Source: Gemmatimonadaceae bacterium (GTDB lineage Bacteria; Gemmatimonadota; Gemmatimonadetes; Gemmatimonadales; Gemmatimonadaceae). Taken from it: DNA of 64,000 bases. A program made the translations under genes and the position numbers. Below, in pieces: positions 1-64,000 of the stretch (position 1 is the stretch's first letter; every line of letters starts with the position of its first letter). The stretch lies in contig JBBJNV010000021.1 in NCBI GenBank assembly GCA_037721215.1, positions 1 through 64,000 on the forward strand, given 5' to 3'. The notes below the pieces were generated by a model. That model made no database searches, had not been told where the DNA came from, and was given only the letters and a program-made list of their open reading frames with translations.

Positions 1-31
1 GCGGGGGATTTTTTACACCCCACAAGCTTTA

Positions 32-436
32 ATGCCAACTATCAATCAGCTCGTCCGGCAAAGTCGCCGCGACGTACCGAAGAAAGAAAAAGCGCCCGCG
101 CTCAAGTCCAACCCGCAAAAGCGCGGCGTCTGCACCCGAGTATATACGACAACCCCGAAGAAGCCCAACTCGGCGCTCCGAAAAGTTGCCCGTGTCCGCC
201 TCACCAATGGCTTCGAAGTCACCGCGTACATCCCGGGCGAAGGCCACAATCTGCAGGAGCACTCGATCGTGCTGATCCGTGGTGGTCGCGTGAAGGATCT
301 TCCTGGAGTTCGGTATCACATCGTGCGGGGTTCGCTCGACGCCTCCGGCGTCAATGGACGCAACAAGAGCCGCTCCAAGTACGGCACCAAAAAGCCCAAG
401 CCCGGCGCACCAGCTGCCGCAGGAAAGAAGAAATGA
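32..436 (+). CDS. rpsL: 30S ribosomal protein S12
   Basis: Small-subunit protein at the decoding centre. The 134-residue product carries the invariant S12 blocks [29 protein letters not shown] and [13 protein letters not shown]. The lysines that mutate to streptomycin resistance in other bacteria (in KKPNSA and RVKDLPG) are wild type. The C-terminus is a basic, Ala/Pro/Lys-rich tail. The gene overlaps rpsG by four bases (ATGA), so translation is probably coupled. The promoter lies mostly outside the window, and only a weak Shine-Dalgarno sequence is visible before the ATG. Confidence 0.98.
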
Positions 437-903
437 GCCGTCGCAAGAAGTCGGTAAAACGCCCGATTCTGCCTGATTCGCGGTACGAGAGCCAGACGGT
501 TTCGAAGTTTATCAACGCCATCATGTATCAGGGCAAGAAATCCACCGCCGAGCGGATCTTTTACGGCGCGATGGATCTCGTAGAGACTCGAACTGCTCAG
601 AGCGGCGTGACGATTTTCAAGCAGGCACTCACCAACTTGAAGCCGGCCGTCGAAGTCAAGAGCCGCCGCGTCGGTGGAGCGACCTACCAGGTTCCCGTCG
701 AAGTCCGCCCCGATCGCCGCACCGCGCTGGCGATGCGCTGGCTCATTACTTTCTCGCGCGGTCGTGGGGAAAAGTCGATGGCAGAGAAACTCGCCGCCGA
801 AGTTATTGCCGCGTCTAAAGGCGAAGGCAATGCGATCAAGAAGAAAGAAGACACACACCGCATGGCCGAAGCGAACAAGGCGTTCGCGCATTATCGCTGG
901 TAG
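433..903 (+). CDS. rpsG: 30S ribosomal protein S7
   Basis: Primary 16S rRNA-binding protein of the 30S head. The 156-residue length is standard for bacteria. Family motifs include [17 protein letters not shown] at the N-terminus, the central [11 protein letters not shown] block, and [10 protein letters not shown]. The start overlaps the rpsL stop. In most bacteria fusA and tuf follow; here a strong terminator and then insertion-sequence debris follow, so the str operon is split at this point. Confidence 0.98.
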
Positions 904-928
904 TCCATAGCTCGCTTTCGTAAGCTCG

Positions 929-967
929 CGCCCCGCTTGGTGTTACTGCACTGAGGGGGGCGTTTTT
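929..967 (+). terminator. Rho-independent terminator after rpsG
   Basis: A 14-position stem (929-942 with 949-962, one mismatch and two wobble pairs) encloses a six-base loop and is followed directly by five T (963-967). It lies 26 bases after the rpsG stop and would end the rpsL-rpsG transcript. Confidence 0.85.
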
Positions 968-1040
968 GCATCCCTATCTCGATACCTGGTGTCCTGAGTT
1001 CTCGGGACGAGCGTCAGATCTATGAGCGCATCGACACGGC

Positions 1041-1295
1041 GTGATGCTTCAGTTCATTCGGCCAGGAAAGCCCGTCGAGAACGCGTTCGTCCAAAGCTTT
1101 TATGGGAGGTTTCGGGAAGAGTGCCTGAACACCGAGTGGTTTACGCTTGAGCGACGCGCTCGAGCCTTGGAGGAAGGATTACAACGAAACTCGGCCACAC
1201 AGCGGCCTCGCTTTCCAAACCCCGAGGAGTATGCAAGAGAACTTAGAAGCAAGAGCAGGGACAACAACAACTCACCCCAACGACTCACAGCCTGA
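1041..1295 (+). pseudogene. IS3-family transposase, C-terminal remnant
   Basis: The remnant matches the end of the DDE integrase core of IS3-type transposases: GKPVENAFVQSFYGRFREECLN is close to the family block that contains the last catalytic Glu, followed by a region resembling NxxRPH. Only about 80 residues remain of an expected 270 or more, and no start or upstream transposase sequence is present. The inverted terminal repeat at 1307-1320 lies where the right end of such an element is expected, so this is the decayed right-hand part of an IS. It is probably inactive. Confidence 0.85.
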
Positions 1296-1306
1296 GTGAC
1301 TCCGCA

Positions 1307-1320
1307 CGGGGAGGAGGTCA
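1307..1320. repeat. IS right-end terminal inverted repeat
   Basis: The 14-base sequence CGGGGAGGAGGTCA is exactly inverted at 2080-2093. It ends in CA, as IS3-family right ends do, and sits 11 bases after the transposase remnant. It marks the outer edge of the left IS remnant and the left border of the segment carrying the low-GC methyltransferase. Confidence 0.75.
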
Positions 1321-1436
1321 CACCGGTTGAGATCACCAGCCTTAGATTATAAAATTATGGAGATCACCAGAAAAGGACTCATTCCATTTTCTTATCATGC
1401 TGGCGTATTGTCAGCACAGTTAATTGCTCTGCCCCT

Positions 1437-2063
1437 ATGAAACATTATGTGCAATACGGCTGTGGATTCAGCGCTCCGGCTGGCTGGGTAAATTACGATG
1501 CATCTCCCACCTTACGCATTGAAAAAATCCCTTTTTTGGGTCAATTGTATAAAAAAAACATTCAGCGTTTTCCGACCAATGTACGATACGGAGACATCAT
1601 AGCAGGATTGCCCGAGAATGAAGATAGCTGTGACGGCCTGTATTGTTCGCACATTTTGGAGCACCTGTCTTATGATGATTTCAACAAGGCTCTGGCAAAT
1701 ACATATAAGCTGTTAAAGCCTGGGGGGCTGTTTCGGTGTGTAGTACCCGACCTTAAAAGTGCAGCGGAAAATTACCTCGAAAGTTTTGAGCAATACCCAA
1801 ATCCGGCATCAGAGTTTTTGAAGGCAACCATGCTGGGCAAACGGCATAGAGACACAAGCTTGCGGGGCCTAATCAAATATTCTATGGGCAATTCAGAACA
1901 CTTATGGATGTGGGATCAAAAGTCGTTAATTTTTGAACTTCAACAAGCAGGTTTCAAAAGTTGCAGGCCTTGCTGTTTTAATGACAGTGCGGATGAAATA
2001 TTCAAACATGTGGAAGAAGCCGGCAGATTTGAAAACGCTGTTGCTATAGAATGTACAAAGTGA
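1437..2063 (+). CDS. SAM-dependent methyltransferase (class I, type 11-like), acquired
   Basis: 208-residue protein. The SAM-binding start is QYGCGFSAPAGWVNYDAS, a form of the GCG motif common in methyltransferases of surface-polysaccharide loci. It is followed by DGLYCSHILEHLSYDDF (motif with HILEHL) and the post-motif LLKPGGLFRCVVPDL. The substrate is unknown; a sugar or lipid-linked glycan is the usual association. Base composition is visibly AT-rich, with A and T runs near 1530-1560, unlike every other gene here. It lies between two inverted IS ends, 1307-1320 and 2080-2093. Both facts point to horizontal acquisition. No conserved neighbour suggests a pathway. Confidence 0.85.
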   Translation: MKHYVQYGCGFSAPAGWVNYDASPTLRIEKIPFLGQLYKKNIQRFPTNVRYGDIIAGLPENEDSCDGLYCSHILEHLSYDDFNKALANTYKLLKPGGLFRCVVPDLKSAAENYLESFEQYPNPASEFLKATMLGKRHRDTSLRGLIKYSMGNSEHLWMWDQKSLIFELQQAGFKSCRPCCFNDSADEIFKHVEEAGRFENAVAIECTK

Positions 2064-2079
2064 AACGTATTGCTATAGT

Positions 2080-2093
2080 TGACCTCCTCCCCG
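2080..2093. repeat. IS left-end terminal inverted repeat
   Basis: TGACCTCCTCCCCG is the exact inverse of 1307-1320 and starts with TG, as expected for the left end of a second IS copy in the same orientation. At most about 60 bases of that second element could follow before the surface-protein pseudogene begins, so it is a stub. Confidence 0.7.
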
Positions 2094-2152
2094 AGAGAGG
2101 AGCCATTTCGTAGGGTGTGAATCCTGATCTTGGTTCTCACCCCTTTCCTGGG

Positions 2153-2820
2153 TCAGGAGATCTGCAACTTTTCGAGCTGATCCCGGGCTGGGGTGAACAG
2201 GACCGACATCTGTGGCCCCGACGACGGAACGACCGTCTTTTCGTACACCGAATAACCGGGTGCTGATACTTCCAAAGTCATCTCCGCACCAGGAGTCAGA
2301 TTCTCGAAAATGAAGCCACCGTCGTAGCCCCACGCGTCGCACGGCGTCGTCTGTGCGATACTTCTGGCCGACGGCCCGCCCTCGCACCTGTCGAACAGTC
2401 GCACCCTCAATGCACACGCCAGAACCATCAACCACCATCCCCCAAAGGAAAGCCATCGCGGGAGCGGTCGTAAAAAACCAGTAGTAAAGCTGAAGCTGTC
2501 ATTGCCCCAAGTGCCTTGCCGCCAGCATCTTTGACCCCCGTCGTAACCGTCGCGGTTTAACTCCGATTAGCGGCTAGTGGCCCGTTGGGCGTAAAGGTCG
2601 CAATGCGAGTGCCGGCGTCGTACGTAACTGACCCGCAATTTGAGACGAAGGTCCGCCGGAAGAAAGGAAGAATGTCGCGCCGTTGATCGTTGACGCATTC
2701 ATCGCTTCGCTGAACGCGACATTGACCGGCGACGTCGCCGGCACGTTCTCGCTGCCATTCGCCGGGGTCGAAGCGGTCACTGCAGGCGGAACGTCATCCG
2801 GCGGCGGTGGTCGTGGAGCA
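2153..2820 (-). pseudogene. Frameshifted surface protein: Ig-like (Big_5) plus carboxypeptidase-regulatory-like domain
   Basis: Reading the minus strand and switching frames gives one recognisable C-terminal region. First comes an SbsA/Big_5-type Ig domain (PPAVTASTPANGSENV, FSEAMNASTINGATF, then YDAGTRIATFTPNGPLAAN, then TATVTTGVKDAGGKALG, then SFSFTTG). Next is a regulatory-like domain (VVDGSGVCIEGATVR, then CDAWGYDGGFIFENLTPGA, then APGYSVYEKTVV). At least four frame changes are needed within about 650 bases, so this is a decayed gene rather than a single sequencing slip. Its 5' end is lost near 2815, where it abuts the oppositely oriented protease gene. Confidence 0.75.
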
Positions 2821-3972
2821 ACTACAGGCGCCGTCACAAAAGTAGACGCAAATGATTGGGCCAGGGCCGCGAAGGGCGTTGGCAAGGCGATCGTTACCGC
2901 TACTGTAGATGGAAAAACCAGCTCACTTGCAGTCAACGTCGTTTCCCGAACACCCATCTCTGCCGTCGTGCGCGCAGCGATCCCGGTTGGTTTCCTGAAG
3001 TTGAACGGTTACACTCTGACTCTCCGGAGCGACGATGATTCGCTGACCCTTGGATCGACAAAGCTCTCGTCGTGGACCTTTTCGGGCTCGATGCTGTTGG
3101 CTGATACCGTGCAATACATTGCGCGCGGAGACACGACCGGCTCGGACGCCAGTTGGCCGAGCGCAATGATTGCAAACCGGGCCGACTTGCCCGCTTCAGT
3201 GTCAGTTGTCTTCATTCCGAAGACGGTTTCTCTCACGTCTGGAGCGTTCGCAGGCAGCGTGATCAGGACAGACATGTCGGACGCACTCTATCGCTGTGGC
3301 AGACCCGGCGATCAGTGCGTGAACGGATTCTATCCCGAGACATTTCGCACCGGCGTTGAAGCGTGGCCCTCATTTCCCGTACCGGTTGCTGTTACCGGCT
3401 TCGACCCGGCCGACTCCGCGACGATCTGGAGTGCGCTCAAGGCGATGGAAAGCGCAGTTGGACGTCAGTTGTTCGTACCCGTCAGCGAACACGATCCGGC
3501 GAATCGCATCACCGTGCGGATTGGCAATACCTACGGGTTCGCTGGCTACGCCCGTTGGCAGTTCAATACGTCCGACCAGATAACCGGCGCTTCGGTCTCG
3601 TTCAGAAGTGCCGGCGTCGTGTCACGGTCGCTCGTCCAGCACGAGTTCCTCCACGCTCTCGGATTTTCGCACACTTGCTCGTGGCCGTCGGTGATGGGCG
3701 GATATGGATGCGTTCCCGCGCCGGAGATGTCGTCCGACGACGTGGGCTATTTCGTCCTCGCCCAAGCCATTCACGACGCGGAAACACCTTTACGAATGGC
3801 GAACGGGCTGCTCCCCTGCGGCGCGATGAGCATTGGTGCGACGAGTCACGTGACGCAAAAGGTCAGCTGCGTGGGTGACAATTGGAAACCACCAATGGAA
3901 ACGGAAGAAGCGAGGCTCCGGCAGGCGCGCACGATTGGAAGCGTCACAGCGCAGCGAGACTCGGCACCATAA
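2683..3972 (+). CDS. Metzincin-type zinc metalloprotease, 5'-truncated
   Basis: The open frame encodes 429 residues, but homology-like sequence begins only near 2815 (GAVTKV ... IVTATVDGKTSSLAVNVV, the end of a bacterial Ig-like domain). The earlier part is antisense to the Ig-domain pseudogene, so the true N-terminus and export signal have been lost. The catalytic motif HEFLHALGFSH (residues 320-330 of the frame) gives three zinc-binding histidines and the catalytic Glu. WPSVM at 334-338 looks like a Met-turn. Four or more cysteines suggest an extracytoplasmic protein. It resembles secreted matrixin- or pappalysin-like proteins with Ig-like modules. Without a signal peptide or start it may no longer be expressed correctly. 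Confidence 0.7.
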   Translation: MIVDAFIASLNATLTGDVAGTFSLPFAGVEAVTAGGTSSGGGGRGATTGAVTKVDANDWARAAKGVGKAIVTATVDGKTSSLAVNVVSRTPISAVVRAAIPVGFLKLNGYTLTLRSDDDSLTLGSTKLSSWTFSGSMLLADTVQYIARGDTTGSDASWPSAMIANRADLPASVSVVFIPKTVSLTSGAFAGSVIRTDMSDALYRCGRPGDQCVNGFYPETFRTGVEAWPSFPVPVAVTGFDPADSATIWSALKAMESAVGRQLFVPVSEHDPANRITVRIGNTYGFAGYARWQFNTSDQITGASVSFRSAGVVSRSLVQHEFLHALGFSHTCSWPSVMGGYGCVPAPEMSSDDVGYFVLAQAIHDAETPLRMANGLLPCGAMSIGATSHVTQKVSCVGDNWKPPMETEEARLRQARTIGSVTAQRDSAP

Positions 3973-4044
3973 ACGGGGGGATCCAGCCAAAGGAGCGCGA
4001 ACCTGTCTTCACGTTTCCCCCCCGGACCGCGCTGCCACCTTACG

Positions 4045-4236
4045 TCAGCAGCATCGTGAACCGGGACGGTTGTAGCGGGTATCGGCCCGATCCCGGGCGA
4101 ACTCATCGCGCGTAAGCACGGAACTGCCTCCGTGATACTCACCCATGTGCGCCAGATACCGATCGTAGTCAGGGGCACCCAATATCGTGCGGACCGACCG
4201 CGCGATACTGGCGAGGGTTTGCGCGAGTCGGTCCAT
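4045..4236 (-). CDS. YbdD/YjiX family small protein (CstA partner)
   Basis: About 63 residues. The sequence GAPDYDRYLAHM, the TRDEFARDR block and the terminal GSRCC match E. coli YbdD (MPDYDNYVEHM, FFRERQDARYGG, RCC end). In known genomes this protein is encoded next to cstA or its paralogues and is thought to assist the transporter. The ATG at 4236 overlaps the stop of the S9 peptidase by one base (TGATG); a GTG at 4239 is an alternative start. It closes an operon cstA - S9 peptidase - ybdD. Confidence 0.88.
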   Translation of the reverse strand: MDRLAQTLASIARSVRTILGAPDYDRYLAHMGEYHGGSSVLTRDEFARDRADTRYNRPGSRCC

Positions 4237-6569
4237 CACCGGGCCGCGCTCCTCGCCGGCACCCGCGACGGCAGGTACCTCTCGAAGATCTCGAAGATCC
4301 GCCGGTACTCATCCGTCCACGACGACGGTCGCACAAACCCATGGTCCTCGACCGGATACACCGCAAGCTCCCAATCCTTCTTGCCAAGCTCGATCAGACG
4401 CTGGCTCAGCCGAACGACATCCTGAAAATGCACGTTCGTATCGACCATGCCATGCGCGATCAACAGCGGATCCTCCAGACCCTCGGCAAAGTAGATCGGT
4501 GACGACCGGCGATACGCGAGCGTGTCCGTCTGCGGGAAATTGAGAATCGCCGAGGTGTAGCCGTTGTTGTAATGCGCCCAGTCAGTGACACTGCGTAGCG
4601 CAGCACCCGCGCCAAAATCCTTCGGGTGCGTGAACAGTGCCATCATCGTGATGAATCCGCCGTAGCTGCCGCCGTAGATACCCACCCGCTCGGGATCTAT
4701 CGAATACTCCTTCCGAAGGTATCGCGACGCATCGACCTGGTCCTGCAAATCGCGGCCGCCCATGTGCCGGAAGATCGCCGTCCGCCAGTCTCGCCCATAA
4801 CCGTCCGATGCCCGGTAGTCGAGATCGAGCACCACGTAACCTTTTGACGCGAGATACTGATTGAACATGTACTCGCGCGGATACGACGACCAGAAATTGC
4901 CGACATTATGCAGGTAGCCCGCGCCATGGACGAAGATCACGCCGGCACCGTTCGGCTGAGCGCCCATGTCCCTGGGACGATAAATGTGAGCCGGCACCAT
5001 TGCGCCATCGGAGGCCGGAATCATCACGATCTCCGGCTCGATCCACTTGAACGACAGCCACTCCGAACTCGGCGACACCGTAAGCTGTGACATCGCCGCA
5101 CCCGGCCGGTTACGCATGAGGAACAGGTCGGGCGGACGGTTCACGAAAGAGTAGACATCGGCTATCCATTCGCCGTTGGGCGATAAGACTGCTGCGTGAC
5201 CCCCCGACCGCGTCGTGATGCGCTCGCGGGCGCCGCCCGCTACGGACATCCGATAGAGCTGCACCTCGAATGGCGACACTTCGCTGGTGTGCAGGTAGAA
5301 CGACTTTCCATCCGGAGAAAGTTCTGCACCCCTCACCTCCCACTTTCCGCGGGTCAGCTGGCGGCGATCGGTTCCATCCGCGGCTACTGTGTACACATGC
5401 GCGAAGCCATCGGCTTCGGACACGTACCAGAACCTTCGTCCTGCGTCATACCATCCGCCGCATCCGCCGCATGGGCCGCTCACCCACGCAGAGTCTCGAA
5501 GAGTCTCCAGAGTGACTATCCTGCCGGTGGACGCATCGATTGACTGGAGCAGCCGCACCTTGCTGTCGCCGGTGAACGCATAGAACGCGGCCCGCGTTCC
5601 CGCGTCGTTCCATCCGAGCAGTTGCACGAATCCATTTGCCGTATCGGAAGGAAATGGTTTCAGCCACTGGATCGATCCAGCTGACAATGAGACAAGTCCC
5701 ACACGTCCCTTGCCTTCGGCGTCACCCACTTTCGTTCGGCTTCGGATATCCTCTGTGAAACCGCTCTCGGTAACGTAGCGCGGTACGTCGGTGACCCGGT
5801 TACCCTGCACGGGAATTCGCGTCGAGATCAGCAGTCCCGTTCCCGCCGGCGAGACCGACAGCGAGGCGATTTCCTCTCCCCGCATCGTGTAGTATGCCTT
5901 GAGGCCGCGACCTTCCCGCTCCAGCCGCTCGGCCTTCTGGATGCTGTCCAAACGTACGCGGTCGCGGATGGCCTCGAACAACTCACGCTGCTGTTGCTCG
6001 AGGCGTCCGCGCTGTCCGGTGGGGCGCGCGGAATCCACCGGCTCGGGTCCGCTTCGAAGGTCCGTGACCTGCCGGATTACCCCGCCCTGCATCTCCAGTG
6101 AAAACACGTTGTTGTCGCGGACAAAGAAAACCTTGCCTGCATCGACAGAAAATTCGGGACTGCGCTCCCGCGCGATGGTCTGGGTCAACCGACGGGTGGT
6201 GCCTTTCCGCAGATCCGTCAGGTAGAGGTCACCATCGTATTCCACTACTGCCATTCGGTTGTCTCGCGATCGGTCACCGCGAGTGACCATTCCGCCCACT
6301 GAATCGAATTGCGCCGGCGACACTCGCTCCGGTTTTGAGCCGGCCGCGGCCCGCACGCGATACCGTTTTGGCGTTTCACGCCAGTCACTGCCCGGAGCAA
6401 CCCAGGTGAAGTATATCCAGCGGTTATCAGCGCTCCACCGAACGTCGCCGGGAGGCCGGCCGTACAGCTCGGGACCCCGCATGATATTTCTGATGGAAAA
6501 ATCGAACGCCGCCGGCTGTTGTGCGGCGAGCGGAGCGGCAAAAAGAATCGCGAACAGAGCTTTGCGCAT
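4236..6569 (-). CDS. S9 family peptidase (DPP IV / prolyl oligopeptidase type), secreted
   Basis: 777 residues with a short signal peptide (MRKALFAILFAAPLAAQ). The N-terminal two-thirds is a WD40-like beta-propeller (repeats such as RSPEFSVDAGKVFFV and RGAELSPDGKSFYL). The C-terminal third is an alpha/beta hydrolase with nucleophile Ser635 in GGSYGGF, Asp710 in GMVDTN and His743 in EDHGF. It would cleave oligopeptides, often dipeptides after Pro or Ala, in the periplasm. It lies between cstA and a YbdD-type gene in one operon, so it may generate peptides or amino acids taken up by CstA. Substrate specificity cannot be read from the sequence. Confidence 0.92.
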   Translation of the reverse strand: MRKALFAILFAAPLAAQQPAAFDFSIRNIMRGPELYGRPPGDVRWSADNRWIYFTWVAPGSDWRETPKRYRVRAAAGSKPERVSPAQFDSVGGMVTRGDRSRDNRMAVVEYDGDLYLTDLRKGTTRRLTQTIARERSPEFSVDAGKVFFVRDNNVFSLEMQGGVIRQVTDLRSGPEPVDSARPTGQRGRLEQQQRELFEAIRDRVRLDSIQKAERLEREGRGLKAYYTMRGEEIASLSVSPAGTGLLISTRIPVQGNRVTDVPRYVTESGFTEDIRSRTKVGDAEGKGRVGLVSLSAGSIQWLKPFPSDTANGFVQLLGWNDAGTRAAFYAFTGDSKVRLLQSIDASTGRIVTLETLRDSAWVSGPCGGCGGWYDAGRRFWYVSEADGFAHVYTVAADGTDRRQLTRGKWEVRGAELSPDGKSFYLHTSEVSPFEVQLYRMSVAGGARERITTRSGGHAAVLSPNGEWIADVYSFVNRPPDLFLMRNRPGAAMSQLTVSPSSEWLSFKWIEPEIVMIPASDGAMVPAHIYRPRDMGAQPNGAGVIFVHGAGYLHNVGNFWSSYPREYMFNQYLASKGYVVLDLDYRASDGYGRDWRTAIFRHMGGRDLQDQVDASRYLRKEYSIDPERVGIYGGSYGGFITMMALFTHPKDFGAGAALRSVTDWAHYNNGYTSAILNFPQTDTLAYRRSSPIYFAEGLEDPLLIAHGMVDTNVHFQDVVRLSQRLIELGKKDWELAVYPVEDHGFVRPSSWTDEYRRIFEIFERYLPSRVPARSAAR

Positions 6570-6692
6570 TTATGAAATGGATTGAGGTGAGAGGGATCCC
6601 GTCAGGCCCGACGCATATAGACTTCTGCGCTAACGCCGAGGGGGCTCGGTGGAATTCGAATGGACTTTTGCACAGGCACAAAAGGGCCGCAT

Positions 6693-8777
6693 TTACCCGC
6701 CGGCCGTCGCATCGATGGCGAAATCACGCAGGTGGCTGAATTGCACTTCGGTGCTGACCGGCCGCTTCCGTCCACTCAGAATCCGGGCCCATTCAACTGC
6801 CGAAGCAACGAGAATCACCAGTACCGAAACCATGAAGAAGCCGGCGACCGCGGCGTCGAGACGATCGTTGAAAATCATTCTGCGCGCGGCTTCGATGGTT
6901 TGAACGCCGGGCGGAAGATTGCCGGCCGCAATGAAGCCTTCGAGCATTCTGGCATGTGAAAGGAAGCCCAGCCTTGGATTGTCTGAGAAAATCTTGAGCC
7001 AGCCACCGGTCAGCGTGATGACCGTGAGCCATGATAACGGAAGGATCGTCGTCCACGCGTAACGTGCCTTGCCCATTTTGATGATAACAGTCGTGCCCAC
7101 ACAGAGCGCGACAGCGGCGAGCAGCTGATTGGAGAGCCCGAACAGTGGCCAGAGAGAATTGATTCCTCCCAGCGGATCCATCACGCCCTGATAGAGAAAG
7201 TATCCCCACATTGCCACGAAAACGGCGCTCGAACCGACGACTGCGGGATACCACGAAACGCGACCTATGGGAGCCCATATATGTTTGCCCAGATCCTGCA
7301 GCATGAACCTGCCGACCCGCGTCCCCGCGTCGAGCGTCGTGAGAATGAACAAGGCCTCGAACATGATGGCGAAGTGATACCAGAGTGCCATCGCACCGCT
7401 GCCGCCGAACACCGACGAGAAGAGGCTGGCCATGCCGACCGCCAGGCTCGGAGCGCCGCCCGTTCGTGAGAGCAGTGATGTTTCTCCCACCTGGCGCGCG
7501 AGTGATTCCATCTCGCCCGGTGCAATGCTGAATCCCCACGTCTGAATAGCCGCCGCTGCGCTCACCGCGGTCGTGCCCAGCGCCGCAACCGGAGCGTTTA
7601 TGGCAAAATAGACTCCGGGTGTCAGCACGCACGCCGCAATCAGCGCCATCACAGCAACGAGTGATTCGGTGAGCATCGCCCCATAGCCGATCATCCGTGC
7701 GTCGGTCTCCCGTGCGATGAGCTTGGGAGTCGTTCCGGAAGCGACGAGCGCGTGGAACCCGGAAATCGCACCGCACGCGATGGTGATGAACACAAAAGGA
7801 AAAACCTTGCCGGCGAAAACGGGGCCCGTCCCGTCAGTGAACTGCGTCACTGCGGGCATTTGGAGCGGTGGCAGGACGATGAGAATCCCAAGCGCGAGCG
7901 CGATGACGACGCCGATTTTCACAAACGCCGAGAGGTAATCGCGCGGCGCGAGCAGCAACCAAACCGGCAGCACCGACGCCGCAAAACCGTACCCCATGAT
8001 AAGCAGAGCGATGGTGGGCCCGCTCAACGTGAAGATCGGCGCCAGCACCGGATTCTCCGCCACCCAGCGGCCGGCATATAGCGCAAGGATCAGCAGGACA
8101 ACTCCGATTGCGGATGCCTCGAGTACGCGGTGCGGACGGAGCCAGCGCATGTAGCCGCCCATCAGCATCGCGATCGGTATAGTCAAGCCGATGGTCACGA
8201 CTCCCCACGGGCTCGATTTAAGAGCGTTGACGACGACCAGCGCCAGCACGGAGATCAGAACAATCATGATGCCGAGAACAGCGACAAGCGCGGTGTATCC
8301 CGCAACGGGGCCGATCTCGTCCTTTGCCATCTGGCCGAGCGACTTGCCGTCGCGGCGAAGAGATGAACAGAGGATAACGAAATCCTGCACTGCTCCGCCC
8401 ACCGCCACTCCGACGATGATCCAGAGCGCGCCCGGCAGAAAACCGAACTGCGCCGCGAGGGTGGGGCCAACCAAGGGCCCCGGGCCGGCAATCGCGGCGA
8501 AGTGATGCCCGTAGACAATCCACTTGTTGGTGGGTGTGTAATCCCGGCCGTCGTTCAGCCGGACCGCCGGAGTGGCGCGCTGGTCGTCGAGCTCAAACAC
8601 CTTTGCGCTGATGAAACGACTGTAGATGCGGTACGCAATGATGTACGTGCACACGGCGGCCGTCAGCAACCACGCGGCGTTCACCGACTCGCCCCGGGAA
8701 AGCGCGAGCCATGCGAAACTGGCTGCGCCGAGCAGGGCCGTCAGCACGAGCAGAATCGGCTCTGTTATCTTGCGCAT
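6693..8777 (-). CDS. cstA: CstA-family transporter (carbon starvation protein A)
   Basis: About 694 residues and many membrane segments. Family hallmarks are YTPTNKWIVYGHHFAAIAGPGPLVGP near the N-terminus, SSLRRDGKSLGQMAKDEIGP, and SGFHALVASGTTPKL in the middle. CstA and its relatives import peptides or pyruvate under carbon limitation. I chose the ATG at 8777 (MRKITEPILL); an in-frame TTG at 8816 would add 13 residues without membrane character. The S9 peptidase follows after about 120 bases and then a YbdD-type gene, so the usual cstA-ybdD pair is interrupted by a peptidase. Confidence 0.95.
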   Translation of the reverse strand: MRKITEPILLVLTALLGAASFAWLALSRGESVNAAWLLTAAVCTYIIAYRIYSRFISAKVFELDDQRATPAVRLNDGRDYTPTNKWIVYGHHFAAIAGPGPLVGPTLAAQFGFLPGALWIIVGVAVGGAVQDFVILCSSLRRDGKSLGQMAKDEIGPVAGYTALVAVLGIMIVLISVLALVVVNALKSSPWGVVTIGLTIPIAMLMGGYMRWLRPHRVLEASAIGVVLLILALYAGRWVAENPVLAPIFTLSGPTIALLIMGYGFAASVLPVWLLLAPRDYLSAFVKIGVVIALALGILIVLPPLQMPAVTQFTDGTGPVFAGKVFPFVFITIACGAISGFHALVASGTTPKLIARETDARMIGYGAMLTESLVAVMALIAACVLTPGVYFAINAPVAALGTTAVSAAAAIQTWGFSIAPGEMESLARQVGETSLLSRTGGAPSLAVGMASLFSSVFGGSGAMALWYHFAIMFEALFILTTLDAGTRVGRFMLQDLGKHIWAPIGRVSWYPAVVGSSAVFVAMWGYFLYQGVMDPLGGINSLWPLFGLSNQLLAAVALCVGTTVIIKMGKARYAWTTILPLSWLTVITLTGGWLKIFSDNPRLGFLSHARMLEGFIAAGNLPPGVQTIEAARRMIFNDRLDAAVAGFFMVSVLVILVASAVEWARILSGRKRPVSTEVQFSHLRDFAIDATAGG

Positions 8778-8841
8778 GAGGATGGAAGGCTGGAGTGAGG
8801 CGGTGAAAATGCTCAACGGTTATGTTTCCCGCAATCACATC

Positions 8842-9534
8842 ATGTCCTCCCTGACGAACGTCTTCTCAGCGCTGCTTTTTTCCGCCGTCGTCATGCAGGG
8901 TTGCGGCGGCCCGCGGCCGGCAGAAAGTGGGGCTGCCAATCCACTGCCGGTGCAGCCGCTCGCATTCATGGCGGGGCGCCCGCTGGTGATTCTTCCCGTG
9001 CAGCATGTGTCGGTTCAGGACAGCGCCGCCTGGGCCGTCGACCTGGCGCGACGGGGCGAGTACGAGGAGCTGAGAGACCCTACGCGGCGCGCCGCGTTCC
9101 TGGTTTCGGTGGATGAGCGAATCGCGGCCGAGCTCACCGAGCGGGGTCTGGAGAAAACGTGGACCTTCGCGCCGGCGATCGTCGAAGCGGCCGGACGAAG
9201 CGGCGGAATTGTCGGCGACCCCCGGGCGATTTCGTCGGCCGGCCTGCGCCGTCTCATAAAACCGTCGGACGACCCACTTGGCCAGCCGCTCGCATCCCAA
9301 ATTCGATCGATGGCCGCTTTCAGAGATGCGCGCTACGTACTGCTGCCTGTCGAGCTTCGGGTGGGAAACCGTGGCGGGCTCCGGCAGGGCACGTTGCGAA
9401 CCTATCTGATTGACACTCGGACATCACGTGTGGTGTGGTCTGGCGACATTACCGCAGACGGTAAGGCCTCGTTGCGGCCCGGTGTGGCAGACGCCATCGC
9501 GACAGCGCTGGCGGATCTCGCAGTGGCTCGGTGA
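8842..9534 (+). CDS. Predicted lipoprotein, unknown function
   Basis: About 230 residues. The N-terminus (MSSLTNVFSALLFSAVVMQGC) is a lipoprotein signal with cysteine at residue 21. The rest has no membrane segment. The portions RPLVILPVQHVSV, DARYVLLPVELRVGN and SRVVWSGDITADG read like the alternating strands of proteins that build a score or report from a helper pathway, but I do not recognise a family. The frame is open further upstream; the ATG at 8842 is the best start because it begins the signal peptide. It is divergent from cstA and followed after seven bases by a metallophosphoesterase. Confidence 0.75.
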   Translation: MSSLTNVFSALLFSAVVMQGCGGPRPAESGAANPLPVQPLAFMAGRPLVILPVQHVSVQDSAAWAVDLARRGEYEELRDPTRRAAFLVSVDERIAAELTERGLEKTWTFAPAIVEAAGRSGGIVGDPRAISSAGLRRLIKPSDDPLGQPLASQIRSMAAFRDARYVLLPVELRVGNRGGLRQGTLRTYLIDTRTSRVVWSGDITADGKASLRPGVADAIATALADLAVAR

Positions 9535-9541
9535 CGAAGGG

Positions 9542-10363
9542 ATGACGACAGTGTTTCACGTATCCGATCTCCATTTCGGCCGGCCCGCTGTCCCCGCCCA
9601 GATCGAGGCGATCGAGGCGCTGATTCAGACCGAGAAGTTCGACGTCGTCGCCATCTCCGGTGATCTGTCGCAACGGGCGCGGGCGGGCGAGTTTCAGCGC
9701 GCGGCAGTGTTCATCCGCGATGCAGAGCGAGTGAGTCGCACGATCACCGTGCCCGGGAATCACGACGTGAAATGGTGGCGAGCCCCGATGGGGGTTGGCG
9801 GCGTTCGGAAGATGTACGACAACTACGTTCGATTCATCTCGGCCGACCTGGAGCCGGTGCTTCGGGTCCCGGACGTGACCCTGGTGGGGATAAATACATC
9901 GCATGGGGTTACTTCACGGACGCTGACTTGGAACATGCGGGACATCTCGATCATCGGCGATATCCGGCGCGAGCAGTTTGATATCGCAGAGGCTGCCTTC
10001 GCGACGGGAGAGCCGGGTAATGCGCGGGTAATCGTAATGCATCACAACCCCGTGAAAGGTGAGCTATCGAAGCGCCACGGGCTCAAGAACACAAGAAAAA
10101 TTCTGGGCGCGTTCGCCGCGATGGGGGTGGACCTCATACTGTGCGGTCATGACCACCAGGAGTCGGTGCACTACGTCGAGCACACAAAAAAAGGCACTGT
10201 GATTTCAACGGCCGGAACAGTGTCCAGCAGATCACGCGGGGGCCGGCCTTCGTCAGTGAATGTGATCGATATCGGAGCTGATACCATCGATGTCACGACA
10301 CGAATCTGGTCGAGCGAAAGCATGACCTTCGTCGCGGGGCCCCACCGCTGCTTCGAGCGTTAG
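9542..10363 (+). CDS. Calcineurin-like metallophosphoesterase
   Basis: 273 residues. The metal-binding motifs are in order: SDLHFG (DxH), AISGDLSQR (GD), VPGNHD (GNHD), MHHNP, and CGHDHQE (GHxH). The set is complete, so a dinuclear-metal phosphoesterase is expected. The class III adenylate-type phosphodiesterase family is the closest in motif spacing, but the substrate (cyclic nucleotide, phosphodiester or other) is not determinable. The ATG at 9542 begins directly before the conserved VFHVSDLHFG strand, seven bases after the upstream lipoprotein gene. No signal peptide, so cytoplasmic. Confidence 0.9.
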   Translation: MTTVFHVSDLHFGRPAVPAQIEAIEALIQTEKFDVVAISGDLSQRARAGEFQRAAVFIRDAERVSRTITVPGNHDVKWWRAPMGVGGVRKMYDNYVRFISADLEPVLRVPDVTLVGINTSHGVTSRTLTWNMRDISIIGDIRREQFDIAEAAFATGEPGNARVIVMHHNPVKGELSKRHGLKNTRKILGAFAAMGVDLILCGHDHQESVHYVEHTKKGTVISTAGTVSSRSRGGRPSSVNVIDIGADTIDVTTRIWSSESMTFVAGPHRCFER

Positions 10364-10446
10364 GCCGTTTCCTAGGATTTCGGAGAGTCCAGGAACAGCT
10401 CTCGCTCGAGCTGGAAGCGCCGCCGCGTAACGGAAGAGAACTTCAG

Positions 10447-11064
10447 TTGCGTCTGATGGCGCTGGGGCTGAACGACGGATATCAGTGTCAGTTGACGAAC
10501 AACAGGACAGTGGTCGTCAGCTTCCGCAACCGCGTGCTTCGCGTTCACAGCGGATATCTGAATGCGCCTGACAACATTCTTCGGGCGATCGTTGTGTTCG
10601 TACAGGGCCGCACGAAGGCCGATCGGGCGGCTGCGCGTCGCGTTCTGCTTTCGCATGAGCTGTCGCACGAGCACCATCTCAATCCCCGGAAACGGCGCGC
10701 CCGCGAACGAACGCATCGGGACGATGAACGGTGGTCAATCGACATGGCTCACCATCACGCTGCTTTCAACGACGCGAAGTTCAGCGGCGAGCTCAGGTCA
10801 ATCCCGATCAGGATCTCGCGGAGGATGAAGAGCCGGCTCGGGCATTATACATGGAGCGGGCCAAGGGGGCGGGGAGCCGAAATCGTCATCAGTCGCAGAC
10901 ACATCGGACTTCATCGGCGGGAGGAAGTGCTGCATACCCTGCTGCATGAGATGGTTCACCAGTGGCAGGATGAGCAGGGGCAGCGCGTCGATCACGGACG
11001 GGGATTTCGCGCAAAGGCAAGGGCTGTCGGCATTGCTCCGAAGGCTTGTCGGGAGGTCGCATAA
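10447..11064 (+). CDS. SprT-like domain protein (zinc metalloprotease fold)
   Basis: 205 residues from a TTG start. The C-terminal part has the SprT signature: VISRRHIGLHRREEVLHTLLHEMVHQWQ with HEMVHQ (HExxH), followed by DHGRGFRAKARAVG (third His region). An upstream region ending in RAIVVFV precedes a basic stretch. The frame remains open upstream of 10447 with plausible coding sequence (RVQEQLSLELEAPP) but without ATG, GTG or TTG, so the real start is unclear. SprT relatives include proteases acting on DNA-protein crosslinks; this role is only a possibility here. Confidence 0.8.
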   Translation: MRLMALGLNDGYQCQLTNNRTVVVSFRNRVLRVHSGYLNAPDNILRAIVVFVQGRTKADRAAARRVLLSHELSHEHHLNPRKRRARERTHRDDERWSIDMAHHHAAFNDAKFSGELRSIPIRISRRMKSRLGHYTWSGPRGRGAEIVISRRHIGLHRREEVLHTLLHEMVHQWQDEQGQRVDHGRGFRAKARAVGIAPKACREVA

Positions 11065-11113
11065 AGGGAGGAGCGGGACGTGGGGGCGGGCTCGCCTCCG
11101 CTATCTTTCGATC

Positions 11114-12292
11114 ATGCCAACATCCGACATTTTCAATATCGACTCCGCTCTTTCCGAGGAGGAGCGCGCGGTTCGTGACAGCGTCCGCCAGTTCGTTGAC
11201 GATCAGGTTCTCCCGGTCATCGGCAAGTGCTATGTGGAAGGGCGATTCCCGAAGGAAATCATCCCGCAGATGGCGGAGCTCGGTATGTTCGGCGCGAATT
11301 TGCCGGAGGAGTACGGTTGTGCGGGGCTCAACAATGTCGCGTATGGCCTCATCATGCAGGAGCTCGAGCGCGGGGACTCGGGGGTAAGATCTTTCGCGTC
11401 GGTGCAGGGCGCACTGGTGATGTATCCCATTTATGCGTTCGGAAGCGAGGAGCAGAAGAAGCACTACCTGCCGAAGATGGCAAGCGGCGACATCATCGGA
11501 TGCTTCGGCCTTACCGAGCCGGACTTTGGATCGAATCCGTCCGGGATGATCACGCGTGCCCGCGAGCAGGCCGACGGAAGCTGGGTGTTAAATGGCGCAA
11601 AGATGTGGATCACGAACGGCTCGTCGTCGCAGGTCGCGATCGTCTGGGCGAAAGTCGGCGAATCGAAGGACGACTCGGCCATTCGCGGATTCATCGTGCC
11701 CACCGATACGCCGGGCTTTTCATCGAAGGATCAGAAGGGCAAGCTCTCGCTCCGCGCGTCCGACACCAGCGAGCTGGTATTTCAGGATGTTCGCCTGCCA
11801 GCCGACGCCATTCTTCCGAAGTCCGGCGGACTCAAGAGCCCGCTGATGTGCCTCACGCAGGCGCGATACGGAATTTCATGGGGTGCGATCGGCGCGGCGA
11901 TCGCCTGCTATGAAGAAGCGCTGGCGTACGCCGGTAACCGGATAATGTTCGGCCGTCCGATTGGGGGTTTCCAGCTTCAGCAGGAACGTCTCGCCAACAT
12001 GATCACCGAGATTGTGAAGGGGCAGCTGCTCGCGCTTCACCTTGGTCGGCTGAAGGATGCAGGGACCTTCACGCCCCAACAGGTATCGCTGGCCAAGCGC
12101 AACAACGTCAACATCGCAACGGACATCGCGCGCGAGGCACGGCGCCTGCTTGGCGCGAATGGAATCCTCGCCGAGTACGGCGCGATGCGGCATATGGCAA
12201 ACCTCGAGAGCGTATATACGTATGAGGGGACCCATGACATTCATACGCTGATCGTCGGCCAGGCGGTGACGGGACTGGCCGCGTTTGAGTAG
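11114..12292 (+). CDS. gcdH: Acyl-CoA dehydrogenase, glutaryl-CoA dehydrogenase type
   Basis: 392 residues, the normal length for a flavin acyl-CoA dehydrogenase. SVQGALVMYPIYAFGSEEQK and GCFGLTEPDFGSNPSGM closely follow the glutaryl-CoA dehydrogenase pattern. The catalytic base is the Glu in TYEGTHDIHTL near the C-terminus. The enzyme oxidises (and in true GCDH decarboxylates) glutaryl-CoA, passing electrons to ETF; the ETF and ETF-QO genes are 12 kb downstream. The frame is open to 10946, but the ATG at 11114 (MPTSDIFNIDSAL) gives the family N-terminus. Related short-chain acyl-CoA substrates cannot be excluded. Confidence 0.9.
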   Translation: MPTSDIFNIDSALSEEERAVRDSVRQFVDDQVLPVIGKCYVEGRFPKEIIPQMAELGMFGANLPEEYGCAGLNNVAYGLIMQELERGDSGVRSFASVQGALVMYPIYAFGSEEQKKHYLPKMASGDIIGCFGLTEPDFGSNPSGMITRAREQADGSWVLNGAKMWITNGSSSQVAIVWAKVGESKDDSAIRGFIVPTDTPGFSSKDQKGKLSLRASDTSELVFQDVRLPADAILPKSGGLKSPLMCLTQARYGISWGAIGAAIACYEEALAYAGNRIMFGRPIGGFQLQQERLANMITEIVKGQLLALHLGRLKDAGTFTPQQVSLAKRNNVNIATDIAREARRLLGANGILAEYGAMRHMANLESVYTYEGTHDIHTLIVGQAVTGLAAFE

Positions 12293-12431
12293 CTGGTGGT
12301 GCTCGACGCATACGAGTCGGGAGGCGCTGGCCGGAATGGCTTTCCCTCGGTGCTGACGCTCTGCTGACGCATGGTTCTTAGCTTTCGCCAAATGACGGAG
12401 GCAGCACCTTCCGAGCGGAGCGAAGACAGGA

Positions 12432-12462
12432 CGGGGCCTGGGCAGGAATCTGCCAGGCCCCG
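12432..12462. terminator. Bidirectional terminator between convergent genes
   Basis: A GC-rich stem of 13 pairs with one bulged G (arms CGGGGCCTG.. and ..CAGGCCCCG) lies midway between the acyl-CoA dehydrogenase gene and the oppositely oriented glycosidase gene. T-tracts are weak, so efficiency is uncertain. The remaining spacer, 12293-12497, shows no other feature. Confidence 0.6.
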
Positions 12463-12497
12463 CTTTGCACCGCGGAGCGGCGGAACTAGCGCGTAAA

Positions 12498-13691
12498 TTA
12501 TCGGCTTTTGAGCACCACGAGCAGACCGCTCCCAACGCCCCGCTCTCCGGCTTCATCAGAAGGCCGATTGACTACCTTGCCATGGATCACCATTGTCGTC
12601 GATCCGCCCCCATCGAATGCCATTGCTTCGTACGCTCCAAGCTTGAGCATCATGCTCGCCACCTCTGTGAGCGACATGCCGGCGTCGGACCTTCGGCGAC
12701 CATCAACCGTGAAAAGAAAAAGTTTTGTGCTGTCTCGGGAGAACCCGATTGCAGTTCGCGGATGTCGGCCTGCGGAGAATCGCGGAAACGTGCCTTCCGC
12801 GATATCGGCGTATTCGGCGACACTGTTCCCGTGCCGTATCAGACGCGGCCAGCCGCCTACAACTGTTCTCAGACTTCCCCGGTCCGGCGTCAGCCGGGCG
12901 ACGATTCTCACGGTTCCGCTCCGCCTCGCCAATGCAGTCACGAATGCGCGGCCTTGCCCTCCGGCAGCAATTGCATATTCGCCGTAGAGGCGCGCCGACC
13001 GCCCCTCGAGGGGTCGTCCTGCAACGCTAAGAACCATGGTGTCCCCACGCATTGCCGTCAACTTCAGGGCGACTGACAACATGCTGGTCGTTGCAGAGTC
13101 GACTGGGATTGAATCGCCGATCGAGGGAGTGTAGAGCACAACGGCGTTTGTGTCCTGCCTGAAGTTGATGCCGTCCAGCCGTGCTGCGCGCCGGCCACGC
13201 TCCAAAATCTTCGCGTCGAGACCGATGCGGTCGATGAACGGCCTGTTCTTCCAGTCCATGCCGAACTGCGAGTGCAGGTTGTCGTAAGTGTCATACGGTG
13301 AATCGGTCGTGCGCACACCCTTCCACAGCACTCCTTCCACCATTACGTTGTTCTCGCTTTCTCCGGTTCCAATCTTCACGTTGAAGAAGTCGCCGTTGAC
13401 CCCCGCGACGGCAGCTCCGGGGCCAGTGTAGCGCGTCACCATTGATGTGACTTTCTCGCGCCCGCGGAACTTGTTATTCGAGCGCACCCCTCTCAGGGAA
13501 ATCCCGGGCGTGCGCAGATCGACCTCGAGAACGGGCATGCGCCATGGACCGCTGTTCACTACGAGTCTGCGGTGAACCACCCCGGGTCCAACCAGCTCGA
13601 GGGTAGCCGTATCCCACGCCTGTGCTCTCGCAACCGCCGGTTCGCACAGAACGACTACTGCCAGCAACATCAGCTTGTACATGTTGCTCAA
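12498..13691 (-). CDS. Phosphodiester glycosidase family protein (NAGPA domain), secreted
   Basis: 397 residues with a signal peptide (LMLLAVVVLCEPAVARAQA). The NAGPA-type domain shows VAGVNGDFFN, HPRTAIGFSRD, LFLFTVDGRR, GMSLTEVASMM, and AMAFDGGGSTTMV followed by NRPSDEAGERGVG. The human relative uncovers GlcNAc-1-phosphodiesters; bacterial members act on phosphodiester-linked sugars in the envelope or on exopolysaccharides. Substrate unknown here. Transcribed toward the acyl-CoA dehydrogenase gene. Confidence 0.88.
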   Translation of the reverse strand: MSNMYKLMLLAVVVLCEPAVARAQAWDTATLELVGPGVVHRRLVVNSGPWRMPVLEVDLRTPGISLRGVRSNNKFRGREKVTSMVTRYTGPGAAVAGVNGDFFNVKIGTGESENNVMVEGVLWKGVRTTDSPYDTYDNLHSQFGMDWKNRPFIDRIGLDAKILERGRRAARLDGINFRQDTNAVVLYTPSIGDSIPVDSATTSMLSVALKLTAMRGDTMVLSVAGRPLEGRSARLYGEYAIAAGGQGRAFVTALARRSGTVRIVARLTPDRGSLRTVVGGWPRLIRHGNSVAEYADIAEGTFPRFSAGRHPRTAIGFSRDSTKLFLFTVDGRRRSDAGMSLTEVASMMLKLGAYEAMAFDGGGSTTMVIHGKVVNRPSDEAGERGVGSGLLVVLKSR

Positions 13692-13792
13692 CGCCTTCAG
13701 CTATGTCGCAAGCAAATCATACAATCGCGAGCGGAGCAAGCAACCTTAACTCGCCTGTCGAAGATCATGGAGTGTCCGCTGGCCCAAAAACC

Positions 13793-14722
13793 TCACTCGA
13801 TTTCGAAGTAATCTGAATCGACCCGCTTGATGTCCAGACGCTTTGCTGTGGTCACTCCGATATCGTGATCAATCATCAACTCCGCCAGCTGAGCCCCGTC
13901 GATCAGAACTATCGTCGTCGGAATCGATGCGGAATATGCGCGGGCCTCCGAGCTGAAGGTCGATGACGTGATGAAGACTCCTTTTCTTGCACGTTGTCCC
14001 TGAAGAGCTCCAGCAAAACGCTGAATGTCGGGGCGGCCGACTGTGTTCTGCCAACGCTTTGCCTGGATGTAGATCGTCTCAAGACCGAGGCGGTCTTCCT
14101 TGATCACTCCGTCAATACCCTCATCGCCTCCGCGACCGACAACGATACCGGCGTCGTCCTGGGGCCCACCATATCCCATTGCCTTGAGGAGGTCGACTAC
14201 TAACTTCTCAAAACTCGCGGGCAACATAGCGGCGATGCGTTCCCGTAAGTCCGCAGCGAGAGCCTTTCGCAGTTGATCGTAGCCCTCGCCGATCAGGTCA
14301 TCTGGGGTTCTGGTGTCTCGAGTCGCTGGTTCACCCTCAACAGTTCCGTTACCTGGAACCGCGGCTGTTTCCGAATCTCGTTTCCCGCTTCGGAACGCAA
14401 CGTATTCGGGAAACTGATTCAAAACAGAAAGTGTGACGGCCGATGGACTAGAATCGAGCATCTGCCGTCCGCGAGTTGTAAGACGATAGACGCCGCGTCG
14501 AGGAGACTCGATCAGACCGGCCATCTTAAGATGTGATTTGGCCCACCCGATTCGGTTCGCGAACTTAGGCGCCAAGCCGCTAGGAATCCTCATCGCAACC
14601 TCCTCAGAGGTGAGGCCGACATGAGCCGCTAGCGCCTCGACAGACGCAGGACCGTTCTGTTCTCCCCGTTCAAGATGACGTAGCAGGGGGAGCATGACGG
14701 TTTGAAAATCGGGGATTGGCAT
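13793..14722 (-). CDS. mrr: Mrr-type restriction endonuclease (type IV)
   Basis: 309 residues, close to E. coli Mrr (304). The N-terminal winged-helix Mrr_N domain (about 1-90) has PLLRHLERG and GVYRLTTRGRQML. The C-terminal nuclease has a PD-(D/E)xK core with Asp204 in GGDEGIDG and Gln220-Lys222 in IYIQAKRW, the Q-x-K variant typical of Mrr. It would cut DNA carrying modified bases from foreign methylation. It is a solitary gene without a cognate methyltransferase, as expected for type IV. The divergent MFS gene starts 56 bases away. Confidence 0.93.
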   Translation of the reverse strand: MPIPDFQTVMLPLLRHLERGEQNGPASVEALAAHVGLTSEEVAMRIPSGLAPKFANRIGWAKSHLKMAGLIESPRRGVYRLTTRGRQMLDSSPSAVTLSVLNQFPEYVAFRSGKRDSETAAVPGNGTVEGEPATRDTRTPDDLIGEGYDQLRKALAADLRERIAAMLPASFEKLVVDLLKAMGYGGPQDDAGIVVGRGGDEGIDGVIKEDRLGLETIYIQAKRWQNTVGRPDIQRFAGALQGQRARKGVFITSSTFSSEARAYSASIPTTIVLIDGAQLAELMIDHDIGVTTAKRLDIKRVDSDYFEIE

Positions 14723-14778
14723 TTAGAGAATCTTCAGCAGACTACTTCGCATGTCCAGCTAACATACATTGCACCGCG

Positions 14779-16008
14779 ATGAATGACTTCCCCGTCAGGC
14801 GGAATACAGCACTTCTCGCGGCCGCGATGGCCATGCAGTCTGCAACGTTCCAACTCAGCGCGGCCATGTCGTCGATCACGTTCGTCCTGGTCACCGGAAC
14901 CACCAGTCTGCTCGGTCTCGGGCCAGCTCTGACAATGGTCGCCGCCGCTCTCACCGCCCTGCCCGCTGGCCGTCTCATGGACCGCGTCGGTCGCATACCG
15001 GTGCTCGCGGGCGGATTTCTCGCCGGAGCGTCAGGCACTGCGCTCCTGAGCCTCGGTGCGCACACCCACTCTGCCCTCGCCGCCATTCCCGGCTTCATTC
15101 TGCTCGGCGCTGCTGGAGCAACCGGGCAGCTAGCCCGTGCCGCGGCAGGTGACATGTACCCCGCGTCACGCCGCGCCCGCGGAATCGCCTACGTGCTGTT
15201 CGGATCGGTGTTCGGGGCGATACTGGGCCCGCTGGTATTTGCACCGATCTTCAGGGGCCGTGAGTTATCCGCACAGACACTCGTGCTTCCATGGCTCGCG
15301 GCAAGCGCGATGATGCTGATCGCTTTCCTGATCGTGATAAATATCCGGCCCGATCCAAAGCGTATCGCAGAATCGATCGAGAAAGGCGATTCAATACCAC
15401 CATCCCCTGCGTTGGCCGCGTCGCCACTTGCAGCAATTCTCCGGCGCCCGGGCGTTGCAGTCGCCCTCATAGCGGGAGTGGTGAGCTTCGCGATCATGGG
15501 CGCTGTCATGAATCTCACCGGATACGTCGTCGTGCAGCATCTGCATCATCCGCAGCATATGGTGTTTCCAATTATTGGCGCGCACGTCCTCGGCATGTAT
15601 CTATTCATGCCGGCAGTCGGATGGGTCGTTGACCGTGCGGGGCGCACACGCACCCTTGCAGCGGGCCTCGCGATACTCGCCGTGTCCACTGCCGGGCTCA
15701 CGTGGTCCGAGTCTGTCGTTCCAGTAGCAATACTTCTCTTCGGTCTCGGACTGGGATGGAATTTGTCATTTGTGGCTGCAACCAGCCAGCTCGCCGATCT
15801 CGCCTCGGCGACGGAGCGTGGCAAGCTCCTCGGCTTCAATGACCTGCTTGCCGGGCTCAGCGCATCTGTACTCGTACTGCTCGGCGGCTTCGTTCTGGAT
15901 GACTACGGCGTGGCCGCGCTCTCGCTGGGCGCATCCGCCATAGCGGTTGCACCAATTGTCTTCATATTGATGTCTGGTCATTCTTCGACCGCGCAGTCTC
16001 AAGCTTGA
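14779..16008 (+). CDS. MFS transporter
   Basis: 409 residues with about 12 hydrophobic segments. The loop between segments 2 and 3 reads AGRLMDRVGRIPVL, the MFS motif A pattern (GxLaDrxGrkxxl), and an equivalent half-repeat occurs at GWVVDRAGRTRTL. A cytoplasmic loop around RPDPKRIAESIEKGD separates the two halves. It is a drug-efflux-like or small-molecule permease; the substrate cannot be read. The ATG at 14779 follows a divergent promoter region shared with mrr. Confidence 0.88.
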   Translation: MNDFPVRRNTALLAAAMAMQSATFQLSAAMSSITFVLVTGTTSLLGLGPALTMVAAALTALPAGRLMDRVGRIPVLAGGFLAGASGTALLSLGAHTHSALAAIPGFILLGAAGATGQLARAAAGDMYPASRRARGIAYVLFGSVFGAILGPLVFAPIFRGRELSAQTLVLPWLAASAMMLIAFLIVINIRPDPKRIAESIEKGDSIPPSPALAASPLAAILRRPGVAVALIAGVVSFAIMGAVMNLTGYVVVQHLHHPQHMVFPIIGAHVLGMYLFMPAVGWVVDRAGRTRTLAAGLAILAVSTAGLTWSESVVPVAILLFGLGLGWNLSFVAATSQLADLASATERGKLLGFNDLLAGLSASVLVLLGGFVLDDYGVAALSLGASAIAVAPIVFILMSGHSSTAQSQA

Positions 16009-16039
16009 TTTCGTCCGTCGACTCAACCACGAGGTACCG

Positions 16040-17269
16040 ATGCCGCTTCTAATTTCTCTCGTTGTCCTGATGCTGGGCACGCTGGCTGTTCCAGCGGCGG
16101 CATTGCAACAGCAACCAGGCAGAGTTATGCCGGGGGTCGAGGTACTGCTCCGCGATTCGCTTCACTTGCTTAGAGGCAAGCGGGTCGGGCTGATCACCAA
16201 TGCCTCCGGACGCGATCGTAAAGGCACGAGCACCGTCGACCTCCTTCACCGTGCGCCCGGAGTGAAACTCGTTGCACTGTTCGGCCCGGAGCATGGCCTC
16301 CGCAGTGCAGCCGAAGCTGGGGTCCCGATAGCAAGTGCAGTCGATTCGGTGACTGGCGTTACAATACACTCGCTCTATGGTTCGACATACACGCCGTCTG
16401 CAGCAATGCTGGAGCCGTTGGATGTCCTCGTGTACGATATCCAGGATGTTGGCGCGAGAGTGTACACTTATCAGTGGACAATGGTAATAGCTGCTGCTGC
16501 GGCAAAGAAAGCTGGCAAGCGTTTCATCGTTCTCGACAGACCCAATCCGATTCGCGCCGACAAGTTTCAGGGCAATGTGCTCGACCCGAAGTTCGCGTCG
16601 TTTGTCGGTTACCAACCTGTGCCGTTGCGGTATGGTTTCACTCAGGGTGAGCTGCTTCGCTACCTCGTGGGAAAAAAACTGGTTAACGCCGATATTACGG
16701 TGGTGCCGATGGCTGGGTACCGGCGCTCGATGTGGTGGGAAGCCACAGGCATTCCATGGATCAACCCCTCACCCAATCTGCGGACGATGGACGCAACGAT
16801 TTTGTACCCTGGAACAGTCATGTTCGAAGGCACGAACGTTGCCGAAGGGCGCGGAACCGAGGATCCATTCCGGTTTGTCGGAGCAAGCTGGATGATGGAC
16901 GCAGCCGCTATTGCCAGCGAGTTGAACGCAAAACGCCTTGCCGGTGTCAGGTTCACCGCTACAACCCGGAAACTGACCCCGACTGCGCGGAAGTTCGCCG
17001 GCGAAACGATCCCGATGATTGAGGTTGTTGTAACAGATCGTGACAAGGTGGACGGTATCGAAGTGGGCGTTCACATGCTGCGGGCGATCTACAAGCGACA
17101 CCCTCGTGAATTCAACTGGCTCGTGCCGAAGATCGACCGGCTGGCCGGAACCGACCAGTTGCGGAAGGCAGTCGAAAAAGAGGGAGGAGTAGAACGGCTG
17201 CTCGCACAGTGGAAAAAAGAATCGGCCGCCTTCGAGGTCGAAGCGCGGCCGTTCCTTATCTACAAGTAG
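16040..17269 (+). CDS. namZ: Exo-beta-N-acetylmuramidase NamZ (DUF1343)
   Basis: 409 residues with a signal peptide (LLISLVVLMLGTLAVPAAA). DUF1343 hallmarks are KRVGLITNASGRDR, ALFGPEHGLR, VYDIQDVGARVYTY, VLDRPNPI, PLRYGFTQGELLRYL and GTNVAEGRGTEDPFRFVGA. Members remove MurNAc from the non-reducing end of peptidoglycan fragments during cell-wall recycling, acting outside the cytoplasm. A GAGG ribosome site precedes the ATG by five bases. Converges with the TonB receptor gene, with 12 bases between their stops. Confidence 0.93.
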   Translation: MPLLISLVVLMLGTLAVPAAALQQQPGRVMPGVEVLLRDSLHLLRGKRVGLITNASGRDRKGTSTVDLLHRAPGVKLVALFGPEHGLRSAAEAGVPIASAVDSVTGVTIHSLYGSTYTPSAAMLEPLDVLVYDIQDVGARVYTYQWTMVIAAAAAKKAGKRFIVLDRPNPIRADKFQGNVLDPKFASFVGYQPVPLRYGFTQGELLRYLVGKKLVNADITVVPMAGYRRSMWWEATGIPWINPSPNLRTMDATILYPGTVMFEGTNVAEGRGTEDPFRFVGASWMMDAAAIASELNAKRLAGVRFTATTRKLTPTARKFAGETIPMIEVVVTDRDKVDGIEVGVHMLRAIYKRHPREFNWLVPKIDRLAGTDQLRKAVEKEGGVERLLAQWKKESAAFEVEARPFLIYK

Positions 17270-17281
17270 AACACCCTCGTC

Positions 17282-20095
17282 CTAGAACTCCACTTTCGTT
17301 CCGACCTGAGCGCGGCGCGCGCCAAACGCTGCATTTGCAACACCGAAGGTTGAAAGCGCATTGCCCGCCGCGTCTTTCTGCCGTCCAAAGAATCCGGCGA
17401 CGTTGTTGGTATTGAAGACGTTGAACACTTCGCCGGTCAACCTGATCGTCATTCCGCGTCCGTCGAAGAATTTCTTCCCGACGCGTATATCCAGGTTGCG
17501 ATACCAGTTCTCCCACGAGCCATCCGGGCGTGCAGTGCGCTCGCCCGTAACGCTCCCGTCCGGCAGAAAGTCGTCGGCGAAATTATCATCCTTGTTTACA
17601 TCTACTCCAAGCGTTACCGCGTACGGACGCGGACTGGCGAGCGTGATGATACTTGCTAGCTCGAAACCCCACTTCAGTGTCGCGACTTCGGACAACACGA
17701 AGCGGTGTCGCTCATCACCCGCCGTGCGCTGCATGTTGTACGTTTCGCGGAACGGATATGCCGGCGCAGTCACAGCATCGTACTCTGCGTTATAGAAACC
17801 GAGCGTATAGGAGAGATTGGTGAGCACCGCTGCGCGGCGATACCCGAGTGACATCACCAGTGCGTCAAACTTTGCGCGTCCGAAGTCATCCCAGAGAATG
17901 ATGTCACCGTACTTTGGCGTGAGATTGCGGGCGTTGCGGGTAACATCGCGATAGTTCGGGTTGAGCCGCGTGTAAAGGTGCCGCACATCCTGATGTATGT
18001 AGTCAGCGTTGAGCGCGAGATCAGGGGACATCTGATGACCGATTCCGAGCGAAAGCTGACGGTTCTCGGGAGCCTGCATCTTGTTCTTGACCAATACGAT
18101 ATTCGGAGTCGTAGCGATCTGGCCCGAGACCACTCGGGCGCGAAGTGCGGCAACGTCGCGTGTGCCCGGGTTGCTGATTGTGTAGGTTCGCCACGATGAA
18201 GCGAGCTTCTCCTGGAAGCCGATGAAGCTGGGAACACGATCGTAGATAATCCCCGCTCCGCCGCGGATGAACGTGCGGTTCATACCTGTCGGATCCCACG
18301 AGAACGAAACGCGGGGCGAGAAATTGTTGAGATCGTTCTTGCGGTCGCCGCGGTTGATGTAATTCGCTAGTACTGTCCTGTTGGTAATAGCGGTATCACT
18401 CGCCCACGGCACTGTGAAATCGTTGTTGAGTGTGTTGAGCTCTGCGTCGTAACGCACGCCGAGGTTGAGTGTAAACGTCGGCTTGAGGCGCCACTCATCG
18501 TTGAGGTACACTCCCGTCACCCACCCCGACGCCTCGGCCAGCGCGTCGGCCGTGCCTTCAGTGGTTGGAAAGCCGACACCGACCGTCGCCTGGTTTGGAA
18601 CAGTGCTCGAATCCACTCCAAATCTGAATGAGCCGTCCTTGAAATTCGGCGAAAACTGATCGGCTGCGATGTGGCTCAGCTCCACCCCGGCCTTGAAGAG
18701 ATGGCTCCCACGCCAGTTGTCACGCGTGAAGCTTGCGCGGTCGATGAAGCGCAGGTGCCGCTCATTCAGCTTGAGTGGAAACGTGGCGGTACCGATGACC
18801 AGGCTCGGGTAGTTGAGCTGCGGTCCCGGAACGAGCTGCCCTTCGGTGTGGTTCCAGTTTACGAGCTGCAGGCTCAACTCGTTCAGGGAGTTCGAAGTCG
18901 GAAGGTATCGGTGTCTGATCTGCGCCACGTTGACGAGATACGCCTGATCGATTCCTGCCTCCTGCGACGTTGTACCCCCGAAGTTCGACTCACCAGCCAT
19001 CTTGCGAATTGCCCACTCCGCATCGAACGTGCTTTTGGGACTCTGTTCGTAGGTGAGTCGCCCGAATCCGGTGTGATTCAGGTTCGGAGCTTTCTTCGCA
19101 CCCCGGTACGAATCCCAGATCGCCGGGTTGAACGCTGGTCTGCCGGGAACAACGTCGATGAAGTTGTTGGTGTTGGTGACTTCGTAGTTCAACGCGTAGA
19201 AAAGGCGATCCGGCCTCAGTGCTCCTGAAACGTTTGCTCCGAACTGCTGCCTGCTGAAGTTCGGCGTTGCCTTCTGAAATATTGTTCGTGCAATCATGTC
19301 CTTGTTCTGCATGTAGCCGAATACGGAACCCTTGGTGTCGTTGGTACCGCGATTCGACACCGCGCTTATCACGTAGGCACCGGCGTGTGAGTACTCGGTG
19401 TCGTACGGGTTTAGGAATACGCGAAACTCCTGAACCGATTCCTGCGGCAGCGGCGCGCCCGTCTGCGGAATGCCAACCAGGTTTCCATTGAACAGCGACT
19501 TCAGCTCGATCCCGTCCATGTAGAAGTTGATGAACCGCAGATCGGGCACCGCCCCTGCTGACGGAAGTGCGCGGCCCGCCTGCGGCGCGAACGCCTTGAT
19601 CCCCGGTGTGATGGCCGCGAGGGTCATGATATTGCGGTCGATTGTCGGCAGATTCTGAATCTGCTCGCGCACCACTGGAGCGGACACGGACGTTTTTTGC
19701 ACTTCAACGTTGGTCATGTGCTCGCTCTTGACCATCACTGAGCCGAGCTCCGTCGCAGCCCGATCAAGAGAAAAAACCAGATTCGCGCGTTGCCCGATCA
19801 GCAACTCGACATTCTGACTTTCCGGCGCGAAGCCGAGCGCACGAATGGTGACTGTATATCGTCCGGGGGACAGGCCGAGAACGCGGAATCCGCCGAGTGC
19901 ATTCGAGCGTGTATTTCGGAGTGTGTTTGTGGAAGGCTCCGTTACAGACACCTGAGCGTTGGGAATGACCTCACCATTTGACGCCTTCAGCGTGCCTTCC
20001 AGTTGAATTGTAGTTTGCGAGAAGGCTGCCGAGAAGGGAGTTACGAGTGCCGCTATCAGCACTGCAGCGCAAATGAGGAACAGACGATTGTTCAT
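17282..20095 (-). CDS. TonB-dependent receptor, Oar-like, with carboxypeptidase-regulatory-like N-domain
   Basis: 937 residues: signal peptide to about residue 26, a regulatory-like beta-sandwich (EGTLKASNGEVIPNAQVSV to LLIGQRANLVFSL), then a plug (EQIQNLPTIDRNIMTLAAITPGIK) and a large barrel ending in an aromatic residue (GTKVEF), suiting outer-membrane insertion. The ligand is unknown; Oar-like receptors in related bacteria take up large or peptide-like substrates. No cognate SusD gene is adjacent, unlike the second receptor at 40010. A 170-base spacer upstream should hold its promoter. Confidence 0.92.
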   Translation of the reverse strand: MNNRLFLICAAVLIAALVTPFSAAFSQTTIQLEGTLKASNGEVIPNAQVSVTEPSTNTLRNTRSNALGGFRVLGLSPGRYTVTIRALGFAPESQNVELLIGQRANLVFSLDRAATELGSVMVKSEHMTNVEVQKTSVSAPVVREQIQNLPTIDRNIMTLAAITPGIKAFAPQAGRALPSAGAVPDLRFINFYMDGIELKSLFNGNLVGIPQTGAPLPQESVQEFRVFLNPYDTEYSHAGAYVISAVSNRGTNDTKGSVFGYMQNKDMIARTIFQKATPNFSRQQFGANVSGALRPDRLFYALNYEVTNTNNFIDVVPGRPAFNPAIWDSYRGAKKAPNLNHTGFGRLTYEQSPKSTFDAEWAIRKMAGESNFGGTTSQEAGIDQAYLVNVAQIRHRYLPTSNSLNELSLQLVNWNHTEGQLVPGPQLNYPSLVIGTATFPLKLNERHLRFIDRASFTRDNWRGSHLFKAGVELSHIAADQFSPNFKDGSFRFGVDSSTVPNQATVGVGFPTTEGTADALAEASGWVTGVYLNDEWRLKPTFTLNLGVRYDAELNTLNNDFTVPWASDTAITNRTVLANYINRGDRKNDLNNFSPRVSFSWDPTGMNRTFIRGGAGIIYDRVPSFIGFQEKLASSWRTYTISNPGTRDVAALRARVVSGQIATTPNIVLVKNKMQAPENRQLSLGIGHQMSPDLALNADYIHQDVRHLYTRLNPNYRDVTRNARNLTPKYGDIILWDDFGRAKFDALVMSLGYRRAAVLTNLSYTLGFYNAEYDAVTAPAYPFRETYNMQRTAGDERHRFVLSEVATLKWGFELASIITLASPRPYAVTLGVDVNKDDNFADDFLPDGSVTGERTARPDGSWENWYRNLDIRVGKKFFDGRGMTIRLTGEVFNVFNTNNVAGFFGRQKDAAGNALSTFGVANAAFGARRAQVGTKVEF

Positions 20096-20331
20096 CGGGG
20101 GCTCTCACTGGAAAGGGAGATCGGGCTGTGGATTGGGTTCTATGGTAGGAGCAATGCCGGGATGAGTCAACGGCATTTCGCGTGTGGTGCAACCGAAGTC
20201 TGAGCCAAAGCTGAGCCAGGGATGATGCTGGAATGAGTTGGAAATGAGGGGCGACGCCGAGTATACGCGTGTTACTCCAGGGCAAGAGTATGACGGTTGC
20301 CCTCAAACCCCTTATTAAAGGACAAGGACCA

Positions 20332-20916
20332 ATGATCCGCACCAGATTCACTTCGGTCGGCAGAACCAGCCTGTGTTCGCCCGTTCGCCCCGCCGTGGCC
20401 AAGCTGTCGGTCGCCCTCGCCCTCGCGCTTCCAATAGCGGGTTGCAGCGAGCGTGAGCAGCCAGTCGCACCTTCGTCGGCCACGGAGTCACTCACTCCCC
20501 GCTTCACCCCGAGTTCGGGAACGGCGTCGATGCTGCGTGCCCGTGCGACCTTCGACGGCCCGTTCAGCATTGAACGGGAAACCGGCGACTGGAAAATGAA
20601 AATCGATTCGGATCCGTTGGATGTAGCTGTTCAGACCATCGTTTTCAATGCCGGCTCACAGAGCGGGTGGCACACGCACCCCGGCCCGGTTTTCATCATG
20701 GTCGTTGAGGGGGAGATTGCGTTCTACGAATCTGACGATCCGACTTGCACTCCGATAATAAAGAGAGCAGGAGAGGGTTATCTGGACGTCGGGGACCACG
20801 CCCATCTCGCGCGGAACGAGACCCTGCACCCGGCACGGAACATCGTGACTTACTTCACTCCGGTTGGCGCGGCGCTCCGTATCGACGCTCCCAAACCCGG
20901 AAACTGCCCGTTCTAG
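20332..20916 (+). CDS. Cupin-domain lipoprotein
   Basis: About 194 residues. The lipoprotein signal is PVAKLSVALALALPIAGC-like (actual: VALALALPIAGC). A cupin fold follows: SGWHTHPGPVFIMVVEGEI supplies two His and a Glu (cupin motif 1), and GDHAHLARNETL a further His (motif 2). It may bind a metal; function is unknown. I prefer the ATG at 20332 because AAAGGACAAGG lies just upstream; earlier in-frame starts at 20269 and 20290 precede a non-hydrophobic stretch. Confidence 0.8.
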   Translation: MIRTRFTSVGRTSLCSPVRPAVAKLSVALALALPIAGCSEREQPVAPSSATESLTPRFTPSSGTASMLRARATFDGPFSIERETGDWKMKIDSDPLDVAVQTIVFNAGSQSGWHTHPGPVFIMVVEGEIAFYESDDPTCTPIIKRAGEGYLDVGDHAHLARNETLHPARNIVTYFTPVGAALRIDAPKPGNCPF

Positions 20917-20921
20917 CAGCA

Positions 20922-20945
20922 GGGCAGGAGAATCCTCTCCTGCTC
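20922..20945 (+). terminator. Hairpin between cupin and TolB-like genes
   Basis: An eight-base perfect stem (924-931 with 936-943 of the 20 kb block), extended by two more pairs, with a four-base loop, begins six bases after the cupin stop. No T-run follows, so it could be an attenuator or mRNA 3'-end stabiliser rather than a full terminator. Confidence 0.45.
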
Positions 20946-20971
20946 AATCACCGTGACCGAGGAAGGGTATC

Positions 20972-22480
20972 ATGTACGCAAAGACCCGCAATTCGCTCGC
21001 CCACGCCTTCCTCGGCCCGGCATGTGACCCGTCCCGCCCGAATTCGCTGACGAGAGCCATCACTCGCGGTATCGATTACAAATTTGCTGCCCTGCTGCTG
21101 TCCGCCGCGGTTCTGAGCCTCGGCTGCGGTGACTCAACGGGCCCGGCTACTGGAGCCGTTGCAGTTTCTGTATCAACTACGGGTGCGGCCGTCGACCTGG
21201 ATCCTGATGGCTACTCGCTGAGCATCGACGGCGGGACAGGTCAGGCCGTTGCGGTCAACAGTGCGGTAACGCTGGCTGACTTGCCACCGGGCAATCATCT
21301 CGTAAGGCTCGATGGCCTCGCACCAAACTGCTCGATCCAGGGCAGCAACCCGCGTTCCGTGGATGTCATCGCCGGCCGGGAAGGGCGCTCGACCGTATCC
21401 GTGTCGTTCTCTGTAACGTGCATTCCGAGGTCAGGGAGTATGCGGATCACGATTACGACGACTGGCGTCGATCTCGATCCGAACGGCTATCACGTGTTTC
21501 TGCGCCGGACTGGCAAGGTCTTAAGCAGTCACCGGACGAAAGGTCCGGTCACATTTTCCGCGTTAGCTCTTGGAAGCTGGGAACTGATATTTTATGACGT
21601 CGCGGCAAATTGTGACGTCGTCATGCCGAACCCGCGTACGTTTACGATAAGCGAAGCTGATCCTCTTGCGGTCGCCGTCGACATCGTGTGTGAGGCACCC
21701 AGGCTGCTGGCGTTCGTGCATGGCGAAGGTCTCAATGCAGAAATCCATGTAGTAAATTCCAACGGAATAGGTGGCAGGCAGCTCACCGTCAACGGGGTTG
21801 AGGACCTGGATCCCGCCTGGTCGCCCGATGGCCGCCGCATTGCCTTTACCAGCGCGCGCGACGGCAACCACGAGATCTACATAATGAATGCGGACGGCAC
21901 GAGCCCGGCGCGCCTCACCAACGTACCGGCCTCCGACTCCCGCCCGTCCTGGTCGCCCGATGGCACCAGGGTCACGTTCGCGACCATGCGCGACGGAAAC
22001 TCCGAGATCTATGTGATGAACGCCGACGGCACGAACCCGGTGCGGCTTACCAGCAACGATGCATTCGACGGCGACCCCACGTGGTCGCCCGACGGCCGCA
22101 GAATAGCGTTCCGCAGCCAACGCGAGGGGATAAGGGCGATCTGGCTCATGGATGAGGACGGCTCCCGCCCTATGCGCATCACGTCGCCTATTAGCGTGGA
22201 CGACCGTCAGCCGGCGTGGTCCCCCGATGGAACCAGGATCGCATTCTCACGCGGTGGTGGCATCGTCATCATGAACGCCGATGGTTCAGGCCTGATATCG
22301 CCTCGGTCGCTTGCCGAAGAAGAAGAAGATCCCTCCTGGGCCCCGAACGGCCGGAAGATAGCAATCTCGACAAATTCATTCTATTACGGGCGCGAGCTCG
22401 ACGTCATCAATCTTCAGGGTACACCGTTCAGCCGGGTGACATCCCTGCAGCCAGTGTCCAATCCGGTGTGGCAACCGTGA
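20972..22480 (+). CDS. TolB-like beta-propeller lipoprotein (PD40 repeats)
   Basis: 502 residues. The N-terminal region holds a lipoprotein signal, LLSAAVLSLGCGDSTGP, then two related segments (VDLDPDGYSLSIDGG and VDLDPNGYHVFLRRTG) resembling PEGA-like beta domains. From about residue 245 there are five or six propeller repeats with the pattern WSPDGxxIAFxSxRDGNxEIYxMNADGT. Such propellers are protein- or ligand-binding surfaces. The stop overlaps the GTG start of the next lipoprotein gene, so both are probably co-translated. Confidence 0.88.
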   Translation: MYAKTRNSLAHAFLGPACDPSRPNSLTRAITRGIDYKFAALLLSAAVLSLGCGDSTGPATGAVAVSVSTTGAAVDLDPDGYSLSIDGGTGQAVAVNSAVTLADLPPGNHLVRLDGLAPNCSIQGSNPRSVDVIAGREGRSTVSVSFSVTCIPRSGSMRITITTTGVDLDPNGYHVFLRRTGKVLSSHRTKGPVTFSALALGSWELIFYDVAANCDVVMPNPRTFTISEADPLAVAVDIVCEAPRLLAFVHGEGLNAEIHVVNSNGIGGRQLTVNGVEDLDPAWSPDGRRIAFTSARDGNHEIYIMNADGTSPARLTNVPASDSRPSWSPDGTRVTFATMRDGNSEIYVMNADGTNPVRLTSNDAFDGDPTWSPDGRRIAFRSQREGIRAIWLMDEDGSRPMRITSPISVDDRQPAWSPDGTRIAFSRGGGIVIMNADGSGLISPRSLAEEEEDPSWAPNGRKIAISTNSFYYGRELDVINLQGTPFSRVTSLQPVSNPVWQP

Positions 22481-23886
22481 AGATCGCCGTGTGGGCGAGA
22501 CGAATTCCCCTCGCGGCACTCCTCACTGCAGCCTGCGTGGGCGAGCCCTCAGCTCCTCGGCGGCCCGACGCTCCAATAATTGTCGTCTCGCTTGTAGCAG
22601 AGAATCCGTGGAACGTGTTGAGCGCTGTCATGTCCGTCCGTGTATCGCAGGCCGACAGCGTTCGGGTACAGTTCAATCTCGCTGAAGCCGCACCCGGTGA
22701 CAGCGTCACACCTGCTGTCATGACAATCGCGGATTCGGCGGTCATTCCCGTGCTTGGTTTGCTGCCTGAACGCCGCTATGTCCTGCGTGCGGTCGCATTC
22801 GGGCCAGGGGGCACCGTAAGCGGCAACCCGATCGAATTTACCACTGGCGCATTGCCTGCCGATCTTCCCCGGTATGCCGCAAGCGGGGTCGATCCTTCCC
22901 GTGGCTACGCTGTGTTCGCGGCCGGAATGTATGGCGTGGTAATCGACAACACGGGACGCGTCGTCTGGTACCGACGCTTCGCCGGCAACGGTCCGGGGCT
23001 CAGCTTCATGGCGGAGCCCAACGGCCGGTACGTCGCGCGGCCCATGACTCCGGATCCTACGGATATCGATTCATGGGTTGAGATCGACCCGCTCGGCAAC
23101 AGTGCCCGAACGCTGGGCTGTGCGCTCGGTCTTCAGCCGCGCCCCCACGATCTGATCGCCGAAACCGATGGCAGCTACTGGCTCATGTGCGACGAATCCC
23201 GCACGATGGACCTCAGAGCGGACGGCGGCGTCGCGGCCGCAAGGGTCACCGGCACGAGCGTGCAGCACGTGAGTGCAGACGGGGCGCTCCTGTTTCGATG
23301 GAGTCCGTTCGACCATTTCGCGATCACTGACGTTGCGCCAGCCGAACGCACAGGGCCGAACGTAAACTGGACTCACGGGAATGCGCTCGAATTCGACACT
23401 GACGGGAATCTCATCGTGTCGTTCCGTAATCTCGATGAGATCACCAAGATCCATGCAGGTACTGGCGCTGTGATGTGGCGCATGGGCGGACGCCGGAATC
23501 AGTTCACGTTTGCGGGCACACCGTTACCGGCGTTCACCCATCAGCACAGTGCACGAATATCGTCACCCGGCAGGCTCCTTCTCCTGGATAACGTGGGCAA
23601 CCCGGCTGAATCCCGAGCCGAGCGTTACGCGCTTGACGAGGTCGCTCGGACGGTTCGCCTCGATCATTCGTATGGCTCGGCCCCCGGTGTGGTAACGCAA
23701 ATCGGGGGCAGCGTGCAGACCCTGCCAGGCGGGCGCACCCTGGTATCGTTCGGCACGGCTGGCCGGGTGGAGGAGTACGACGAGACGGGCCGCGTCACCT
23801 GGCGAATCGACGGCAATGCCGGTTATGTCTTTCGTGCGCAGCGAATCCTCTCGCTGTATTCTCCGGGGGTGGGCACAGCGCGCTGA
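22477..23886 (+). CDS. Arylsulfotransferase-like (ASST family) lipoprotein
   Basis: 469 residues from a GTG that overlaps the upstream stop (GTGA). A lipoprotein signal, RIPLAALLTAACVGEPS, is followed by a fibronectin/Ig-like strand domain (to about residue 125). Then comes a propeller-like region with VIDNTGRVVWYRRF, WTHGNALEFDTDGNLIVSFRNLDEITKI, GAVMWRMGG, FTHQHSARI and LLLDNVGN, typical of the Arylsulfotran_2 group. Characterised relatives transfer sulfate between phenols, but many in this group have no proven activity. The histidines in THGN and THQHS match the family active-site region. Confidence 0.82.
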   Translation: MKIAVWARRIPLAALLTAACVGEPSAPRRPDAPIIVVSLVAENPWNVLSAVMSVRVSQADSVRVQFNLAEAAPGDSVTPAVMTIADSAVIPVLGLLPERRYVLRAVAFGPGGTVSGNPIEFTTGALPADLPRYAASGVDPSRGYAVFAAGMYGVVIDNTGRVVWYRRFAGNGPGLSFMAEPNGRYVARPMTPDPTDIDSWVEIDPLGNSARTLGCALGLQPRPHDLIAETDGSYWLMCDESRTMDLRADGGVAAARVTGTSVQHVSADGALLFRWSPFDHFAITDVAPAERTGPNVNWTHGNALEFDTDGNLIVSFRNLDEITKIHAGTGAVMWRMGGRRNQFTFAGTPLPAFTHQHSARISSPGRLLLLDNVGNPAESRAERYALDEVARTVRLDHSYGSAPGVVTQIGGSVQTLPGGRTLVSFGTAGRVEEYDETGRVTWRIDGNAGYVFRAQRILSLYSPGVGTAR

Positions 23887-23976
23887 ACAGCGACTGATGA
23901 TCTGGCTGAGTACTCTGCACCCTGTGGCCCGCTTCTGGTATCTTTGTGTGAAATCTTTCACATGGGGAGAAGCGGC

Positions 23977-24729
23977 TTGAAAATCGCCGTGTGCGTGAAG
24001 CGCGTTCCAGACATGGACGTGCGTTTCAGAATTGCCGGAGACGGGGCGTCGCTCGACGAAACCGGCATCAAGTTCGATCTCAATGATTTCGATGCGTGGG
24101 CCGTCGAGGCCGCGCTGCAACTGAAGGAGAAAGCGGGGGATGGGGAAGTCGTCGTCATTTCCCTCGGGCCAACCCAGGCCCAGGAGACGATCCGCAAGAC
24201 CCTTAGCATGGGCGCCGACCGCGGAATACATCTCCAGACGGACAGAATTCCTTTCGATGGTTTCGCGATCGCTACTGCGCTCGCCGCGGAGCTGAGGGAC
24301 GGCGGCTACGATCTCATCCTCTTCGGAAAACTTTCGCCCGATTCCTCCAACGGAATCACCGGCCCGATGGTGGCGGAACTACTCGATCTCCCCTGTGTCA
24401 CCGCCGTTTCCGGGCTGGAAGTTTCTAATGGCCGCGGCACAGCCAAGCGCGAACTCGAGGGTGCTCAGGAGATGATGGAGTTTCCGCTTCCAGCGGTCCT
24501 TACCATTGATGAAGGTCTCAACAAGGCGCGTTATCCATCGCTCAAGGGCATCATGGCCGCCAAGAAAAAACCGCTCGAATCGAAACCGGCGTCGCTTGGA
24601 GATCCGAAAGTCAAAATCGAAAAACTCGAGCTGCCGCCGGACCGGGCCGGCGGACGCATCGTCGGTGAGGGTGCCGCAGCAGTGCCGGAGCTCATCCGGC
24701 TTCTCCAGACTGAGGCCAAGGTACTCTGA
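23977..24729 (+). CDS. etfB: Electron transfer flavoprotein beta subunit
   Basis: About 250 residues. The N-terminus KIAVCVKRVPD and the block GPTQAQETIRKTLSMGADRGI are typical, and the recognition loop NKARYPSLKGIMAAKKKPLE is present. It binds AMP and, with the alpha subunit, carries electrons from acyl-CoA dehydrogenases to ETF-QO. I prefer the TTG at 23977: GGGGAGA sits six bases before it and it gives the family N-terminus. An ATG at 23962 would add five residues. The stop overlaps the etfA start by one base. The AAKKK loop is the site methylated in ETF-beta of some other organisms. Confidence 0.93.
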   Translation: MKIAVCVKRVPDMDVRFRIAGDGASLDETGIKFDLNDFDAWAVEAALQLKEKAGDGEVVVISLGPTQAQETIRKTLSMGADRGIHLQTDRIPFDGFAIATALAAELRDGGYDLILFGKLSPDSSNGITGPMVAELLDLPCVTAVSGLEVSNGRGTAKRELEGAQEMMEFPLPAVLTIDEGLNKARYPSLKGIMAAKKKPLESKPASLGDPKVKIEKLELPPDRAGGRIVGEGAAAVPELIRLLQTEAKVL

Positions 24730-25715
24730 TGGCGAACATTTTTGCCTACGCTGAAGCACGCGGCGGTGAGCTGCGTAAAGTCGCGCTCGAAACAGTAACC
24801 GCGGCCCGCAAACTTGCGGACGCAACGGGCGGCGAAGTACATGCTCTCCTGGTAGGTGCAGCAGGGATCACCGCCAAGGCGACGCTGCTCGCGGAGCACG
24901 GCGCCGATGTGGTGATGGTCTGCGAGCATGAAGGCTTTACACATTACAACCCCGAAGCGGCGGCCGCACTGGCCGCGGAACAGATCGGGAAGGGTGGATT
25001 CAAAGCAGCGGTTTTCTCAACCTCCGCGCAAGGGCGGGATCTCGCCCCACGAATCGCAGCCAAGCTTCAGGTTGGTCTGGTGACCGATTCGATTTCGGTG
25101 GAGATGAACAACGATGTGCTACTTGCCAGGCACCCGATGAACATTGGCAAGGTCATCGCAACTGTGGCGATCGCGAGCACTCCGGCGCTGGTTTCGATTC
25201 GGCCCAATACCTACTCACCCGTGGCCAATCCGAAAGCGGGTCGCGTCGAGAACGTGTCGCCAGTGGCAGATCCCTCGGCCTCTCGCGTTGTGGTAACGGA
25301 GATGATTGAAGGCGGCAAGGGCAAGCTCGATCTGGCAGAGGCACCCGTCATTATCGCTGGCGGTCGTGGGCTCAAGTCCGCGGAGAACTTCAGTATTGTC
25401 GAAGATCTTGCTGCTGCGTTCGGCAACGCTGCTGTAGGAGCGACCCGCGCTGTGACCGATGACGGATGGAGACCGCACAGTGACCAGATCGGACAGACTG
25501 GCCGGCTCGTGAGTCCCGATCTTTACATCGCCGTTGGAATTTCAGGTGCAGTGCAACACCTGGCGGGCATGCGCACGTCCAAAACAATCGTCGCCATCAA
25601 CAAGGACAAGGATGCGCCGATCTTCAAGGTCGCCGACTATGGAATTGTGGGCGACGTACTCGAGATCGTGCCGGCACTGACCGCAGCCGTGCGCGAAGCT
25701 CGCAAGGGGCACTAG
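24729..25715 (+). CDS. etfA: Electron transfer flavoprotein alpha subunit
   Basis: 328 residues. The N-terminal domain is followed by the FAD-binding C-terminal domain, with [69 protein letters not shown] and [22 protein letters not shown]. It binds the FAD of the heterodimer. The ATG overlaps the etfB stop (TGATG), and the ETF-QO gene begins one base after its stop, giving an etfB-etfA-ETF-QO operon. Confidence 0.96.
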
Positions 25716-25716
25716 G

Positions 25717-27384
25717 GTGGCGACTGCGTTGCGCGTTTTGCCGAGCGATCACCAGCCGCCGCTGCCGGTTAACTCTCTCATTCTTCGCGAACCGCTCGAC
25801 TCAGAAGCGGTGCCGATGGATGTCGTCTTTGTCGGTGGCGGCCCTGCCGGCCTCGCCGGAGCGATCGAGCTGGCAAAGCTGGTGAAACAGGATACAGAGG
25901 CGGGCGGCTCGCTTGGCGAAGTTCAGATTGCCGTGCTCGAGAAGTCGGCTGCGCTCGGCGAGCATTGTCTGTCGGGTGCGGTCGTTAATCCGGCCCCCTT
26001 CCGCGAGCTGTTTCCGGATATCAAGGACGGTGATTTCCCGTTTCGACTGCCGGTTACGAAAGAGCGGGTGTACCTGTTGACTGAGGGGCGGGGGTTACGG
26101 ATTCCAACGCCGCCCACCATGCACAACCAGGGCAATTTTATCGGCTCGATTTCCGAAATCGTGCGATGGCTTGGCGAGCGTGCGGAAAGTATGGGAGTCA
26201 ATATATTTACCGGTTTTCCGGCCGCGTCGCTGATGATGGATGGAGACAAGGTTGTCGGAGTGCGCACCACACCCACTGGCCTGTCGCGCGACGGAACGCC
26301 CGGCAGCGGCTTCGCCCCGCCCACCGACATCTCGGCGCGCGTCACAGTTCTTTCCGAAGGAACGCGCGGTTCGCTGGCTCAGGCGTTCTTCCAGGAGTCC
26401 GGAATAACCTCAGATAACCCGCAGATTTTTGCGCTCGGCGTGAAAGAGGTATGGGAGACAAAAAAACCTCTCGACGCAGTCGTTCACACACTTGGCTGGC
26501 CGCTGCCCACCGATGCCTTTGGCGGAAGCTTCATGTATCCGCTGGCGCCGAATCTGGTTGCACTGGGAATCGTCGTCGGGATGGATTACCGGCAGACAAC
26601 ACTCGACGTCCACGTGCTGCTCCAGAAGCTCAAGACCAACCCTGTCATCCGGGAGTATCTGGACGGCGGGGAGATGTTGGAGTGGGGTGCGAAGACCATT
26701 CCCGAGGGCGGCTATCACGCGATCCCCAAACGCCGCTACGGGGACGGAGTAATGATCATTGGAGACTCGGCCGGTTACGTCGAAGTGGCGTCGCTCAAGG
26801 GAATCCATTACGCGATGCAGTCGGGGATGTACGCGGCCCGGGCAATCTTCGATGCGTTGAAGAAGGACGATACGTCGTCAAACACGATGGCCAGGTACGA
26901 TGCACTGGTGGATACGAGCTACATCGTTTCCGACTTGCGTGCCCGCCGGAACATGCGGCTCGCGTTCCAGGGGTCAGGCTTTTACGTTGGCGGCTTCAAG
27001 GCAGCGCTGATGACCCTCACAAAGGGCGCGTTTCCCGGCGGCAAAATAGACTCCGAAACGGACGCTGAGGTGGAACGCGAAGTCGTCGCCTCCGAAACGT
27101 TCACGCCCGATGGCAAGCTGACTTTCAGCAAGCTCGATGCAAATTTCAAGTCCGGCAATGCGACGCGCGACGACATTCCATCGCACCTCATCGTCGGCAA
27201 GGATGTGTCAGCCGCAGTTGCAGAGTTGTATGAACACATGTGTCCCGCCGGTGTGTACGAAAGGGACGGCGAACGGCTGGTGGTGAGCGCCGCGAACTGC
27301 ATCGACTGCAAAGCGACGGATGTGATCGGCCCCCGATGGACGCCACGCGAAGGAGAGAGCGGGCCCCGTTACCGGCTGATGTAA
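25717..27384 (+). CDS. Electron transfer flavoprotein:ubiquinone oxidoreductase, variant cluster motif
   Basis: 555 residues from a GTG, the usual size. The FAD-binding Rossmann motif VVFVGGGPAGLAGAIELAKL and LGEHCLSGAVVNP are canonical, as are GSFMYPL and MIIGDSAGYVEVASLKGIHYAMQSG. It would move electrons from ETF to quinone at the membrane. The C-terminal iron-sulfur region has Cys509 (CPAGVYE), Cys528 and Cys531 (NCIDCKAT), but the fourth usual cysteine (CxxCxxC) is Thr534. The codons read clearly (TGC ATC GAC TGC AAA GCG ACG). The cluster may therefore be three-iron or use another ligand. Converges with the methyltransferase gene, with 15 bases between the stops. Confidence 0.94.
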   Translation: MATALRVLPSDHQPPLPVNSLILREPLDSEAVPMDVVFVGGGPAGLAGAIELAKLVKQDTEAGGSLGEVQIAVLEKSAALGEHCLSGAVVNPAPFRELFPDIKDGDFPFRLPVTKERVYLLTEGRGLRIPTPPTMHNQGNFIGSISEIVRWLGERAESMGVNIFTGFPAASLMMDGDKVVGVRTTPTGLSRDGTPGSGFAPPTDISARVTVLSEGTRGSLAQAFFQESGITSDNPQIFALGVKEVWETKKPLDAVVHTLGWPLPTDAFGGSFMYPLAPNLVALGIVVGMDYRQTTLDVHVLLQKLKTNPVIREYLDGGEMLEWGAKTIPEGGYHAIPKRRYGDGVMIIGDSAGYVEVASLKGIHYAMQSGMYAARAIFDALKKDDTSSNTMARYDALVDTSYIVSDLRARRNMRLAFQGSGFYVGGFKAALMTLTKGAFPGGKIDSETDAEVEREVVASETFTPDGKLTFSKLDANFKSGNATRDDIPSHLIVGKDVSAAVAELYEHMCPAGVYERDGERLVVSAANCIDCKATDVIGPRWTPREGESGPRYRLM

Positions 27385-27399
27385 ACGCCTCGGCTCCCG

Positions 27400-28119
27400 T
27401 CAGCTCGCCTCGTCGGCAATCTCATAGAGATCGATCGTCTGATTGATCTCCCCAACGCTGAATGCGTGGCTGACTTTTGACCTGATTGCGAGTCGCGCAT
27501 CGCGGCACTCCTCCATGAAGTCAGGCACTCCAATCCGTCCGGGGTCGGCAACGATGGCCATGCCTCCCGGGGCGAGCGAACGCTTGAAGATTCCCGGTAA
27601 CAACCGCGCATATTCTTTCTCGTACAGAACGTCAGACGCGAGGATGAGATCGAGCGAGTTGACGTCGCGTGGAAAGTGTCTCCAGTCGATCATGCGAGCG
27701 ACCGGGGATTTGCCAGTGATCCGGAAAGCATTCGCCCGGGTAAAAGCGAGCGCATCCGTGTAATAGTCCGAGGCCGTCATGGCGTAACCGGCAATCATTG
27801 CCGCGGTCGTTACAAGTCCGACGCCGCAACCAAGCTCCAGGCCACGGCGGGCTGCTTCACCGCGGTCTGTTTTTTTCGCGAAGCCCAGCAGATGCTGCGC
27901 CAGAATCGTGGACGAGGGCCACACATCGGCCCAATATGGAAGCCGTTCATCCTTTACGAAGTCTTCCTCGCGTATCAAATCGTCGGAGTTTCGCGGCCGC
28001 AACATGGAAAATGTCCGATCCCCCACGTCGATGTCGCCAGTGACGGTGTCGAAACGACGCTCCAGCGCGCTGACCAGGTCCTGACCATCGAGCGTGGAAA
28101 GTTCGTCGGCTGAGATCAC
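27400..28119 (-). CDS. Class I methyltransferase, METTL20/21-like lysine methyltransferase family
   Basis: 239 residues. The features are LPYWADVWPSSTILAQHLL before the SAM motif LELGCGVGLVTTAAMIAG, then SDYYTDALAFTRANA, DLILASDVLYEKEY and ADPGRIGVPDFMEE. These match the seven-beta-strand family that includes METTL21 and the ETF-beta methyltransferase METTL20 (which has a similar DPGR segment). The target is not shown by sequence. It overlaps moeA by four bases, is the last gene of a long operon, and meets the ETF operon tail-to-tail. A nicotinamide-methylase-like annotation is also possible. Confidence 0.75.
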   Translation of the reverse strand: MISADELSTLDGQDLVSALERRFDTVTGDIDVGDRTFSMLRPRNSDDLIREEDFVKDERLPYWADVWPSSTILAQHLLGFAKKTDRGEAARRGLELGCGVGLVTTAAMIAGYAMTASDYYTDALAFTRANAFRITGKSPVARMIDWRHFPRDVNSLDLILASDVLYEKEYARLLPGIFKRSLAPGGMAIVADPGRIGVPDFMEECRDARLAIRSKVSHAFSVGEINQTIDLYEIADEAS

Positions 28120-29384
28120 TGGAGATTGAGTTGCGACGACATCTCCAGACTGTCGCCGAGTGGCAGCGCGCGGTGCACCTCTCCCGGTTGAATGTCCAGA
28201 TTGTCACCCGGCAGAATGAGCAGCGCGTTCGCACGCGCCATTGCCGTCACGACCGCGGAGCTCTGCGAGCCTGCGGAGCGCGCGATGAAGCCGCCATCCG
28301 TCGTCCGCTCGACAATCACACGGAGGAAATGCATGAGGGGTGCAGCGAGCTGAGTCGGGTCAGCGACCACCACGGGAATGGTCCGCCTGAAGAAATGTGT
28401 CAACCCGAGCATCTTGCGGAGCACCGGACGCACGAAGACCTCGAACGAAACCATTGCAGACACCGGGTTGCCCGACAACCCAAGCCAGGGAGTGCCGTCC
28501 AGTATGCCAAACGCGAGCGGCGCCCCGGGTCGCATTCTGACTTTCCAGAACAGGAGTTCGCCACCGAGCTCGTCGAAAGCGCGTCGCAAGTGATCGTGAT
28601 CGCCAACTGACACCCCCGCCGATGTCACGATCAGATCGCTGCTTTTCGCCCGTTCGAACTTCGATCGAAGCGACGCTGGCGAGTCATTGGCAATACCGAG
28701 GTCGACTGGCGTGGCACCGGCGTCGCGCACGAGTGCGGCGAGCGTAACGGAATTGGACGACACGATCTTTTCTCCCACCAGCGCTGGAGCGAAGTCCGCC
28801 AGCTCGACCAACTCGTCGCCCGAGCTGATGAGGGCCACGCGGGGCCGGCGGAAAACTTCGATGTTCCTTACTCCAGCCGACGCGAGAACGCCCAGGTGAG
28901 CGACACGGAGCTCTTCACCCGTGTCAAACAACAGGTCTCCGGCGTGGAAATCCTCGCCAGCCTTCCGGACGTTGCGGCCTCTGTCACGCTGATCACGGAT
29001 AACGACTATCCGACGGCCGTTGTCCGTGTCTTCATGCCGAATCACCGTATCTGCTTCCAGCGGAAGCGGCGCACCCGTCATGATGCGCATCGCTTCACCG
29101 TTCTGGAGTGCCCGTGGCGCGAACTCACCCGCGGCTATCGTCGCGACAACCTGCAGGCGCGTTACTTCCGGAGCCGCGGTTCCCGTGGGGCCGATGGCAG
29201 AGAGGTCAACGCTACGCACCGCGTAGCCATCCATCGATGCGTTGTCCCAGGGGGGGGAGGTAATCGGAGCGACGACCGGTGCCGCAAGAACGCGTCTCGC
29301 ACCTGCGGCCAGCTCGATGTTTTCAGATGGCAACCGGTGAATGCGCTCGAGAATACGCGCACTCGCCTCAGCGACGGAAATCAA
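28116..29384 (-). CDS. moeA: Molybdopterin molybdenumtransferase
   Basis: 422 residues. The family motifs are PPWDNASMDGYAVRS, AGEFAPRALQNGEAMRIMTGAPLP, ADTVIRHEDT, VALISSGDELVE, VTSAGVSVGDHDHLRRAFDELG and WLGLSGNPVSAMVSFEVFVRP. It inserts molybdate into adenylylated molybdopterin in the cytoplasm. Start overlaps the dacB stop and the end overlaps the methyltransferase start, so it is co-translated. No other molybdenum-cofactor gene or molybdoenzyme is seen in the window. Confidence 0.96.
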   Translation of the reverse strand: MISVAEASARILERIHRLPSENIELAAGARRVLAAPVVAPITSPPWDNASMDGYAVRSVDLSAIGPTGTAAPEVTRLQVVATIAAGEFAPRALQNGEAMRIMTGAPLPLEADTVIRHEDTDNGRRIVVIRDQRDRGRNVRKAGEDFHAGDLLFDTGEELRVAHLGVLASAGVRNIEVFRRPRVALISSGDELVELADFAPALVGEKIVSSNSVTLAALVRDAGATPVDLGIANDSPASLRSKFERAKSSDLIVTSAGVSVGDHDHLRRAFDELGGELLFWKVRMRPGAPLAFGILDGTPWLGLSGNPVSAMVSFEVFVRPVLRKMLGLTHFFRRTIPVVVADPTQLAAPLMHFLRVIVERTTDGGFIARSAGSQSSAVVTAMARANALLILPGDNLDIQPGEVHRALPLGDSLEMSSQLNLQ

Positions 29385-30754
29385 CTTGTCGGCGAAGCCC
29401 TGTAGCCGGCCATCATCGCCCCGACTGCGTCCTGAAACCGTGTCACTACGGCAACCGGTACGGTGAAGTGGTTGCTCAGCAAACTGAACACGAGTTGCTC
29501 GCCATCGGCAGAGGTGATGTATCCTGACAGCGACCGGACAAATTCCAGCGTGCCCGTCTTGGCGTGCATGTTGTTTTCCGCGGGTGAGCCTTTCATGCGT
29601 GACCGCAGCGTGCCATCGATACCGGCAATTGGCAGGGAATTATAGAACGCCGAAAAGGCAGTGTCGCGCCGAATGGCTACCAGTACGCGAACCAGTGTTT
29701 CAGGTGACACGAGATTGTGGCGCGACAGGCCGCTCCCATCATAGACCTTGAAGCCAGTTGGCTCGGCGCCCCAGTTCAACAACTGGCGCGAAACCACCGC
29801 TGCGCCGCTGTCAGCTACCCCAACGCCAGTCTGTCGCAACCCCATGGTTTTCAGCAGCAGTTCTCCAATCTGGTTTTGCGACGGTTTCTCAAAGTGGCGT
29901 AAAATGTCGCGAAGTGTCGATGACTGAAACGAATACACCGTATCTATCGCCACCGGGGCAGCAACACTGTCGGAGATCCCACCCGAAACCACAATGCCGC
30001 GGCGCGAGAGGGCAGTGTCCAACGCAGCGAGATACGAGCGGGACGGATTTCGGGTTACAACCGAGACGACAGTGTCCCGCCCGCCAATCGTGATCGTGCT
30101 GTCAACGAGCCCTTCATTATAGAAAAGCTCATCAACCGGAGCGCCGCTGGAACTGGTGAAATCGTCAGCTTCCCAGCCATACCCATAAATGCCGTCCGTA
30201 AATACGTTGCCGCCACTCATGAGCTTTCCCGTTACCCGGCGGATACCTCTCGCCGCGAGCGAATCGGCAACGTCCAGCAGAGCCGTCATCGCCTTGCCCC
30301 GCGCTCGGTCGCTGATCGTCGGATCCCCGTTGCCGATCACAAGCAGGTCACCGTTGACAACGCCATTCACCAGCGATCCTCGTTTTGCAATCGTGGTTCG
30401 ATAGCGGTACTCAGGGCCGAGGTGGGTAAGGGCTACTGCCCCGGTAAGAATCTTCTGGTTCGACGCAGGCATGAACAGCTTGCCGGCGTTCAGTGAATAA
30501 AGTGTGTCGCTCGTTCGAGGATTGACGATGAGCACGCCGAGGAATGCGTTTCTGAGATTCGGATCGCGAAGGAGCGAGTCGATCGAAAGCCGAAGACCCT
30601 CCCGCGCATTGATCACCACGATCGGCACCGGCACCGGCGCGCGTGCAGTTGAAGCTGGGGGAGCGCACGCTGTCGCCAGCAGAGCAAACGCGACGCCGGC
30701 CACCCGTCCCAAAGGCCGCCTTCCGTTGCAATGCAGCATCAATCCTGGCGCCAT
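29381..30754 (-). CDS. dacB: D-alanyl-D-alanine carboxypeptidase/endopeptidase (PBP4, peptidase S13)
   Basis: 457 residues with a signal of lipoprotein type (VAFALLATACAPP). Active-site motifs are complete: FMPASNQKILTG (SxxK), FEKPSQNQIGELLLKTMG (SxN) and MHAKTGTLE (KTG). An inserted S13-type domain lies between SxxK and SxN. It trims or cleaves peptidoglycan cross-links in the periplasm. It overlaps the upstream PTPS gene by 16 bases and moeA by four. Confidence 0.94.
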   Translation of the reverse strand: MAPGLMLHCNGRRPLGRVAGVAFALLATACAPPASTARAPVPVPIVVINAREGLRLSIDSLLRDPNLRNAFLGVLIVNPRTSDTLYSLNAGKLFMPASNQKILTGAVALTHLGPEYRYRTTIAKRGSLVNGVVNGDLLVIGNGDPTISDRARGKAMTALLDVADSLAARGIRRVTGKLMSGGNVFTDGIYGYGWEADDFTSSSGAPVDELFYNEGLVDSTITIGGRDTVVSVVTRNPSRSYLAALDTALSRRGIVVSGGISDSVAAPVAIDTVYSFQSSTLRDILRHFEKPSQNQIGELLLKTMGLRQTGVGVADSGAAVVSRQLLNWGAEPTGFKVYDGSGLSRHNLVSPETLVRVLVAIRRDTAFSAFYNSLPIAGIDGTLRSRMKGSPAENNMHAKTGTLEFVRSLSGYITSADGEQLVFSLLSNHFTVPVAVVTRFQDAVGAMMAGYRASPTS

Positions 30755-31161
30755 GTTGCGCTCAACGTTTCGTCTTCCGCAATTGTCACGCTGGTTATTC
30801 TGATTCCGCCAGGCAGCGCCGCTTCGACCCGCTCGAATATGAACTTTGCGAGATTTTCGCCAGTCGGGACGAGCGCACCATCTGCAAATTCCGGCACATC
30901 GAGATTGATATTCCGGTGATCGAATCGCTTTCCAACCTCTTTATCGAGAATGCGGTCGAGTAGTCCGAGATCGACAATGAACCCGGTGGTTCCGTCAATC
31001 GCCCCCTGCACTGTGACATCGCAGGTGTAGCTGTGGCCGTGGAAGCTGGGCCACGCACAGGGCCCGAAGGTGGCCTCGTTCGTCTCATCGCTCCACTCGG
31101 GACGTCGATACCGGTGCGCCGCCGCAAAAGAAACACGGCGGGTGAGATATGCATTTGGCAT
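30739..31161 (-). CDS. queD: 6-pyruvoyl-tetrahydropterin synthase / QueD family
   Basis: About 140 residues. It shows VSFAAAHRYRR (first zinc His), FGPCAWPSFHGHSYTCDVTV (catalytic Cys and the HGH zinc ligands), DLGLLDRILDKEVGKRFDHRN, and PTGENLAKFIFERVEAAL with an ETENxA-like Glu region. In bacteria these proteins usually make 6-carboxy-tetrahydropterin for queuosine, though PTPS activity is possible; no other queuosine gene is here. I took the ATG at 31161 (MPNAYLTRRVSFAAAH); the frame is open to 31215. Confidence 0.85.
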   Translation of the reverse strand: MPNAYLTRRVSFAAAHRYRRPEWSDETNEATFGPCAWPSFHGHSYTCDVTVQGAIDGTTGFIVDLGLLDRILDKEVGKRFDHRNINLDVPEFADGALVPTGENLAKFIFERVEAALPGGIRITSVTIAEDETLSATWRQD

Positions 31162-31230
31162 GGAGGTAATGTGCGTTGCCGGGTGTACATCTGCATTAAC
31201 CCGAACTCCAGTCAAGGCAATGCCTCGGGG

Positions 31231-31746
31231 CTAGGGCCCGCCGTCTCTTCCAGAATTCCCGGTGTCCTGACTGCCGATACCCTCAGGGGTAGGGCTCTCC
31301 GGCGGTATCCACGGCACCGCGCCTTCGATCGCCTCGGTGATATCGTACGTCCCGGTCGATTCCTCATCCTCGTCGTCGGCCAGGTGTGCGGATTCAGCCG
31401 TGTACTGACTCGACGAATCCCCAAGCAGCAGACCTGAGTGCCCATTTTCGTCGGCGAGATGCTCATCGATGTCTTCGGGGCTGACAGCACGGCGCAACTC
31501 ATCGACCACAATCTGATTGTCGACATCGCCGATGCCGATCACATCGGTGAGAACGTGATCGACGATCCTCAGCTCCGAATCAGTTCCGACTCTCCCGGAC
31601 AAGGTGACGCCACCATTCCTTATCTCCACGATGATGTCATCAGCATCGAAGCCATTCTGGGATTCGAGCTGTGCCCGGACGTGCTGCAGCAGCTCGTCAT
31701 CAGTCATGTTCTCGAGATCGTCGGTGTTGTCGAAGTCGTCAGCCAC
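31231..31746 (-). CDS. BON-domain protein with acidic tail
   Basis: 171 residues. Residues about 18-88 form one BON domain (DDELLQHVRAQLESQ, IIVEIRNGGVTLSGRVGTDSE, VLTDVIGIGDVDNQIVV). The remainder is acidic and low in complexity. There is no signal peptide, so it is probably cytoplasmic. BON domains bind phospholipids or polymers in other proteins; the role here is unknown. It sits in the gpmI-to-methyltransferase operon. Confidence 0.85.
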   Translation of the reverse strand: MADDFDNTDDLENMTDDELLQHVRAQLESQNGFDADDIIVEIRNGGVTLSGRVGTDSELRIVDHVLTDVIGIGDVDNQIVVDELRRAVSPEDIDEHLADENGHSGLLLGDSSSQYTAESAHLADDEDEESTGTYDITEAIEGAVPWIPPESPTPEGIGSQDTGNSGRDGGP

Positions 31747-31785
31747 AATTGCCCCCGCAGGCGGTCGATGGCGCGGTGCGCCGAG

Positions 31786-32481
31786 TCAGCGGAAGAGAAG
31801 GTAGGATACACCCAGCGTCAATGCCGGGTTGCTCTTCCAGAAATTCCGAGCCTGCGAATCTTCGAGGACCGCAGTGTTGTCCGATGATTGTACGTAGTAA
31901 GCGGTCGGATACTTGATCTGGTAGAAATAGGTTCCTACATCGGCGCGCATCTGGAACCGGCCGCCCGGCACGTACCGCAATCCACCGACGGCGGAAATGG
32001 CAAATGTGGTGCCGAGCCTGTAGGGATCTTCCACCACTTTCTTGCCAGCGTCACTCGCCACCCCAAGACCGCCGTACAACACCGGCACTATTCCATGGAA
32101 TGTTCGCTGGCCCGTGACATTCAGGGAGATCCCGGCATCGGCGAGATAGATGGGCCAGCTGCGTGTTCCCAGATTGCGAGTGGCAAGTGGCAGGGTTGGA
32201 TCAACCGCCGTCCGGTCGGTCATCGCCTGCGCGACGCGGACCACCAGCTGGGCCGGGCCGCCAACCACCACTTCATATCGAATTCCGGCGATAGGCCCCC
32301 CACGCGGCGCAACGCCCGCCGGGTCGTCACCGGTGGCGAGATATCCGCCGAAAACGGTTGCCTCGTGCTTGAATTCCAGATCTCTGAACGGGCTGCGCGG
32401 GGGTGGATAACCGACGTCCACCTGTGCCGCGAGGGGTGCAGCAGATAACGAAAGCAGGAACACCAACAACATCTTCTTCAT
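31786..32481 (-). CDS. Predicted outer-membrane beta-barrel protein
   Basis: 231 residues with a signal peptide (MLLVFLLSLSAAPLAAQ). It is rich in alternating strands with aromatic ends (ATVFGGYLATGDD, GIVPVLYGGLGVAS, FAISAVGGLRYVPGG, MRADVGTYFYQIKYP) and ends LTLGVSYLLFR, as in small barrels. No family recognised. It overlaps the gpmI stop by four bases, so it is translated with gpmI, an odd pairing of glycolysis and envelope genes. Confidence 0.75.
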   Translation of the reverse strand: MKKMLLVFLLSLSAAPLAAQVDVGYPPPRSPFRDLEFKHEATVFGGYLATGDDPAGVAPRGGPIAGIRYEVVVGGPAQLVVRVAQAMTDRTAVDPTLPLATRNLGTRSWPIYLADAGISLNVTGQRTFHGIVPVLYGGLGVASDAGKKVVEDPYRLGTTFAISAVGGLRYVPGGRFQMRADVGTYFYQIKYPTAYYVQSSDNTAVLEDSQARNFWKSNPALTLGVSYLLFR

Positions 32482-34046
32482 GGAACCTCTCCAAGTTGGA
32501 TGCCGGTCATTTCCGGCGGCTGCTCGATGCCAAGCATTGTTAATATAGTTGGCCCTACATCACACAAAGCTCCACCGCTGCGCATGGCCGACAGACGTTC
32601 ATCATTCACAACGACGAATGGCACAGGGTTGGTAGTGTGCGCTGTATGCGGACCGCCGGTGCCGGGGTCGATCATCATCTCGGCGTTACCATGATCGGCA
32701 GTAATCAGCAACCGCACACCCGCCGCCTCGGCTGCCTTCAGCACGCGTGCGAGGCTTCGGTCGACAGTCTCGACCGCTTTGAGCGTGGCGGGTAGTGATC
32801 CGCTGTGTCCAACCATATCAGCGTTCGCATAGTTGCAAAGCATGAAGTCGTGAGTTTTTCCGGCGATAGCGTTGCAGAGCACGTCGGTTACGCCCGCGGC
32901 GCTCATCTCCGGCATGAGATCGTAGGTAGCAACCTTCTGACTGGCGACCAGGATCCGCTCTTCACCCGCATAAGGGGTCTCTTCGCCGCCGTTGAAGAAA
33001 TAAGTCACATGCGGATACTTCTCCGTTTCCGCTGTTCGCAACATCGACCGCCCGCGATCGGCTAACACCTCGGCTAAGATGCGCGCCATGGATTGCGGGG
33101 CGAACGCCACTGGCAGTCCGAGTGTGTCGTCGTATGACGTGAGCGTTGTGACGCTGACCCTGGGACGGTTCGTGATGCTGAAGCCCGCGAAGTCGGGATC
33201 GACCAGGGCGCGGACCAGCTGACGCATCCGGTCCGAGCGATAGTTGAAGCAGATCATCGAGTCACCGTCCCTCATCCGGGTGCTCGAACCATCCATGCCC
33301 GCGATGCAAACCGGCTGGATGAACTCGTCGGTGATGCGGGCATCGTATGCCGCGCGAACCATGGCAGGGGCACTCGCCGCGCGCATTCCCGCGCCCTCGA
33401 CGATCGTGCGGTACGCGAGCTCGGTGCGCGACCAGCGGCGGTCACGATCCATGGCGTAGTAGCGTCCCGACACGCTTGCGATATGGGCGATGCCGCGACC
33501 CCGCGAGGCATTACTGTTGTCGCCGATGTACGCGAGCAAGTCTCCGACGTACCCGAGGCCGGACTTGGGCAAAGTATCGCGACCGTCAGTAAAAGCATGG
33601 ATCGCAATGCGGGGGACGCTTTCCTGAACCGCGAGATCTATCAGAGCGAACAAGTGGCTGTCGATGGCATGGACGCCGCCATCGCCGATGAGCCCTGTCA
33701 GATGAAGCGTGCCGCCGGACGCTCTCGCAACGCGACAGGCTTCGACAAGAGCGGCATTTCTGAAAAAAGATCTATCGGCGATGGATGCCGATATTCTGAC
33801 CAGATCCTGCATTACAATACGCCCGGAGCCGAGGTTGAGATGACCAACCTCGCTGTTGCCCATCTGGCCCTCCGGAAGTCCCACACGGAGCCCGGAGGCA
33901 TCGAGCAGCGTCCTCGCCGGGCTCTTCCACAGGGAGTCCCATGTCGGCGTATCAGCGAGCGCAATGGCGTTGCCGTCGACTGCCTCACGGTGTCCCCATC
34001 CGTCGAGGACTATCAGCGCGACGGGGCGGGACGTGTCGTAAACCAT
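32478..34046 (-). CDS. gpmI: 2,3-bisphosphoglycerate-independent phosphoglycerate mutase
   Basis: 522 residues. Hallmarks are LIVLDGWGHRE, GLPEGQMGNSEVGHLNLGSGR (with the phosphorylated Ser in GNSEVGH), GGVHAIDSH, AFTDGRDT, CNYANADMVGHSG and LLITADHGNAEMM. It is a manganese enzyme of the alkaline-phosphatase superfamily, interconverting 3- and 2-phosphoglycerate in the cytoplasm. It is the first gene of a minus-strand operon that runs to the methyltransferase at 27400; a 77-base divergent spacer separates it from the SH3 gene. Confidence 0.97.
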   Translation of the reverse strand: MVYDTSRPVALIVLDGWGHREAVDGNAIALADTPTWDSLWKSPARTLLDASGLRVGLPEGQMGNSEVGHLNLGSGRIVMQDLVRISASIADRSFFRNAALVEACRVARASGGTLHLTGLIGDGGVHAIDSHLFALIDLAVQESVPRIAIHAFTDGRDTLPKSGLGYVGDLLAYIGDNSNASRGRGIAHIASVSGRYYAMDRDRRWSRTELAYRTIVEGAGMRAASAPAMVRAAYDARITDEFIQPVCIAGMDGSSTRMRDGDSMICFNYRSDRMRQLVRALVDPDFAGFSITNRPRVSVTTLTSYDDTLGLPVAFAPQSMARILAEVLADRGRSMLRTAETEKYPHVTYFFNGGEETPYAGEERILVASQKVATYDLMPEMSAAGVTDVLCNAIAGKTHDFMLCNYANADMVGHSGSLPATLKAVETVDRSLARVLKAAEAAGVRLLITADHGNAEMMIDPGTGGPHTAHTTNPVPFVVVNDERLSAMRSGGALCDVGPTILTMLGIEQPPEMTGIQLGEVP

Positions 34047-34123
34047 TGTTGCTCACTGCGTGTAAGAGTGTACGTTAGGAACCGTCGAACCAAATGTAGC
34101 CCCACCAAATACCCCGACCAGCG

Positions 34124-34699
34124 TTGCGCCTTTTTCTTGCTGCCGTTCCGGTGTTGCTGGCGTTCCCCATGTCTGCACAGGAGAACGTGTTGCACACAGC
34201 GACCCGCGCCACCGTCGTTCGTCCGGCTCCGCCGGCAGGCTCCTCGCCCGGAGGGTTGCTGGGTCAGATTGCCAAAGGCACTCAGGTTGAAGTGCTTGCG
34301 CGCGAGCGTGACTGGGTGAGAATTCGCCTCGAAGGCTGGGTGCGCGAAGGGGATGTCATTATAGCCGACAGCAGTGTGCGGCCGCTCAGCGGGGCTGACA
34401 TACGGAATAATCCCGCGGCTGCACGCGGCAAGCTGGTTCGATGGGAGATTGAAGCAGTGTCACTTCAGACAGCAGATCCGCTGAGGTCTGGTCTGGTTGC
34501 CGGGGAGCACTATATCCTTGCGCTGGGGCCGGGCGCAGAGAAGACCCTTGTCTACATGGCAGTGCCGCCTTCGCTGCTTGCGGCGGCACGCAGCCTCGCA
34601 CCGATGTCGCCGGTTACTGTCACGGCACGCGTGCGAAACGGTCGCAGCGAGCCAGCCGGCGTACCGATACTCGATCTTCAAAGCCTAACCCGACGATAA
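34124..34699 (+). CDS. Secreted SH3-domain protein
   Basis: 191 residues from a TTG, which gives a well-formed signal peptide (MRLFLAAVPVLLAFPMSAQ). An SH3b-like domain covers about residues 25-80 (LGQIAKGTQVEVLARERDWVRIRLEGWVREGDV). The C-terminal half has strands (KLVRWEIEAVSLQTADPL, ALGPGAEKTLVYMAVPPS) resembling a nucleic-acid or glycan-binding barrel. Bacterial SH3b domains often bind cell-wall peptides, which fits the following L,D-transpeptidase-type genes. The next gene begins directly after its stop. Confidence 0.78.
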   Translation: MRLFLAAVPVLLAFPMSAQENVLHTATRATVVRPAPPAGSSPGGLLGQIAKGTQVEVLARERDWVRIRLEGWVREGDVIIADSSVRPLSGADIRNNPAAARGKLVRWEIEAVSLQTADPLRSGLVAGEHYILALGPGAEKTLVYMAVPPSLLAAARSLAPMSPVTVTARVRNGRSEPAGVPILDLQSLTRR

Positions 34700-35386
34700 A
34701 TGGAAATCCGTTCCGACAAGCAGCCAGGTTCGACTCCGCCTTCCGACAGTGACGCTGGGCGCCGTGACCCGTCCAAAGGGGAGCGGGGTGATCGCCGCCG
34801 CGGCGGGTGGCGCGATTTTCGGAGAAGTTACCCCGGATTCGTCCTGACTCTCGTATTCGCTCTCGTCGCGCTGCTCAGTGTAAGTGGGTTTCTGTTCTAC
34901 AAGCGGGGCGTATACGAGGCCGAAGTTGTGCGATTGCGCGCAGGCATGACCGATAATGAACGGGCGCGCACGGACGCGATCGTCGCCGCGGAGGAGAACA
35001 AGGCGCGCATCGCGCTCGAGCTGGCACGCAGACAGGCGAAGATTGAAAAGAATCTGCACCTCTCCGTGGCCATCGATAGCGGCAAGATTTTTCTGGAGAG
35101 AGATGGCGCGGTGCTCCGGGAAATGCAGGCTGCCTTCGGTGCCGAGACTGCCGCCGGATCCGGGGGCGATTCGCCTCCCGTAGTGATTCCACGGGGTCAA
35201 AAGACCATCGCCGGCGTCTCTGGGAACGCGATCACGCTGGACGGTGGCACTGTGATCTCTGCCGCGAGTGGTCCGCTAGCAACCGACTCTTCTACGATCG
35301 CGCCCGGCAATGTACGAATCGGCCTCGCTGACATGAAGGCGATAGTGCCGAACCTCAGCCCGGGCATGCGGGTATACTTCTATTGA
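34700..35386 (+). CDS. Membrane-anchored degenerate L,D-transpeptidase-like protein
   Basis: 228 residues: a basic N-terminus, one membrane helix (about 46-66, [20 protein letters not shown]), a coiled-coil-like stretch rich in Ala/Glu/Arg, then a domain parallel to the neighbouring transpeptidase. [20 protein letters not shown] corresponds to [19 protein letters not shown] of that enzyme. The end, [24 protein letters not shown], corresponds in part to [24 protein letters not shown]. The catalytic His, Ser-His-Gly-Cys and Arg are absent. I infer an inactive paralogue, perhaps a scaffold or regulator. No family name is assured. Confidence 0.6.
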
Positions 35387-35420
35387 CGCACCGCACACTA
35401 CCGACGACAGGGGCTACCTG

Positions 35421-36281
35421 ATGGGAATTGCCAACACGATAACGCATGGCGGGAAGTGGGTATGGGGAACGCTTCTGGCGTTCACGGCGGTAGCGGCGGG
35501 TACCGCAATGCTGTTGACGCAAACCGCCGAGGTGCGCTATCAGCGCGACGTAAACCGCATGGTCTTCAACGACAATCTCGGTGTACTCGAGGAAGTGAAA
35601 GCCAGGCTCGGTACGTCCGAAGACAGCCTCAATCAACTCGTGGCAGGGAATCCGGCGGTACCGGCCGATCAGCCGTATATCGTGGTCAGCATCGAAGAAC
35701 GGGAGCTCTGGTTCAAGCGTGGCGATCAGCTGCTTTTCCATACACAGGTTGCGACCGGCAGCGGAAAGACGCTGGTAGGCAAGGGCGGCGGTGGAGGGCA
35801 GTGGAAATTCGAAACACCGCGCGGACGGCTGAAGGTTCAGGCCAAGGAAGTCGATCCGGCATGGGTACCGCCCGACTGGCATTTTCTGGAACAGGCAAAC
35901 AAGCGCGGTCTCGGGCTGGTAAAGATGAGTCGCGGAATGACGATTCCGTCCTCCGATGGGTCGGTGGTAAGGGTGAGCGGTTCCGAAATCGTCAAGCGAT
36001 ATGCGGACGGCAACGAGGTTGCCCTGGAAGCAACCGACGGCCGGGAGATCGTCGTCAACGGCAACATCATCGTTCCGCCATTCGGCACGAACCAGCGGCG
36101 TTATAAAGGTGTCCTTGGCACGCGCCGGCTCGTCCTTGGTGATGGTTATGCATTGCACGGAACGAACAAGCCGGAATCGATTGGCCAGGCGGTCAGTCAC
36201 GGCTGTGTACGCTTGCGGAACGAAGACATTGAAAAGTTGTACGAAATGGTCCCCGTTGGTACGCCCGTTTACATCTATTGA
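35421..36281 (+). CDS. L,D-transpeptidase (YkuD family), membrane-anchored
   Basis: 286 residues with a single N-terminal membrane helix (about 11-31), then a linker helix, then a YkuD domain beginning [14 protein letters not shown]. Catalytic residues are present: His246 ([10 protein letters not shown]) and Cys262 in [12 protein letters not shown] with Arg264. It would form 3-3 cross-links or attach proteins to peptidoglycan in the periplasm. It follows the degenerate paralogue and precedes an M15 peptidase, an arrangement suggesting coordinated cell-wall editing. Confidence 0.93.
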
Positions 36282-36351
36282 GCGATGCGCGGGCGATGCG
36301 GTGCGTAATGCGGAGTTCGCCGCCAGCAGTCGCCCGCGCTAGTTTCTGACA

Positions 36352-37401
36352 ATGGATGTAGCCGTCTCAGAACGGCGCGAAATCGCGCCGGATCAAACAG
36401 TTTTCCGCAGACGAAAGCCGGCAATGCTTGTTACGCTGGCCCTGTTCGTTGCGGCCAGCGCCGGGGTAATGCAGTTTCGCTCGCCCGTTTCATCTTTTGC
36501 GATGCGACCCTTCGGTACTTTCCTCAAGAAGAGCCTCCCGGCCGCAACTCCATCCGCGACTGCGTTCGGATCCAGCGGAGGAGTGCTGCTTCGTTTCGCG
36601 ATGCCTGGCGAAAATGTCGAGTATCCACTCGACGTGCACGGCGATCCGGCACTGCTGTCATACAACTGGGTCAGGGTGGGAGACTCGACGTCGGCACAGG
36701 CTCCCCGATTGTTGAAAGGTGCGCGTGTTCAGGCGCCTCTGACTCCCGGGTTTTACCGGTTTGCGCTTGTGAGAGGGGATGAGCACAGGGTCATCGAAGG
36801 GCTGACACTGGCTGTGCTGGTACCGTTCGAGGAGAAGCATGGCACGATGCTCAGAGGCTATCGGATAGGCACGTATATTGGAGAGCAGATCGCCGGGCGG
36901 CAGGACCCTCCCGAAGGATTTCTCGAGATAAGGGAGAGGGACGTCAACCTCCCGATCAGCAAGCATCTGAAGGTGAGCGATTTCCTCAACCACGATGACC
37001 AGAAAATGTGGCCGCGGTATGCCGCGATCAACCCGAAGCTGCTCGACAAGATCGAGCTGGTGGTGTCCGAGATCACACGCTGGCACGGGGCGGGCGGTCG
37101 CACCAGGCTTTCGATCGACGTGAAATCCGGTTTCCGCGCACCCGACCACAACGCCCGGGTAAAGCGGGCCGCCCGGGACAGCCAGCATCAGTATGGCGAT
37201 GCAGCAGACGTTGCGATCGACGCTAACGGCGACGGCAAGTACAGCGCAATGGATAGCAGGATGATCGGGCTCGCCGTCGAGATCGTGGAACTCAAGCATC
37301 CTGAGCTCGTAGGGGGCCTCGGGATATACACCAGTGGGCACTCACGGACTACCTACGTGCACATCGATGCTCGCGGCAAGCGGGCGCGGTGGGGCGGATG
37401 A
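36352..37401 (+). CDS. Peptidase M15-like D,D-peptidase, membrane-anchored
   Basis: 349 residues with an N-terminal membrane anchor (about 25-45). The C-terminal domain has SGFRAPDHNARVKR, then QHQYGDAADVAID (zinc ligands His279, Asp286) and TYVHIDARGKRARW (His337 and nearby Asp339), the M15A pattern. Such enzymes cleave D-Ala or cross-bridges of peptidoglycan. The N-terminal part (residues about 65-150) is a beta-rich region without clear family. It completes the SH3 - degenerate transpeptidase - transpeptidase - peptidase set. Confidence 0.85.
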   Translation: MDVAVSERREIAPDQTVFRRRKPAMLVTLALFVAASAGVMQFRSPVSSFAMRPFGTFLKKSLPAATPSATAFGSSGGVLLRFAMPGENVEYPLDVHGDPALLSYNWVRVGDSTSAQAPRLLKGARVQAPLTPGFYRFALVRGDEHRVIEGLTLAVLVPFEEKHGTMLRGYRIGTYIGEQIAGRQDPPEGFLEIRERDVNLPISKHLKVSDFLNHDDQKMWPRYAAINPKLLDKIELVVSEITRWHGAGGRTRLSIDVKSGFRAPDHNARVKRAARDSQHQYGDAADVAIDANGDGKYSAMDSRMIGLAVEIVELKHPELVGGLGIYTSGHSRTTYVHIDARGKRARWGG

Positions 37402-37411
37402 GGAATCAACT

Positions 37412-37825
37412 ATGAACGACATGCTGCGGGACCGGCTCATTCGCAAACTCAATCTCATGCCCGACGAAAGGCTCGGCCAGATACTCGACTACATTGATTT
37501 CCTGGAGTCCAAGTACGCGCCGGTAATGGCAGCTCCTTCGAACCCGATGAGAAGCTTCGCTCAGGGCGTGGAGGATACGTTGCGTGCCGGCAAAATGTCC
37601 GCCGGGGCAGTTGCTGGGACCATGAGTATCATGAGCAGGGCGGTGGGTGCGATCAATGAGGTTGCGGCCGCTGGCAAGTCTGTTGCAACAGGCATAATGG
37701 GCGCTGCATCGCCAGTTGCCCCCAGTTCGTCTCAGCCGACGCCGGCACCGCCTCCAGTTACGCGAGCGGGGCCCCATGAGCTGGGCAGCCAGCTACCTCA
37801 TTCCCTAGGAGAAGAAGGCAAGTGA
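37412..37825 (+). CDS. Small hypothetical protein, helical N-terminus, Pro-rich tail
   Basis: 137 residues. The start, MLRDRLIRKLNLMPDERLGQILDYIDFLESKYAP, resembles short DUF2281-like or antitoxin-like helical segments. The middle is Ala/Gly/Ser-rich with a possible amphipathic helix, and the tail is Pro-rich. No signal peptide. Function is unknown. It begins 10 bases after the M15 gene, and its stop overlaps the GTG start of the DUF1232 gene, so both are probably coupled. An earlier in-frame start at 37334 lies inside the M15 gene. Confidence 0.7.
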   Translation: MNDMLRDRLIRKLNLMPDERLGQILDYIDFLESKYAPVMAAPSNPMRSFAQGVEDTLRAGKMSAGAVAGTMSIMSRAVGAINEVAAAGKSVATGIMGAASPVAPSSSQPTPAPPPVTRAGPHELGSQLPHSLGEEGK

Positions 37826-38289
37826 CTACAGTAAAAGGACGCGGTGAGTCCGCGACGGGCAGACGCACGCGCAAAGTGCCGCCGGATGTCGATGTCGGCC
37901 AGAAGCCGCGTACGGGAGCCAAGCGCACGGTCATGGGAACCGTTAAGGAGTTGCCCAACTTTCTGCGACTCCTTTATGGCCTGTTGACGGATACGCGTGT
38001 TCCGAGCATCGACAAGATGGTGGTCGCTGGGGCAATCGCCTACATTCTGCTGCCGCTCGACCTGGTGCCCGATTTCATACCGTTCATCGGCGAAGTTGAC
38101 GACGTATTTCTGCTTATTCTCGCAATTCAAAGGCTCATAACCAACGCCGGCCGAACCGTCGTGCAACAGCACTGGATGGGGGATGCGGCAGAGCTGGCGT
38201 CGCTCAATCTGGAGCGCATACTGGCGGCGTGCGCTTTCTTCCTGCCGCGACGGATGAGACGTCGGCTGAGAACCATCGGCCGGGTCTAA
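37822..38289 (+). CDS. DUF1232 (YkvA-like) membrane protein
   Basis: 155 residues from a GTG. The DUF1232 signature is DKMVVAGAIAYILLPLDLVPDFIPFIGEVDDVFLLILAI, a membrane-associated helical hairpin. A basic N-terminal stretch precedes it. The function of the family is not established. Last gene of the envelope cluster; a strong hairpin follows 36 bases later. Confidence 0.88.
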   Translation: MTTVKGRGESATGRRTRKVPPDVDVGQKPRTGAKRTVMGTVKELPNFLRLLYGLLTDTRVPSIDKMVVAGAIAYILLPLDLVPDFIPFIGEVDDVFLLILAIQRLITNAGRTVVQQHWMGDAAELASLNLERILAACAFFLPRRMRRRLRTIGRV

Positions 38290-38324
38290 CCGTCGGCGGT
38301 GCACGCTTCAAGGTTGAGCGCAAG

Positions 38325-38361
38325 AAGGCCGCAGCGGATAGCTGCGGCCTTCGGCGGTTTT
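38325..38361 (+). terminator. Rho-independent terminator after DUF1232 gene
   Basis: A perfect 11-base stem (AAGGCCGCAGC with its inverse) and five-base loop occupy 38325-38351; four T follow at 38358-38361. It lies between the plus-strand envelope cluster and the convergent SusD gene, so it may act on both transcripts. Confidence 0.75.
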
Positions 38362-38390
38362 AAACGAGTGGCAGGTGGGTCAGTCGGACG

Positions 38391-39977
38391 CTAACTGCAC
38401 CGCGGTAACGTCGCCACCGGACAACGCTCGGGATCTGGCAACGGTGCGGACGAGGCACCTGCGGGGCCGCCAAAGGTGTAAGAGGGAAGGCGCAGCGTGC
38501 CCAACTCACGACCCGGGACTGGTAGCTGCGTAAAACTGTTCTCGAGAAGCGTCTGCCATCCTCGTGCATCGAAGAATGCAATTACTCCATCGACGCCGAA
38601 CATCTCGATCCCCTTTTCATAACGCAGCGCATCCCACAATGAACCGCATTGGCCATTCCGCTTTCGCGGCACGCACCCTGGCTCATCCGGCGGTCCGGCA
38701 ATCGTCACTGCGGGGAGCTGGCCGTTTGCGATGCGCGTTTTGTTGATGAGCGCAACCGCCTCGGAAGCACGATTGAGACGAATGAGCCCCTCGGCCTTGA
38801 GGAGGTCCATCTCGGTGACGGTCATGGCAGTCTGCGGACCTTCCTGCCACGACGTGCCCCTGCCGAAACGCTGGTAGGCGTAGTGCGAATACCGGAAGGT
38901 TCCGCGACTAGCCGCACCGATATTCGTGGCTGTATAACCAAAGTACTTGCCAAGCGTCGCCGGCCCGCCGGCGCCTTGAATGCGACGATCCCGGGTTCTG
39001 ATCTGGAAAGCCGTGCGGCTGGCCCCCGGCAGGTTCGACCAGTTGATGAAGCCGCTGGCCGAATCGGCAGGTCCAAGCAGCCAGTAGCTGGGACGCCCGA
39101 AATCGCTGGGCGGCCCCGCCCGAACGCGCGCTAGCAGCCGCTTCCAGTCATCCCAGAGGATGTCGACCTGAGCGACCGGCGCGAAGTCAGTCGTGATGCC
39201 CGCATCCACTCTTCGAATCACTTCGGTCCAGTTTACTGCCGCGCGCTCGGTGCGCGTTCTTGGAGAGTATGCGAGATATCGCGCGGCAAATGAATTCGAA
39301 AGCCTGATGAAATCATCCCGGCTCATTGCCTGGAACAGCCATGAGTCTACCGGGAGTGTGAAGTTGGCGGTTCTCGCAACGGCAATGCCCGCATCTATCT
39401 GCGCAATCGAAGTCTGAATGACAGTGGGGTATGGATGGAAGACGGGGATCTTGACCGTATCGACTGCAAGCTTTTCGTCGACGATGAACGCCTTGTCGTA
39501 ATAAAGGCCAAGCTGTCCATGGGAAATACCCTGCATGAACTTTCCAACCGCCCGAGCCCGGGCGGTTCGAGTGGCGTCAACGATGATGAGGCCGGAGTCG
39601 ATGGCAATCAGCGCATCGTTTACGGACGAGATCGTGCGGTAAAGATCAAACCACGGCCTCTGGTTTACATCGGCTCGGGCATTGACGGGACTGTTGTTCC
39701 AGGCTGATCTGGGCTCGGTGGAAACCTCGAGCTGACCGAAATCGGCAAAGCTCGAGGAGGCCTCCCGTGCCGACGTCGACAACGCCCACGATGGGTAATC
39801 GTCGTGTCCGGACACCGGCCACCATGTCCGGAAAGATGTTGCCACGAAAGACTCCGCCGTCGTGGGCTGCTGGGTAGCGCGTTCACGATCGGGTGCGTTC
39901 GGGTTTTTGATCGCCAGATCCTGGCATCCGGCAATTGCCACCGCCCCGGTGACAGCAAAAAACTTCAGTCGGTTCAT
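38391..39977 (-). CDS. SusD/RagB family outer-membrane lipoprotein
   Basis: 528 residues with a lipoprotein signal (FFAVTGAVAIAGCQDL). TPR-type helices and the family segments PWFDLYRTISSVNDAL, ARAVGKFMQGISHGQLGLYYDKAF and MDLLKAEGLIRLNRASEAVALINKTRIANGQLP are present. It is a surface ligand-capture lid for the SusC transporter encoded 32 bases upstream on the same strand. Substrate unknown; no polysaccharide-degrading enzyme or regulator is adjacent. Confidence 0.92.
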   Translation of the reverse strand: MNRLKFFAVTGAVAIAGCQDLAIKNPNAPDRERATQQPTTAESFVATSFRTWWPVSGHDDYPSWALSTSAREASSSFADFGQLEVSTEPRSAWNNSPVNARADVNQRPWFDLYRTISSVNDALIAIDSGLIIVDATRTARARAVGKFMQGISHGQLGLYYDKAFIVDEKLAVDTVKIPVFHPYPTVIQTSIAQIDAGIAVARTANFTLPVDSWLFQAMSRDDFIRLSNSFAARYLAYSPRTRTERAAVNWTEVIRRVDAGITTDFAPVAQVDILWDDWKRLLARVRAGPPSDFGRPSYWLLGPADSASGFINWSNLPGASRTAFQIRTRDRRIQGAGGPATLGKYFGYTATNIGAASRGTFRYSHYAYQRFGRGTSWQEGPQTAMTVTEMDLLKAEGLIRLNRASEAVALINKTRIANGQLPAVTIAGPPDEPGCVPRKRNGQCGSLWDALRYEKGIEMFGVDGVIAFFDARGWQTLLENSFTQLPVPGRELGTLRLPSYTFGGPAGASSAPLPDPERCPVATLPRCS

Positions 39978-40009
39978 CTTATCTCCAAAGTATGCGCTGC
40001 CTTCGAGGC

Positions 40010-43000
40010 TCAGTAGGTGATTTCTATGCTGCCGGTGAACGTGCGGTATCGGGGATAGTCGAAGCTGTCAAATCGTACAACTGTTCCACCCGCTTCTGGA
40101 TCGTATCCCTTGTAATTGGTCCATGTCACCAGGTTGCGACCAATGAGGGATACCGACGCACCGCTGACGCCGAGCCGTGCCAGCGGGCCGAGAAGATTCG
40201 ATCCAAGTCGGTACCTGAGTGACACCTCGCGCAGCTTGACGAAGCCGGCCTCTTCGACGAAGTAATCAGTTGGTCCGTTCGCAGCGTATAGGTTGACGTA
40301 ATACTCGATCGGCTTCTTGAGCTCCTGCGCCTTTCCGGCCTGATCGACATCCGCGCTGCGCCCATACTGGTACATTCGCTGATTGGTTCGATTGTACAAC
40401 TGTCCACCCACCGCTGCGTCAACAAGTCCGAAGACCGTCAGATTACGCCAGCTGATGTTGTTCGATACGCCGTAATGAAAATCCGGATTACCGTCGCCGA
40501 TCTTTACGAGCGCCGTATTACCGGTTGAATCGCGCAGGACAATCGGCATTCCCCATCCGAAGTTCGTCGTGCCGATCGTTGTCGTGGTGCCCCAGAGGCT
40601 TTTCGTTTCTCCGTCAGTGAAGTTGTTGCCCGCACCTACCCACACAAGGAGACCCTCGTCGTTCAGCTGGAACTCCGAGCTGCGCGCTCCCACATTCGAT
40701 GGCAGCTCGCCGGCGCCTTTGATGAAACGGAATCCATACATCGCGCCGAGCGTCTCGCCTGCGCACCGGAACGCGATGGTCTGCGTGGTGAAACAGCTGC
40801 GTTCGAACTCGGTGACCCGATTCCGCGAGCGGTCTGCTACAACTCCAAGGCGCCACGTGAAGTTCGGACGCCGGACGAGTTGTGCCTCGAGCGTTCCCTC
40901 CACAGTGTTGCCCTCAACGGTTCCGGCGTTCTGCCATTGTGAGGTGTAACCAAACAATCCAGCGAGAGGGATCTGAATGAGCTGATCGACGACGCGGTTT
41001 TTAGCGTAGGATAACTGCAGCGAGTAACGCTGGCGGAATATTGCGTCGACACCCACTTCAGTCTCGGTGGCTGTCTCCGGCCTCAGAGATTTGTTGCCGA
41101 GAGTCTGCTTCGACAGACCGCCGCCTTCGCTGAATGAGAACGTCTCATACTGGTCTGTGAACTCCGGACGCGTCCCGGCGGTGCCGCGCGATGCGCGCAA
41201 TTTGAATTCGTCCAGAGATTTGATGGGCCACCAGTCTTCCTGCGAAATCCGGTAGGCACCGCTCACACGGTAGTACGTGTTCTCCCTCTCCTCGGGGCCA
41301 AACAGGGAGCTGCCGTCGCGGCGAACGAGGCCGTCGACGATATACCGGCCCAGGTAATCGGCACCGGAGGCGACGGCAAAGCTGTTCGAGCGAATCTCCT
41401 GAAGCAGAGATGACACCGAGCGCTGCTGAGCATTGCTGAGACTGCGAACACCCGCGGCCGAAAAGAAGCTACCTCCGGCGTTCGTCGTCTGGTCAGTTTC
41501 GCGCTCCATGAGAGCGCGGAAAGTGGTCCGAAGCGTCAACGGGCCGGCTCGGCCGAGCAGATTCGCGCTCGCGGCGGCGTTGAGTGCATCCGTGGTTCCA
41601 TTGAACTGCCGGATCTCGCCGGGCCCGCCCGTCCCGAATCCCTCGGTTTTTACGCCCTGGTCCAGAAAGAAATCCGTGCGCCGGTCCGAGCGGTCGTAAC
41701 TGACATTCGCGTCGACATTGAACCAGCTGAGCGGCGAATAGCGGCCGGAGATGCTCCCCTGGGTTCGCGCGCGCTTGCGGTTGTTTTCTTCAGTGGCAAG
41801 AACGTAAAGCGGGTTTTCCTCGCGTCCTTCATTCGGATCGCCCTGAAAAATGTATGGGGTTCCATCCGGATCGGGCACACGGAGGTCGATGTCGGGGGCT
41901 TGATTGATGAGGTCTAAGAAAGTGTCTCCATATAGCTCCTGACGATCCGATCGACTGTGATATCCGCTGAACGAAAGCTGCAGATTCTCTATCGGCCGGT
42001 GATCGAGATTCAGCCTGACATTGTTCTGTTCGTATTTTCCGCTGTTGAGCACCACACCATCTTCACGGGCGTTGACGAGCGAAAGCAGCCAATTCGTCTT
42101 GCCACCGTTCTGCGAAATGCTGACAGAGTTCTTGAAGAACTGTCCGGGATCGAAGAACCGGTCAACCTGATCATAGATAGGGTCCGCATAAGCCGCGTCC
42201 TGGAAGCGTGCCGTAATCGGCTTGGGAACGCGTTGCGCGCGCGGGACGACCGCCCCTGCGGCGTTGACATACTGCCCCTGGGTATTCGTCAGGTAATAGT
42301 GATACTGTGCCCAGTCTATCTTCCCGGCGAGACTGTTGCTGCCGATTTCGGAACGGGCGATTACGCGCGTGGTTCCCTCAGCCAGCGCGGAACCCCGCTT
42401 GGTACGAATCTGGATGACGCCGGCCGCAGCGCGCGATCCGTAAAGCGAGGCCGCTGCAGCGCCTTTGATCACTTCCATGCTCTCGATATCCATCGACTCG
42501 AGATCAGCAGTCGATCCAGAGAATGACTGGCTGAGAATCACGCCGTCAACAACGATCAGCGGCGATGTCGACTTGTTGATGCTGGTCGGCGAGCGCAATA
42601 GAATGTTCGTTCCGCTGCCCGGCTGGCCACTCGGCACCACGGTCACCCCGGCAACTTTGCCCTGGATGGTCTCGACCGCGTTCGTGGCGGGCACCGGCGC
42701 ATTCTCGGCATCCACGCGTCCAACGGTGAAGGGGACGCGGGTGCCGCTCGTGGGATCCACCACTCCGGTGGTCACGACCGCTTCCAGGGTAAGACCGACA
42801 GCGTCGAGCCGAAAATCGGCGCTCGCGGTGGCACCGCCGGTGACGATTATTCCGGCGGCCGACAAAACACGAAAGCCAAGCCGTCGTGCGCCTAGTACGT
42901 ACCGGCCCGCAGGGACCCCGTTGATGGTGTAACGCCCGTCATCGCCGGTTACCGCGCCAAGCCTGGTACCACCGACAGTGACCTGGACACCGACCAGGGG

Positions 43001-43219
43001 GCGATTGTTGGCTGAGTCTACGGCGAGGCCGGTAATCCGGCCCGTCGCCGGAGTTTGTGCGGCAACTTCTGTGGCTAGAGGCGGTGCGGCCGCGAGGAGC
43101 AGCCACGCCGCAAGCATGGCACCAGACCGACGGAGCACATCGAGAAGCCCGGTATGCGCGGGGGCAAGCAAATTTTTACCGGAACGCATGAGCGTTACGG
43201 CGAAGCGGTTCTTTGACAT
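40010..43219 (-). CDS. SusC/RagA family TonB-linked outer-membrane receptor
   Basis: 1069 residues. After a long N-terminal signal region (MLAAWLLLAAAPPLATEVAAQ) comes a carboxypeptidase-regulatory-like domain (GRITGLAVDSANNRPLVGVQVTV). A plug follows with VVDGVILSQSFSGSTADLESMDIESMEVIKGAAAASLYGSRAAAGVIQIRTKRG, the SusC signature. A large barrel ends in GSIEITY. I chose the ATG at 43219 because GGAGG lies just before it; a start at 43249 is also open. It works with the SusD partner to import a macromolecular nutrient. Confidence 0.95.
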   Translation of the reverse strand: MSKNRFAVTLMRSGKNLLAPAHTGLLDVLRRSGAMLAAWLLLAAAPPLATEVAAQTPATGRITGLAVDSANNRPLVGVQVTVGGTRLGAVTGDDGRYTINGVPAGRYVLGARRLGFRVLSAAGIIVTGGATASADFRLDAVGLTLEAVVTTGVVDPTSGTRVPFTVGRVDAENAPVPATNAVETIQGKVAGVTVVPSGQPGSGTNILLRSPTSINKSTSPLIVVDGVILSQSFSGSTADLESMDIESMEVIKGAAAASLYGSRAAAGVIQIRTKRGSALAEGTTRVIARSEIGSNSLAGKIDWAQYHYYLTNTQGQYVNAAGAVVPRAQRVPKPITARFQDAAYADPIYDQVDRFFDPGQFFKNSVSISQNGGKTNWLLSLVNAREDGVVLNSGKYEQNNVRLNLDHRPIENLQLSFSGYHSRSDRQELYGDTFLDLINQAPDIDLRVPDPDGTPYIFQGDPNEGREENPLYVLATEENNRKRARTQGSISGRYSPLSWFNVDANVSYDRSDRRTDFFLDQGVKTEGFGTGGPGEIRQFNGTTDALNAAASANLLGRAGPLTLRTTFRALMERETDQTTNAGGSFFSAAGVRSLSNAQQRSVSSLLQEIRSNSFAVASGADYLGRYIVDGLVRRDGSSLFGPEERENTYYRVSGAYRISQEDWWPIKSLDEFKLRASRGTAGTRPEFTDQYETFSFSEGGGLSKQTLGNKSLRPETATETEVGVDAIFRQRYSLQLSYAKNRVVDQLIQIPLAGLFGYTSQWQNAGTVEGNTVEGTLEAQLVRRPNFTWRLGVVADRSRNRVTEFERSCFTTQTIAFRCAGETLGAMYGFRFIKGAGELPSNVGARSSEFQLNDEGLLVWVGAGNNFTDGETKSLWGTTTTIGTTNFGWGMPIVLRDSTGNTALVKIGDGNPDFHYGVSNNISWRNLTVFGLVDAAVGGQLYNRTNQRMYQYGRSADVDQAGKAQELKKPIEYYVNLYAANGPTDYFVEEAGFVKLREVSLRYRLGSNLLGPLARLGVSGASVSLIGRNLVTWTNYKGYDPEAGGTVVRFDSFDYPRYRTFTGSIEITY

Positions 43220-43342
43220 CGGGCCTCCGAAGGGTGACGCAGCAATCACTTTTCCAGTATGTCAGGACGCACCGCTACCGTCAAGCGACGAAGGACGACG
43301 ACTCCGATTGCGCTACTCAGCGCGAGCGGGCATGATGGGATT

Positions 43343-43800
43343 ATGAGATTCTTTGTACTGCTCCCACGGGTGGGACTGTCTGGGCTCGACATAGCGCGCG
43401 CGCTGCTGAAACGCCCTCCCAGCTCTATTCGTGTGGCGCGCACTTTGTGTTGCGCGTTGCTGGTGTTGAGTAGAGCTGCGTGCGTCACCGGGCGCGGCGG
43501 CGGGACCCCTACCCGCGACTCATTCGGCAACGATGGGATCGACAGCGAGGCCATTTAATGATCGTTGGTGGCGGGCCCGCTCCACACGAAGTCACGCAGC
43601 GCTTCGTCGACCTTGCCGGCGGCAAGTGGCGAGCGCGGATCGCTGTATTGCCGATGGCCAGCTCGGTCGCCCGCTCGAGCGCTATTACGCCCGCAGGCTC
43701 GGTGCTTGGTGCATCCGGACTTCGCGTGCACGTTCTTCCCGGTGGCAGTACCTTCGATCCGGTTGCCGGACGGGTTGTGAGACTCGGACCAGCCCGGTGA
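43343..43800 (+). pseudogene. Decayed cyanophycinase-like (peptidase S51) gene
   Basis: Two adjoining frames give a broken product. The first (to 43558) has a signal-like stretch (ARTLCCALLVLSRAACVTG). The second, from about 43555, reads LMIVGGGPAPHEVTQRFVDLAGGKWRARIAVLPMASS, close to the N-terminal strand and helix of cyanophycinases. After that, homology flickers between frames (ERYYARRLGA in the third frame), and a stop at 43800 ends it before the catalytic Ser and the rest (200 or more residues missing). I infer decay rather than a functional small protein. Confidence 0.6.
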
Positions 43801-43847
43801 ATTCAGCTGTTTGCCGTTACCCGAAACCACGCATGGAGGCAAGAATC

Positions 43848-46522
<2,675 letters not shown>

Positions 46523-46580
46523 TTGCAAACTCGGGGTGACATGTAAGCGGGATGTGTCGGCACGAAAACGCAGAACTTCC

Positions 46581-46609
46581 TTGACAACGCTTAATGTGTG
46601 GCAGCAACT
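46581..46609 (+). promoter_or_regulatory. Candidate sigma-70-type promoter for the permease gene
   Basis: TTGACA at 46581-46586 matches the -35 consensus exactly, in the 195-base spacer between guaB and the permease gene. The matching -10 (near 46604-46609) is poor, so the assignment is weak. Confidence 0.25.
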
Positions 46610-46717
46610 TGGCACCGCATTCGGATTTCCAATCTGATCGATCGCTGCCACCGGTCTGCGCGCCTGTCCGGTCGGACGTAGCACCTTACCATATCCGACG
46701 GTTTCCGGAGAACTCGC

Positions 46718-48265
46718 ATGGGTATTTGGTCTAAAAAGAGCATTGTGGGGCTGCAAACCGAAGCGGCGGGTGAGGAAGGAACTCACACCCTCAAGCGCGC
46801 GCTCGGCGCGCTGAATCTGACGACGCTTGGCATTGGTGCCATCATTGGCGCTGGCATTTTCGTGCTGACAGGTACCGCCGCAGCGCAGTACGCCGGTCCG
46901 GCAATCGTGTACTCGTTCATCTTTGCCGGGCTCGGCTGCCTGTTCGCCGGTCTATGCTACGCGGAGTTTGCGGCGATGATTCCCATTGCCGGCAGCGCGT
47001 ACACCTATGGATACGCGACGCTTGGCGAGTTGACTGCCTGGATCATCGGGTGGGATCTCATCCTCGAATACCTCTTCGGTGCGGCGACCGTTGCCGTGGG
47101 TTGGTCGGGGTACTTCACTGCGTTTATGAACGAGCTGGGATTCCGGCTGCCGATAGCGTATACATCATCCCCCCTGGGAATCGAGGGCACTCACTCCTTC
47201 GTGAGAAACAGCATTTGCTTCGATCCGGCGACCAATCAGACTATCAGGGTTGCGGCTGAGACCGTTTGCGACACCAGTCGGTATTCGGTTGCACAGGGCG
47301 TCATCAATCTCCCCGCGATGATCCTCGTCGGCCTGATGACGGCGCTGCTGGTGATCGGCATCAAGGAGTCCGCGCGGTTCAACAACGTGATTGTGATCGT
47401 GAAGATGCTCATCGTTATTCTCGTGATCGGCTTCGGGTTCATGTACGTGAACTCGGACAACTGGCGTCCGTTCATGCCCGAGAATACCGGCACATTCGGT
47501 CAGTTCGGGTGGACAGGTGTCGTGCGCGGCGCGGCGGTGGTGTTCTTCGCGTACATCGGGTTTGATGCTGTGTCGACTGCCGCTCAGGAGGCAAAGAATC
47601 CACAGCGGGACATGCCAATCGGAATTCTCGGTTCTCTGGCCATCTGTACGGTTCTTTACATTCTGATGGCGCTCGTCATGACCGGGCTTACCAAGTACAC
47701 GAACCTCGACGTTCCGCATCCCGTGTTCGTAGCGATCGCGGCCGCTGGCCCGGCACTGGCGTGGCTCCGGCCGATCATCAACATCGGAGCGATCGCCGGT
47801 CTCGCGTCGGTGGTGCTTGTGATGTTGATGGCGCAGCCGCGCATTTTCTATTCGATGTCGCGCGACGGTCTGTTGCCGCCGGTGTTCGGAAAAATTCACC
47901 CGAAGTTCCAGACGCCTTACATCACCACGATCATGACCGGTGCGGTCTGCGCGGTGATCGCCGGACTGTTCCCGATTGGTCTCCTCGGTGAGCTGGTGTC
48001 GATTGGCACGCTGCTCGCCTTCGTGATCGTATCGGCCGGCATCATCGTGTTGCGACGCAAGAGTCCCGAGATTCCGCGGCCGTTCCGCACCCCGCTCGTC
48101 CCGATTGTTCCGATTCTGGCCATTCTCATCTGCGGTTACATGATGGCGAGTCTCCCGGCCGACACCTGGATCCGGCTTGGCGTGTGGCTCGCAATCGGCC
48201 TGTTGATCTACTTCCTGTATGGAAAGGCGCACTCGCGCATCGGACGTTCGGAAGCGAGTGGTTGA
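46718..48265 (+). CDS. APC-superfamily amino acid permease
   Basis: 515 residues with 12 or more membrane segments. The start LKRALGALNLTTLGIGAIIGAGIFVLTG is the APC first-helix motif, followed by LCYAEFAAMIPIAGSAYTYGYATLGELTAWIIGWDLILEY, typical of the cationic amino-acid transporter branch. Probably imports an amino acid; the substrate is not readable. The stop overlaps the GTG start of nrnA, so the two are transcribed together. Confidence 0.93.
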   Translation: MGIWSKKSIVGLQTEAAGEEGTHTLKRALGALNLTTLGIGAIIGAGIFVLTGTAAAQYAGPAIVYSFIFAGLGCLFAGLCYAEFAAMIPIAGSAYTYGYATLGELTAWIIGWDLILEYLFGAATVAVGWSGYFTAFMNELGFRLPIAYTSSPLGIEGTHSFVRNSICFDPATNQTIRVAAETVCDTSRYSVAQGVINLPAMILVGLMTALLVIGIKESARFNNVIVIVKMLIVILVIGFGFMYVNSDNWRPFMPENTGTFGQFGWTGVVRGAAVVFFAYIGFDAVSTAAQEAKNPQRDMPIGILGSLAICTVLYILMALVMTGLTKYTNLDVPHPVFVAIAAAGPALAWLRPIINIGAIAGLASVVLVMLMAQPRIFYSMSRDGLLPPVFGKIHPKFQTPYITTIMTGAVCAVIAGLFPIGLLGELVSIGTLLAFVIVSAGIIVLRRKSPEIPRPFRTPLVPIVPILAILICGYMMASLPADTWIRLGVWLAIGLLIYFLYGKAHSRIGRSEASG

Positions 48266-49295
48266 TCTACTAACAGTCCCGGAACGCAGAAAAGAAGCGA
48301 TCGAGCGTCTCGCGCGGGAGTTCCGCGCGGGGCGCTCTGTTGCAATCTCCACCCACATCAACGCCGACGGCGACGGCTGCGGGTCGGAAGCGGCACTGGC
48401 GCGAATTCTCACGTCGCTGGGAATGACCGTGCAGATCGTCAATCCAACGCCTTGGCCGGAGACTTTTGATTTTCTTCTCGGGGTCGAGGTGGTCGACGCA
48501 TCGTCTCAGGGCGCGGGAGCGCTGAGCAAGGCGGATCTCCTCGTCGTGCTCGACATCAGTGACGTAAAGCGGCTTGGTGTTCTCGCGGACACCGTGAGAT
48601 CACTCAGAATTCCCAAAGTCGTCATCGACCATCACATCCCGAGTGACGAACCGCCGAGCGATAACATGCTCGCCGACACTACAGCGTGTGCGACGGGCGA
48701 ACTGATTTACGACGTGGCCGTCACGCTCGGCGTCGAGATAACTCCGCAGATCGCTCTTGCACTCTACGTGGCGATGCTGACTGATACCGGCGGTTTCAGA
48801 TTCAGCAATACCAGCGCGCGGTGTCTGTCGGTAGCTGGCCAGCTGCTGGCCGCTGGGGTGGAGCCGGAGGAGATGTACAGGCGCCTGTACGCATCACATC
48901 CAGTTGGTCGCCTGCATCTGTTGCGTGATGCATTGGCAACGCTGGAAGTGGATCCGGCCTACGGAATTTCGTGGATCTCGGTTGCGGCTGGTGCCGCTGA
49001 AGAGTATGGGCTGAAGTCGGAGGACCTCGAGGGTATCGCCGAGCATCCGCGCTCTGTGGGAGGAACGCGGATGGCTGTTTTCTTTCGTGATCTCGGGCAT
49101 GGGAAGATCAAGGTATCGTTCCGGAGCACTGGTGCGGTGGACGTCAATGCATTTGCGCGGCAGTTTGGAGGAGGGGGGCATGCGAAGGCTTCAGGGGCGT
49201 TGATTCCCGGAACGCTCGAGGAAGTGCGCTACAAAGTGATTGCCGCCGCGCGTGAATTCGTAGGGGCGCAGGAGGCCGTTACGACAGTTCGATAA
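48258..49295 (+). CDS. nrnA: NanoRNase/pAp phosphatase-like DHH phosphoesterase
   Basis: About 345 residues. DHH-family metal motifs: STHINADGDGCGSEAAL (DxD), VVLDISD, VIDHH (DHH) and LTDTGGFRFSN. The DHHA1 domain ends with GHGKIKVSFRS and FGGGGHAKASG. It hydrolyses very short RNAs and/or pAp in the cytoplasm. I prefer the GTG at 48258, which overlaps the permease stop and has GGAAG upstream; ATG at 48219 is possible. A diverged, broken second copy of its last 240 bases lies at 54100-54341. Confidence 0.92.
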   Translation: MVDLLTVPERRKEAIERLAREFRAGRSVAISTHINADGDGCGSEAALARILTSLGMTVQIVNPTPWPETFDFLLGVEVVDASSQGAGALSKADLLVVLDISDVKRLGVLADTVRSLRIPKVVIDHHIPSDEPPSDNMLADTTACATGELIYDVAVTLGVEITPQIALALYVAMLTDTGGFRFSNTSARCLSVAGQLLAAGVEPEEMYRRLYASHPVGRLHLLRDALATLEVDPAYGISWISVAAGAAEEYGLKSEDLEGIAEHPRSVGGTRMAVFFRDLGHGKIKVSFRSTGAVDVNAFARQFGGGGHAKASGALIPGTLEEVRYKVIAAAREFVGAQEAVTTVR

Positions 49296-49446
49296 TATCG
49301 AGTGCGTCAGGGGTTTTTCGCTTTCATGGATAGCGCTTCGACTGATCGCTCGGGTCTCGCACTGCGCATCCATGCGGAACGCATTTCGGCCGAGACTTTC
49401 CGAGGCAGCTGACGCACAACCCCAGATGTCGGAGAATCGCGGCCCT

Positions 49447-49533
49447 TCAGTATTCCACTTTGGCCACATCAGTTCCGGCGAAATCGTTGCCCGTGAAGAG
49501 CAGCGGTTCACCAAGCGCGCGAGCGATGACCAT
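49447..49533 (-). pseudogene. VapC toxin with internal deletion
   Basis: A 28-residue frame follows the vapB stop by two bases on the same strand. It begins MVI, as VapC toxins do, and continues directly into ARALGEPLLFTGNDFAGTDV, the C-terminal end of a VapC PIN domain. About 100 residues with the acidic active site are missing in between, so the toxin is dead. The join is in frame and shows no extra bases. Confidence 0.75.
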
Positions 49534-49535
49534 CT

Positions 49536-49790
49536 TCAGGCGGGCATTCCGAACTCATCGTAACCGATGATTTCATCGGCGCTTCGCAGGTCCCGATCGG
49601 GTAGGGACGCCACGAGTTGCTGGATTTGCCGGACATCTTGAGTCAATCTCGTGGCGTCGGAGCGGGGTTTGACCATCTCCAGGCGAAGCTTGATCGCGTT
49701 GGTGGCCGCCCTGGTCACGCTCTCTCCCGTTGCGCGCGCCAGTTCATGGGCGAGCCGGTCAGTTTCAGTGTTCTTGATGCTAGGAGCCAT
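49536..49790 (-). CDS. vapB: VapB-type antitoxin
   Basis: 84 residues. APSIKNTETDRLAHELARATGESVTRAATNAIKLRLE is the Rv0623/PSK-type VapB ribbon-helix-helix-like N-terminus, and the end DRDLRSADEIIGYDEFGMPA is the typical toxin-binding tail. It would bind VapC and its own promoter, but the cognate toxin is gutted. The ATG at 49790 follows a GCGAGG-like site; the frame is open to 49841. It sits at the left edge of the nrnA-bracketed cassette. Confidence 0.85.
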   Translation of the reverse strand: MAPSIKNTETDRLAHELARATGESVTRAATNAIKLRLEMVKPRSDATRLTQDVRQIQQLVASLPDRDLRSADEIIGYDEFGMPA

Positions 49791-49804
49791 CTCCGCCTCG
49801 CTAG

Positions 49805-49826
49805 ATAAGTGGTAAACTAACCACCT
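49805..49826 (-). promoter_or_regulatory. Candidate vapB promoter/operator
   Basis: An inverted repeat (GTGGT, six-base gap, ACCAC, 49809-49824) lies about 20 bases before the vapB start and overlaps an AT-richer stretch that could be a -10 (TTATCT on the minus strand). VapB proteins repress their own operons by binding such repeats. This is inference from position and symmetry. Confidence 0.35.
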
Positions 49827-50019
49827 TCTACCTCGTATCACGACCGTTCAGCTGACTCGGCCATCCGGCATGGGTACTTCGCATTCACGCCGAGCGCGTT
49901 TCAAAAACGAGACGTTGCCGGCCAGATGACGGCAAGCACCGCGAATACTTCTCCTTCGGTTGAGCCGATTTCCCTCCCGTTTCCGCGTTCCATGCATACG
50001 CCGAAACGGGAGCACGAAA

Positions 50020-51063
50020 ATGAACATTGATATTCTCGACTGCACGCTTCGCGACGGAGGATACCAGAACGCGTGGAATTTTTCCGGACCACTGGTAACT
50101 CGATACCTTCGCGCACTCGACAAGACAGGGTGCCGGTACGCCGAGATGGGATATCGTGCATGCGCCACTGACAGTCTTGCCGGCCGTTATCGATACTCTC
50201 CTGACCATCTGCTGCGCAGCCATAGCGCGGGTCTGCGCCTCAAAGTGGCGGTGATGATCGACGGAAAGACGATGTGCAACGCCTCGGGAATGCCCGATCT
50301 GGCCCGCCTCGAGACGCTATTCTGCCGGCGGGATCACAGCCCCGTCCACATGGTCCGCATCGCGGCGACTGTGGAGATGGCCGGGCCCGTGTCGACGATA
50401 TGCGGGTGGCTGAAGGACCGTGGTTACGTCGTGGCGATCAATCTCATGCAGGCCAGCATGCTCGAGCCACAGTCTATCCGACAGGCGGCCGCGACACTCG
50501 ATCGGTCCGGCGCAGACTTCGTGTATCTCGCCGATTCTTTCGGCGGCCTCACGCCTGATGCCACGATCACGAAGATCGCCACTCTTGCATCCTCATTTCG
50601 GGGACGCGTAGGCTTTCACGCCCACGACAACATGGGCCTCGCTTTCGCGAACACTCTTGCGGCAATGGGCGCCGGAGCTACGATCGTCGACTCGTCGGTG
50701 CTCGGCATGGGCAGGGGAGCGGGGAATCTTCGGACAGAGCAACTGCTCGCGTATCTCGAGAAGACGGGTCGCTCCGATATCGCCGCTGCCCCGCTGTTTG
50801 AGCTACTGGCGACGGATTTCGCCGCGCTGCACTCGCAATGTGAGTGGGGCCCGTCGCTGCCGTACCTGGTGACGGGCATCCACGACATTCATCCGACTTA
50901 CGCGCAAACGCTGCTTCGCGATCCACGAGCAGGAGCGGTGGATTCGGTCCGAACCCTGGAATCGCTGAGCCACAATCCCGATCGGACGACGTTCAACGCC
51001 GCGACACTCGAGGCGGCGACGAATCACCGAAGCGCCGCAGGCCGCCGCGTTGGATCCGCGTGA
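50020..51063 (+). CDS. DRE-TIM metallolyase-type aldolase (HMGL-like)
   Basis: 347 residues. DILDCTLRDGGYQNAW carries the DxTLRDG metal/catalytic motif, and RVGFHAHDNMGLAFANTLAAMGAGA carries the HxHxD-like metal ligands. VDSSVLGMGRGAGNLRTEQLLAYL follows the 4-hydroxy-2-oxovalerate aldolase pattern. It would join or split a 2-oxo acid and an aldehyde, using a divalent metal. Being first in an operon with a KdsB-like gene, a role in making a 2-keto sugar acid is plausible. Homocitrate- or isopropylmalate-type synthase activity is unlikely because their long regulatory domain is absent. ATG at 50020 chosen over upstream open frame. Confidence 0.88.
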   Translation: MNIDILDCTLRDGGYQNAWNFSGPLVTRYLRALDKTGCRYAEMGYRACATDSLAGRYRYSPDHLLRSHSAGLRLKVAVMIDGKTMCNASGMPDLARLETLFCRRDHSPVHMVRIAATVEMAGPVSTICGWLKDRGYVVAINLMQASMLEPQSIRQAAATLDRSGADFVYLADSFGGLTPDATITKIATLASSFRGRVGFHAHDNMGLAFANTLAAMGAGATIVDSSVLGMGRGAGNLRTEQLLAYLEKTGRSDIAAAPLFELLATDFAALHSQCEWGPSLPYLVTGIHDIHPTYAQTLLRDPRAGAVDSVRTLESLSHNPDRTTFNAATLEAATNHRSAAGRRVGSA

Positions 51064-51842
51064 CCGCCGTGGCTGAGCTGCTCGATGACGTGAAGGGCGT
51101 GATGGTGGTCATCCCGGCGCGGTACGGTTCTTCGCGCTTTCCGGGTAAACCGCTGGTCCCGATCTGTGGCATGCCGCTCGTGCTCCGCGTACATGAGCGC
51201 GTGGCGCGCGCGGTTCCCAGCGGGCAAATCATCGTCGCCACTGATGACGATCGAATAAGACGCGTTTGCGAAGCGGCTGGCGTGCGGGTCGTCATGACCT
51301 TCTCCGGATGTGTCACCGGTACCGACCGTGTATGGGAGGCGGTGCGCGACCTCCCTCGCGAAGCCGAATGCGAACTCATTGTCAACGTTCAGGGAGATGA
51401 ACCGTTGGTCGCGGCCGACGACATCATCGCTGTCATTCGGGCAAAGCGCAGGCATCCGGACAAGGTTATCAACGCGATGTGTTCGATCGGGTTGCCTGCT
51501 GAAATCGAGAGTGAGAATGTCCCAAAGGTCGTTGCGACAGATGACGGCCGTCTTGTCTACATGTCGAGGTCGCCTGTCCCGTTCGTAAAGCGCGCCGGGT
51601 CGGAGCAGCGTTTCCGTCGACAGGTCTGCATCTATGCTTTCTCGCGAGTCGAGCTCCAGGCTTTCGCTGCGTTTGGCCGCCAGTCCTGGCTCGAACTGCC
51701 TGAGGACATTGAGATCCTGAGGTTTCTCGACATGGGCATCGGCGTGCAGATGGTCGATGTGGCCGGCGCGTCGGTGGCCGTGGACGTGCCGTCGGATGTC
51801 GCGCGCGTTGAAGCGATAATGGCGCTCGAGGCCCGCCGATGA
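51060..51842 (+). CDS. CMP-Kdo synthetase-like cytidylyltransferase
   Basis: 260 residues from a GTG overlapping the aldolase stop. VMVVIPARYGSSRFPGKPLVPICGMP is the nucleotide-binding start of KdsB, with VATDDDRIRRVCEAAGV, SGCVTGTDRV-like SGT(D/E)R, and LIVNVQGDEPLV. The C-terminal ELPEDIEILRFLDMGI matches the KdsB EHIEMLEQLR region loosely. It would activate Kdo or another ulosonic acid with CTP. The divergence from classical KdsB and the neighbouring aldolase favour an uncommon substrate; ordinary Kdo remains possible. Confidence 0.85.
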   Translation: MTAVAELLDDVKGVMVVIPARYGSSRFPGKPLVPICGMPLVLRVHERVARAVPSGQIIVATDDDRIRRVCEAAGVRVVMTFSGCVTGTDRVWEAVRDLPREAECELIVNVQGDEPLVAADDIIAVIRAKRRHPDKVINAMCSIGLPAEIESENVPKVVATDDGRLVYMSRSPVPFVKRAGSEQRFRRQVCIYAFSRVELQAFAAFGRQSWLELPEDIEILRFLDMGIGVQMVDVAGASVAVDVPSDVARVEAIMALEARR

Positions 51843-53122
51843 ACGCTGCTCCTCCCAGCTCGCTTCGGCGTGGCATCAGGACGCAGATCCGAAACGACAG
51901 CTCGCCGATGGTCTCGGAGATCGTGAAGTATGTGCTGGCGGAACGTCGCGCGGTGAGGTGGCTCGACGCCGGCCTGCGATCAACCGCCGCAACTCCACTG
52001 CCGGACTACTTCGCGGTTGCGAATGGCATGAGGTGCTTTGCCAGCATGCGGCCGGTGGGAACCGCCGGTGGCGTTCTGACCTGCGCAAGACGGGAGAATG
52101 AACTCCGCGCCGTAAAGGATCTGCGTGAATCGCTGGGCGATCTGCCATGGACCGACATCGAGTTCGGTTACAGGGGCGCACTCGTCCCGCTCGGCTCGAT
52201 GACGAAAGGCATCCGCCACCTCACCCGGGCAGCACGACTCGCCAAAGGGCTTCGCCGCAGGCACGACATGTTCCACGTTCTTCGTGCGCTCGAGCTGGTG
52301 TTCTACTACGACCGGATTGGACAGATACTCGATCGTGGTGGCTACCGCGTCGCCGTCATGTCGTCGTACTCGAACCCCTGGGGAATCGCAATGAACCTCG
52401 CAGCGAGGCGCCGCGGCATCCCGGTAGTTCACGTCATGCACGGCGAGCCGGTGTGGCCGCTTCCACGGCTCGACTACGATCTGGCGATCGTAAACAACCA
52501 GGCGTCGTACGAGCTGCTGTGCCGGGCGGGCTGCAGAATCGACCGGGTAATCGTCAGGAGTGCTGGTGCGCGCTACCGGCCGTTGCCTCTCGCATTGCCG
52601 CAGCGAAATATGACAGTGGGGCTGTTTCTTTCGAAGCAGCCTCGCAAGGAATGCGTGATCGCCTGGATACGCGGCCTGCTCTGCACCGAGGGGGTCGAAT
52701 CCATCCGGCTCAGACCGCATCCCGCGAACCTGTGGACGGGCATCGACGCTGCCATGAGAGAATTCCCCCGCGATCGTGTCAACCTCTCCAGCGCTTCGGC
52801 AGACGATGACCTTCGGCGATGCGACCTGGTGATTGCCGGGAATTCGTCGGTGCACATTGATACGCTGACCGCGGGTGTTCACTCGGTGTACTCCAGAGAC
52901 CTTGATCATTCCGCCGGAGGTCTTTCGCTTCTCGCCGAGGGTCTCGTCTTCGAGGCTGACGTTGCCGGCTCGATGCGTGCCGACGACGTGCTCCGATTTT
53001 ACGGAGCACCAGAGTGGATTTGTGAATTTCGCCGGCATGTAAATCTGGATAGCGACGACGCCCACGCAGGAAACGAGATGCGATCGGCCTTCAACCAGTT
53101 TTTGTCGGCCGTTGCGGCGTGA
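51839..53122 (+). CDS. GT-B-like surface-polysaccharide transferase
   Basis: 427 residues. A poorly conserved N-terminal half contains VAVMSSYSNPWGIAMNLAARRRGIPVVHVMHG, and the C-terminal half has VGLFLSKQPRKE, IRLRPHPANLW and CDLVIAGNSSVHIDTLTAG. This resembles capsule/CDP-glycerol transferases and sialyl- or Kdo-transferase-like proteins that share the RxHP and GNSS motifs. No membrane segment. Probably transfers the CMP-activated sugar made by the preceding genes, but donor and acceptor are unproven. Starts in the KdsB-like stop (ATGA). Confidence 0.7.
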   Translation: MNAAPPSSLRRGIRTQIRNDSSPMVSEIVKYVLAERRAVRWLDAGLRSTAATPLPDYFAVANGMRCFASMRPVGTAGGVLTCARRENELRAVKDLRESLGDLPWTDIEFGYRGALVPLGSMTKGIRHLTRAARLAKGLRRRHDMFHVLRALELVFYYDRIGQILDRGGYRVAVMSSYSNPWGIAMNLAARRRGIPVVHVMHGEPVWPLPRLDYDLAIVNNQASYELLCRAGCRIDRVIVRSAGARYRPLPLALPQRNMTVGLFLSKQPRKECVIAWIRGLLCTEGVESIRLRPHPANLWTGIDAAMREFPRDRVNLSSASADDDLRRCDLVIAGNSSVHIDTLTAGVHSVYSRDLDHSAGGLSLLAEGLVFEADVAGSMRADDVLRFYGAPEWICEFRRHVNLDSDDAHAGNEMRSAFNQFLSAVAA

Positions 53123-54207
53123 CCGGGCGCAGATGGTTCATAGTAAAGCTCGGAATTGCCGGGGGACTTTTCGGCATGCTTGCCATCAATGGACGGCTGT
53201 CGCTCGAAACCGCATATCGGGTGCTGTCCGATCCAGTGACATGCGCCTCCCTGATCGGCTTGCAGATACTCATTCTGTTGGTCGGTGTGTATCGCTGGCG
53301 GTTGATACTCGCAGCGCTCGGACACCAGCATTCCTACGGCAGTCTGCTCGCATGGAACTGGATTGGGCAGTTCTTTGGCACGGTTGCTCCCTCCGCCGTG
53401 GCAACGGATGCAACGCGCTTCGCATACCTCCGCCGCGACGGTTGCCCGGCCGGTGTCGCGGCGAAATCGCTTGTGGTCGACCGACTGTGCGGGGTTGCCG
53501 GTTCGTTGCTGGTCGCGGTGGTTCTCGGCGTCCGCATGATTCCCGTCGTCTTCGACGCTCCAATGAGATCGGCTTTGATCTGGGCGGCGCTGAGCTTGCT
53601 GGGAGCCGGCCTGCTTCTCTGGCGGCTCCGGCACCATCGCTTTGCACAGGCCGCGGCCGATCGGGTCTGGTCCGGATTCAGCGCAGCCAGGTCAATGAAG
53701 TGGGTGGCGGCGACCAGCGTCGCGATTACGGCGGTAGCTCTAATCCTGAAGGTTGTTACTATATGGCTGATTGGGCATGCATTGGTGCCCGATGCCCAGC
53801 GACTTTCGCGGATCTTTGAAGTGGCGCCGATTGGATTTCTCGCCGAGTCGCTGCCGTTCACGCCGGGTGGCTTTGGAACGGCTCATCTCGCGTTCGAGTA
53901 TCTGTTTGCCGCCGCGGGCATTGCGGGCGGAGCCGGGTATTTCAACGTGTATTTCATCGTGAGGCTTCTGACGAGCCTGTTTGGCGGAGTCCTCTGGCTG
54001 GCGCTTGACGGGGGGCGGCCACGCAATAATGTCATGATGCAGCGCCAGGCGGAGGGGACAGGTGGCGGATGTTCCGATGTATCACGACGGGTTCGCGGGA
54101 GTTTCAGGACGCGCATGGCTGTGTTCTTCCGGGATCTGGGCCATGGCAAGATTAAGGTGTCGTTCAGGAGTACGGGTGCAGTGGATGTGAACGCATTCGC
54201 GCGGTAG
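53119..54207 (+). CDS. UPF0104/LPG-synthase-TM-type membrane protein with foreign C-terminus
   Basis: 362 residues from a GTG overlapping the previous stop. Seven or so membrane segments. Motifs WNWIGQFFGTVAPSAVATDATRFAYLRRDG, AKSLVVDRLCGVAGS and AESLPFTPGGFGTAHLAFEYLF mark the lysylphosphatidylglycerol-synthase transmembrane (UPF0104) family, often in polysaccharide loci and possibly lipid-linked sugar translocators. After LALDGGRPRNN the frame runs into an nrnA fragment, adding RMAVFFRDLGHGKIK and so on (about 35 residues) up to a stop. The native end of the protein has thus been replaced. Confidence 0.85.
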   Translation: MTGRRWFIVKLGIAGGLFGMLAINGRLSLETAYRVLSDPVTCASLIGLQILILLVGVYRWRLILAALGHQHSYGSLLAWNWIGQFFGTVAPSAVATDATRFAYLRRDGCPAGVAAKSLVVDRLCGVAGSLLVAVVLGVRMIPVVFDAPMRSALIWAALSLLGAGLLLWRLRHHRFAQAAADRVWSGFSAARSMKWVAATSVAITAVALILKVVTIWLIGHALVPDAQRLSRIFEVAPIGFLAESLPFTPGGFGTAHLAFEYLFAAAGIAGGAGYFNVYFIVRLLTSLFGGVLWLALDGGRPRNNVMMQRQAEGTGGGCSDVSRRVRGSFRTRMAVFFRDLGHGKIKVSFRSTGAVDVNAFAR

Positions 54208-54341
54208 TTCGCCGGGGCGGACACGCCAAGGCGTCTGAAGCTTTCATAACTGGAACGCTAAAGGAAGTGCGTTGTTACAAGGTCATTGCCGCCGTTCGTG
54301 AGTTCGTCGGGGCGTTGAACGTTACGGAGACAGGTCGATGT
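54100..54341 (+). pseudogene. Second, diverged copy of the nrnA 3' end
   Basis: Aligned with 49057-49295, the segment encodes the same 31 residues (RMAVFFRDLGHGKIK to VNAFAR) while about 17 of the 31 codons differ at synonymous positions. Then a CAG-to-TAG stop and a one-base loss destroy the frame, yet nucleotide similarity continues to the end of the gene (GGAACGCT, GTGATTGCCGCC-like, TTCGTCGGGGCG). It is therefore not a recent duplication but a related lineage's nrnA end that decayed recently. With the intact nrnA it brackets 49296-54100 as a direct repeat. Confidence 0.88.
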
Positions 54342-54353
54342 GATCGCTCGCCG

Positions 54354-55043
54354 CTACTCGACCCACATCAAACCGATAACCTTGGCAACTGACCAGGGCT
54401 CCGTCCGCGACTTGCGGGTTACGAAATAGTCGGAGGCCAGAGTGCTGGCGCCGTCCGCGCCCATCGAGCGGGCGCTCACTCTTACGATCCACGTGTTTTC
54501 AGGTCGGAGACCGACTGAGTCCATTCGAATTTGATCGCCTGCGACAGGGCGCCGGGGTACGCTGAGGATAACGCTGTTAAAGCCCCCAGCAGTCGGACAG
54601 CGCGACCGGTCCCGAACGCTCGACGGCGGAGTCAATACTCCTGGGCATTTCATATCTGCCGCAGCATCCGTCTCCTCGATCCGCAGACGCTGGAGCACCT
54701 TGCGTCGCTGTTCGAGCATCTCCGCCGATGTCGGGTACATCGGGTCGGGTTCGCGCACGGCTCCCCCAGGTGCGGGCTGCCAGACGTCGGGAATATACAA
54801 CGCGGTGTCCGCCCGCATCGGCCTCGGATCTACACGCGTCGGCTCCCGTGATGCGGCCCGGGCCGCCGCGCGCACAACCGTCGCAAACATCGCGGTATCG
54901 CCCGCGATATCCGGTTTCGGGTGAGCGGTAGCCGCAGTTACTAGAGGCGTTCGACATGCCGAGGTCAAAGCTGCAGCCAAGTACAGAACTGAAACCGCCA
55001 GTAGGCGTCCGCGCGCCATGATCCGGAGTGTGCATCGGTTCAT
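54354..55043 (-). CDS. Predicted lipoprotein, unknown function
   Basis: About 229 residues with a lipoprotein signal (LLAVSVLYLAAALTSAC). The mature part is polar, with PDVWQPAPGGAVREPDPMYPTSAEMLEQRRKVL in the middle, and a C-terminal region (AGDQIRMDSVGLRPENTWIVRVSARS) that looks beta-rich. The words 'PDPMYP.S..ML' recall TonB C-terminal-like sequences, but the match is too weak to name. ATG at 55043 chosen; 55019 also possible. Confidence 0.7.
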   Translation of the reverse strand: MNRCTLRIMARGRLLAVSVLYLAAALTSACRTPLVTAATAHPKPDIAGDTAMFATVVRAAARAASREPTRVDPRPMRADTALYIPDVWQPAPGGAVREPDPMYPTSAEMLEQRRKVLQRLRIEETDAAADMKCPGVLTPPSSVRDRSRCPTAGGFNSVILSVPRRPVAGDQIRMDSVGLRPENTWIVRVSARSMGADGASTLASDYFVTRKSRTEPWSVAKVIGLMWVE

Positions 55044-55101
55044 CAGACCGCGCCGCCAACCCAACACTGCTTGAAGCCTAAAGTAATTGCGACCGGGGCA
55101 C

Positions 55102-55452
55102 TCACTCCTCGCCAGGCCGGCTGATACTGCGCTCCTCGCTGAACCCCCCAGGATAGCGTTTCCGCAGCTTGTCGACATTCATCTGCGCAATGTCCCCCAG
55201 CCCGATTCCTATTCCCGTCGCGCCGATCGCGCAATACCAGAGAATGTCGCCGATCTCTTTCGCAATCTTGTCGCGCGTTGCGTCGTCGAGCGGGTGCCCG
55301 TGAAACATCACTTTCTTCACGTGATCGGCAATCTCGCCCGATTCACCGGATAGCCCAAGCGCAGCGCTGTTCAAGAGCGAGAGTGACGTCGCCGTGCTTT
55401 CTGCCGACGCGGTTCGAAGCGCAAGGTCCTGATATGTGTCGAAATCCTTCAT
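55102..55452 (-). CDS. MazG-like nucleotide pyrophosphohydrolase
   Basis: 116 residues. LNSAALGLSGESGEIADHVKKVMFHGHPLDDATRDKIAKEIGDILWYCAIGATGIGI has the GExxE and ExxD metal motifs of MazG-type all-alpha NTP pyrophosphatases, followed by NVDKLRKRYPGGF. It probably hydrolyses a nucleoside triphosphate to the monophosphate, as in house-cleaning or pyrimidine-pool control. It starts one base before the stop of the cupredoxin gene ends its reading (adjacent, 0-1 base), making it the last gene of the pyrimidine operon. Confidence 0.88.
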   Translation of the reverse strand: MKDFDTYQDLALRTASAESTATSLSLLNSAALGLSGESGEIADHVKKVMFHGHPLDDATRDKIAKEIGDILWYCAIGATGIGIGLGDIAQMNVDKLRKRYPGGFSEERSISRPGEE

Positions 55453-56358
55453 CTAACCGCTTCCGGCGGGCGGAGGTTTATCAGGCGATCGCCTGCCTGA
55501 CTGTTGTCGGCCACCCGAGACACGAATCTCTCCGTACATGCCGAGCGCAACATGCTCCGGCGACTTCGGATCATCCTTGACGAAGCACGCTATCACGTAC
55601 ACGCGCCCGGGCTTCATGTCGACGTCCAGCGCTCCAAGGGGCGTCCCGCCCCCGCGTACCTGAAGAAGCCCGAAATCCCCGTCGAACAGGGAGTCGACGT
55701 TGCCCCCAGCCTTCTCAACCGCCAGGACTTTTTCCAGCGTGACACCTTCCGCGAGCTGCGCGATGGTGACCTGGTGCGTCATCTTGCCATCATTCCGAAA
55801 CACGAACGAATGTCTGCCCGGCGCGAGCGTGCGTCGGTACTGGAAAGCATAGTCGGTGCCGATGATCGTATCCGTGGGCGGTGGCGCAGGCACTGTCTTA
55901 GCCAGTGCGGTCCCGACCTGGATCACCGAATACATCCCCATGTCGAAGTGGGCCTTTGCGCCAGCCGAGTCGCGAAAAATGCAGATGACCGCGTACTCGC
56001 GGCCGGCGACGAGGTCTGTTGAGATGGTGCCTGACGACCGCTCTCCGGCGTCGGCAAAGAGCACTCCGACGGGACCTTCGATCAGAGCCTGAACTGGCTT
56101 CCCCGCACGTCGTGTCTCGAGGACGCGTTCCACCTGAACGCCTGGCTTGAGCAGCGCAATGTTCAGCTCGTGGCGGACTTTGCCCTTGTTGTTGAAACGA
56201 AATGCAGTTCGTCCCGCTGGCAGGCTGGCGGGCACCTGAAACGCGTAGTCAGCCCCTCCGATTTCCACTTCACTTCCACCGTGATTGGCCCGCGGTTCCG
56301 ACTTACTGCATCCGACGGCAATAAGTGCAGCAAACACGATTGTAGTGGCAACTTTCAT
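55453..56358 (-). CDS. Lipoprotein with two cupredoxin-like repeats
   Basis: 301 residues with a lipoprotein signal (VFAALIAVGC). Two homologous domains of about 110-120 residues follow, each with GADYAFQ or GTDYAFQ at the start, a His after GK(V/M)xH, then Cys, His and Met. The first gives CIFRDSAGAKAHFDMGM and the second CFVKDDPKSPEHVALGM, so both have C-x10-H-x4-M. This is a type-1-copper-like ligand set with an unusually long Cys-His spacing. I infer a copper-binding electron carrier or sensor at the envelope. It overlaps the amidase stop by four bases. Confidence 0.75.
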   Translation of the reverse strand: MKVATTIVFAALIAVGCSKSEPRANHGGSEVEIGGADYAFQVPASLPAGRTAFRFNNKGKVRHELNIALLKPGVQVERVLETRRAGKPVQALIEGPVGVLFADAGERSSGTISTDLVAGREYAVICIFRDSAGAKAHFDMGMYSVIQVGTALAKTVPAPPPTDTIIGTDYAFQYRRTLAPGRHSFVFRNDGKMTHQVTIAQLAEGVTLEKVLAVEKAGGNVDSLFDGDFGLLQVRGGGTPLGALDVDMKPGRVYVIACFVKDDPKSPEHVALGMYGEIRVSGGRQQSGRRSPDKPPPAGSG

Positions 56359-57224
56359 AGCTCGACGAGCCCCCCGTACGTCTCGGGCCGGCGGTCCCTG
56401 TAGAACTGCCACACGTTCCGAACCTCTCGCACCTGCTCGAGATCGAGCTCGGCAGTCACAAGCTCCGTCTGATCGCGGCTACCAGTCGCGAGCATCTGTC
56501 CCCTCGGATCGCAGAAATAGCTTTGCCCGTAAAACTCGCCAATATCCCATGGCTGCTCGCGGCCAACGCGGTTTATCGCCCCAACGAAATATGCGTTTGC
56601 CACCGCATGCGCCGGCTGTTCGAGCTTCCATAAATATTCGGACAGTCCGGCCACCGTAGCCGACGGATTGAAGACGATTTCAGCGCCATTCAAACCAAGC
56701 TCGCGTGCGCCCTCGGGAAAATGTCGGTCGTAACAGATGTAGACGCCGACATCAGCGTACGCTGTCTTGAAAACGGGATAACCCAGATTCCCCGGCTTGA
56801 AGTAGAACTTTTCCCAGAACCCGGGAGCGCAATGTGGAATGTGATTCTTGCGGTATTTGCCAAGGTACGTGCCGTCGGCATCAATCACCGCGGCAGTGTT
56901 GTAGTAGACGCCCGGAGAGTCTTCTTCGTAGATAGGCACGACGATCACCATGCTGTGCCGCTTCGCCATCTCCTGCATCAGTTTCGTCGTTGGCCCGTCG
57001 GGAATTCCTTCGACGGAGTCATACCATCTGGTGGTCTGTTCGGCGCAAAAGTATGGACCGGTAAAGATCTCCTGCATGCAGAGAATCTGGACGCCTTCGC
57101 TCGCGGCCTGATCGATAAGCGGGATGTGTTTCTCGATATTTGCCTGCCGGATGGTCTCGAGCGGCTCGGTAGTGGCGCACGCATGCGAAGCCTGGATCAA
57201 ACCACATTTCACGACTTTGGCCAT
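56355..57224 (-). CDS. Carbon-nitrogen hydrolase, beta-ureidopropionase/N-carbamoyl-amidase type
   Basis: 289 residues. The nitrilase-superfamily triad is complete: Glu in LCMQEIFTGPY, Lys in GKYRKNHIPH and Cys in GVYICYDRHFPEGAR. The sequence fits beta-ureidopropionase (N-carbamoyl-beta-alanine to beta-alanine, CO2 and ammonia) as well as N-carbamoylputrescine amidase; the neighbouring dihydropyrimidinase and PreA-like genes favour the former. Cytoplasmic. It starts 12 bases after the NCS1 permease stop in the same operon. Confidence 0.9.
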   Translation of the reverse strand: MAKVVKCGLIQASHACATTEPLETIRQANIEKHIPLIDQAASEGVQILCMQEIFTGPYFCAEQTTRWYDSVEGIPDGPTTKLMQEMAKRHSMVIVVPIYEEDSPGVYYNTAAVIDADGTYLGKYRKNHIPHCAPGFWEKFYFKPGNLGYPVFKTAYADVGVYICYDRHFPEGARELGLNGAEIVFNPSATVAGLSEYLWKLEQPAHAVANAYFVGAINRVGREQPWDIGEFYGQSYFCDPRGQMLATGSRDQTELVTAELDLEQVREVRNVWQFYRDRRPETYGGLVEL

Positions 57225-57236
57225 GGCGTTCCCTTC

Positions 57237-58754
57237 TCAGCTTTCGGTGGTTGGGTCATTCGGCGCACGCGCCCCGGCGGGCGAAACGTGCGGTGTGCCC
57301 CTCATCAGAATCAGATAGAACAAAAAGCTCAGCGTGAACGTCACAAACCACGCGTACGTGTAGATGCGGTCGAAGATGCCGGGGTCTGCAATTCGACCGC
57401 CGGGCGTTGTAGCCGCGTTTATAAAGCCGGGAATCACCGGAAGCACTGCCAGTACCAGCGCAGCGATCGCGCGCCAGTTCACGCCATCGCTGTAGGTATA
57501 CAGACCGTCCATCCGGAACAGATCGCGCAGTGACAATTCCTGCTTTTTCACGATCCAGTAATCGGCGATGAGAATGCCGCCCAGCGCACCCATGAGACTC
57601 GAGTAGCCGATGAGCCAGGTGAAGATGTACGCCGCCGCGTCGGAGTAAAGTCGCCACGGCATCATTGCAATTCCGATCACTGCGGTGATGAGACCGCCGG
57701 TCACGTACGAGATACGCCGGGGGCTGAGATTGGAAAAATCATTCGCCGGCGAAACTACGTTGGCGGCCATGTTCGTGGTGAGCTGGGCCGCGAGTATCAC
57801 GAGCGCGCCAAGGATTATGACACCAGGGCTGCCAATGCGGCTGATCAACTCGACCGGATCCCAGATTGCATTCCCGTAGATCACGATCGTCGCGCTGGTG
57901 ACAGCCACGCCGATGAAAGCGAATGCTGTCATCGTTGCCGGCAACCCCATCGCCTGGCCGAGCATCTGCGACCGCTGGCTTTTCGCATAGCGTGTGAAGT
58001 CGGGAATGTTCAGGCTGAGCGTCGCCCAGTAACCGACGTTGGCGGTAAGCGCGGCTGGAAACAGCGTCCAGAATGGAGTGCTTCCCTGTTGCAGCTTCAC
58101 CGACCCGCGCAGCACGTTCTCCAGCCCGCCGCCATTGCTCACACCCCACCACAACAACAGAGCGCCGCCCCCAAGCAGAAGTGGCGCCGACCAACTTTCG
58201 AGGATCTTGATTCCCTCGGTTCCCTTGAGAATGATCACGACCTGAATCGCCCAGAAAAACCCGAACGCAATCCAGAGGGCACCCGGCAACGCTGCCCAGC
58301 CGGGCCACGCCGCGGTCATCAGTGCGTTCAGCGCGAGTCCTCCGATCCAGGTCTGTATCCCGAACCAGCCGCAAGCGACAATGGCCCGCAGCATTGCCGC
58401 TACGTTCGCGCCACGCACTCCGAAGCTTGCCCGGCACAGAACAGGAAAGGAGATGCCGTATTTGGTACCTGCGTGCGCGTTCAACACCATTGGCAGGAGG
58501 ACGATGACGTTGCCCAGCAGAATAGTGAATAGCGCCTGAAACCAGGTCATGCCCTGTTGCATCAGGCCTGACGCGAGCGTGTATGTCGTGATCACAACGC
58601 TCATTCCAATCCACAGCGCCGCGATGTTATATGTTGACCACGTTCTGCGGGATAGCGGGGTCGGGGCCAGATCGGCATTCCATAATGGACTGCCGTTCAG
58701 TTCCTTGTTCAGGTCATCGATGGCATCGATCTTTGGCGATGCCTCGAAGGTCAC
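57237..58754 (-). CDS. NCS1 family nucleobase/hydantoin:cation symporter
   Basis: 505 residues with about 12 membrane segments. Signatures are NKELNGSPLWNADLAPTPLSRRTWSTYNIAALWIGM at the N-terminus (NxDLxPxPxxxRxWxxxxxxxxW), GTKYGISFPVLCRASFGVRGA, and QTWIGG. NCS1 members import uracil, cytosine, allantoin or hydantoins with Na+ or H+. Genome context points to uracil or thymine. The start overlaps the lipoprotein stop (ATGA). Confidence 0.92.
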   Translation of the reverse strand: MTFEASPKIDAIDDLNKELNGSPLWNADLAPTPLSRRTWSTYNIAALWIGMSVVITTYTLASGLMQQGMTWFQALFTILLGNVIVLLPMVLNAHAGTKYGISFPVLCRASFGVRGANVAAMLRAIVACGWFGIQTWIGGLALNALMTAAWPGWAALPGALWIAFGFFWAIQVVIILKGTEGIKILESWSAPLLLGGGALLLWWGVSNGGGLENVLRGSVKLQQGSTPFWTLFPAALTANVGYWATLSLNIPDFTRYAKSQRSQMLGQAMGLPATMTAFAFIGVAVTSATIVIYGNAIWDPVELISRIGSPGVIILGALVILAAQLTTNMAANVVSPANDFSNLSPRRISYVTGGLITAVIGIAMMPWRLYSDAAAYIFTWLIGYSSLMGALGGILIADYWIVKKQELSLRDLFRMDGLYTYSDGVNWRAIAALVLAVLPVIPGFINAATTPGGRIADPGIFDRIYTYAWFVTFTLSFLFYLILMRGTPHVSPAGARAPNDPTTES

Positions 58755-59188
58755 TTCGAGAATACCAGGGTCAGCCCGAGCGTCGTACCCGTGATCGTGC
58801 CGTTGGCAATAGTAGCGGTAGTGGGGGCATCACCGATCGGTACGAACGTAATCATTGAGCCGGTAACGGTGTACGTGCCGACAGAGGTCAGCGGACTGTC
58901 GGTTACCGTCGACCCAGTTGTCTCCCGCAGTGTAATCAGGCTCGTGAAGCTGTTATCGGCACGCAGCACTGCGTTACCGCCAGCAACTTCAATTTTCGAC
59001 GTAATCCCGTTCGATGTTCCGCCTGCAACCAGGAAAGGAAGCGGCATCCCGTTAACTGTGCGCAGTGTGTAGGTGCCGGTAACGGGCTCTGGCCCCGTTG
59101 AATCGCTGCATGCCGCTGAGAATACTGCGAAAGCCACCGCAGCCAGGGCGAATTTCATTCGCGTGCGAATGAGAGGGATCATGTGCAT
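58751..59188 (-). CDS. Small lipoprotein, unknown function
   Basis: 145 residues. Lipoprotein signal VAFAVFSAACSDSTGPEPVTG, then a beta-rich domain (GTYTLRTVNGMPLPF, GITSKIEVAGGNAVLRADNSFTSLITL, TVTGSMITFVPI). It is reminiscent of lipocalin- or META-like small domains of this phylum but I cannot name the family. I kept the ATG at 59188, preceded by GGAG; ATG at 59158 is another option. It lies inside the pyrimidine operon between dihydropyrimidinase and permease. Confidence 0.8.
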   Translation of the reverse strand: MHMIPLIRTRMKFALAAVAFAVFSAACSDSTGPEPVTGTYTLRTVNGMPLPFLVAGGTSNGITSKIEVAGGNAVLRADNSFTSLITLRETTGSTVTDSPLTSVGTYTVTGSMITFVPIGDAPTTATIANGTITGTTLGLTLVFSK

Positions 59189-59281
59189 GGTAGCTCCGTC
59201 AAAGAGATGTAACTGAATGCATGGCCGTCCTTGGACGGATGAACTTACTGAATTTATGGCCGCTGCTTGACGTGGGAGGTT

Positions 59282-60673
59282 CTATCGCAATCCGGCTTTC
59301 GTTCTCGACAGCCACTTACCGCGTCCCTCCGTGCCGACCACCGCATAGTCGTCAACAATTACCTCTCCGCGCGACAGAGTTGTTCGCGCGAATCCAGCCA
59401 GCTCCCATCCCTCGAAGGGCGACCAGTCAGCGTTGGTCTCCATTGTCTCGCAATCGACTTTCATCGTCCGCTCCGGATGGATGATCGCCAGGTCTGCGTC
59501 GCTGCCCACTGCTATTGAGCCCTTGCGCGGATAGAGCCCCATGATCTTCGCGGGGTTCGTGCTCAGCTTCATGCACATCTCGTCCAGCGAGATCCGGTTC
59601 TTCAGGACGCCGTGAGTATACGTCACCGGTAACAGCGTCTCCAGTCCAGGCATCCCCATCGGGATCTTCGTCCAGTCCCCTGCCCACATCGATTTCTGTT
59701 CGCGTGTAAATGTGCAGGTGTCGGTGGAAATCACGGAAACCTCGCCGTCTTTCAAACCTTCCCACAGACGAGCCACGTCCTCTGGTTTCTTCAGCTGAGG
59801 GCAGCACGCGAACAAATGGCCATCCTCTCTGTCGAATACACTGTCGTCAAGTACGAGGTACTGTGCGCAGGTTTCGGCCACCACAGGCACTCCACGGGAT
59901 TGCGCTGCCTTCACTATATCAGCGCCCTCCCCGGTCGACATGTGAACGATATAAAGCTGGCCACCAGTTGCCTCGCACCATGTGACGACCCGCTGGACTG
60001 CTTCCGACTCGATGAAATTTGGCCTCGTCATGCGGTGCAGCCGCGCGCCGTACTCCTTCATCAGCTCGGGAGTATGATTGCGCGCAATCAGCTCATCGAG
60101 CACTCGGGACGATTCTGCGTGCACGAGCAGCATCGTGCCGTACTCCTTCATTTTCTCGAGCGTGCCGAAGAGCGCTCTGTCATCCGATTGCCAGCCTTCG
60201 GACTCGTAGATCATGAATTCCTTGAAGGTGGTAAAGCCACGATCAACCATTCCCCTTATCTGGTCCTTGTGCTCGTCATAACGCGTGATGCAGATATGGA
60301 ACGTGTAGTCGATCAGCGCTTTTCCATCGGCTTTGGCCATCCAGTTGTCCGCGGCCTGACTGAGCGAGTCGCCCGCATAGGGAATGGCGAAGTCGATGAG
60401 TGTTGTCACGCCGCCGCGGGCGGCGGCGCGCGTCCCAGTGCGGTAGTCGTCCGAGGACACTGTGCCGCAGAACGGAAGCTCCAGGTGGACGTGGACGTCC
60501 AGGGCACCAGGCAGAACGTGGTGGCCAGAGGCGTCGATGATGCGGGTCGTCGCAGACGGGACGAGATTTGACCCAATGGCCGCGATCGACCCGCCAATGA
60601 TTCCGATATCTGTGACTCGGGTGCCGGATGGCGTGACCACATTCCCGCCTCGAACGATACTTTCGAATTCCAA
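59282..60673 (-). CDS. hydA: Dihydropyrimidinase / hydantoinase
   Basis: 463 residues, the usual size. Cyclic amidohydrolase features: VLPGALDVHVHLELPF (metal-binding HxH), FTTFKEFMIYE (carboxylated Lys), LLVHAESS, YIVHMSTGEGAD and VISTDTCTF (Asp). It opens dihydrouracil or dihydrothymine to N-carbamoyl-beta-amino acids. It lies between the PreA-like gene upstream and the permease and amidase downstream, in the correct pathway order. Confidence 0.93.
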   Translation of the reverse strand: MEFESIVRGGNVVTPSGTRVTDIGIIGGSIAAIGSNLVPSATTRIIDASGHHVLPGALDVHVHLELPFCGTVSSDDYRTGTRAAARGGVTTLIDFAIPYAGDSLSQAADNWMAKADGKALIDYTFHICITRYDEHKDQIRGMVDRGFTTFKEFMIYESEGWQSDDRALFGTLEKMKEYGTMLLVHAESSRVLDELIARNHTPELMKEYGARLHRMTRPNFIESEAVQRVVTWCEATGGQLYIVHMSTGEGADIVKAAQSRGVPVVAETCAQYLVLDDSVFDREDGHLFACCPQLKKPEDVARLWEGLKDGEVSVISTDTCTFTREQKSMWAGDWTKIPMGMPGLETLLPVTYTHGVLKNRISLDEMCMKLSTNPAKIMGLYPRKGSIAVGSDADLAIIHPERTMKVDCETMETNADWSPFEGWELAGFARTTLSRGEVIVDDYAVVGTEGRGKWLSRTKAGLR

Positions 60674-60750
60674 GATCGCCTCTGGTGCTCAGTAGTACGA
60701 AACTACAACCAACGCCAATGGGGACTCAGCGTGCGACTCCTGCACGATCG

Positions 60751-61887
60751 TTATCGAGCCGCCTCTTCGGCTGCCGGAGTCGCGTACCCCTCCACCATTT
60801 CGTATCCAGCATTGTAGTCCGACGTGCCCGGCCGTCTGATCTGCGACTGCAAAACCACCCTGTCTCGCCTGCTTCCGCGGAAATCTTCGAGCGAATTCCA
60901 GCCGCTCGCCTCGTGTTTTTCGAGGAAAGCCTTGTATTGCTCGTTCAGTCGCTTGATGACGTTCGGTCCCACGGCTTGGTCGAGCATCGCCGACGTGCAC
61001 ACCTGCACCGTGCCACAGCCGAGCATGAAGTAGCTGAGGGCCTGTGACATGTCGGAGATTCCGCCGATGCCGGAGAAACTATTGTCGGGAAACGCTTGCG
61101 TGAGTTGCGCCATCTTTGCCAGTGCCATCGGCAGAATCGCCGGGCCTCCAAGGCCGCCGCTGGAAACGAATCCGTCTACATTGATCTCGAAATCGAGCGT
61201 CTCGAGATCGATCAGCGGCAGAGAAGGAAATGTGTTCGACGAGACGATCGCGTCCGCGCCACCGCGGAAGCAGGCGCCTGCCTCGAGCACGATATTCGCT
61301 GTCGCAGGGGTGAGCTTGCACCAGACGGGGATCCGCGAAACTTCCTTGACTGCTTCGGTTACCACCGAGCAAAGGACCTGGTCCTTGCCAATGTTCGACC
61401 CCATGTCTTTCCGGTCCATATGGGGGCAGGAAAAGTTGAGCTCCAAACCATCGGCGCCCGCATTCTGACAGGCCTCGGCGAGCTGCTGCCAGTGGTGCAG
61501 CTCCTTGTCATTGCCCGATCCGGCCATGATCGACGCGATGAGGACGCGGTTCGGAAATGCATCCTTGATGCGCCGGATGCGGGGCTCCCACCAGTCGATT
61601 GGCTTGTCTGATATCAACTCCCAGTTCCATGAAGAATGAAGGGCTGAATTCGGCGCCTTCTTCATGGACACGGCGGCCGTCTCCGGGGAAGTCCGCATGA
61701 ATTTGGCCTTTGCACCGTAGACATTCACCACGGGGTGGAGTCCGATTGTCTTTGTGACGACGCCCCCCCATCCCGCCTCGAACGCTCTCATGATGTTGCT
61801 TTCGGATTCCGTCGGCGGCGCCGACGAGAGCAGGAACGGATTCTCGAACTGAATTCCAGTGAAATTGACTCCGCAGTTTACAGCCAT
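60751..61887 (-). CDS. preA: Dihydropyrimidine dehydrogenase PreA-like subunit, lacking ferredoxin domain
   Basis: 378 residues. FMN-binding TIM barrel of the dihydroorotate/dihydropyrimidine dehydrogenase type: GIQFENPFLLSSAPPTESESNI, GWGGVVTKTIGL, GLELNFSCPHMDRKDMGSN with the active-site Cys in SCPH, VWCKLTPATANI, and GIGGISDMSQALSYFMLGCGTVQVCTSAM. It reduces uracil or thymine. The usual PreA (about 410 residues) ends in a two-cluster ferredoxin domain; here the tail has no CxxCxxC motif. No PreT-type flavin partner is seen in the window. AAAGGAGGAGC precedes the ATG. Confidence 0.88.
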   Translation of the reverse strand: MAVNCGVNFTGIQFENPFLLSSAPPTESESNIMRAFEAGWGGVVTKTIGLHPVVNVYGAKAKFMRTSPETAAVSMKKAPNSALHSSWNWELISDKPIDWWEPRIRRIKDAFPNRVLIASIMAGSGNDKELHHWQQLAEACQNAGADGLELNFSCPHMDRKDMGSNIGKDQVLCSVVTEAVKEVSRIPVWCKLTPATANIVLEAGACFRGGADAIVSSNTFPSLPLIDLETLDFEINVDGFVSSGGLGGPAILPMALAKMAQLTQAFPDNSFSGIGGISDMSQALSYFMLGCGTVQVCTSAMLDQAVGPNVIKRLNEQYKAFLEKHEASGWNSLEDFRGSRRDRVVLQSQIRRPGTSDYNAGYEMVEGYATPAAEEAAR

Positions 61888-61905
61888 TTTGCTCCTCCTT
61901 TAATT

Positions 61906-61979
61906 AGTCCGCAGTCCGCAATAGGTCCGCAGCCCGCAATCAGTTCGCAGTCCGCACATTCGTCCGCAGTCCGCAGCAG
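61906..61979. repeat. Short tandem repeat, four units of 17-20 bases
   Basis: The core TCCGCAGTCCGCA recurs, with small changes, four times between 61906 and 61979 in the spacer between the dehydrogenase gene (mmsA) and preA. The last unit reaches to within four bases of the mmsA stop. Each unit contains two TCCGCA hexamers. It may be a transcript-processing or binding region, or slippage-derived. Confidence 0.8.
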
Positions 61980-61982
61980 ACG

Positions 61983-63437
61983 TCAGGACATCCAATTCGT
62001 CCCATGCTCACTATTCCACTTGGTAGTCAGCTTCTTCGACTTCGTCCAGAACTCGATCGATCCCCGTCCGGTGATATCGCCAACCCCGAACCGTGACTCA
62101 TTCCACCCCCCGAACGAAAACGGCTCGCGTGGAACAGGCACGCCCACATTGACTCCAATCATCCCCGCGTTTGCGCGTTCCATGACATGCCTGGCCGTTG
62201 CGCCGCTCTCGGTGAACACCGATGCAGCGTTGCCATACGGCGATGCGTTCTCCACCTCCAGCGCCTGGTCGAGAGTCCTGGCACGCACGATCGCGATCAC
62301 CGGCCCGAAAACCTCCTCCTGTGCAATCCGCATGTCGGGAGTAACATGGTCGATGATGGTCGGGCCGACAAAAAACCCTCCCTCCCTGCCAGCAACGACC
62401 GCATTTCGGCCATCGACCAGCACCGTGGCTCCCGCGTCTTCTGCCTCGGTGATGTAACGCTCGATGCGGTCCCGCGCCTCGGCCGAAATCACCGGTCCAA
62501 GGTTGGCGCCCGGCACTACCGCGCGAGCGAGTGCAACCATGCTGTCAATAATATGATCAGTGCCCGAAACCGCGACCATCACTGACGCCGCCATGCACCG
62601 CTGGCCCGCGCAACCCGACATCGATGCAACCACATTCGACGCCGTCATCTCCTGGTTTGCGTCCGGCATCACGATGAGATGATTCTTTGCGCCACCAAGC
62701 GCGAGTACGCGCTTGAGATTTGCGCTTCCCCGGCGATAAACCAGCTTGGCAATCTTCGTCGAGCCTACGAAACTGATCGCCTCGATCCCCGAATGGTCGC
62801 AGATTGCCTCGACCACCTCCCTCCCACCGTGAACCACCTGAAACACGCCCTGTGGCAAACCCGCCTCAGCGAGTAGTTCCGCAATGCGGTTGGCGCTGAG
62901 AGGTACCATCTCCGACGGCTTGAGAATCAGGCAGTTTCCGAGCGCGATTGCATTGGGTATGGTCCAGTTCGGCACCATGCTGGGGAAATTGAATGGAGTA
63001 ATCGACGCCACCACCCCCAGGGGGAATCGCTCGATCCTGCACTCCACTCCGCGGCTCACCTCCAGAACTTCTCCTCCCGTGAGCTGCGGCAACGAGCAGG
63101 CAAACTCCGTCAGCTCCATCGCCTTCAGGATCTCTGCCCTGGCCTCGCTGTAGATCTTGCCGTTCTCTTCGGTCACGAGCGCCGTCAATTCCTCGATGTC
63201 GCGCTCCAGCAATGCGCGATACCGGTAGAAAATCTGGACGCGCTCCTTGATTGGAAGCGCCGACCAACCGGGGAACGCTCTCTGAGCTATCGCTACAGCT
63301 TTGTCGAGATCATCACGCGACGACAAAGGAACTCGCGAGATGACTGTTCCGTTGCTCGGATCATGGACGTCGATGTACTCCTGATCCGTGTCGACGAAAT
63401 CGCCTCCTACATAGTTGCGAACTTCAGCGTATTTCAT
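61983..63437 (-). CDS. mmsA: CoA-acylating (methyl)malonate-semialdehyde dehydrogenase
   Basis: 484 residues. Aldehyde dehydrogenase fold with NYVGGDFVDTDQEYIDVHDPSNG at the start, PLGVVASITPFNFPSMVPNWTIPNAIALGN, ISFVGSTKIAKLVY, and the active-site Cys in GCAGQRCMAASVMVAV, the MmsA version (not the usual GQxC..A of NAD-aldehyde DHs with Glu268). It would convert malonate semialdehyde, from beta-alanine, to acetyl-CoA, or methylmalonate semialdehyde to propionyl-CoA. I chose the ATG at 63437 (MKYAEVRNYVGG); the frame is open to 63635. Confidence 0.93.
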   Translation of the reverse strand: MKYAEVRNYVGGDFVDTDQEYIDVHDPSNGTVISRVPLSSRDDLDKAVAIAQRAFPGWSALPIKERVQIFYRYRALLERDIEELTALVTEENGKIYSEARAEILKAMELTEFACSLPQLTGGEVLEVSRGVECRIERFPLGVVASITPFNFPSMVPNWTIPNAIALGNCLILKPSEMVPLSANRIAELLAEAGLPQGVFQVVHGGREVVEAICDHSGIEAISFVGSTKIAKLVYRRGSANLKRVLALGGAKNHLIVMPDANQEMTASNVVASMSGCAGQRCMAASVMVAVSGTDHIIDSMVALARAVVPGANLGPVISAEARDRIERYITEAEDAGATVLVDGRNAVVAGREGGFFVGPTIIDHVTPDMRIAQEEVFGPVIAIVRARTLDQALEVENASPYGNAASVFTESGATARHVMERANAGMIGVNVGVPVPREPFSFGGWNESRFGVGDITGRGSIEFWTKSKKLTTKWNSEHGTNWMS

Positions 63438-63624
63438 GTATGCATCGCAAGGGTAAGACTGACTGCAAGCTCGCATCAAAACCGCCTCCGAGCAAGCAAA
63501 TCCACGATCACTCCGACAACACGCATCGACACCTGCCAGCTGCGCTTCGACACGAGCGGCCTCGACAAGTTGGCTTAGTTTTAGGCATGCCTCAGTCTCT
63601 AGCGCCCGCATCTCACTTGCCGCA

Positions 63625-64000
63625 ATGACCATCAATCTTCAGGAAACCGTCAACGCTGCTCTCGCGAGCGTGCGCAATAACCGGCTCGGCCTCAACGTGC
63701 TTGAAAGCGGTATGGCGCGGGACGTAGCCACTACGCTCGATGGCAAAGTTCGGCTGACGCTGCTCATCTCGGCGGCCGACGATGCAACCATCGTCCGTGA
63801 TGTTCGTCAGGCGTTGCAACAGATTCCCGGGGTCGTCGATGTTCGGGTTGACGTGAAGGACGCGGCTCAGGCCGCGGGCGGAGGAGACGTGAAATCATCC
63901 GCGACGAACGATGCGCTTCCTGCCCCCCGGGCGGCGCGGCCACGTGCGCTGCCGGTGATGGGCCAGGACCCGCAATCCCAGCGGGCAGCCGTACCTGCAC
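63625..64000 (+). CDS. Mrp/ApbC iron-sulfur carrier P-loop ATPase, 5' portion
   Basis: 125 residues reach the window edge. The N-terminal MIP18/DUF59-like domain (about 1-80: VNAALASVRNNRLGLNVLESGMARDVATTLDGKVRLTLLI, then VRQALQQIPGVVDVRVDV) and the linker ending ALPVMGQDP match the front of Mrp proteins, which assemble iron-sulfur clusters. The DUF59 Cys of typical members is not visible in ISAADDATIVRD, where TxxACP is expected. The Walker motifs lie beyond the window. It is divergent from mmsA, with a 187-base spacer that should hold both promoters. Confidence 0.8.
   Translation, partial: MTINLQETVNAALASVRNNRLGLNVLESGMARDVATTLDGKVRLTLLISAADDATIVRDVRQALQQIPGVVDVRVDVKDAAQAAGGGDVKSSATNDALPAPRAARPRALPVMGQDPQSQRAAVPA

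Follow-up and report, generated by a model that had tools for sequence, protein, structure and literature searches.

The operon and its insertion site

The window analysed here, 64,000 nucleotides from the genome of a Gemmatimonadaceae bacterium, contains a forward-strand operon of four genes that begins downstream of an nrnA gene and runs into a second, degenerate copy of that gene's 3' end. The features that we refer to are the following:

48219..49295, + strand: gene for an NrnA-like DHH phosphatase (DHH and DHHA1 domains); left flank and insertion site
50020..51063, + strand: HMGL-fold aldolase, P0001, 347 aa (PF00682, 6e-30); candidate maker of a 2-keto sugar acid
51060..51842, + strand: KdsB-like CMP-ulosonate synthetase, here KdsB2, P0002, 260 aa (CTP_transf_3, 1e-37; above the cut-off of the KdsB subfamily model NF009905)
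51839..53122, + strand: putative GT-B-like glycosyltransferase, ORF3, P0003, 427 aa (Glyco_transf_4, 1e-4, below cut-off)
53119..54207, + strand: UPF0104/LPG_synthase_TM membrane protein, ORF4, P0004 (PF03706, 3e-24, residues 27-273)
54109..54339, + strand: degenerate second nrnA 3' end (76% identity to 49065-49293); right edge of the cassette

The four genes overlap in series, and the ORF coordinates reproduce exactly the GTGA, ATGA and GTGA junctions that had been read in an earlier note on this DNA. Pfam and NCBIfam agree with the families named there for the aldolase, the KdsB-like protein and the UPF0104 protein; for the glycosyltransferase the match is weak. KdsB activates Kdo, and the acid is usually made by KdsA or NeuB; we confirm that the operon itself has no KdsA, KdsC or NeuB gene. 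Upstream of the operon lie genes for IMPDH, an amino acid permease and the NrnA-like phosphatase, and promoter and terminator scans return matches at chance level only.

The nrnA gene is conserved in 18 of 19 congeneric genomes, and the aldolase is absent from the sampled congeners. We compare the site between nrnA and a CN-hydrolase gene in loci L183 (genome G016), L184 (G276), L186 (G246) and L187 (G438). The two genes are about 0.4 kb apart in two sister species and 7.1 kb apart in the window, and three congeners carry 3.2-3.7 kb of other genes at this site (in G016, by our reading of the translations, GT2-like, methyltransferase-like and membrane proteins). No tRNA is found at the insertion site. 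The two nrnA 3' ends (49065-49293 and 54109-54339) form a direct repeat, and the UPF0104 ORF enters the second copy in frame: the last ~58 residues of ORF4 match the nrnA ends of sister species and are an nrnA 3'-end remnant rather than flippase sequence (DHHA1 match of 0.003 over residues 305-361), downstream of a nearly complete UPF0104 domain. This arrangement fits a history in which glycan cassettes have been swapped at the 3' end of nrnA, and the four-gene operon looks like a horizontally acquired cassette at a variable site.

ORF3 has no family or PDB match above cut-off, Glyco_transf_4 being its only family match at all. Its one relative among 298 genomes of the phylum (26% identity) comes from a locus that also encodes NeuB and two CTP_transf_3 proteins, and the gene after it codes for a UPF0104 protein; the putative GT/UPF0104 pair thus occurs with CMP-ulosonate genes twice, in a single comparison. 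This second occurrence in a NeuA-NeuB cluster lends indirect support to the earlier proposal that the transferase attaches the acid, the glycosyltransferase assignment itself being weak. Viral contigs yield one distant relative of ORF3.

A predicted pyruvate aldolase

The AlphaFold model of P0001 (pLDDT 95) has the HMGL/DRE-TIM fold with a C-terminal helical part and D12, H200 and H202 as predicted metal ligands, a combination seen in pyruvate aldolases of the DmpG/BphI type (EC 4.1.3.39); these three residues and R11 are invariant across 48 aldolase sequences. The best structural match is 3dxi (Z 37.9, 30% identity), which is BVU_2661, a putative aldolase of Bacteroides vulgatus that has the signature DCTLRDGGY in common with P0001; it is a structural-genomics entry to which, as far as we know, no function has been assigned. 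The model matches pyruvate aldolases of the DmpG/BphI/HsaF type over the whole chain with Z of 35-36, whereas alignments to acetyl-CoA-using synthases are partial, with Z of 29 and lower. Fold and motif together suggest that P0001 would use pyruvate.

The likeness to DmpG, BphI and HsaF covers the full-length predicted fold, the LRDG motif and the metal ligands, but P0001 is only ~20% identical to these enzymes and sits in a polysaccharide context. The catalytic His of their DGSH motif is Tyr15 in P0001 and Tyr in most of its relatives as well, an acylating aldehyde dehydrogenase partner is not found in the window operon, and P0001 scores 120 bits against the NCBIfam equivalog for 4-hydroxy-2-oxovalerate aldolase, for which the cut-off is 286.

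Most aldolase relatives (L019-L098) carry an extra C-terminal domain of ~190 aa that P0001 does not have. This domain is weakly MptE-like (PF01973 in 12 of 25 members); a GT42-like assignment was dropped because the profiles point, weakly, to PF01973 instead. In phages we find distant HMGL proteins only.

Aldolase and synthetase genes are linked across bacteria

The neighbour survey that the earlier note had suggested finds a same-strand cytidylyltransferase, that is, a CMP-sugar-acid synthetase, near 71 of the 80 best aldolase relatives in a bacterial genome scan (31-42% identity, many phyla), a set whose loci are not phylogenetically independent and whose query alignment held two KdsB-linked Leisingera sequences. 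Neighbours are scored by HMMs, with the synthetase sought on the same strand from -2.5 to +6.5 kb. In 61 of the 80 loci it lies 1.0-3.2 kb downstream (44 KdsB-like and 17 NeuA-like, the types being counted separately); an HAD phosphatase is present in 59, and both genes are present in 56. By simple gene calls, the cytidylyltransferase is the next gene for 44 of 74 aldolases; for the remaining genes of these loci the figure is 28 of 825. The aldolase-activator pair recurs in Pseudomonadota, Bacteroidota, Bacillota, Cyanobacteriota and Omnitrophota. In the window, the aldolase adjoins, and indeed overlaps, a same-strand CTP_transf_3 synthetase, and the HAD phosphatase seen beside so many relatives is missing from the operon.

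On a quick tree of the aldolases, about 15 changes of partner type (KdsB-like, NeuA-like or none) are required, and even among closely related Halomonas aldolases some have a KdsB-like partner and others a NeuA-like one. Because the partner type switches so often, the link between aldolase and synthetase is not simply inherited. Relatives outside the linkage group, in Niallia, Priestia, Mesorhizobium, Paraburkholderia and Legionella, have no synthetase beside them. In Streptomyces (L009, L078, L085, L090) the aldolase is directly followed by an HAD phosphatase, with no cytidylyltransferase detected, and a DapA-like gene upstream of the L009 aldolase hints at another use of the family. Since the synthetase is missing beside all of these relatives, not every family member is part of the module.

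The Brenneria module has no DNA match in E. coli, which leaves no serotype of solved structure for comparison, and the 'aldolase' of the K96 capsule is set aside because it is YjhH, a differently named enzyme. A search of the open-licence literature returned no description of an aldolase-KdsB module.

KdsB2 belongs to a separate clade

On a quick tree P0002 falls among 47 aldolase-linked KdsBs (SH-aLRT 95) and does not group with the KdsBs of the Kdo/LPS pathway. The host's own canonical KdsB lies outside this KdsB2 clade, with the non-aldolase-linked KdsBs of the same hosts; the canonical side also holds five KdsBs from aldolase loci, one adjacent to the aldolase and four further away. The closest solved relative of P0002 is KpsU.

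P0002 keeps the KdsB fold and the CTP-site residues R21, S24, R26, K30, R90, Q111, D113 and D246, and the CTP site is identical between the aldolase-linked and canonical groups. The sugar side is another matter: P0002 does not have the canonical His, Gln, Phe and Tyr. A His that is invariant in 26 canonical KdsBs is Gln in 47 of 47 aldolase-linked ones, and Gln, Phe and other positions invariant in the canonical set are changed in all 47 or nearly so. The invariant His and Gln presumably contact Kdo in E. coli KdsB. The class changes from canonical KdsB to KdsB2 are T to N138, A to L165, F to M168, R to K177, H to Q188, G to C190, Y to F194, L to I217 and Q to I219, and class-wide differences are concentrated in the second half of the protein. 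In A. aeolicus KdsB, the second half is assigned to Kdo binding and dimerisation (PMC3149649).

Other sugar-acid genes in the host and in related genomes

Targeted searches of the host assembly (3.5 Mb, 45 contigs) locate on contig C7 a canonical kdsB-pyrG-kdsA-kdsD locus, which makes the KdsB of the window a paralogue. Contig C9 holds NeuB and a CTP_transf_3 protein within a gmd/fcl/ABC-transporter polysaccharide locus, in which all product names except CTP_transf_3 are our reading of the translations. This CTP_transf_3 protein (L104, positions 8446-10503, 685 aa) is a fusion of the CTP_transf_3 domain to an apparent class III aminotransferase. A search of the host genome for a module-type HAD phosphatase, run without a positive control, found none.

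Among 40 module hosts tested, KdsA is present in 35 and absent in five. In four of the five this absence is weak evidence because the genomes are metagenome-assembled or come from single cells; the two Prochlorococcus genomes among the five have a true NeuB. The isolate Rossellomorea aquimaris carries aldolase, KdsB and HAD; there we find no KdsA and no true NeuB, the sole NeuB-like match being a DAHP synthase/chorismate mutase, and the aldolase-linked KdsB2 is its only strong CTP_transf_3 protein. This leaves the aldolase as the only recognised candidate maker of the KdsB2 substrate in this organism. Bacillus sp. ISL-41 has kdsB-kdsA-kdsD followed, about 2.3 kb on, by aldolase-KdsB2-HAD (L083, 3102-10995); a single locus of this Gram-positive bacterium thus holds two apparent ulosonic acid routes, which points to a different acid from each.

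Proposed pathway and alternatives

We consider it probable that the product of the cassette is a CMP-activated 2-keto(-3-deoxy) sugar acid other than Kdo, made and put to use through the following pathway. The metal-dependent HMGL-fold aldolase would join pyruvate, as the nucleophile, to a sugar aldehyde, replacing KdsA or NeuB; in most relatives the HAD phosphatase, for which the window operon has no gene, would then remove a phosphate. KdsB2 would couple the free acid to CMP, ORF3 would attach it to an acceptor, either a glycan or a lipid, and ORF4 may assist at the membrane, where the earlier note has it moving the lipid-linked product. Here we infer the direction of the reaction, the use of pyruvate, the acceptor aldehyde, the donor of the transferase and the role at the membrane. 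The core of this scheme, in which the aldolase makes and the KdsB-like protein activates a non-Kdo acid, had been put forward in the earlier note; it is well supported as a prediction from sequence comparison by the conserved linkage, the swapping of partners, the dedicated KdsB clade with its changed sugar-side positions and a host with neither KdsA nor NeuB detected. With HAD phosphatases so frequent in the loci of relatives, the aldehyde may often be a phosphorylated sugar, and a missing HAD in the window could mean that the aldehyde is free, that some unrelated phosphatase acts or that the gene has been lost. This gap, the shorter aldolase without its relatives' C-terminal domain, and the Tyr in place of the DmpG His count against the pathway, as do the seeding and phylogenetic dependence of the linkage set and the weak glycosyltransferase assignment.

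KdsB2 could instead be a second CMP-Kdo synthetase, comparable to the KpsU of group 2 capsules, that draws on Kdo from the C7 KdsA and leaves the aldolase to act elsewhere. We think this unlikely. P0002 does pass NF009905 with KpsU as its best solved relative, and the C7 KdsA would make Kdo-8-phosphate in the host just as a KdsA is at hand in most other hosts, but the KdsB2 clade stands apart from the KdsA-linked KdsBs, its canonical His, Gln and Phe positions are altered throughout or nearly so, R. aquimaris has a KdsB2 with no KdsA found, and ISL-41 keeps a kdsB-kdsA-kdsD set beside its aldolase, KdsB2 and HAD. That the aldolase modifies some other sugar (for example with a pyruvate-derived branch), with the CMP-sugar acid coming from elsewhere and the genes being neighbours through a common polysaccharide, we regard as quite improbable. 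The loci are indeed polysaccharide clusters in which many sugar genes are mixed, and the Streptomyces, Niallia and Mesorhizobium relatives manage without a synthetase; yet the excess of synthetases as next gene is measured against other genes of these very loci, two unrelated synthetase families have been recruited repeatedly, and R. aquimaris has no other recognised maker of a 2-keto acid.

Whatever holds for the relatives, the window cassette itself may be a decaying, non-functional insertion, as the nrnA remnant joined in frame to ORF4, the lack of a module-type HAD in the genome, the short aldolase and its absence from sampled congeners might suggest. We give this little credence: each of the four ORFs is uninterrupted, stop and start codons overlap closely, the metal ligands and the CTP-site residues have been retained, little of the UPF0104 domain is missing, and HAD is likewise undetected in 21 of the 80 relatives' loci.

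The preferred reading, a cassette for a CMP-activated acid other than Kdo, borrows its logic from two known systems. With the KdsD-KdsA-KdsC-KdsB pathway to CMP-Kdo it has in common the order of acid synthesis, dephosphorylation and CMP activation and a synthetase of the KdsB family; it differs in that an HMGL-fold aldolase takes the place of KdsA, that its KdsB comes from a separate clade whose sugar-side residues are altered, and that the HAD, absent from the window operon, is of another subfamily. It resembles NeuB-NeuA in that C-C bond formation would give a 2-keto acid that is then activated with CMP, and many relatives of the window aldolase are paired with NeuA-like synthetases, but the operon has no NeuB and its aldolase belongs to another fold family (PF00682).

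What this analysis adds is that the window pair is one instance of a module found widely in bacteria, whose KdsBs form a clade of their own. Whether this module amounts to a third widespread CMP-ulosonate route beside KdsA and NeuB, in which an HMGL-fold aldolase, a KdsB/NeuA-type synthetase and usually an HAD phosphatase serve a so far undescribed acid or one to which no pathway has been assigned, we regard as evenly balanced. If it does, many KdsB or '4-hydroxy-2-oxovalerate aldolase' annotations in polysaccharide loci would be wrong, and an unassigned acidic surface sugar would be predicted for bacteria from Prochlorococcus and Pelagibacter to Halomonas and Bacillus.
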